Counted from the stretch's first letter, positions 1-37,823 are shown. The stretch: 37,823 nt of DNA from Limnohabitans sp. (GCA_009693305.1 SHXN01000003.1:1-37823), one strand, 5' to 3'. A program made the numbers and translations. Notes: generated by a model from the sequence alone, not told the origin.

Positions 1-390
1 ATCTGAAGCGATGCGCAATTCTGATGCAGGCAAGTTGCGATACGTGCCGTTGCTCACAATGTGTTTGACCATACGCGCAATTTTTTCGGCTTCGTCACCC
101 GCGCACTCTAAGTTGGTTGTGATTTTTGAAATCGCCATCAACAAACGCAAGTCACGCGCCGTTGGTTGTCTTCTGGCAATGATGGTTGACAAGTCTTTGT
201 CGATTTCTACTTCTAACGAATTGATATTTTTTTCTTCTGCAATAACGTGATCTGCCTCATCGACATTAAATTGCGACAAAGCAAGCATGGCGTGTCGAAT
301 TTGAACCTCGACCATTCCACCCATTTGTAAAACACGCGACGAAACGCTGGTCAATTCCGAATCAAATTGTGTAGAGATATGTTTATCCAT
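1..390 (-). CDS. phoU: Phosphate transport system regulator PhoU (C-terminal part cut off by window edge)
   Basis: Minus-strand translation from ATG at 390 gives MDKHISTQFDSELTSVSSRVLQMGGMVEVQIRHAMLAL..., PhoU-like, directly downstream of pstB. Confidence 0.9.
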   Translation of the reverse strand, partial: MDKHISTQFDSELTSVSSRVLQMGGMVEVQIRHAMLALSQFNVDEADHVIAEEKNINSLEVEIDKDLSTIIARRQPTARDLRLLMAISKITTNLECAGDEAEKIARMVKHIVSNGTYRNLPASELRIASD

Positions 391-407
391 GCTGGTGCTC
401 CTTGTGA

Positions 408-1187
408 TCAACCGAATCGGCCGGTGATGTAGTCTTCTGTTTCTTGACGCGCAGGTTTCATAAAAATTTGTTCGGTTTGAGCAAACTCTACCAACTCACC
501 CAAGTACATATAAGCGGTGTAATCGGATACACGCGCGGCTTGTTGCATGTTGTGCGTCACAATAGCAACGGTGTATTCGTTTTTAAGTTCATTGATCAAC
601 TCCTCTACTTTAGCTGTAGAGATAGGATCCAGCGCAGATGTGGGTTCATCCAACAAAATAACCGATGGTTTGACCGCAACCGTTCGCGCAATGCACAAAC
701 GCTGTTGTTGGCCGCCTGACAGCGACAAACCACTCTGACCCAATTTATCTTTGACTTCATTCCAAATAGCCGCCTTACTCAATGCCCATTCGACGCGATC
801 GTCCATGTCTAAGCGCGACAGGTTTTCGTACAAACGAATACCAAAAGCAATGTTTTCATAAATGGACATGGGGAAAGGCGTTGGTTTTTGAAACACCATA
901 CCCACTCGCGCTCTTAATAAATTCAAATCTTGGTCGGGCTCTAAAATATTTTTTCCATAAAAACTAATTTTACCTTCGGCACGCTGCCCTGGATACAAGC
1001 TGTACATGCGATTGAGTGTTCGCAGCAAAGTGGACTTGCCGCAACCCGATGGCCCAATGAAGGCTGTGACTTGATGCTCTGCAATATTGAGGTCAATGTT
1101 TTTAAGGCCTTTGAATGTGCCGTAATAAAAATTGAGATTGCGAATTTGAATCGCGTATTTTGGCGGAATGAACGTTGTAGTAGGCAT
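408..1187 (-). CDS. pstB: Phosphate ABC transporter ATP-binding protein PstB
   Basis: Walker [23 protein letters not shown] signature, Walker [14 protein letters not shown]. Start probably internal ATG at 1187 ([23 protein letters not shown]); the ORF track extends to 1235. Confidence 0.95.
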
Positions 1188-1203
1188 GGTGTAGTGGAGT
1201 GAA

Positions 1204-2052
1204 TCAGCCTTGTACTTTTTCTCTGAAAAAGACACGAGCCATGATGTTAAGAATAAGAACGGTGAGCGTGATGAGCAATGCGCCGCCCCAGGCCAACCGA
1301 ATCCAGTTGTCGTAGGGGCTCATAGCAAACTGAAAAATCACCACGGGCAAATTAGCCATGGGTGCATTCATATTCCATGAGAAGAATTGGTTATTGAGCG
1401 CGGTAAACAACAACGGCGCTGTTTCACCACTGATACGCGCCAATGCCAACAACAATCCTGTGATCACACCGGCTTTTGCAGCTCGCAATGTGACCATGGT
1501 GGCCACTTTCCAACGTGGTGCGCCCAATGCAAATGCGGCCTCGCGCAAACTACCAGGCACCAAACGCAACATGTTTTCTGTGGTTCTCACAATCACAGGA
1601 ATCGCAATCAAGCCCAATGCCAATGAACCCGCCCATCCTGAAAAATGTTTGACTTGCGCCACCAAAATTGCATAAACAAATAATCCCAAAACAATGGAGG
1701 GTGCAGACAACATGATGTCGGTCACAAATCGGGTGACTTCAGACGTATAGCTTTCGTCCCCATACTCTGCCAGATAAACACCCGCCAAAATGCCAATCGG
1801 TGTGCCAATCACGGTAGTGACCAATACCATCATTAAACTGCCGACGATGGCGTTGGCCAGTCCACCGCCCTCTGAACCTGGCGCGGGCGTGGAATGAGTG
1901 AACATGGCCCAATCGAGCGATTGAATGCCGTTTTTGAATAGAACAAACAAAATCCAAACCAAGACAAACAAGCCCAAACACATGGCTAACATTGAGAGCG
2001 TAAGGCCTACTCGGTTGACAATTTTTCTGCGTTGATAGATTTGAAGGTCCAT
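1204..2052 (-). CDS. pstA: Phosphate ABC transporter permease PstA
   Basis: Multi-TM permease; [37 protein letters not shown] typical of PstA; between pstC and pstB. Confidence 0.93.
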
Positions 2053-2062
2053 AGTGTGGCTT

Positions 2063-3067
2063 TTAAGTTTTCCTGCCTTGAGATTTTTCTGTTCGTCTGA
2101 TGATGATCTTGGCTACAGCTAAAACAACCAGAGTGATGACAAATAACAAAAAGCCCAAGGCGAATAAAGTAGACAAGTGAAAATCGTCAGCTTCGCCAAA
2201 TTCATTGGCTAAAGTCGATGCAATCGAAGTGCCGGGTGAAAACAAGGATGTACTCAAGCGTTGTGAATTACCAATAACAAATGTAACTGCCATGGTTTCA
2301 CCTAAAGCGCGCCCCATACCAAGCATGATGCCACCAATCACACCTTTTTGTGTGTAGGGCAACACGATGTGACGCACAACCTCCCACGTGGTGCAACCCA
2401 ATCCATACGCAGACTCGCGCAACACGGGGGGCACGATTTCAAACACATCGCGCATCACCGCTGCAATAAAAGGCAAAATCATGAAGGCCAACACAATGCC
2501 TGCGGCCAAAATACCAATACCGTTCATGGCGCCACCAAATAAGCTGCCGATGATGGGCATTTTCCCAAGCACGCTTTGCAACGCAGGCTGACCATAATCT
2601 GCAAACAAAGGTGCAAACACAAACAAACCAAACATGCCGTAAATAATAGACGGCACGGCAGCCAGTAGCTCAATCGCTGTACCCAATGGCCTGCGTAAAT
2701 ATGTGGGACATGTCTCGGTTAAAAAAAGTGCAATACCGAATGAAAGTGGCACAGCAATGATCAACGCAATAACGGCACTCACAACAGTGCCAAAAATAGC
2801 TATCGCAGCACCAAACTCTTGATTAACAATATCCCACTCAACACGCCATATAAAGGACAAACCAAACTTTTAGAATGCTGGCCATGCGTTGATGATGAGC
2901 GAAACAATAATGCCCATTAAGGCAAACAAAACCAGCAGAGAAAAAGTCAATGTGATTTTGTGAAAAAAGAAATCTTGCATACGCTGTTTTTCGACAAAAG
3001 CGAGCATGTTTTGGTTGGGCACATTACTGACAGTAACTGATGCGTCCATTGTGAGACCTTGTGACAT
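2063..3067 (-). pseudogene. pstC: Phosphate ABC transporter permease PstC, interrupted by an in-frame TAA at 2870-2872
   Basis: Two ORFs in the same frame (65 aa, 2870-3067; 265 aa, 2063-2860). Read through the stop they give ...[37 protein letters not shown]..., one continuous PstC. Confidence 0.8.
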
Positions 3068-3141
3068 TTGTCAATCACTCAGTGATTAAGGGATGAGTCA
3101 ATGCCATGACTTAATAAGTGATGATATTACATTATCCGCTC

Positions 3142-4161
3142 TTAATTTTTAATCTGTGACCACACGCGCTGGCGAATTTTATTGGTGAGCGCATCGGGGA
3201 GCGCCACATAATCGAGTTCTTCAGCCATCTTCTTGCCGTTCTTAAAGGCCCAGTCAAAAAACTTGATCACTTCTTTGGATGCAACCTTGTCTGAAGGGTC
3301 TTTGTACATCAGAATAAAAGATGCGGTGCTGATCGGCCAAGCCGTCGCACCTTTTTGATTGACGATGGACAATGCCATGCCTAGAACGCTGAACCAATCA
3401 GCGCCAGCGGCGGAGGCGGCAAAAGTCAAATCATCAGGATCTACATATTTGCCATCTTTGTTTTGCAAAGACAAATGAGGAATATTATTTTTCCTGGCGT
3501 AGGCATACTCGACATAACCCAAGGATCCTTTGATGCGTAAGACGTTGGCTGCAACGCCTTCATTGCCTTTACCGCCCACTGAAGAAGCGGCAGGCCATTT
3601 AACAGCAGCGCCCTTACCTACTTTTTCTGCCCAGGGCTTTCTCACTTCATTCAAATAATCGGTGAAATTAAAAGTGGTGCCGGAGCCATCTGCGCGATGC
3701 ACCACCGCGATGGCTTGATCAGGTAGTTTTTTGCCAGGATTGAGCGCGGCAATTTTGGCGTCATTCCAATTGCTAATCATACCCATGAACATGTCGGCCA
3801 ATACGGCGCCTGTGACGCGCAATTCACCAGGCTTGAAGCCTTCTAAATTAATAACAGGCACAGTACCGCCGATGATGGCAGGAAACGGAACCAACCCTTC
3901 TTTGTCTAACTCTTCACCGCTCAAAGGCGCATCACTGGCACCAAATGTGACGGTCTTGGCTTTGATTTGGCGAATACCGCCAGACGATCCAATGGATTGG
4001 TAATTAAGACTCACATCGCTGACCTTTTTGTAGGCTTCTGCCCACTTGGCATACATGGGGTGAGGAAAGGTGGCACCCGCTCCTGTGATATCAGCCGCCC
4101 AAGCAACCGCAGTGAGCGCCGTGATTCCAAGCGCGACCAGCATCGATTTCATTTTTAACAT
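3142..4161 (-). CDS. pstS: Phosphate ABC transporter substrate-binding protein PstS
   Basis: Signal peptide, then ITGAGATFPHPMYAKWAEAYKKV...YQSIGSSGGIRQI...VHRADGSGTTFNFTDYL, PstS hallmarks. Confidence 0.96.
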   Translation of the reverse strand: MLKMKSMLVALGITALTAVAWAADITGAGATFPHPMYAKWAEAYKKVSDVSLNYQSIGSSGGIRQIKAKTVTFGASDAPLSGEELDKEGLVPFPAIIGGTVPVINLEGFKPGELRVTGAVLADMFMGMISNWNDAKIAALNPGKKLPDQAIAVVHRADGSGTTFNFTDYLNEVRKPWAEKVGKGAAVKWPAASSVGGKGNEGVAANVLRIKGSLGYVEYAYARKNNIPHLSLQNKDGKYVDPDDLTFAASAAGADWFSVLGMALSIVNQKGATAWPISTASFILMYKDPSDKVASKEVIKFFDWAFKNGKKMAEELDYVALPDALTNKIRQRVWSQIKN

Positions 4162-4238
4162 GTGAACTCCAAAGTAAAGGACTACGGTGTCTTGTCAACA
4201 ATCTTGATCAAGAACTGACTTGAAGATAACCTTCAAAT

Positions 4239-4256
4239 ATGACAAAACCGTGTCAA
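4239..4256 (-). promoter_or_regulatory. Candidate Pho box upstream of pstS
   Basis: Minus strand reads TTGACAC-GGTT-TTGTCAT, two imperfect CTGTCAT-type 7-mers at 11-bp periodicity, about 78 nt upstream of the pstS ATG; a -10-like TTATCT follows about 10 bp downstream. Confidence 0.5.
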
Positions 4257-4293
4257 ACTTATTTAGATTGCTCTATTAATAATTAATTGGTAT

Positions 4294-5634
4294 TTATTTT
4301 TGAGATAAATCGATCGATTGAGCGATCATTTGCGCACAACTTTGTGACAACTTGGCATCTTGGGCCTCCACCATCACGCGTAGCAGCGGTTCGGTGCCAC
4401 TGGGTCGTATCAAAATTCTGCCCGTTTCGCCTAGTTGCTCGAGCGCTTTTTCTTGTGCTTGAGCCAGCGTAGCAGATGACTTCCAATCTTGGCCCGCTTG
4501 CAAACGAACATTGATGAGTGTTTGCGGATACAAAGAAATGCCTTGCAACAACTGACTCGGCGTTTGCTGTGCGTGCACACAGGCCTCTAAAACCAAAAGC
4601 GAACTCACCAAACCGTCGCCTGTCGAATGCTTATCCAAAGCCAGCAAATGTCCCGAGCCCTCACCACCCAAGATCCATTTGTTTTTTTCTAACTCTTCCA
4701 ATACATAACGGTCGCCCACTTTGGCTCTGACAAACTCAACACCCAATGCACGTATCGCTTTTTCAATCGCCAAATTGGTCATCAAGGTGCCCACCACGCC
4801 TTTGATTTTTTCACCACGCTTGATGCGGTCTTGCAACATCAAATAAAGCAACTCGTCGCCATTAAACAATCGACCATTGGCATCGACCAGTTGCAAACGA
4901 TCGGCATCACCATCAAGTGCAATACCCCAATCGGCTTTGTGCTCTTGCACCGCTGCAAGCAAAGCTTGTGGATGCGTTGCTCCCACATGGTCATTGATAT
5001 TCAAACCATTGGGCGCACATCCAATTGAATAAACCTGCGCACCCAATTCATGAAAAACTTTGGGGGCGATTTGGTAAGCGGCTCCGTGAGCGGCATCGAC
5101 CACAATTTTGAGACCATCTAAATTTAAATCGCTTGTAAATGCATTTTTACAAAACTTGATATAGCGACCTGCAGCATCATCCAGTCGTTTGGTTTTTCCT
5201 AAATCGGCCGATTGCGCCCAGCGAGGTACTAATTGCAATTGTTGTTCAACTTCAATTTCCCAAGCATCGTCCAACTTACTGCCTTGAGAATTAAAAAATT
5301 TGATGCCATTGTCTTGAAAAGCATTGTGACTGGCGCTGATGACGACGCCTAAGGTGGCGCGTTGTGCACGTGTGAGATAAGCCACAGCTGGTGTTGGGAT
5401 AGGCCCGAGTAACAACACATCCACACCCGCCGAATTGAATCCAGCCTCTAAGGCCGATTCCAACATGTAGCCCGATATACGCGTGTCTTTGCCAATCAAT
5501 ACAGTAGGGCGTTTGTGGTGACGCTTGAGCACTTGGCCTACTGCATGCGCCAAGCGCAACATGAAGTCGGGCGTGATGGGTAAATGCCCAACCGTGCCAC
5601 GAATGCCGTCTGTTCCAAAGTATTGTCTGGTCAT
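4294..5634 (-). CDS. glmM: Phosphoglucosamine mutase
   Basis: [12 protein letters not shown] start, [16 protein letters not shown] phosphoserine loop, LDGDADR metal loop, [15 protein letters not shown]-terminus. Confidence 0.97.
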
Positions 5635-5664
5635 GAAATGATGGGGTATAAAAGTTGTATTGTC

Positions 5665-6540
5665 TCAAATTTGCAAGGCAGCTGCGCGCACACGCAAGGC
5701 TTGCACCGTTGCGGCCACATCATGCACCCGCACCACATGGGCGCCTCGCTCAACGGCCAAAAGCATAGCCGAAACACTGGGCACAAGCCTTTGATCGACC
5801 GATGTCTGCGTCACTTCACCTAAAAATGATTTGCGCGACCATCCCACCAAGAGTGGATAACCCAATTGAAGCAATTGATCTTGGTGTTGTAAGAGTGAAA
5901 AATTTTGCGCCACTGTTTTTCCAAATCCAATACCGGGATCAATCAATATGCGATGCGGATCGATGCCATGCGACAAGGCCGTTTGTATTTGTTCATTTAA
6001 AAATTGCCCAACTGTACGCACCGCATATCCTTGCAATGGATTGCGTTGCATGGTTTGTGGATTGCCATGCATGTGCATGATGCAAATACCGCAGTTCGAA
6101 TGATTGGCAACCGCTTGGATGGCACCTGTTTGTCTAAAGCCCCAAATGTCATTGATGATGTCCACACCCATATCCAGTGCGCGTTGCATATTGATAGGGT
6201 GATAGGTGTCCACAGAAATAGGATGCTGCATGGCAATGAGTTGTTGGAGCACGGGCTCTATGCGAGACCATTCTTCATCGGCATGCAATGCGGATGCACC
6301 TGGTCTTGAAGACTCGCCTCCAATATCTAATAGATCTGCGCCCTCATTGATTAATTGATGTGCATGCTTCAGTGCGTCATCGACGTGATGAAAAGTACCA
6401 CCATCAGAAAAAGAATCGGGCGTGACATTCACAATGCCCATGACCAAGGGTTGCTTGAGCGAGAGTTGAAAGCGCGCAGTCTGCCAAAAAGGCAAATGGG
6501 GCCGAAGCCCCATGTTGATTTGATCGAAACTGACCGACAT
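5665..6540 (-). CDS. folP: Dihydropteroate synthase
   Basis: VMGIVNVTPDSFSDGG, GADLLDIGGESSRPGA, DPGIGFGKT motifs; start overlaps the ftsH stop (TGATG). Confidence 0.97.
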   Translation of the reverse strand: MSVSFDQINMGLRPHLPFWQTARFQLSLKQPLVMGIVNVTPDSFSDGGTFHHVDDALKHAHQLINEGADLLDIGGESSRPGASALHADEEWSRIEPVLQQLIAMQHPISVDTYHPINMQRALDMGVDIINDIWGFRQTGAIQAVANHSNCGICIMHMHGNPQTMQRNPLQGYAVRTVGQFLNEQIQTALSHGIDPHRILIDPGIGFGKTVAQNFSLLQHQDQLLQLGYPLLVGWSRKSFLGEVTQTSVDQRLVPSVSAMLLAVERGAHVVRVHDVAATVQALRVRAAALQI

Positions 6541-8450
6541 CAGGCCACGTTAGGAGATGGCTGCGTAGGTACGGTTGTATCCCCACCACCATCACCTGAT
6601 GAAGGTGAGCGTGGTGTACAATCTTTAGGAGGACGTGGTGGTCTACCGGCCATGATGTCATCGAGTTGATCGGTGTCAATGGTTTCCCACTCAAGAAGTG
6701 CATTGGCCATGGCGTGCATCTTGTCTGAATTTTCCTCAATCAGTTTGCGCGCCAAGTCGTATTGACGATCAATGATTTGACGAATTTCGTTATCCACTTT
6801 TTGCATGGTGGACTCGCTCATGTGCGTTGTTTTGGTAACCGATCGACCCAAAAACACTTCGCCTTCGTTTTCAGAATAAACCATAGGGCCAAGGGCTTGA
6901 GTCATACCATAGCGCATCACCATGTCGCGTGCAATTTGTGTGGCACGCTCAAAATCATTGGATGCACCCGTGGTCATTTGCTTCATGAACACTTCTTCAG
7001 CGATACGACCACCAAACAACATGCTGATTTGATTGAGCATGTATTCACTGTCATAGCTGTAGCGATCTTTTTCGGGCAAACTCATGGTGACGCCCAACGT
7101 ACGACCACGCGGAATAATGGTGACTTTGTGAATGGGATCGCACTTGGGCAAGAGTTTGCCAATGAGCGCATGACCCGATTCGTGATAAGCGGTGTTGCGC
7201 TTTTCTTCTTCGGGCATGACCATGCTTTTACGCTCAGGGCCCATCAAAATTTTGTCTTTGGCTTTTTCAAAGTCTTGCATCTCCACCACTCGCGCATTGC
7301 GTCGTGCAGCCATCAATGCGGCCTCGTTAGTGAGGTTGGCTAAATCAGCGCCACTCATGCCCGGTGTGCCGCGTGCAATCACTGAAGGTGCCACATCTTG
7401 CCCCACAGGAATTTTTCGCATGTGCACATTGAGAATTTGTTCACGTCCACGAATATCAGGCAATGTGACATACACCTGTCGATCAAAGCGTCCAGGTCTG
7501 AGTAAAGCTGAATCCAAAATATCGGGGCGATTGGTAGCAGCCACAACGATCACACCGAGATTGGTTTCAAAACCATCCATCTCAACGAGCATTTGATTGA
7601 GTGTTTGTTCACGCTCATCGTTGCCACCACCCAAGCCTGCGCCACGCTGACGCCCCACGGCATCGATCTCATCGATGAAGATGATACATGGCGCATTCTT
7701 TTTGGCATTTTCAAACATGTCACGCACACGCGCAGCACCCACACCCACAAACATTTCTACAAAGTCAGAACCAGAAATACTAAAAAAAGGAACCTTGGCT
7801 TCGCCAGAGATACCTTTGGCTAACAATGTTTTACCCGTACCAGGAGGGCCAACTAACAGCAGGCCACGTGGAATACGTCCACCGAGTTTTTGAAATTTTT
7901 GTGGGTCTTTAAGAAAATCGACCACCTCTGTGACTTCTTCTTTGGCTTCGTCGCAACCCGCAACGTCTGCAAATGTGACTTGATTGGTGCTTTCATCGAG
8001 CATGCGCGCTTTGCTTTTTCCAAAACTAAATGCGCCACCTTTGCCGCCGCCTTGCATTTGCCTCATGAAATAAACCCATACACCAATGAGCAACAACATA
8101 GGGCCCCAACTGACGAGAAGCGTCATCAGCAAAGAACCTTCTTCACGTGGCTTAACGTCAAACTTCACGTTGTTGGCGATCAAGTCACCCACCAAGCCGC
8201 GATCTAAATAAGTGGCGTTGGTACGAATTTTTCTTTCGTCATTGGTGACGGCGATGATTTCTGTGCCGCCTTGTCCCTCTTGGATGGTTGCAGTTTTGAT
8301 GCGTTTGCTTCGCACCTCATCTAAGAAATCAGAATACGCCATGTATCCCGAGCTTGCACCGCTGCGAGTATCGAATTGTTTGAAAACTGTAAACAGTACT
8401 AAGGCGATGACAAGCCAAACAGCAAGTTTAGAGAACCATTGATTGTTCAA
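6540..8450 (-). CDS. ftsH: ATP-dependent zinc metalloprotease FtsH
   Basis: [20 protein letters not shown] zinc site, SRH region. Likely start is TTG at 8450 ([20 protein letters not shown]) preceded by GGAG; the ORF track extends to 8504. Confidence 0.96.
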
Positions 8451-8643
8451 AATAGACTCCAGAATTAACAGCCCTTGAGACAGGGCTAGAAGGGCATTTG
8501 CCACCTATTTTAGGCTTTTCAAGATGTAAATCCACAAAAGCGATACATTTCAGCCACTTATAAAAAAAGGGTATTGTTTTTTGAGGGGCGATGTGGAAAT
8601 TCATCCGCCATTATATAATTCTTTTGTATTCAAAAAAATAGAT

Positions 8644-9315
8644 TTACTTGCTTTTTATAGGCGATTTAAGTCCAACACCAACCAAAAAGGTTTCAGAAGA
8701 TTTATCACGACTGGCCTTGGGTTTAAAAGGTTTAACAACCTTAAACGTTTCCTTAAATAGTTTGGCTAGTTGGCTGTAACCACTGCCGTGAAAGACCTTG
8801 GTGATCAACGCGCCTTGTGGGTGTAAATGTTGAATAGAAAATTCAATGGCCAACTCCACGAGGTGTGCAATGCGTGCCGCGTCAGCTGATTCAATACCCG
8901 ATAAATTGGGAGCCATATCCGAGACCACCACATTGACGGTTCGTCCATCCAAGACCTTCAACAATTGTTGATTCATTTCGTCTTCTCGAAAATCGCCTTG
9001 CAAAAAAATGACGCCTTCAACGGGTTCCATAGGCAATAAATCGACTGCAATGATGACCCCATTGAGATCGCCAATTGCCGCGCCCGGGGTTGAGAGCTTT
9101 CGACGAACATATTGACTCCAAGCCCCCGGTGCTGATCCCAAATCGACGATGACATGCCCGGGCTTGATCAGCCCCATGGTTTCATCAATTTCTTTGAGCT
9201 TGTATGCTGCGCGCGCGCGGTAACCGTCTTTTTTTGCTAATTTGACATAGGGGTCATTGACATGGTCATTGAGCCATGATTTATTGACTTTTTTGCTTTG
9301 TGTTTTAACTTTCAA
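8644..9315 (-). CDS. rlmE: 23S rRNA (uridine-2'-O)-methyltransferase RlmE (FtsJ)
   Basis: [37 protein letters not shown] motifs; upstream of ftsH. Confidence 0.95.
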
Positions 9316-9350
9316 CTGTTTTCCTCTAGGGAGCAGGGATAATAGCGCCT

Positions 9351-9827
9351 ATGACCGCCATACTCTTAACTCTCTCCCAACGCAAGGTGCATCGCGCACA
9401 AGCCCATCACTTAGACCCAGTGGTGATGATCGGTGGGGATTGGCTAACCCCCTCCATCATCAAAGAAACTGACTTAGCCCTCAATGTACACGGCTTGATC
9501 AAAATTCGCGTTCATGGCGACGATCGCATTGCGCGAGAGGCGATGTATCAAACCTTGGCCAATCAACTCAACGCTGCTCCCATTCAGCACATTGGCAAAC
9601 TTTTGGTACTTTGGCGCCCACAACCCGAAAAACAACGCACGGTCAATGAAGACCGAATGGCGGGCCCAAGAGAATTCAAAGTTTTAAAATACAGCAAGCG
9701 TGGCGGACGAAGACCTGAAGTGAAAATGGTCCGTGTACTGGGCAACCAACGATTAACGCCTGGTGGTCAAGTCAAACGCAACAAGCCCAAGCTCAAATCA
9801 ATCAAAAAAAGCAATCAATCTTCTTGA
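9351..9827 (+). CDS. yhbY: YhbY family (CRM-domain) ribosome-assembly RNA-binding protein
   Basis: LTLSQRKVHRAQAHHLDPVVMIGGDWLTPSIIKETDLALNVHGLIKIRV; divergent from rlmE, convergent with greA. Confidence 0.88.
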   Translation: MTAILLTLSQRKVHRAQAHHLDPVVMIGGDWLTPSIIKETDLALNVHGLIKIRVHGDDRIAREAMYQTLANQLNAAPIQHIGKLLVLWRPQPEKQRTVNEDRMAGPREFKVLKYSKRGGRRPEVKMVRVLGNQRLTPGGQVKRNKPKLKSIKKSNQSS

Positions 9828-9830
9828 TGC

Positions 9831-10307
9831 TTAACGATAGTGAACAGCGATGATTTCGTATCGCTTGATGCCGCCAGGTGCTTGCACCTCGGCCACATCA
9901 CCTTCTTCTTTACTAATCATGGCGCGTGCAATGGGACTGCTGATATTGACGAGTCCTAATTTGATATCAGCTTCGTCTTCTCCGACGATTTGATAGGTGA
10001 CTTGTTCGCCTGTTTTTTCGTCTTCTAACTCAACGGTAGACCCAAACACCACTTTGCCTTCTGCATTCAATGAAGAGGGGTCGATGATTTGGGCGATAGA
10101 CAACTTGCTTTCAATTTCTTGAATTCGACCTTCAATAAAACCTTGTCGATCCTTGGCCGCATCGTACTCCGCGTTTTCGCTTAAATCACCTTGCGCACGC
10201 GCCTCAGCAATGGCGTTGATGACCCATGGTCGTTGCACCGTTTTAAGTTCGTGCAATTCTTCTTTGAGTTTTTCAGCGCCGCGTTTTGTAATTGGAATAG
10301 TGGCCAT
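9831..10307 (-). CDS. greA: Transcription elongation factor GreA
   Basis: [24 protein letters not shown]...[28 protein letters not shown]...[23 protein letters not shown]. Confidence 0.97.
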
Positions 10308-10314
10308 GGTGTGT

Positions 10315-13300
10315 TTATGCTTTGAGTTGTGCGTGTAATTCTTGAATCGAATAAACGTCTAAATTATCCATGTATTTCATACCCTCAACTGCAGCTTGTG
10401 CGCCAGCAATCGTGGTAAAGGTGGTGACGCGTGCCAGCAATGCAGAGGTGCGAATTTGACGAGAGTCCGCAATTGCATTTCTGCGCTCTTCAACGGTGTT
10501 GATGACCAATGCAATTTCATTGTTTTTGATCATATCAACCACATGGGGGCGACCTTCAGTAACTTTGTTAACCGCAGTAACTTCAATGCCCGCATTTGAA
10601 ATGGCTGCCGCTGTTCCTTTGGTGGCCACCAACTTAAATCCCATGGCACTGAGTTGACGGGCAATGTCAACAGCGCGCGACTTGTCGTTATTTTTTACAG
10701 TTAAGAAAACTTTTTTGACGGGGTCAGTGGGTCGTGGTAATTTGGTCCCTGCACCCAATTGACTTTTTACAAATGCTTCGCCAAATGTTTTTCCAACGCC
10801 CATGACTTCGCCAGTTGATTTCATTTCGGGACCCAAAATGGTGTCCACACCAGGAAATTTGACGAAAGGGAATACTGCTTCTTTGACACTGAAATAAGGT
10901 GGCGTGACTTCGTGCGTAATTCCTTGCGACGCCAAGCTTTGACCCGCCATGCAACGTGCAGCGACTTTGGCCAATTGAATACCTGTTGATTTAGAAACAT
11001 AGGGAACCGTGCGCGAAGCGCGTGGATTGACTTCTAAAACATAGATGACGTCTTTGCCATCCACATGTTGAATCGCAAACTGCACATTCATTAAACCAAC
11101 CACATGCAATGCTTTAGCCATTGCCGATGTTTGTCGCTTGAGTTCTGCGATGGTTTCTGATGACAAAGAATAAGGTGGCAAGGAGCAAGCGGAATCCCCA
11201 CTGTGAACGCCCGCTTGTTCGATGTGTTCCATCACGCCACAGATGAATGCGGTTTGCCCATCGGATAAACAATCCACATCGCACTCAATAGCATCATTTA
11301 AAAATCGATCCAACAACACAGGTGAATCGTTGCTCACTTTGACGGCTTCTCGCATATACCGCTCAAGATCGCGTTGCTCGTGCACAATTTCCATTGCGCG
11401 TCCACCCAAAACATAACTGGGTCTGACGATCAATGGATAACCCAACTGCGCCGCTTTTTCTAACGCTTCAGGCTCTGTGCGCGCAGTGGCATTGGGGGGT
11501 TGCCGCAAACCCAATTGATGCAATAGTTTTTGGAAACGCTCACGGTCTTCGGCTGCATCAATCATGTCGGGACTTGTACCAATAATAGGCACGCCCTCAG
11601 CCTCTAAACCCAAGGCCAATTTGAGGGGTGTTTGTCCACCATATTGAACGATCACGCCCATCGGTTTTTCTTTGTCAACAATTTCGAGCACATCTTCTAA
11701 CGTAAGAGGTTCAAAATACAAACGATCCGATGTGTCGTAATCGGTAGAAACGGTTTCTGGATTGCAATTGACCATGATGGTTTCGTAACCATCTTCTCGC
11801 ATGGCCAACGCGGCGTGCACACAGCAATAATCAAACTCAATACCTTGACCAATTCGATTGGGACCACCGCCGAGCACCATAATTTTTTTATTGTTGGTGG
11901 GTTCGGCTTCGCATTCGTCTTCGTAGGTGGAATACATGTAAGCCGTGTTGGTTGCAAACTCTGCAGCACAGGTATCAACGCGCTTATAAACAGGACGAAT
12001 GCCTAAACTGCGCCGATGATCGCGCACTTGTTTTTCGGTTTTCTTGAGCAGCTTGGCCATGCGTCTATCAGAAAAACCTTTTTTTTTGAGAATGCGAAAT
12101 TCTTTAGGCGTTATGGCTTCTAGCGTTGTGGTTTCAAGTTCCAATTCAATCTTGACGATCTCTTCGATTTGAATCAAAAACCATGGATCAATTTTGGTGA
12201 GATCAAAAACCTCTTGCACACTCATGCCCATGGCAAACGCATCGCCCACATACCAAATACGATCGGGACCAGGTTCGCCCAATTCTTTTTCGAGCACTTC
12301 ACGGTCTTGGGTTTTTTCATTCATTCCATCCACACCCACTTCAAGACCACGCAAGGCTTTTTGGAATGACTCTTGGAAGGTGCGTCCCATCGCCATGACC
12401 TCACCCACCGATTTCATTTGCGTGGTGAGTCGACTGTCTGCAGTTGGAAATTTTTCGAATGCGAAACGTGGAATTTTAGTGACCACATAGTCGATGGATG
12501 GCTCAAATGACGCAGGCGTTGCACCACCTGTGATTTCATTGCGCAATTCATCCAATGTATAACCCACAGCCAACTTGGCCGCTACTTTGGCAATTGGAAA
12601 GCCGGTTGCTTTAGACGCCAATGCTGAAGAGCGAGACACACGCGGATTCATCTCAATGACAATCATGCGACCGTCTTTGGGATTGATAGAAAACTGTACG
12701 TTAGATCCACCTGTATCAACACCAATTTCACGCAAGACCGCCAACGAGGCGTTACGCATGATTTGATATTCTTTGTCGGTGAGTGTTTGCGCAGGCGCAA
12801 CCGTGATGGAGTCACCGGTATGAACACCCATGGGATCTAAATTTTCGATGGAGCAAACAATGATGCAGTTGTCGGCCTTATCGCGAACAACTTCCATCTC
12901 GTATTCTTTCCAACCCAGCAAAGACTCTTCAATCAATAATTCATTGGTCGGTGAAGCCTCTAAACCACGTTTGCAAATGGTCTCAAACTCTTCGGCGTTG
13001 TAAGCAATGCCGGCACCCGTTCCACCCAATGTAAAACTGGGACGAATAACCGTTGGAAACCCAACACTCTTTTGTACACCCCATGCGTCGTCCATATTGT
13101 GTGCGATGCCTGAACGCGCAGAACCCAATCCGATTTTGGTCATTGCGTCTTTAAACTTGAGACGATCTTCTGCTTTGTCAATGGCCTCTGGAGATGCACC
13201 AATGAGTTCGACTTTGTGTTGAGCTAATACGCCGTTGCGCCACAAATCGAGGGCGCAATTGAGCGCTGTTTGACCACCCATGGTGGGCAAAATCGCATCG

Positions 13301-13548
13301 GGGTTTTCTTTGGCAATGATTTTTGCAACAGTTTGCCACGTGATCGGTTCGATATAAATCACATCAGCCGTTGCAGGATCGGTCATGATGGTTGCAGGAT
13401 TGCTGTTGATCAAGATGACTTTGTAACCCTCTTCGCGCAAAGCTTTACAAGCCTGCACGCCAGAATAATCAAACTCGCAAGCCTGTCCAATAATGATGGG
13501 GCCTGCGCCAATGATGAGAATGCTTTTTATGTCTGTACGCTTTGGCAT
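10315..13548 (-). CDS. carB: Carbamoyl-phosphate synthase large subunit
   Basis: 1077 aa; [30 protein letters not shown] start; duplicated ATP-grasp halves; C-terminal MGS-like domain. Confidence 0.98.
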
Positions 13549-13549
13549 G

Positions 13550-14713
13550 TTAAGCCGCCTCCATCAATTGGATGAAGCGATCAAATAGATAGCTGATATC
13601 GTGTGGACCTGGTGATGCTTCGGGATGCCCCTGAAAACAAAACGCGGGCTTGTCGGTGCGCGCCAGTCCTTGCAAAGTGCCATCAAACAAAGAAATATGT
13701 GTGGCTCTTAAATTAGCAGGCAATGTTTTTTCGTCAACGGCGAATCCATGATTTTGACTGGTGATAGACACGCGATGGTTATCCAAGTTTTTGACAGGAT
13801 GATTGGCGCCGTGATGGCCAAATTTCATTTTGAAAGTTTTAGCACCACTGGCCAAGGCCATGATTTGATGCCCCAAGCAAATACCAAAAGTAGGAATACC
13901 CGAATCAATCAAGGTGCGCGCGGCGTCAATGGCGTAATCGCAAGGCTGTGGATCGCCAGGGCCATTGGATAAAAAGACACCATTGAGTTTGAGTTTTAAA
14001 ACCTCTTGCGCCGATGTTTGTGCGGGCACAACCGTGACTTTGCAACCCCGTTGCGCCAACATTCGAAGAATATTTTTCTTAACGCCAAAGTCGTATGCAA
14101 CCACATGAAAGCGAGATTGAGTTAAATCGGTATAACCAACGCCCAACTTCCATTCTGTTTGCGCCCAAGAATAAGAATGTGTTGTAGAGACTATTTTTGC
14201 CAAATCCAATCCAGCCATGGAAGGTGCGGATTGCGCCACACGAATGGTTTCGTCTATTTTTTGTTGTGTTGGTTCTTCATTGATTTTTAAACCGAAGATA
14301 GCGCCGTTTTGTGCGCCGTTGCTGCGCAGATGTCGTGTGAGTTTTCTTGTGTCGATATCTGAAATTGCAACTGTGTTGCTGCGAATTAAATAGCCCGATA
14401 AATTTTCTTGACTTCTAAAATTAGAAGCCAACAAAGGTAAATCTTTGATGATTAAACCAGCGGCATGGACTTGTTGGGCTTCAATGTCTTCTGAATTGAT
14501 ACCGTAATTGCCAATATGGGGATAGGTCAGTGTGACCAATTGTTGGCAATAACTGGGGTCGGTGAGTATTTCTTGATAGCCAGTGATGGCGGTATTAAAA
14601 ACCATTTCACCCACCGTGGTGCCAGAACTTCCGATCGATTGACCCACAAAGACTGTGCCGTCTGCTAACGCCAAAATGGCGGAGGGGAATTTTCCCTGAA
14701 GAGACAAAAGCAC
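13550..14713 (-). CDS. carA: Carbamoyl-phosphate synthase small subunit
   Basis: [16 protein letters not shown] start, [31 protein letters not shown] glutaminase site; GTG start at 14713. Confidence 0.97.
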
Positions 14714-14814
14714 TGGGTTCTCCGTATAGGTGTCAAGTTGTGTGCGAAAAAGCCTCTCATTGTAGCTGAGTGGTTTCCCTCGGAGAATGAATGGTTTTTA
14801 GGTGAAGAAAAGTA

Positions 14815-15621
14815 TCAATTCGCAAGATTAGGCGTGTTGGTTGCGCTGGCGTGCATACAAATGGCCGCCGCGGCGGCCACATTGAGGGATTCTTCACCGC
14901 CGGGCTGATCAATTCGAATCCAATCGGTGGCGCGATTGCACATTTCTTCACGAACGCCCTGTCCTTCATGTCCGAATAACCAAGCACAAGGCATTGAAAT
15001 TTTGGATGACAACTTGAGCGATTGCCCTCGGTGTGAACTCGTCGCCAAAATAGGAATTGTGAGCGCATCAATGGATTCTACATCGATGGATTCAATTAAA
15101 TGCAATCCAAAATGAGCGCCCATGCCAGCACGCAATACTTTGGGACCCCAAAGCGCGGCCGTTCCTTTGATCGCCAAAATTTGAACAAAACCAAATGCCG
15201 CCGCACTTCGCAAAATAGAACCCACATTGCCAGCATCCTGAACGCCGTCGAGAATCACACTCGGCATCAAAGCTTGAATAACGGGTGTAGTGGGCAAATC
15301 AATCACAAAGCCCATTGCTTGAGGTGATGGCAGTGTGCTTAAATTTTTCATCAATCCATCAGCTAACAAATATATTTTTTGCGCAGCTTTAGAATATTTT
15401 TTATTCAAATCAAAACTAATTGATTCCCAATAAGTTTTTTCAAATACCGCTTCAAATGAATATTGCGGATGATTCATCAACGCATGACACAGGTGCTCGC
15501 CCTCTATCCATACCTTGCTAATTTTTCTGTATTTCAAATTATCAGAGGTTAACAAACGCACCTGCTTTAAAAAAAGATTTTCTTTAGAAGAAATAAAAAT
15601 GGGCTCGATTGATTCAGACAT
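14815..15621 (-). CDS. TrmH/SpoU-family RNA methyltransferase
   Basis: [24 protein letters not shown] and LFGHEGQGV...[19 protein letters not shown] knot motifs; adjacent to rnhB. Confidence 0.92.
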
Positions 15622-16252
15622 GGCTCGACCCTTTTTGCTGAAGCGTTAATGCAACAGGCGCAAAAGATTTGCGATGCCAAATGGTTAGACCATGAAGTTG
15701 GAGTGCTTGCATGTGCAATTCGGTTCCATAACCTTTGTGCGCATCAAAACCATAATGAGGAAATTGCGTCGCCAATTGAGCACACCAACGATCGCGCTCA
15801 ACCTTGGCCAAAATGGATGCTGCCGAAATAGCGGGAACTTTGGAGTCGCCTTTAACAATCGCTTCAGCCAACACATCCAACACAGGCAATCGATTGCCAT
15901 CAACCAATACCCGATGCGGCTTGAGTTGCAAACCAGCAACAGCTCTTTGCATCGCAAGCATAGTGGCTTGCAAAATATTGAGCGAATCAATTTCTTCAAC
16001 GCTGGCTTGCGCAACACTACAACACACAGCCTTGGCACGAATTTCATCAAACAAAAGATCGCGTTGTTTGGCTGTAAGTTTTTTTGAATCAGCCAAGCCT
16101 TTGATTGGGTTTTGGTCGTCTAAGATAACTGCCGCCGCATAAACTGGCCCTGCCAAGGGGCCACGTCCCGCTTCATCCACGCCGGCAACAAGACCAGGCG
16201 CTTCCCATTGCAAAGGTGCTTGTTCAGCGCGTAAGAATTTTTTGGATCGCAT
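15614..16252 (-). CDS. rnhB: Ribonuclease HII
   Basis: [63 protein letters not shown]. Confidence 0.97.
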
Positions 16253-17369
16253 GAAGAGCTAGTTGAGACGTGTCTTTGAGAAGTGTTTGGTGCAATTCGT
16301 GAAATCTCGATTGCATCATTTGACAACGTTTCGGTTGATCTAAACATTGTAAAACTTCATGGACTAGGTTTTGAGGTTGTGCTTTATCTTGTATCAATTC
16401 GGGAACGACAAACGATTGACAAAGAATATTGGGCAAACCCACCCATTCTTGTAGTTTTTGTCTGCGTATGATTTGCCAACTGATCCAAGGCATGTGATAC
16501 GCAATCACCATGGGGCGTTTGAACAATGCGGCCTCGAGGGTTGCGGTGCCACTGGCTACCATTGCAACATCGCACGCGGCCAACGCAGTGTGGGACTGCC
16601 CATCAAGCAAGAGCATTTGTTGCGTGAGTTGATATTGAGCAATTTTTTCTGTGATTCGTTGTTGAAATGCTGGCAGTGTTGGCAACACAAATTGAAGACG
16701 AGGCGATTGACCCAACATCAACTGACAAGCCTTTAAAAATCGATCGAGCATTTGCTCAATTTCAGACGTTCGCGACCCCGGCATCACACAGACCACTTTG
16801 TCTTCACTACTCAATCCCAATGCCGCTCTGGCTTTTGATTGATCAGGATTCATGGGTATGACTTGCGCCAGCGGATGCCCGATAAATGTGGCTTCAATTC
16901 CGTGCTTGGCGAGCAGTTCTGTTTCAAACGGAAAAATACAAAGAACATGATCGACACTTTTTTGAATGTTATGGACGCGTTGTGCACGCCAAGCCCAAAT
17001 GGAAGGACAAACCAAATGCATGGTAGGCACTCCATTTTTTTTGAGATGCTGAGCTAAATTAAGATTAAAGTCTGGCACATCAACGCCAATAAAAACATCG
17101 GGTTTTTGTGCGGTCCATTGCTCTTTGAGTTGATTGCGTATGCCCACTATGTGGTTGTAATGCTTGAGCACTTCAATATATCCACGCACAGCCAATTGAT
17201 CGCTGGGCCATTGCGCATCGAATCCATGCTTTGTCATCAGAGGCCCGCCCACGCCAAACAACCGAGATTGCGGCCACTGCTGTGTAATAGACGGCAAAAT
17301 AAGGCTGGCTAATAAATCACCTGAAGCCTCGCCCGCCACCATGGCAATTTGTGGTGCGGTGATAGACAT
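16224..17369 (-). CDS. lpxB: Lipid-A-disaccharide synthase
   Basis: [59 protein letters not shown]. Confidence 0.97.
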
Positions 17370-17387
17370 TTTTAAGAATCACCCTCT

Positions 17388-18182
17388 TTATCGAACAATG
17401 CCACGTTGCTCAGGATTTGTTTTTAAAAAATCAAGCATCATGTCAATATCTTGCAAAGCCTCTGGATGCACAGACTTGAGTTTCTCCAAGGTATCGATGG
17501 ATTGTTTTAATGTCAGATTGTCGCGATACAAAATTTTATGAATGGCTTTGACGGCCGAAATTCGTTGCGCTGAAAATCCGCGACGACGCAATCCTTCAAA
17601 ATTCATGGACCGTGCATGCGCGGGTTGACCCTGACACATCACATAGGGTGGTAGATCAGCAAATAACAAAGAGTTCATGGCTGTAAAACTGTGCGCTCCT
17701 AAGCGACAAAATTGATGGACAACGGTGAACCCGCCCAAAATAGCCCAGTCGCCCACATACACATGCCCCGCTAACTGGGTGCTATTTGCAAAAATAGTGT
17801 GATTGCCAACCCGACAATCATGCGCCAAATGAACATAGGCCATGATCCAATTGTCATCACCAATACTGGTCGCCGATTGGTCTCCCACCGTACCCAAATT
17901 GAATGTGCAAAATTCTCGAATGGTATTGCCATTTCCAATTTGAAGTTGCGTGGGCTCGCCGTTGTATTTTTTGTCTTGAGGAATTGCACCCAATGAATTG
18001 AATTGAAAAATTTGATTGTTTTCACCAATGGTTGTACGCCCCACAATCACACAATGCGCACCGATGCTTGTGCCTGCGCCAATCTTGACGTGGGGGCCAA
18101 TGATGGAATAAGGCCCGACAATTACACTGCTATCGAGTTGCGCCTTCGGATCAATAACAGCCGTAGAGTGAATCAATGACAT
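17388..18182 (-). CDS. lpxA: UDP-N-acetylglucosamine acyltransferase
   Basis: Hexapeptide-repeat protein; IHSTAVIDPKAQLDSSVIVGPYSIIGPHVKIG; AHDCRVGNHTIFANSTQLAGHV. Confidence 0.97.
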   Translation of the reverse strand: MSLIHSTAVIDPKAQLDSSVIVGPYSIIGPHVKIGAGTSIGAHCVIVGRTTIGENNQIFQFNSLGAIPQDKKYNGEPTQLQIGNGNTIREFCTFNLGTVGDQSATSIGDDNWIMAYVHLAHDCRVGNHTIFANSTQLAGHVYVGDWAILGGFTVVHQFCRLGAHSFTAMNSLLFADLPPYVMCQGQPAHARSMNFEGLRRRGFSAQRISAVKAIHKILYRDNLTLKQSIDTLEKLKSVHPEALQDIDMMLDFLKTNPEQRGIVR

Positions 18183-18192
18183 AGCAAATCAA

Positions 18193-18630
18193 TTATTCGA
18201 TGGTTCGCATGGTGCACATTAATTCGGCTTCGACCGCCAACTCTTCGCCGACTGTAGCCCAAGCTTTGAATTTAAAAATACCCGCCTTCATGCGGCTGAG
18301 TTCTACATTCAAAATCAATTGATCTCCTGGTTCAACAGGACGCTTGAAACGAGCCGCATCAATACCCGCAAAATAATAAACCGTCTTTTCGTTTAGTACG
18401 ACATCCAGCGTTTCGAAAGCCAACAAAGCGGCTGTTTGTGCCAATGCTTCTAACATCAAAACGCCTGGCATAACAGGTCGATGCGGAAAATGCCCTCCGA
18501 AAAATGGCTCGTTGATGGTGACATTTTTGAGAGCGCGGATTGATTTTCCCTTTTCGATCTCCAACACGCGATCGACCAACAATATGGGATAGCGATGAGG
18601 TAATTTTTTTAAAATTTGATGGATATCCAT
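18193..18630 (-). CDS. fabZ: 3-hydroxyacyl-[ACP] dehydratase FabZ
   Basis: [15 protein letters not shown]...[26 protein letters not shown]. Confidence 0.97.
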
Positions 18631-18643
18631 GATTTAATTTTCT

Positions 18644-19615
18644 TTAAGTGTTGCCTTTTTCAAGGCCTTTCAATCGATGCCGCAATTGATTCAATTGACG
18701 CAGACTGGCCGCATTTTTTTCCCAGGTCGCATTGTCGTCGATTGGAAAAAATCCAGTGTAATTGCCCGCTTGAAGAATGGAGCCCGTCACGACAGACGCC
18801 GCAGAAATATGAACATGGTCGACCAATTGAAGATGACCCAAAACCACCGCACCACCACCAATGGTGCAATGCGCACCAATGCGCGCACTTCCTGCGACAC
18901 CCACACAACCTGCCATCGCCGTATGTGCGCCCACATGCACATTGTGGCCAATTTGAACCAAGTTATCGAGTTTGACGCCGTTTTCAATCACTGTATCTTC
19001 GAGCGCGCCGCGATCAACGCATGAATTGGCGCCTATTTCGACGTCATCGCCAATTTGTACGCCCCCTAGTTGCTCGATCTTGATCCAACGGCCGTCCTCA
19101 GGCGCGAAACCAAATCCATCGGCACCAATCACAACGCCCGAATGAATGATGCAATTTGCACCGATCTTGCATTGTTTAGAAACGCTCACATGCGACTTGA
19201 GCCAAGTGTTGGCGCCAATAATGGCACCTGCATCAACCCAACAAAATGGACCGATGCGCGCGCTGGGATGGACTTGCGCTAAGGGATCAATCCACGCCGT
19301 TGGGTGAACAAAAGCTTGCGGCTCGGGGTCATGCTGGGATTTCCACCATTGCGTCAACCTTGCGTAGTAAGCATAGGGATTATCAATAACAATGCAATGG
19401 CCGCGTCGTGAGGCTTGATCTTGAAAATGTGGAGAAACAATCACACAGGATGCTTGCGTATTTTGCAGTTGCTCGGCGTATTGTGGATGACTTAAAAAAG
19501 TGATGTCGCCAATCTTGGCTGTTGCAATGGGCGCCAAACCCACTATCTCTATGCTCTTAGAACCGAGTAATTCTCCACCGAGCGCTTGATGAATCTGACC
19601 TAGGAGCAAGGGCAC
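18644..19615 (-). CDS. lpxD: UDP-3-O-(3-hydroxymyristoyl)glucosamine N-acyltransferase
   Basis: Left-handed beta-helix repeats; [44 protein letters not shown]. Confidence 0.96.
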
Positions 19616-19622
19616 TGAGGCA

Positions 19623-20129
19623 TCACTTGGTGGCGTTGATGGTCTTGATCACCTTGTCGGTGATGTCGTGTTTGGGATTGATCCAAACCGCTTCTTGAAT
19701 AATCAAATCATATTTTTCGGATTCGGCCACCTGCTTGACAATGCGGTTGGCTCTTTCTAAAACAATTTGAAACTCTTCGTTTTTACGTGCATTTAAATCT
19801 TCTTGGAACTCGCGACGCTTGCGCTGCAAATCGCGGTCTAAATCACTCAACTGCCTCTGCCTTGTGGCTCTTTGTGTTTCTGACAAAGTAGGTGCATCAC
19901 GTTCAAATTTTTCGGAATTGTTTTTAAGCGTGTTGCCCATGTCGACAATTTCTTTTTCGCGCTTAGAAAACTCTTGCTCCAATCGAGTCTGAGCGGCCTT
20001 TGCTGTGTTGGCCTCTCGAAAAATTCGGTCTGTACTGATAAAGCCAATACGAAAGTCTTGCGCAAAAGAAGCTCCTAACACAAAACCCGCTAAAAGAAAA
20101 GTGATGAAATATCTCATAAATTGACTCAT
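19623..20129 (-). CDS. skp: OmpH/Skp-family periplasmic chaperone
   Basis: Signal peptide, [34 protein letters not shown]..., highly charged coil; between bamA and lpxD. Confidence 0.92.
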
Positions 20130-22427
20130 TTAGAAAGTGGATCCAATTTGCAATTGAAACTTCTCGATTCTATCGCCAGAATGTTTGATGACTGGTTTGG
20201 CAAAACCAATACGCAAAGGCCCTATAGGCGAGACCCAATTGAGACCAATACCCGTTGAAGTGCGCAACTGTTTAAACTCTATCGATTGATCGGCACCAAA
20301 GACGTTTCCTATATCGTAAAAACCAAATAATCGAAGGGTTCTGTCGTTGCCAGCACCTGGGAACGGCAATTGAAATTCGGAGTTGAGCAAAATCTTTTTG
20401 CTGCCGCCAATAGCCAAACCCGTAACGTCTCTGGGGCCTATACTACCTTGGGTAAATCCTCGAACCGAGCCAAGACCACCCGAGTAGAAGTTTTTAAACA
20501 CAGGATATGGTTGACCTTTTAACCCCTCGCCATAACCAAATTCCGCATTAAATGCCAATGTGTATTTTTTAGTCAGCGGAATATATCTTTGAATTTGAGC
20601 ATTTGTTTTCAGGTAGTGAATGTCGCCCGCAACGCCCATTTCACCATTTAATCTTGCAAATTGCCCCTTGGTTGGTGCAAGTGCTCTGTCCCTTGAGTCG
20701 TTGGCCCAACCAATAGTAAGTGGCAGGGTATTGCTCTTGCAACCAAATGAATTGCAATAATCCAAATAAGCCGATGGAATATTGGTGCCTTTATAAATGG
20801 TGGTTTGCTCTAAACCCGCCCCTACAAAAACCCTGTCTTCTTCGCTATAGGGTAATCCAAAGCGAATACCTGTTCCAGAAGTAGCCAACCTGAAGTTGCC
20901 CAATTCAGCGTTGTACGGCTTGGACTCGCGATGATATAAATCAAAGGTACGCGAAATGCCACCCGCGGTGAAATAGGGGTCGGTTGCGCTAAGCTGAATA
21001 ATTTGGTTATATTTGCTGAGATTAAGGTTAAGGCCTAAAAAATTACCGGTTCCCAAAAAATTATCTTGCGTGATACCGAAACTCAAGATAGCTTTTTCTA
21101 CGCTTGAAAAACCTGCGCCCAAAGTAAGCGCGCCCGTTGGTTTTTCGACCAAGGATAAATTGATGTCGATGAGATCGGCCGAGCCTGGAACCTCTTGCAT
21201 TTCAATATTGACGTCTTTGAAATAACCCAAGCGATCGATACGGTCACGCGAAAGTCGAATTTTTTCGCCATCATACCATGAAGACTCCATTTGTCGAAAT
21301 TCACGCCTGATAATTTCATCACGAGTTTTGGAGTTGCCGGTGATATTGATGCGTCTAACATAGGCGCGCCTTGATGGATCAGCACGTAAAACAATAGAAA
21401 CCAAATTTCGCTCTCGATCAATTTGAGTAATAGGCTCGACTCTGGCAAATGCAAATCCAAAATTTCCAAAGTAATCAACAAAAGCTTTGTTTGTTTGAGT
21501 CACATCATTGATGTTGTATTGACTGCCCGGCTTGATGGTGATTAAAGATTTAAATTCGTCTTCACGCCCTAATAAATAGCCTTCCAACTTGATATTGGAA
21601 ACAATGTATTTTTGACCCTCTGTGATATTGATGGTGATGGCAATATCTTGTTTATTAGGCGAAATAGAGACTTGAGTGCTATCGATATTAAACTCCAAAT
21701 AGCCTCGGGTTAAATAGTAGGACTTCAATGTTTCAATATCCGCATTGAGTTTTGACTGTGAGTAACGATCGGTTTTGGTATACCAAGACAGCCAGTTGGG
21801 TGTTGATAAATCAAGTTGATCGAGCAATTCAGATTCTGAAAAGTTTTTATTACCAATGATGCGCAAACTTTTTATTTTGGACACATCGCCTTCAACAACA
21901 TTAAAAGATAAATTAACGCGATTGCGCTCAATCGGCGTGATGGTTGTAATTACCTCGGCGCCATAAAGGCTTCGATTGATGTATTGCCTTTTGAGTTCTT
22001 GTTCGGCTTTATCCGCCAGTGATTTATCAAAGGCTCGCCCCTCTGCCAATCCAATATCACGCAAGACTTTTCTTAAAGTGGTGGCGTCAAACTCTTTGGT
22101 CCCTACAAAATCAACGCTTGCAATAGTAGGGCGCTCCTCGATCACAACCACTACAACCGTTCCATTGACTTCCATGCGAATATCTTTGAATAATCCTAAA
22201 TTAAAAAGTGCCCGAATAGATTGCGTGCCCTTTTCGTCGGTATAGCTATCACCCACGCGAAAAGGCAAAGTGGCAAAAATAGTTCCTGGCTCAACCCTTT
22301 GCAAACCCTCAACGCGAATATCAGAAACTGTGAATGGCTCAACAGCCCAAGCCGATTGCACCAATATCAAAACCAAAAATAAGGTGCAAACCAGTTTATG
22401 TATAAAAAAAGAATGAGGAAAATTCAT
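20130..22427 (-). CDS. bamA: Outer membrane protein assembly factor BamA
   Basis: POTRA repeats and C-terminal barrel ending FQLQIGSTF; VRGFTQGSIGPRD. Probable start at internal Met 22427 (MNFPHSFFIHKLVCTLFLVLI); the ORF track extends to 22490. Confidence 0.95.
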   Translation of the reverse strand: MNFPHSFFIHKLVCTLFLVLILVQSAWAVEPFTVSDIRVEGLQRVEPGTIFATLPFRVGDSYTDEKGTQSIRALFNLGLFKDIRMEVNGTVVVVVIEERPTIASVDFVGTKEFDATTLRKVLRDIGLAEGRAFDKSLADKAEQELKRQYINRSLYGAEVITTITPIERNRVNLSFNVVEGDVSKIKSLRIIGNKNFSESELLDQLDLSTPNWLSWYTKTDRYSQSKLNADIETLKSYYLTRGYLEFNIDSTQVSISPNKQDIAITINITEGQKYIVSNIKLEGYLLGREDEFKSLITIKPGSQYNINDVTQTNKAFVDYFGNFGFAFARVEPITQIDRERNLVSIVLRADPSRRAYVRRINITGNSKTRDEIIRREFRQMESSWYDGEKIRLSRDRIDRLGYFKDVNIEMQEVPGSADLIDINLSLVEKPTGALTLGAGFSSVEKAILSFGITQDNFLGTGNFLGLNLNLSKYNQIIQLSATDPYFTAGGISRTFDLYHRESKPYNAELGNFRLATSGTGIRFGLPYSEEDRVFVGAGLEQTTIYKGTNIPSAYLDYCNSFGCKSNTLPLTIGWANDSRDRALAPTKGQFARLNGEMGVAGDIHYLKTNAQIQRYIPLTKKYTLAFNAEFGYGEGLKGQPYPVFKNFYSGGLGSVRGFTQGSIGPRDVTGLAIGGSKKILLNSEFQLPFPGAGNDRTLRLFGFYDIGNVFGADQSIEFKQLRTSTGIGLNWVSPIGPLRIGFAKPVIKHSGDRIEKFQLQIGSTF

Positions 22428-22446
22428 TTTGTTTTTTGTTGAATGA

Positions 22447-23820
22447 TTAAAAAGCACCGAGCCAGCGTTGGAGATCATTGAATAAAGCAAAGGACATCAA
22501 CATCAAGATGACGCCCAAGCCAAGTTTTTGAAATCGCTCCAACCAAACCGCAGAAGGCGAAGTACCCACAACAGCCTCCCAAAGATAATACAACAGGTGC
22601 CCGCCATCTAATACGGGAATGGGTAAAAGGTTCAAAATACCCGCACTCACGCTCACCAATGCCAAAAACTGCAGATATGACATCCAGCCAGACTCGGCCG
22701 ATTTTCCTGCCGCATCGGCCATAGTGACGGGGCCGCTGAGATGTTGCCAAGAAGCCAATCCCACCAACATTTTGCCTATAAGTTCTAAAGTCAGCCAGGA
22801 CTGTTCCCAGGTCTTTTCCAAGCCCATTTGCAAACTGGTGAAGAAATCAAAGCGAATCGTTTCCACCGCAGGTGCTTCGCCAATTTTTGCCTCAATTCGT
22901 CCAAAGGACTCGTCATTGACCCAAACTCTTTTGGGCTTGATTTCGATCAAGACAAGGCCTTGACCGCGTCGATTCACTTCCCACAGTTGAACGTTTGGAT
23001 CACCAAAGCGCCCAGATTGGCGAATTTTTTCTCTTAACTGATTGGCGTCTTCAATGGCATCGCCTTGGACTTTCAGAACGACATCGCCACGTTTTAAACC
23101 CGCCAATTGAGCCACCCCACCCTGCATGGGTTCGTCAATCACTGGGGCCGTCCAGGGTCCTGCCAGCCCTACTTTATTTAAAGAGAAGTTCTTGGACTTA
23201 TCAACGGGCAGTTGACTCAATGGAACAAGAACTTCTCTTTCAGACTTCCCTCGCGATTGAACCTCGAGCAAGACATCGCGCCCAGCCAATCGCGCTTTGA
23301 TCATCAGCCAATTGAGGCCACTGTAGCCTTGCAAAGCCGTCAACTCATCATTGATCAGGGCACCTTTTGTAATCAGATCGCCACTGCGAAGCCCCGCTTC
23401 TTGCATCAATGAATTCACTTGAGGCGCTGACAAAATCGCACGAGGCTGTGTTTCTCCGTAGATCAGGCAAAACGAGTAAATCAATATTGCAAGTACAAAG
23501 TTGGCTAAGGGGCCTGCAGAAACCACAAATACTCTTTTCCACAATCTTTGCGTATCCAAGGCCCATTTTTGTTCATCGGGCAAACAGGTTTTGCTATCAA
23601 GCATCTGCACATATCCACCAAAAGGAAGTGCAGAAATCACAAATTCAGTTTGTTGCTGAACCGAGTGCTGTCGAACCTGCCAACTCATCAATGGTTTTCC
23701 AAAGCCCAAAGAAAAGCGGGTTACCTTGACGCCACAGGCCAATGCCGCCCTGTAGTGGCCATACTCATGCACAAAAATAATAACAACGAGCGCTAAAAGA
23801 AAAGAGAGAGAAGTCAGCAT
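22447..23820 (-). CDS. rseP: RIP metalloprotease RseP
   Basis: HEYGHYRAALACGVKVTRFSLGFG zinc site, two PDZ regions, LLPIPVLDGGHLLYY. Likely start ATG at 23820; the ORF track extends to 23847. Confidence 0.95.
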   Translation of the reverse strand: MLTSLSFLLALVVIIFVHEYGHYRAALACGVKVTRFSLGFGKPLMSWQVRQHSVQQQTEFVISALPFGGYVQMLDSKTCLPDEQKWALDTQRLWKRVFVVSAGPLANFVLAILIYSFCLIYGETQPRAILSAPQVNSLMQEAGLRSGDLITKGALINDELTALQGYSGLNWLMIKARLAGRDVLLEVQSRGKSEREVLVPLSQLPVDKSKNFSLNKVGLAGPWTAPVIDEPMQGGVAQLAGLKRGDVVLKVQGDAIEDANQLREKIRQSGRFGDPNVQLWEVNRRGQGLVLIEIKPKRVWVNDESFGRIEAKIGEAPAVETIRFDFFTSLQMGLEKTWEQSWLTLELIGKMLVGLASWQHLSGPVTMADAAGKSAESGWMSYLQFLALVSVSAGILNLLPIPVLDGGHLLYYLWEAVVGTSPSAVWLERFQKLGLGVILMLMSFALFNDLQRWLGAF

Positions 23821-23824
23821 GTTT

Positions 23825-25024
23825 TTAGGCGCTCCACTGCTTAACAAATGTGTGGGCGCAAAGTCTTGCTTCTCGATCGATTTGAAGCAAATGCGCCAAT
23901 TCGTTAGGCGCAGAATATTGAAGTGTGGTTAAAGTTTGAATGGTGACGTGATGGATTTGATCAAATCGAATCTGTCCCGCCAAAAACGCCGCTACTCCCA
24001 CCTCGTTAGCTGCATTTAAAACAGCAGTTGTTCCGCCTTTGGCGTTGAGCGAATCCCAGGCCAACTGCAACCCAGGAAAGCGCAAACGATGTTGATTGGA
24101 ATCTATCGATTCAAAAGTCATCGGCGGTAGATTCATGAAATCAAGCTTAGACGCACCTGAACTTAATCGATCGGGCCAACCCAGTCCATAAGAGATGGGC
24201 ATTCTCATATCGGGTGTACCCAACTGAGCCATCACAGACGTATCTTTGTATTGCACCATCGAATGAATAATGCTTTGCGGATGAATAACCACTTCAATTT
24301 TTTCGGGCATCCAATCGAACAAATAACGCGCCTCAATCACTTCTAAGACCTTGTTCATCATGGTGGCCGAGTCAACGGATATTTTTCTACCCATGACCCA
24401 ATTAGGATGCGCACACGCTTGATCGGGCGTTACCTTTTTGAGGTCACCAACAGACATCTGACGAAACGGTCCGCCAGAAGCTGTGAGTATGATTTTTTCG
24501 ACACGAACTAACCATGTGGAACGATCTTCTGGCATGGATTGAAAAACAGCAGAATGCTCGCTATCGATGGGCAACAACAATGCCCCACCTTCACGAACGG
24601 CATTTAAAAATACTTGACCGCCAACGACCAGTGCTTCCTTGTTAGCCAACAACAAACGCTTGCCCGCTTTGGCTGCGGACAAACAAGAGGAAAGGCCCGC
24701 CGCACCAACGATAGCGGCCATGACGATATCCACTTGCGGATTGCTTGCCACTTCGTCTAATGCATGCGAGCCCGAAAGAACCGTTACAGAAGAGCCTGCA
24801 TTTTTAAGTTTTTCATTTAATGATTTTGCACAGTCTTCTTGAACCATAACTGCATACATGGGTTTGAATTGCATGCATTGCGCAAACATCAAATCCACTT
24901 GTTGAGCGCCCGTGAGTGCAAACAATTCAAAGCGATCTAAGTGATGACTGACAACGTCCAATGTATTTTTACCGATAGAGCCCGTAGCTCCCAAAATGGT
25001 GAGTCGTTTTTTAGACTGAGTCAT
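23825..25024 (-). CDS. dxr: 1-deoxy-D-xylulose 5-phosphate reductoisomerase
   Basis: LTILGATGSIGKNTLDVV, LLANKEALVVGG, LPIDSEHSAVFQ, ILTASGGPF. Confidence 0.97.
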   Translation of the reverse strand: MTQSKKRLTILGATGSIGKNTLDVVSHHLDRFELFALTGAQQVDLMFAQCMQFKPMYAVMVQEDCAKSLNEKLKNAGSSVTVLSGSHALDEVASNPQVDIVMAAIVGAAGLSSCLSAAKAGKRLLLANKEALVVGGQVFLNAVREGGALLLPIDSEHSAVFQSMPEDRSTWLVRVEKIILTASGGPFRQMSVGDLKKVTPDQACAHPNWVMGRKISVDSATMMNKVLEVIEARYLFDWMPEKIEVVIHPQSIIHSMVQYKDTSVMAQLGTPDMRMPISYGLGWPDRLSSGASKLDFMNLPPMTFESIDSNQHRLRFPGLQLAWDSLNAKGGTTAVLNAANEVGVAAFLAGQIRFDQIHHVTIQTLTTLQYSAPNELAHLLQIDREARLCAHTFVKQWSA

Positions 25025-25854
25025 AAAACCACCAACATCATTGATAGGGGCAATGCAGGCAACAATGCATCCACACGATCCAAAACGCCGCCATGACCTG
25101 GCAATAACTGGCTACTGTCTTTAGCTCCTGCACTTCGCTTGACCAATGATTCAAACAGATCGCCGACAACGCTCATTGCTGATAAAAAAAGCAACGACAA
25201 CAAACCATAAACCCAACCACGCATCCACAATAACTTAAACAAACTGGGCGAGGTCCAAGCAAAAGAATCTTCAACCCGCATCCAAATCAAGGCAAGGACG
25301 ATGACGCAAAACATACCGCCCCAAACGCCCTCCCAACTTTTGCCAGGGCTAATGGCAGGAGCCAGTTTGCGCTTGCCCCATGCTCGACCAAAAAAATATG
25401 CGCCAATGTCTGCGAACCAAACTAATGCCAAGATAGAAAATATCAAATTGGTGCTCATGGATTTGGCTTGATAAATTGCACACCAAGTAAAAATCAAAGC
25501 AATCAATCCAACAAAGACTCGCACGTTTTGATTGATTGATTGCCAACCACCCACGCCGATTCGAATGATGTAAAGACTACCCATCACCCATAAACAACCA
25601 ACGCCTAACCACAGATTGCGCCAATTGCTCTCTAGCAAGCCGCGGTCCCAAATGAGCAAGCAAATCATGACGCAAGACGCACCCAAGAGCCTGGATAAAA
25701 AAGGTTTGATTTGATTGAGTTTTGACCACTCCCAAACAGCAGCGCCGATGAAGGCCAACGACAAAGCGCCCAATAAACTGGCGTCTGGATAAAAAAATGC
25801 AGGCAAAAATAAAGCCAACAAAATAACAGCAGTGATGATGCGTTGCTTGAGCAT
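25021..25854 (-). CDS. cdsA: Phosphatidate cytidylyltransferase
   Basis: Multi-TM; ISPGKSWEGVWGG and SVVGDLFESLVKRSAGAKDSSQLLPGHGGVLDRVDALLPALP signature. Confidence 0.96.
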   Translation of the reverse strand: MLKQRIITAVILLALFLPAFFYPDASLLGALSLAFIGAAVWEWSKLNQIKPFLSRLLGASCVMICLLIWDRGLLESNWRNLWLGVGCLWVMGSLYIIRIGVGGWQSINQNVRVFVGLIALIFTWCAIYQAKSMSTNLIFSILALVWFADIGAYFFGRAWGKRKLAPAISPGKSWEGVWGGMFCVIVLALIWMRVEDSFAWTSPSLFKLLWMRGWVYGLLSLLFLSAMSVVGDLFESLVKRSAGAKDSSQLLPGHGGVLDRVDALLPALPLSMMLVVL

Positions 25855-25860
25855 GCGGGC

Positions 25861-26424
25861 TTATACAGCCATGATGTCTTGCTCTTTGCAAGCAACCATT
25901 TTGTCAATGTCGGCAATGTGTTTATCGGTTACTTTTTGGACATCGGCTTCAGCACGTTTTTGTTCGTCTTCAGAAGCCAACTTGTCTTTCACCATTTTTT
26001 TAACGGCGTCATTGGCGTCGCGTCTTAAATTTCTGATTGCAATTTTAGCGCTCTCACCTTCGTTTCGAACAACCTTGGTTAATTCTTTTCGGCGTTCTTC
26101 TGTCATCGCTGGCATAGGCACACGAATCAAGTCGCCCATCGCCGATGGGTTCAATCCCAAATCACTGTCGCGAATGGCTTTTTCAATTTTTGCGCCCATG
26201 CCTTTTTCCCATGGCTGAACGCTGATGGTTCTGGCGTCAAGCAGGGAAACATTGGCTACCTGATTGAGTGGGGTCGGGTTTCCATAATAGTCAACCATCA
26301 CGCTATCAAGAAGCGCAGGGTTGGCACGACCTGTTCTAATTTTTGTGAGATTACTACTGAAAGCCGCAATGGTTTGATCCATTTTGGTTTCCATATTTTT
26401 TTTGAGCTCGGCAATAGTGGCCAT
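25861..26424 (-). CDS. frr: Ribosome recycling factor
   Basis: [33 protein letters not shown]...PPMP-type [17 protein letters not shown]. Confidence 0.97.
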
Positions 26425-26451
26425 TTTTTTCTCCTTGCATCAATCGATCGT

Positions 26452-27174
26452 TCAGGCGTAAACCAAAGTGCCTTCGTCTTCACCCAAAACAACCCGTTTA
26501 AGCGCGCCATTTTTAAAAATGGAAAAAACTTTGATCGGCAACTTCTGATCACGACACAAAGCAAAAGCAGTGGCGTCCATAATGCCTAAATTTTTTCCGA
26601 TGGCTTCATCGAAACTGATACTGCTATAACGCGTTGCATGCGGATCTTTTTTAGGATCTGCCGAATAAACACCATCTACTTTGGTGGCTTTAAGCACGAC
26701 TTCCGCGCCGATCTCTGCACCTCTCAATGCAGCGGCGGTATCAGTTGTAAAAAATGGATTGCCCGTTCCAGCCGCGAATATCACCACCTTGCCTTCTTCT
26801 AAATATTGAAGCGCCTTGGGTCTGACATAGGGCTCAACCACCTGTTCAATACCAATGGCAGACATGACGCGAGCCGTCAACCCCGCTTTGTTCATCGTAT
26901 CGCCTAAAGCCAAGGCATTCATAACGGTTGCCAACATACCCATGTAGTCGGCTGTGGCTCTATCCATTCCCACTGCGCCACCTGCAACACCTCTAAAAAT
27001 ATTTCCACCACCAATGACGACCGCCACCTCAACACCTAAACGCGTGACCTCTGAAATTTCTTCAACCATTCGAACAATGGTTGCTCGGTTAATTCCAAAT
27101 GCATCGTCCCCCATCAAGGCCTCGCCAGAGAGTTTTAACAAAATTCTCTTATGGGGGGTCTTGTCGGCCTTCAT
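26452..27174 (-). CDS. pyrH: Uridylate kinase
   Basis: [48 protein letters not shown]-type, [19 protein letters not shown]. Confidence 0.97.
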
Positions 27175-27223
27175 TGATTACTCCTGTTTTTTGCAAGTTT
27201 AGCGTTGTTATGCTGTTCAAGGT

Positions 27224-27247
27224 AAAAAAAAGGGGACCTGAGTCCCC
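27224..27247 (-). terminator. Rho-independent terminator downstream of tsf
   Basis: Minus strand GGGGAC-TCAG-GTCCCC followed by TTTTTTT. Confidence 0.8.
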
Positions 27248-27256
27248 ATGGATGGT

Positions 27257-28150
27257 TTAAGCCGATTGTTTGGCTGCGGCCACTTGAGCGGCCACCTCGG
27301 CGGCAAAATCATCTGTCTTTTTCTCGATGCCCTCACCCACAATATAGAGCGTGAAGCCCTTGACCGAGGTGTTAGCAGCTTTGAGCATTTGCTCAACGGT
27401 TTGTTTGTCGTTTTTAACAAAGGCCTGATTAAACAAAGAGACTTCTTTGAGGTATTTTTGAACCGAGCCCTCGACCATTTTTTGAATGATGTCTGCTGGC
27501 TTATTGGTTTCAGCGGCTTTTGCAACTGCAACCGAACGCTCACGCTCGACGAATTCTACGGGGACGTCCGCACTGGTGAGTGCCACAGGCTTCATGGCCG
27601 CCACGTGCATCGCCACGTCGCGCGCAGCTACTTCGGCACCTATGTATTCGACCATCACGCCAATGCGCGTTCCATGCAAATAAGAGGTAACGGGCGTTGA
27701 GCCAGAAAAAAGTTTGAAGCGACGAAAGCACATGTTTTCGCCGATTTTTCCGATGAGTCCTTTTCTGACGTCTTCCAGTGTTGGACCGAATCCATCTTGG
27801 CTATACGCAAGCGCACCCAGAGCTTCAAAAGTTGCTGGCTTGTGTTGAACAATCAATTGAGCTGCTGCTTGAGCCATGGCCAAGAAACTATCACTTTTGG
27901 TGACGAAATCGGTCTCGCAGTTGACTTCGAGTAAGGCGCCAACTTGACCACTGATGGAACTGGTGACCACACCTTCTGCAGTTACGCGTGATGCAGCCTT
28001 GCCAGCCTTGCTACCCAACTTAACGCGCAAAATTTCTTCTGCTTTGTTCATATCGCCTTCGGCTTCAGTGAGTGCTTTTTTGCACTCCATCATGGGCGCA
28101 TCTGTTTTTGCGCGAAGTTCTGCAACCATGCTTGCTTTTATTGCTGCCAT
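27257..28150 (-). CDS. tsf: Elongation factor Ts
   Basis: [54 protein letters not shown]. The ORF track starts at 28156; the second Met at 28150 is likelier. Confidence 0.97.
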
Positions 28151-28193
28151 CTGCATTCTCCAGTTTCAGTTCAAATCTTGATTCATTGAAAGT

Positions 28194-28219
28194 TAAGAAA
28201 AAGGGGCTCACAAGCCCCT
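28194..28219 (-). terminator. Hairpin plus T-tract in the rpsB-tsf intergenic region
   Basis: Minus strand AGGGGCT-TGTG-AGCCCCT followed by TTTTTC, between rpsB stop (28241) and tsf start. Confidence 0.75.
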
Positions 28220-28240
28220 GTGATCTAGACGATGAGGAAA

Positions 28241-28996
28241 TTAGGCGGAAGCCTCGCCCTCAACCTCGACAAACTCATCAGAGTCAGCCTCAGAAACCGC
28301 CTTAACCACGTCGTTGACCGCATTCGCGCGTCCTTCAAGGATGGCGTCTGCGATTCCACGTGCATACAAAGTAACGGCCTTGGAAGAGTCGTCGTTACCA
28401 GGAATCACGTAATGGATGCCTTCGGGTGAATGGTTGGTATCCACAACACCAATGAGCGGAATACCTAATTTTTTGGCTTCTGCAATAGCGATTTTGTGAT
28501 AACCCACGTCAATGATGAAAATTGCATCAGGCAACGTAACCATATCTTGAATGCCACCAATGTCTTTTTCTAGCTTTTCGAGTTCACGCGAGAACATGAG
28601 TTGCTCTTTTTTGGATAAAGCGTCAAGACCAGCCTCTTGCTGGATTTTTATTTCTTTGAGGCGCTTGATAGAAGCTTTGACGGTTTTGAAATTGGTGAGC
28701 ATGCCGCCCAACCATCTTTGATCAACGTAAGGAACACCTGCGCGCTTGGCTTCTGTTGCGACGATTTCACGTGCTTGACGCTTGGTGCCCACCATCAAAA
28801 TGGTTCCGCGGTTGGCACTGAGTTGTTTGGCAAATTTGGTTGCTTCTTGATACAGGAGAAGCGTTTTTTCCAAATTGATAATGTGGATTTTGTTGCGATG
28901 GCCAAAGATATACTGGGCCATCTTAGGATTCCAGAAACGGGTTTGGTGACCAAAATGGACGCCCGCCTCTAACATTTCACGCATTGTGGTTGACAT
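28241..28996 (-). CDS. rpsB: 30S ribosomal protein S2
   Basis: [45 protein letters not shown]; start ATG at 28996 preceded by GGAG; the ORF track extends to 29035. Confidence 0.97.
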
Positions 28997-29147
28997 TTTA
29001 AAAACTCCGAAGGTTGGGTCTAAAATCCGATTCATGATTGCGGTTTAAACAAATATGGAATTTGTATGAACAACAACACCTTGAAAGAACCGGTTTGTGA
29101 TTTACTCTGCAAGTAAAACCTAAAGTCTCTGAATGCAAAGCCAAACG

Positions 29148-29177
29148 ATTGTAGCACAGCCAACGGTTCTGTCGTAA
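29148..29177 (-). promoter_or_regulatory. Candidate rpsB promoter with extended -10 and weak -35 lying inside the mobile element end
   Basis: Minus strand TGC-TACAAT (-10, 29148-29153), 18-bp spacer, TTACGA (29172-29177) inside the terminal repeat of the 120-bp element. Confidence 0.45.
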
Positions 29178-29284
29178 TAAGGATTCCCAGTTTTTCAGGA
29201 ACGCTATAGGTAATGTTTGGCATAGGGAAAATACGCTACTGGTAGTAGGTAAGATTCTTCAAAATTCCTTATTGCGACAGAACC
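29165..29284. mobile_element. MITE-like 120-bp element, copy 1
   Basis: Starts GGTTCTGTCGTAATAAGGA, ends TCCTTATTGCGACAGAACC (18/19 inverted repeat); 116/120 identical by eye to copy 2, same orientation. Confidence 0.8.
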
Positions 29285-29576
29285 CATCAGCCTTGATACT
29301 TTCAATGGCCGCTGTGTTGGCGCCGCTCTTGTCGATGGTGATCTTCTCGGGCACATCATGCAGGTTGACAGCTTGTTCAAGAAAACGACGCGCCGCAGCC
29401 CTATCCCGCTTGGCGGTCAGCAGGAAGTCGACTGTGTCGCCAGCACGGTCAACCGCGCGGTACAGGTATTTCCACTGGCCCGACAACTTGATGTAGGTCT
29501 CATCCATGCGCCAACCTCGACCAACGGGTCGTTTGTGCCTGCAAAAGACGGTAGCGAGCACAGGCACCCTCTTGAT
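29285..29576 (-). pseudogene. Truncated IS6-family-type transposase core
   Basis: Minus ORF: FCRHKRPVGRGWRMDETYIKLSGQWKYLYRAVDRAGDTVDFLLTAKRDRAAARRFLEQAVNLHDVPEKITIDKSGANTAAIESIKAD. Lacks the N-terminal HTH and the C-terminal catalytic part; both ends stop at the flanking 120-bp elements. Confidence 0.88.
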
Positions 29577-29696
29577 GGTTCTGTCGCAATAAGGATTCCC
29601 AGTTTTTCAGGGACGCTATAGGTGGTGTTTGGCATAGGGAAAATACGCTACTGGTAGTAGGTAAGATTCTTCAAAATTCCTTATTGCGACAGAACC
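29577..29696. mobile_element. MITE-like 120-bp element, copy 2
   Basis: Perfect 19-bp terminal inverted repeat GGTTCTGTCGCAATAAGGA...TCCTTATTGCGACAGAACC; direct repeat of copy 1. Confidence 0.8.
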
Positions 29697-29741
29697 CAAC
29701 TCAGTCATTTGACGACAGAAGGCCGAAGTTCTGAAACAAAT

Positions 29742-29765
29742 GTTCTATTGACAGATCAATAGAAC
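29742..29765. promoter_or_regulatory. Perfect 10-bp inverted repeat upstream of the catabolic operon (operator candidate)
   Basis: GTTCTATTGA-CAGA-TCAATAGAAC, ends 17 bp before the ATG at 29783. Confidence 0.6.
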
Positions 29766-29782
29766 TGAATCAGCATGACGGG

Positions 29783-31069
29783 ATGAATTCAACCGTTTCT
29801 TCGCAACCCCAAACATTAGCGCAAAAACTAATCGCCAAGGCCGCGGGGCAGTCAACGGCCCAAGTGGGAGACGTGCTCACTTGTCAGGTGGATTTGGCGA
29901 TGTTTCATGACTCATCGGGGCCACGGCGTTTAAGGCCGATGCTTGAATCATTGGGCGCATCGATATGGGATCCCAAAAAAGTAGTGTTGGTGATAGATCA
30001 CTATGTGCCTGCGCAAGACGAGGACGTCAAACGCATTGTGCAAATCGCACGGCAAACCGCAAGGGATTGGAAACTACCCAACGTGATTGATTCCGAAGGC
30101 ATATGCCATGTGGTGTTGCCAGAGCGGGGTCATTTGCATCCAGGCATGTTTTGTGTGGGAGGCGATTCGCATTCGCCAACGGGCGGTGCGTTTGGTACTT
30201 ACATGTTTGGCATTGGTGCGACTGAAATGCTTGGCGTGGTGGTCACGGGTGAAATATGGGTGCAAGTGCCTCAAACCATTCGCATGCAATGGAATGGTCA
30301 ATTGCAACAAGCAGTGAGTGCCAAAGACATGATGTTGCACATGATTGGACGTTTTGGTATGAATGGTGGCAACTATCAAGCGGTGGAGTTTGCAGGTGAC
30401 GCAGTTTCTGCTTTGTCGATGCAAGAGCGAATGACGTTATCAAATATGAGTGCAGAGATGGGCGCGCAAGCGGGTTTGATTGCGGCCGATGATGTCACGG
30501 TTGATTATTTGAAGCAACATGGTGTGGCGCAACATCATCTAGAAAATATTTCGCATTGGGTGAGTGATGAAGATGCGGTGTGCGAAAAACATTTGTTTGA
30601 TGCAGCCACTTTATCGCCACAAGTGGCCGCACCTCATAGTCCTGCCAACACAAAATCAGTGACAAAATTTTTAGATGTGAAGCCAACCATCGCATACATT
30701 GGTGCGTGCACGGGCGCCAAGCTCGATGATTTGCGTGCAGCCGCATCGGTGCTCAAAGGCAAGCGTGTGGCCAGTCATGTGCGATTAGCGGTGGCGCCTG
30801 CCAGTGCGCGTGAACAACAACAAGCGCAACAAGAGGGTGTGATGGATATATTGCGCGATGCAGGGGCGCAAATTTTGCCCAACTCGTGCGGTGCATGTGC
30901 AGGCTATGGTATGACGTTTGAAGAGAATGCAACGGTAATATCGACCACAGCCAGAAATTTCAAAGGACGCATGGGCCCCGCCAGTGTGAATGTTTATTTG
31001 GCTTCGCCTTGGACGGTTGCAGCAAGTGCATTGCGTGGGTTCATCACGGACCCAAGGACGGTGATATGA
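29783..31069 (+). CDS. Aconitase/3-isopropylmalate dehydratase (LeuC-like) large subunit family protein
   Basis: VIDHYVPAQDE, GDSHSPTGGAFGTYMFGIGATEMLGV, Fe-S cysteines in GACTGAKLDDL and NSCGACAGYG. Confidence 0.92.
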   Translation: MNSTVSSQPQTLAQKLIAKAAGQSTAQVGDVLTCQVDLAMFHDSSGPRRLRPMLESLGASIWDPKKVVLVIDHYVPAQDEDVKRIVQIARQTARDWKLPNVIDSEGICHVVLPERGHLHPGMFCVGGDSHSPTGGAFGTYMFGIGATEMLGVVVTGEIWVQVPQTIRMQWNGQLQQAVSAKDMMLHMIGRFGMNGGNYQAVEFAGDAVSALSMQERMTLSNMSAEMGAQAGLIAADDVTVDYLKQHGVAQHHLENISHWVSDEDAVCEKHLFDAATLSPQVAAPHSPANTKSVTKFLDVKPTIAYIGACTGAKLDDLRAAASVLKGKRVASHVRLAVAPASAREQQQAQQEGVMDILRDAGAQILPNSCGACAGYGMTFEENATVISTTARNFKGRMGPASVNVYLASPWTVAASALRGFITDPRTVI

Positions 31070-31572
31070 ATGCCTCACGAGTCTGGCGAGTGGGTCACAA
31101 CATCGACACCGATGCATTAGCACCTGGCGCTTATATGAAATTTGGTTTGGATGAGATTGCCAAGCATTGTTTGGAATCGGTGCGACCTGAGTTTGCAAGC
31201 GGCGTTCAAAAAGGCGATGTGTTAGTAGCGGGTCCTAATTTTGGAATTGGTTCTTCGCGTGAGCAAGCCGCAGGTGTGTTGGTGCAATTGGGCGTTGCTG
31301 CAGTGATTGCGCCTTCTTATAGTGGATTGTTTTTTCGCAATGCATTCAATTTGGGATTGCTTTTACTCACCTGTGCAGATGCAGAGGAAATGCAAGAAGG
31401 TGACACCATACAATTGATTCATCGACCCGATGGCACTATTGTTATTGACAGAAAAAATCTCTCACCATTGTCTTGTCAATCAATCCCCCATTTTTTAATG
31501 GATATGGTGAATGCGGGCGGCTTATTGCCTCTTTTAAAAATGAAACAACAAGGAAAACAACATGTCGGTTGA
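31066..31572 (+). CDS. LeuD-like small subunit of the aconitase/isopropylmalate dehydratase family
   Basis: HNIDTDALAPGAYMKFG and GPNFGIGSSREQAAGVL; ATG at 31066 overlaps the LeuC-like stop (ATGA); the ORF track starts at 31009. Confidence 0.9.
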   Translation: MNASRVWRVGHNIDTDALAPGAYMKFGLDEIAKHCLESVRPEFASGVQKGDVLVAGPNFGIGSSREQAAGVLVQLGVAAVIAPSYSGLFFRNAFNLGLLLLTCADAEEMQEGDTIQLIHRPDGTIVIDRKNLSPLSCQSIPHFLMDMVNAGGLLPLLKMKQQGKQHVG

Positions 31573-33235
31573 TGTGACGATGGATCCAGTCACGCTGGCG
31601 GTACTCAAAGGTCGACTCGAGCAAATTGCCGATGAGATGGATGCAACACTGTACAGAAGCGCATTCAATCCCATCATTGCAGAAGCGCATGACGCGTGTC
31701 ATGGCATTTATGACGCGCAAAGTGGTGACACTTTGATTCAAGGCAAATCGGGCTTGCCTGTGTTTGTCGGTGCGATGTCGTTTGCGGTGCGTGCGGCAAT
31801 CAAAGTAGCCAATGAACGACAAGGTATGCAAGACGGAGATACGTGGCTCTTCAATGATCCTTATGAGGGTGGCACGCACGCCAATGATTTCAAACTCGTG
31901 CGACCTTTTTTTAGAAATAGACAATTGTTTTGTTTCATGGCGTCTGCTGCGCATTGGCACGATGTGGGTGGTGCAGTGCCTGGTAATTACAACCCAGGAG
32001 CCACCGAGTGTTGGCAAGAAGCGGTGCAAATTCCGCCTGTTCGAATTGTTCGCAAGGGCGAAATGGATGACGATGTGTTGGCTATTTTGCGCGCCAATAC
32101 GAGGCAACCTGACAGCATGTGGGGCGACCTCAATGGTCAATTGGCCGCGCTGGAATTGGGTGCCAGGCGATTGAATGATTTGTTGGATGAATACAGCGAT
32201 GCATTGGTTTTGCAATCCATGCGTGAGTTGCGCGCGCGCGCCTACAAACTCATGCGAGCACACATCAGTGAGTTGCCCAATGGCACTTATTCATTTGATG
32301 ATGTGTTGGACAACGATGGTGTGAACGATGTGTATCTTCATATCTACTTGGATATGACGATTCAAAACGATCGCATGACTTTGGATTTTTCTCGCACGTC
32401 CAAAGCCTGTGCAGGGCCTGTGAATATTTCAAGAGCCACTGCAATAGCGGCGTGCTATGTAGCGCTCAAACACGTGTTTCCTGATGTGCCTGCCAATGCG
32501 GGTGTGTTGGACGCGGTTGAATTTGTGATTCCTGATGGATTGGTGATCAGTGCCAATCATCCCAAGCCAGTGGGTGGTTACACCGAAACGATTTTGCGAA
32601 TGATTGATGTGATTTTCAGTGCGACTGCATTGGCCGATCCCAATCGTGTAGTGGCGCATGCCTACGGCACCATCAATGCGTTATCGATTGCAGGTCATCG
32701 CAGCGATGAAAAACGCAAGGGTCAGCGTTGGGTGATGTTCAGTTTTTTTGGCGGTGGTCATGGGGGTCATAGTCATGGCGATGGTTTGAGTCATGGCAAT
32801 GCGCCGATTTCAACGGCAACGATTCCTCCGTTGGAAATTTTGGAAGCCGCGTATCCTGTTCGCTTCACGCAATGGGCATTGCGTTCTGATTCTGGTGGCA
32901 AAGGGCAATACCGAGGTGGACTGGGTGCGGTTTATGAAATTGAAGTGTTAGAAGACGGTGCAGATGTATTTATTTTTGGTGAGCGCGGTAAATCGTCTCC
33001 CAAAGGAATAGCAGGTGGTGAACAAGCCAAGGCCAATGTGTTTTCTTATCTCAACAATGGACAGTGGTACAAGCCGCCCATGGCGAGCAAGATGATGGGA
33101 ATTCACATTCAAAAAGGTGAGCGCGTTCGATTAGAAACGCCAGGCGGCGGTGGATGGGGCAAGGCCGAAGATCGCGATCCAACAGCCATTGCGCACGACA
33201 TTGCCATGGGATACATCACAGGTGACGCATCTTGA
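31562..33235 (+). CDS. Hydantoinase B/oxoprolinase family protein (HyuB-like)
   Basis: DPVTLAVLKGRLEQIADEMDATLYRSAFNPIIAEAHDACHGIYDA; PGNYNPGATECWQEAVQIPPVRIV; PVRFTQWALRSDSGGKGQYRGGLG; RLETPGGGGWG. Confidence 0.93.
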   Translation: MSVDVTMDPVTLAVLKGRLEQIADEMDATLYRSAFNPIIAEAHDACHGIYDAQSGDTLIQGKSGLPVFVGAMSFAVRAAIKVANERQGMQDGDTWLFNDPYEGGTHANDFKLVRPFFRNRQLFCFMASAAHWHDVGGAVPGNYNPGATECWQEAVQIPPVRIVRKGEMDDDVLAILRANTRQPDSMWGDLNGQLAALELGARRLNDLLDEYSDALVLQSMRELRARAYKLMRAHISELPNGTYSFDDVLDNDGVNDVYLHIYLDMTIQNDRMTLDFSRTSKACAGPVNISRATAIAACYVALKHVFPDVPANAGVLDAVEFVIPDGLVISANHPKPVGGYTETILRMIDVIFSATALADPNRVVAHAYGTINALSIAGHRSDEKRKGQRWVMFSFFGGGHGGHSHGDGLSHGNAPISTATIPPLEILEAAYPVRFTQWALRSDSGGKGQYRGGLGAVYEIEVLEDGADVFIFGERGKSSPKGIAGGEQAKANVFSYLNNGQWYKPPMASKMMGIHIQKGERVRLETPGGGGWGKAEDRDPTAIAHDIAMGYITGDAS

Positions 33236-35292
33236 GTGCAAACAACAACGCTGCGCATTTGGTGGTGGGTGTGGATGTAGGTGGCACATTCACTGATTTA
33301 TTTGTACTCAACACGCAAGACGGTTCCGCACAAATTGTGAAGGTGCCTTCCACACGCGGTGAAGAAGCCAATGGTTTTATGAATGGGATTGCGCGCGTGC
33401 ACGCAAATGCAGCAGCTGCGGTGCGCACCATTGTGCATGGAACAACCGTTGGCACTAATGCATTGCTCGAGAAAAAAATTGCAAAGACCGGCATCATCAC
33501 CACGCGTGGTTTTAAAGATGTTTTAGAGATGCGAAGGCGCGATCGTCCGCAAACTTGGGGATTGCGTGGTACTTATTCGCCAATTGTTGCGAGAAATTTA
33601 AGACTTGAAGTGGATGAACGTGTGTTGGCCGATGGCACGGTGCACACGCCCGTCAACTTAAATCAAATCAAGCAAGCGGCCACGCAATTGATTGATATGG
33701 GTTGTGATGCGGTGTGTTTGTTTTTTATTAACACCTATGCCAATCCATCAAATGAACAAGCGGCCGCTAAAGTGTTGCGCGAAAGTTGGCCTAATTCTTT
33801 TGTAACCGTGGCCAGCGAAGTGTTGCCCGAGATTCGAGAGTTTGAGCGATGCTCCACATCGGTGATCAATGCATCGTTACAACCCGTTGTGGGCAGTTAT
33901 TTAGAAAGACTCGATCACGATTTACGAATACAAAATTTTTCGGGTGAGTTATTGATTGTGCAAAGCAATGGTGGCGTGATGTCGCGACAAACAGCGTGTG
34001 AGATGCCTGCGCGCACAGCATTGTCAGGACCCGCGGCTGGCGTGATTGCGTGTGCAGCAATTGCAAGAACAAGTGGTTATCCCAATGTGATCACAGGCGA
34101 CATGGGAGGTACTTCATTTGATGTGTCCTTGGTTGCCAATGGACAAGCCGCATTGGCCGCGCAAACATCGATTGAATTTGGCTTGGTGATTCGCTCACCC
34201 ATGATTCAAATTGAAACCATTGGTGCAGGTGGTGGGTCGATTGCATCGGTGGATGTGAGTGGTATGTTGCAAGTGGGGCCCGAATCGGCGGGAAGCAATC
34301 CAGGTCCTGCTTGTTATGGACGTGGTAATTTAAGACCGACGGTCACTGATGCCAATGTGTTTTTGGGACGCATTTCAGCCGATCGACCATTGGGTGGTGG
34401 TTTGTTAAAAGCATTGGATGCCAAGTTGTCCGAACAAGCCATCGATCAACACGTTGCAAAGCCTTTGGGATTGAGTGTGCACGATGCAGCGCAAGCGATA
34501 CTCACGGTGGCCAACGCAAAAATGGCTGGCGCCATACGCGTAGCATCGATTGAAAAAGGCCACGACCCACGTCAATTTGCATACATGCCTTTTGGTGGTG
34601 GTGGTGCGTTGCACGTTTGTGCAATGATGCGAGAAGTGGGTGTAACAACGGGCATCGTACCTCGATACCCCGGTGTGACATCGGCATTGGGTTGTGTGAT
34701 GGCCGATATGCGACACGATGCGGTGCAAACACTCAACACAGTGCTCAACGATTTAGATATTGAAGCACTACAACAACGATTGAAATCTTTGTCTGCTGCT
34801 TGTCAACAGCGTTTAGATTCTGCAGGTGTTGAGTTTGAACGCATTGAAGAGCAAATTAGTTTGGATATGTTGTACCAAGGGCAAACGCACACATTGGCTG
34901 TGACTTTGCCACAACAAACCATCAGTCGCACCATGATTCAATCGGCGTTTGAGAGCGTGTATCAACAAGCGTTTGGACGTGTATTGCATGGCTTGGTCAT
35001 TCGTTTGATGAATTTGCGTTATGCGCGCATGGGTATTCGTCCCAAATTTGATTTGTCGGTGCTCGCACCACAAGGCAAAGGCAGTACGCAATCCTTAGGC
35101 GTTCAAAAGGTGTATCACGCTTCTCAATGGTGGGATGCAAAACGATACGATCGATTGGCCCTGCCTGTGCAAACTGTGATTGAAGGCCCAGCGATTTTGG
35201 AGCAGGCCGATACCACGGTTTGGTTAGAACCTGATTTTTCTGCGCGTGTTGACGCATGGGGCAATTTGATTGTGCAAAGGATTTCATCATGA
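33232..35292 (+). CDS. Hydantoinase A/oxoprolinase family protein (HyuA-like)
   Basis: VVGVDVGGTFTDLFVL; VHGTTVGTNALLEKKIAKTGIITTRGFKDVLEMRRRDR; TGDMGGTSFDVSLV; GAGGGSIASVD. TTG start overlaps the HyuB stop. Confidence 0.93.
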   Translation: MSANNNAAHLVVGVDVGGTFTDLFVLNTQDGSAQIVKVPSTRGEEANGFMNGIARVHANAAAAVRTIVHGTTVGTNALLEKKIAKTGIITTRGFKDVLEMRRRDRPQTWGLRGTYSPIVARNLRLEVDERVLADGTVHTPVNLNQIKQAATQLIDMGCDAVCLFFINTYANPSNEQAAAKVLRESWPNSFVTVASEVLPEIREFERCSTSVINASLQPVVGSYLERLDHDLRIQNFSGELLIVQSNGGVMSRQTACEMPARTALSGPAAGVIACAAIARTSGYPNVITGDMGGTSFDVSLVANGQAALAAQTSIEFGLVIRSPMIQIETIGAGGGSIASVDVSGMLQVGPESAGSNPGPACYGRGNLRPTVTDANVFLGRISADRPLGGGLLKALDAKLSEQAIDQHVAKPLGLSVHDAAQAILTVANAKMAGAIRVASIEKGHDPRQFAYMPFGGGGALHVCAMMREVGVTTGIVPRYPGVTSALGCVMADMRHDAVQTLNTVLNDLDIEALQQRLKSLSAACQQRLDSAGVEFERIEEQISLDMLYQGQTHTLAVTLPQQTISRTMIQSAFESVYQQAFGRVLHGLVIRLMNLRYARMGIRPKFDLSVLAPQGKGSTQSLGVQKVYHASQWWDAKRYDRLALPVQTVIEGPAILEQADTTVWLEPDFSARVDAWGNLIVQRISS

Positions 35293-35891
35293 GTACTAAG
35301 CAAAGCAAATGGGGATTGACCATCATTGATTTGCAAAATGATTTTTTGCACGCCGATGGTGCTTATGCGCGTGGCAAAGCCACGAGTGCTGAGGCTTTGC
35401 TATTGGCCGATCGTGTCGTGCCTGTTGCGCAAGCGGTTAAACAACACGGTGGTATGGTGACTGCGAGTTTGTTTACCTTGTGGCCCGATGCCAATGGTGA
35501 GCCCATGATTTCTCCGCATCTGTTTGCCAATCGTCCTTTTTTAAAAAACGGCGATTTCAAAATGAGTGGATGGGGCCATGCCAATTTGGATGCGATTGCG
35601 TCTCATGTGGATGTCACCGTTAACAAGGTTGCCTACTCTGCATTTTTTAACACGCAACTCGATTGGGTATTGCGTCGTGCAGGCATTGATCATTTGGCCG
35701 TGTGTGGCATTGTTACCAACGGTGGCGTGGCCAGTACAGTGCGTGACGCGCACATGCGCGACTATCACACGGTGGTGATCAGCGATGGATGCGCCGCGTT
35801 TTCTCAAAAAATACACGACGCTGCGATTGCAGATATGTCAACTGTTGCAACGGTAATGGATTGCAAAAATTTTATTCAACAATTGGGTTGA
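35289..35891 (+). CDS. Isochorismatase-fold (cysteine hydrolase-like) family protein
   Basis: LTIIDLQNDFLHADGAYARG; VNKVAYSAFFNTQLDWVLRRAGIDHLAVCGIVTNGGVASTVRDAHMRDYHTVVISDGCAAF. ATG at 35289 overlaps the HyuA stop (ATGA); the ORF track starts at 35256. Confidence 0.9.
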   Translation: MSTKQSKWGLTIIDLQNDFLHADGAYARGKATSAEALLLADRVVPVAQAVKQHGGMVTASLFTLWPDANGEPMISPHLFANRPFLKNGDFKMSGWGHANLDAIASHVDVTVNKVAYSAFFNTQLDWVLRRAGIDHLAVCGIVTNGGVASTVRDAHMRDYHTVVISDGCAAFSQKIHDAAIADMSTVATVMDCKNFIQQLG

Positions 35892-35894
35892 TGT

Positions 35895-37292
35895 ATGACG
35901 CCCGATGCACAAATTTGTCGCGCATCACACATCGATGCATCTGTTCATTCATCGGTGGTGATTGTGGGTGCGGGTGCTTGTGGATTAACGGCTGCATTAA
36001 TGCTCAGACATGTAGGCGTTGAAGTGGTGGTGCTTGAGCGTGACGAGTATCCGTCGGGCTCAACGGCTTTGTCCGCAGGTTTTATTCCTGCCGCATCAAC
36101 GCGCATACAAAAAAGTATGGGTATCGAAGACAGTCCTGAGTTGTTTGCCAAAGACATTCAATCCAAAGCTAAAAACAAAGCTGATCCTGCACTCACCATG
36201 GCGTATGCCAAAGCCATAGGCCCCGCATTGGATGCATTAGAAAAAAACAATGGTTTGGTGTGGGAAGTGTTGGATAAATTCTTATATCCCAATCACAGCG
36301 TTCATCGCATGCATGCCGTGCCAGAAAAAACAGGTGATGCATTGATGACGCGTTTGCGAGCAGCAGCTGATGCGGCCGATGTGGTGGTGTTGACGCAAGC
36401 ACGTGTGAATCAAATTTGGTTAGATGACAGCAATCGTGTGTTGGGCGTTGGCTATACAACGCCAGACATCGACACATCATTGTTGCCGTGCGATGCTTTG
36501 TTATTGGCATGCAATGGTTTTGGTGGCAATACCGACTTGGTCAAAGAATTGCTGCCCGAGATGGCGCAAGCGTTGTATGCGGGGCATACAGGTAACGATG
36601 GTAGCGCCATTCTTTGGGGACGACAGATGGGTGCGGGCTTGGCCGATTTGGGTGCGTACCAAGGTCATGGATCTTGGGCGGTACCGCACGGCGTGTTGGT
36701 GTCGTGGGCCTTGATGATGGAGGGCGCGATTCAAGTGAATGAAAACGGTGAACGCTTTCATGACGAGACCTTGGGTTATTCTGAAGCGGCGGTGCATGTG
36801 CTGGCGCAACCCAACGCAACAGCTTGGAATATTTTTGACGATACTTTGTTGGCCTTTGCACAAGATTTTCCAGATTTTGTACAAGCACAAAAAGCAGGTG
36901 CTATTAAATCAACGAACAGCTTTAAAGAATTATCAAACGTCATTCAATGCGATACCAACCGTTTCCAACATACTTTAGATGGCGTAAAACCTGGTACCGA
37001 CTCATCAACAGGGCGAACATTTAAACGTTCCTTGCAAGGTCGATTGCACACCATCAAAGTCACTGGTGCTTTGTTTCACACGCAAGGTGGATTGGCTATT
37101 AACGATGAATGTCGCGTACTCAATCAACAAGGTCTGGCATTTCCAAATCTTTGGGCCGCAGGTGGCGCGGCGCGCGGTGTATCGGGTCAAGCGGTGTGGG
37201 GCTATTTGTCAGGTAATGGATTGCTCAGCGCTGTTGCTGGTGGTTACATCAGCGCACACACCATCTCACATCAACTCCAACATCCAAAGTAA
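35895..37292 (+). CDS. FAD-dependent oxidoreductase, fumarate reductase/succinate dehydrogenase flavoprotein type
   Basis: VVIVGAGACGLTAALMLRHVGVEVVVLERDEYPSGSTALSAGFIPAA (FAD-binding); C-terminal NLWAAGGAARGVSGQAVWGYLSGNGLLSAVAGG. Confidence 0.9.
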   Translation: MTPDAQICRASHIDASVHSSVVIVGAGACGLTAALMLRHVGVEVVVLERDEYPSGSTALSAGFIPAASTRIQKSMGIEDSPELFAKDIQSKAKNKADPALTMAYAKAIGPALDALEKNNGLVWEVLDKFLYPNHSVHRMHAVPEKTGDALMTRLRAAADAADVVVLTQARVNQIWLDDSNRVLGVGYTTPDIDTSLLPCDALLLACNGFGGNTDLVKELLPEMAQALYAGHTGNDGSAILWGRQMGAGLADLGAYQGHGSWAVPHGVLVSWALMMEGAIQVNENGERFHDETLGYSEAAVHVLAQPNATAWNIFDDTLLAFAQDFPDFVQAQKAGAIKSTNSFKELSNVIQCDTNRFQHTLDGVKPGTDSSTGRTFKRSLQGRLHTIKVTGALFHTQGGLAINDECRVLNQQGLAFPNLWAAGGAARGVSGQAVWGYLSGNGLLSAVAGGYISAHTISHQLQHPK

Positions 37293-37295
37293 CAC

Positions 37296-37823
37296 ATGAC
37301 TGATTTTAAAAAACGATTACAAGAAAAACACGCCGTGCACGCGCCTGGTGTGTACGATTCACTCAGTAGTTTGATTGCAGAGCAATCGGGCTTTGAAGCT
37401 TTGTATTTGTCGGGTGCGTCCATTGCGTATACTAAGTTGGGGCGATCTGATATTGGTTTGGTGACGGCATCTGAGGTTGCGCAAACATTGGCGGCGTTGG
37501 TAGAGCGCGTTCAATTGCCCATCATTGTGGACGCGGATACAGGTTTTGGAAATGCTCTCAACACGCGTCGCACTGTTTTAGAGTTTGAGCGTTGTGGTGC
37601 AAGAATAATTCAATTGGAAGATCAAACCTTTCCAAAACGATGCGGGCATTTACAAGGCAAAGGCGTGATATCGACCAAGGAGATGCAAGGTAAATTGCGT
37701 GCAGCCTTGGACGCGCGTCGATCGAATAACACCTTGATATTGGCGCGCACCGATGCAATTGCAGTTGAAGGTTTAGACGCCTCTTTGGATCGCGTAGAAC
37801 ATTATTTGGAGTGCGGCGTTGAT
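37296..37823 (+). CDS. Isocitrate lyase/PEP mutase superfamily protein (3' end beyond window)
   Basis: Own translation from ATG 37296: MTDFKKRLQEKHAVHAPGVYDSLSSLIAEQSGFEALYLSGASIAYTKLG...IIVDADTGFGN...IIQLEDQTFPKRCGHLQGK; open to the window end. Confidence 0.9.
   Translation, partial: MTDFKKRLQEKHAVHAPGVYDSLSSLIAEQSGFEALYLSGASIAYTKLGRSDIGLVTASEVAQTLAALVERVQLPIIVDADTGFGNALNTRRTVLEFERCGARIIQLEDQTFPKRCGHLQGKGVISTKEMQGKLRAALDARRSNNTLILARTDAIAVEGLDASLDRVEHYLECGVD

Follow-up and report, generated by a model that had tools for sequence, protein, structure and literature searches.

The window, a stretch of 37,823 nucleotides that makes up the whole of contig C105, carries at its downstream end a cluster of seven plus-strand genes preceded by an insertion sequence remnant. 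The gene content and operon structure could be read directly, and all seven family assignments were backed by both Pfam and NCBIfam.

29165-29696, no strand assigned: IS6-family remnant forming the upstream boundary of the operon (inverted-repeat arms and partial transposase ORF)
29783-31069, plus strand: LeuC-type hydratase large subunit, HacA/DmdA-like, 428 aa (Pfam/NCBIfam)
31066-31572, plus strand: LeuD/DmdB-family small subunit (TIGR02087 above cut-off)
31562-33235, plus strand: HyuB, hydantoinase B/oxoprolinase (Pfam/NCBIfam, metal-ligand motifs)
33232-35292, plus strand: HyuA, hydantoinase A/oxoprolinase, TTG start (Pfam/NCBIfam, ATP motifs)
35289-35891, plus strand: isochorismatase-fold hydrolase with Gly at the catalytic Cys position (family match, structure model)
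35895-37292, plus strand: FAD_binding_2 flavoprotein with flavocytochrome c / urocanate reductase fold (family match, fold)
37296->37823, plus strand: ICL/PEPM-family lyase, first 176 codons, with KRCGH motif (family match); gene cut by the contig end

All seven reading frames were open, and neighboring genes either overlapped by 4-11 nt or were separated by 3 nt, which bears out the initial annotation of seven tightly packed plus-strand genes. The IS6-family remnant consists of a partial transposase ORF (29259-29567, minus strand) flanked by four 19-nt inverted-repeat arms (GGTTCTGTCGCAATAAGGA). Because this remnant lies at the upstream boundary and the assembly is a draft, confidence is lower in the adjacency to rpsB-tsf than in the operon.

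The contig ends at 37823 inside the lyase gene, and the 3′ half of the lyase, with an NMVEGGQTP loop, was located at the start of contig C22 (G000 C22:2-409). The end of C105 and the start of C22 overlapped by 76 nt with 98.7% identity, which suggests that the two contigs are joined at this point. The remainder of the lyase on C22 was followed by genes for a PuuE/cyclic-imidase-like hydrolase, an Asp/Glu/hydantoin racemase and a SnoaL-like protein; the racemase shared 58% identity with one encoded in the Neorhizobium operon. The region beyond 37823 had been flagged as the place to look for transporters and regulators; C22 carried the three genes just named, and a separate contig of the same genome, C131, encoded a related set comprising GntR and a branched-chain-type ABC transporter. 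A further contig of this genome, C109, encoded a paralogous set comprising a Cys-less isochorismatase-fold protein, an ICL/PEPM lyase, LeuC2, LeuD2 and a TTT binding protein.

Conservation of the gene set was directly evident. Scanning genome contigs with an alignment of the isochorismatase-fold protein recovered 80 loci, mostly from Comamonadaceae and Alcaligenaceae, nearly all of which had the order transporter, LeuC, LeuD, HyuB, HyuA, isochorismatase fold, FAD enzyme and ICL/PEPM lyase. The gene order of the window was repeated in Variovorax, Limnohabitans and others, and recurrence of the same order in dozens of genomes excludes a chance grouping of the seven genes. Where flanking sequence was sufficient (94 loci, picked via the isochorismatase-fold gene and with a few present twice, such that the counts are not independent), HyuA and HyuB were each present at 91, the ICL/PEPM lyase at 87, LeuC at 86 and the FAD enzyme at 79. 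The seven genes are thus one real conserved unit, and the initial proposal of a single conserved catabolic unit is supported. At three loci (L036, L073 and L180), LeuCD, the lyase and a Cys-less isochorismatase-fold gene occurred without HyuBA. In even samples of genomes, the isochorismatase-fold marker gene was detected in 9/399 from the phylum, the source genome included, and in 26/385 from one class, frequencies that indicate a common pathway among bacteria of fresh water, soil and the sea. In the tree of this gene, 19 beta/gamma rows formed a group (support 100/99) apart from the alphaproteobacterial sequences. Accessory genes (racemase, 4-OT/SnoaL, PrpD) varied by lineage.

The active-site motifs of HyuA and HyuB were observed directly. 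The ATP motifs of HyuA, as defined for caprolactamase (PMC8453981), were intact (DVGGTFTD, DMGGT and GSNPGP). In HyuB, NDPYEGGTHAND and AHWHDVGG carried the metal-ligand His-Asp-His of the caprolactamase subunit CapB, and the complete Asp-His-Asp-His site was recovered, THAND and AHWHDVGG by pattern and the first Asp by eye in AEAHDACHG. Matches to the NCBIfam caprolactamase models, at 533 and 281 bits, fell well short of the cut-off of 1000.

The LeuC-type subunit retained candidate 4Fe-4S ligands (C309, C369 and C372). A role in leucine synthesis was rejected, since the gene scored 166 bits against the LeuC equivalog cut-off of 560 and better LeuC matches were present on C18 and C109. Two LeuCD subtypes occupied the same position: the window and most of its relatives have the short HacA/DmdA-like form, and Azospirillum, Sulfitobacter and Roseomonas have standard LeuC. 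The LeuD loop (YMKF) was considered as a marker of specificity and set aside as not diagnostic, YLK-type loops also being found in bacterial LeuD. The lyase contained the KKCGH/KRCGH catalytic motif of its family (FPKRCGHL), scored 295 bits against the PrpB equivalog, below the cut-off of 354, and at full length grouped with methylisocitrate, dimethylmalate and petal-death lyases.

The initial annotation of an isochorismatase-fold hydrolase needs a correction, as the protein is not a normal cysteine amidase. The catalytic Cys position is Gly in the window (GIVTNGGVAST), and was Gly (once Ala) in 120/121 high-scoring matches, the last one having been misread by the pattern; the TN-x-C-type catalytic Cys of the cysteine hydrolases NicF, RutB and CSHase was not found in the operon protein. 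The folds closest to its structural model (pLDDT 91) were those of biuret hydrolase, maleamate amidase and RutB. An isochorismatase-fold enzyme without the usual nucleophile implies that an ammonia-release step needs another mechanism.

The FAD_binding_2 enzyme had the flavocytochrome c fold and kept the equivalents of His365 and His504 of fumarate reductase. Alignment to flavocytochrome c3 chains revealed that the Fcc3 residues E378, R381, R402 and R544 were absent, of which R381, R402 and R544 are the substrate arginines; a tyrosine near the R402 position, Tyr295, was invariant. The fumarate-reductase-type assignment made at the outset stands for the overall fold and two histidines, but desaturation of a dicarboxylate cannot be read from that fold when the substrate arginines are missing, and a fumarate-reductase role assigned in this way was rejected. 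The enzyme may act on the ring instead of a dicarboxylate.

Plasmid searches entering independently from the LeuC and FAD genes identified cousin clusters that shared the lower steps of the operon and differed in the upper enzymes. Plasmid p1 of B. plantarii encoded two PuuE-like proteins, a Cys-bearing isochorismatase-fold protein, GntR, LeuCD, FAD enzyme, ICL, ETF, acyl-CoA dehydrogenase and CaiB, with identities of 69% for LeuC, 57% for the FAD enzyme and 69% for ICL. The Acidiphilium cluster comprised CaiB, an HMG-CoA-lyase-type enzyme, a Cys-bearing isochorismatase-fold protein, two PuuE-like proteins, LeuCD and FAD enzyme, with HyuA further on; that of Haloferax comprised FAD enzyme, NTF2/SnoaL, a Cys-bearing isochorismatase-fold protein, a dihydropyrimidinase-like protein, a CoA-transferase (CaiB), an HMG-CoA-lyase-type enzyme and LeuCD. 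In Tistrella, acyl-CoA dehydrogenase and CaiB took the place of the FAD enzyme. Roseateles and Pigmentiphaga were without HyuBA but had a PF01494-type monooxygenase and an AMDase-like protein, and both modules were present at L057. Both L103 and the Haloferax cluster are flanked by histidine-degradation genes, which were considered as a clue and are probably there by chance.

Module swaps were seen directly. Either two PuuE-like hydrolases or a dihydropyrimidinase-like enzyme stood in for HyuBA, a Cys-bearing homologue for the Cys-less isochorismatase-fold protein, acyl-CoA dehydrogenase with CoA-transferase for the FAD enzyme, and CoA-transferase with an HMG-CoA-lyase-type enzyme for the ICL/PEPM lyase. 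These swaps suggest equivalent jobs, namely ring hydrolase, amidase, dehydrogenase, hydratase and C-C lyase, and lend independent support to the logic of ring opening, amide processing, desaturation, hydration and C-C cleavage put forward in the initial annotation. From what is known of the family, the HMG-CoA-lyase-type replacement would suit a substrate that is a tertiary 2-alkylmalate, for instance citramalate.

We propose, with about an even chance of being right, that the operon serves catabolism of a small cyclic imide or a closely related lactam, the substrate class and order of steps being predicted. HyuBA and ATP would open the ring, with or without help from the PuuE-like hydrolase of C22; the isochorismatase-fold protein would release ammonia from the resulting half-amide; the FAD enzyme would introduce, or adjust, an alpha,beta double bond; LeuCD would hydrate the substituted maleate to a 2-alkylmalate; and cleavage by the ICL/PEPM lyase would yield a short carboxylate along with pyruvate (or glyoxylate). 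Overall, a cyclic imide or similar ring would pass through a half-amide, a substituted dicarboxylate, a substituted maleate and a 2-alkylmalate to pyruvate and a short acid. The PuuE-like hydrolase of C22 scored 125 bits to TIGR03212, under its cut-off, and its best solved relatives were 1z7a and 3cl6 (PuuE). Characterized imidases, HxnM and the cyclic imide hydrolase of P. putida, are related to the PuuE family, and in the HxnM pathway the imidase is followed by an amidase (PMC9304392). PuuE-like proteins appear repeatedly alongside the set, and their relatives include proven imidases; this indirect evidence favors cyclic imides, and the cyclic-imide opening suggested earlier gains support from this sequence kinship. 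Several points count against the imide reading: the missing nucleophile of the isochorismatase-fold enzyme, the missing arginines of the FAD enzyme, the loci with LeuCD and lyase but no HyuBA, and the redundancy of HyuBA and a PuuE-like enzyme should they act on one and the same ring.

Ureides are a rather unlikely substrate class. HyuBA would open a substituted hydantoin or dihydropyrimidine, the isochorismatase-fold enzyme would remove carbamate/ammonia from the N-carbamoyl product, and the acid would proceed to LeuCD and the lyase. Ureide rings are substrates for HyuBA, PuuE and dihydropyrimidinase-like enzymes alike, a racemase gene accompanies the operon on C22 and in Neorhizobium, a full PuuE allantoinase is encoded at one locus, and biuret hydrolase and RutB lie close to the isochorismatase-fold model. 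A carbamoyl route leaves an amino acid, however, for which the required deaminase or transaminase was not found in the unit, and LeuCD needs a dicarboxylate.

A hydroxypyridine or other aromatic N-heterocycle, prepared by a PnpA/HspB-like FAD monooxygenase and an AMDase-like protein before the operon handles the opened ring, is quite unlikely. The monooxygenase and AMDase module lies inside or beside the set at L057, L073 and L085, a 'polyketide cyclase' opens 2,3,6-trihydroxypyridine in Rhodococcus and Arthrobacter (PMC9304392), and SnoaL-like genes adjoin some copies; most loci, however, are without the module. The copy in Sulfitobacter S190 adjoins a 6-hydroxynicotinate reductase gene, a substrate clue that was rejected because hydroxynicotinate genes are missing from the surroundings of two further Sulfitobacter copies.

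That two pathways are loosely linked under one promoter, with a HyuBA/FAD amide-ring module beside a LeuCD/lyase module for imported substituted dicarboxylates, is distinctly improbable. The modules do occur apart: Jezberella (L054) has HyuBA, isochorismatase fold and FAD enzyme without LeuCD or lyase, the lower module stands without HyuBA on C109 and in Halomonas, and separate TTT/TRAP transporters adjoin LeuCD. Joint conservation is nevertheless high, and the repeated swaps keep all steps together.

Within the imide proposal, a more specific version has only a slim chance of being correct: a dedicated, widespread route for alkylated maleimides/succinimides, such as the tetrapyrrole breakdown products hematinic acid and methyl-ethyl-maleimide, a class raised in the initial annotation that the evidence neither strengthens nor contradicts. 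A dialkylmaleate would be hydrated and, by retro-aldol cleavage, give pyruvate together with glutarate or butyrate, and a Cys-less amidase would be possible via self-cleaving dialkylmaleamates.

HyuBA with an isochorismatase-fold enzyme and LeuCD with an ICL/PEPM lyase each occur in one of two known pathways, the breakdown of creatinine/N-methylhydantoin and nicotinate fermentation of the E. barkeri type. Identity with either known pathway is barely credible and is contradicted by gene content, as the carbamoylsarcosine amidohydrolase match is weak and the Cys missing, and sarcosine oxidase, enamidase and B12 mutase genes are not recurrent in the unit; the creatinine pathway in particular was rejected for want of the catalytic Cys and sarcosine oxidase.

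Literature searches for this gene set, in which few subscription journals were covered, returned no paper describing it, and the operon is apparently undescribed, as first supposed. Its pathway would add a route of nitrogen-ring degradation with a testable enzyme order, assign a function to the Cys-less isochorismatase-fold branch, now mislabelled 'cysteine hydrolase', and correct many 'leuC/leuD' annotations.

Like the ATP-dependent lactam/hydantoin hydrolases CapAB, N-methylhydantoinase and IaaCE (Pfam Hydantoinase_A/B), the operon's HyuBA keeps both subunits with ATP and metal-ligand motifs, but has another partner set. Kinship with cyclic imide hydrolase, HxnM and PuuE extends to the PuuE-like gene after the lyase on C22 and to those replacing HyuBA in the cousin clusters, whereas the HxnM/cyclic imide pathway is without hydration and lyase steps. 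The isochorismatase-fold protein is modelled as sharing the fold of the maleamate amidohydrolase NicF, biuret hydrolase and RutB, which have a catalytic Cys where the operon protein has Gly; the FAD enzyme resembles fumarate reductase / flavocytochrome c in overall fold and two histidines, not in substrate arginines. As in the methylcitrate cycle (PrpD, aconitase, PrpB), a hydratase precedes a PrpB-like lyase, and PrpD is sometimes present, but the operon's lyase falls under the PrpB cut-off and PrpC was not among the recurrent partners. Nicotinate fermentation in E. barkeri employs the dimethylmaleate hydratase DmdAB and dimethylmalate lyase. The operon is without the 6-hydroxynicotinate reductase, enamidase, mutase and isomerase of that pathway, and genes for an E. 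barkeri-type reductase, enamidase or B12 mutase were not among the recurrent neighbors of the unit's loci. The E. barkeri parallel drawn initially therefore fails for the rest of the nicotinate pathway and holds for its last two enzyme families, the same two that the operon has for hydration and cleavage.

The IS6-type element that adjoins the upstream edge of the operon comprises four alternating 19-nt arms of the terminal repeat flanking a partial transposase (29165-29696 of the window). It is a nested or rearranged remnant, and possibly a weak point of the assembly. Elsewhere in the same genome, contig C109 (locus L180, 1947-5614) carries a paralogue of the LeuCD hydratase and ICL/PEPM lyase module with its own isochorismatase-fold gene lacking the catalytic Cys; the LeuC2 frame of this locus contains one internal stop.

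Downstream of the lyase gene in Limnohabitans (loci L012, L013, L015, L021-L023 and L025), a salicylate-hydroxylase-like monooxygenase recurs, often accompanied by a TTT binding protein and, in four of these loci, by an amidohydrolase. At loci L063, L065, L074 and L075, a D-amino-acid-dehydrogenase-like gene lies close to the lyase or immediately 3′ of it. The copy at L019 is typical and Limnohabitans-like; the title of its record, an Akkermansia muciniphila MAG, probably reflects mislabelling or a mixed bin.

Distinct clusters in Roseomonas and Thioclava (L181 and L182) combine a PnpA/HspB-like monooxygenase with AMDase-like and Cys-bearing isochorismatase-fold proteins, and perhaps represent a further undescribed ring pathway. 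A Peribacillus plasmid cluster (L185), ordered CaiB, LeuC, LeuD, HMG-CoA-lyase type, Asp/Glu racemase and tartrate dehydrogenase, looks like one for use of alkylmaleate or citramalate.
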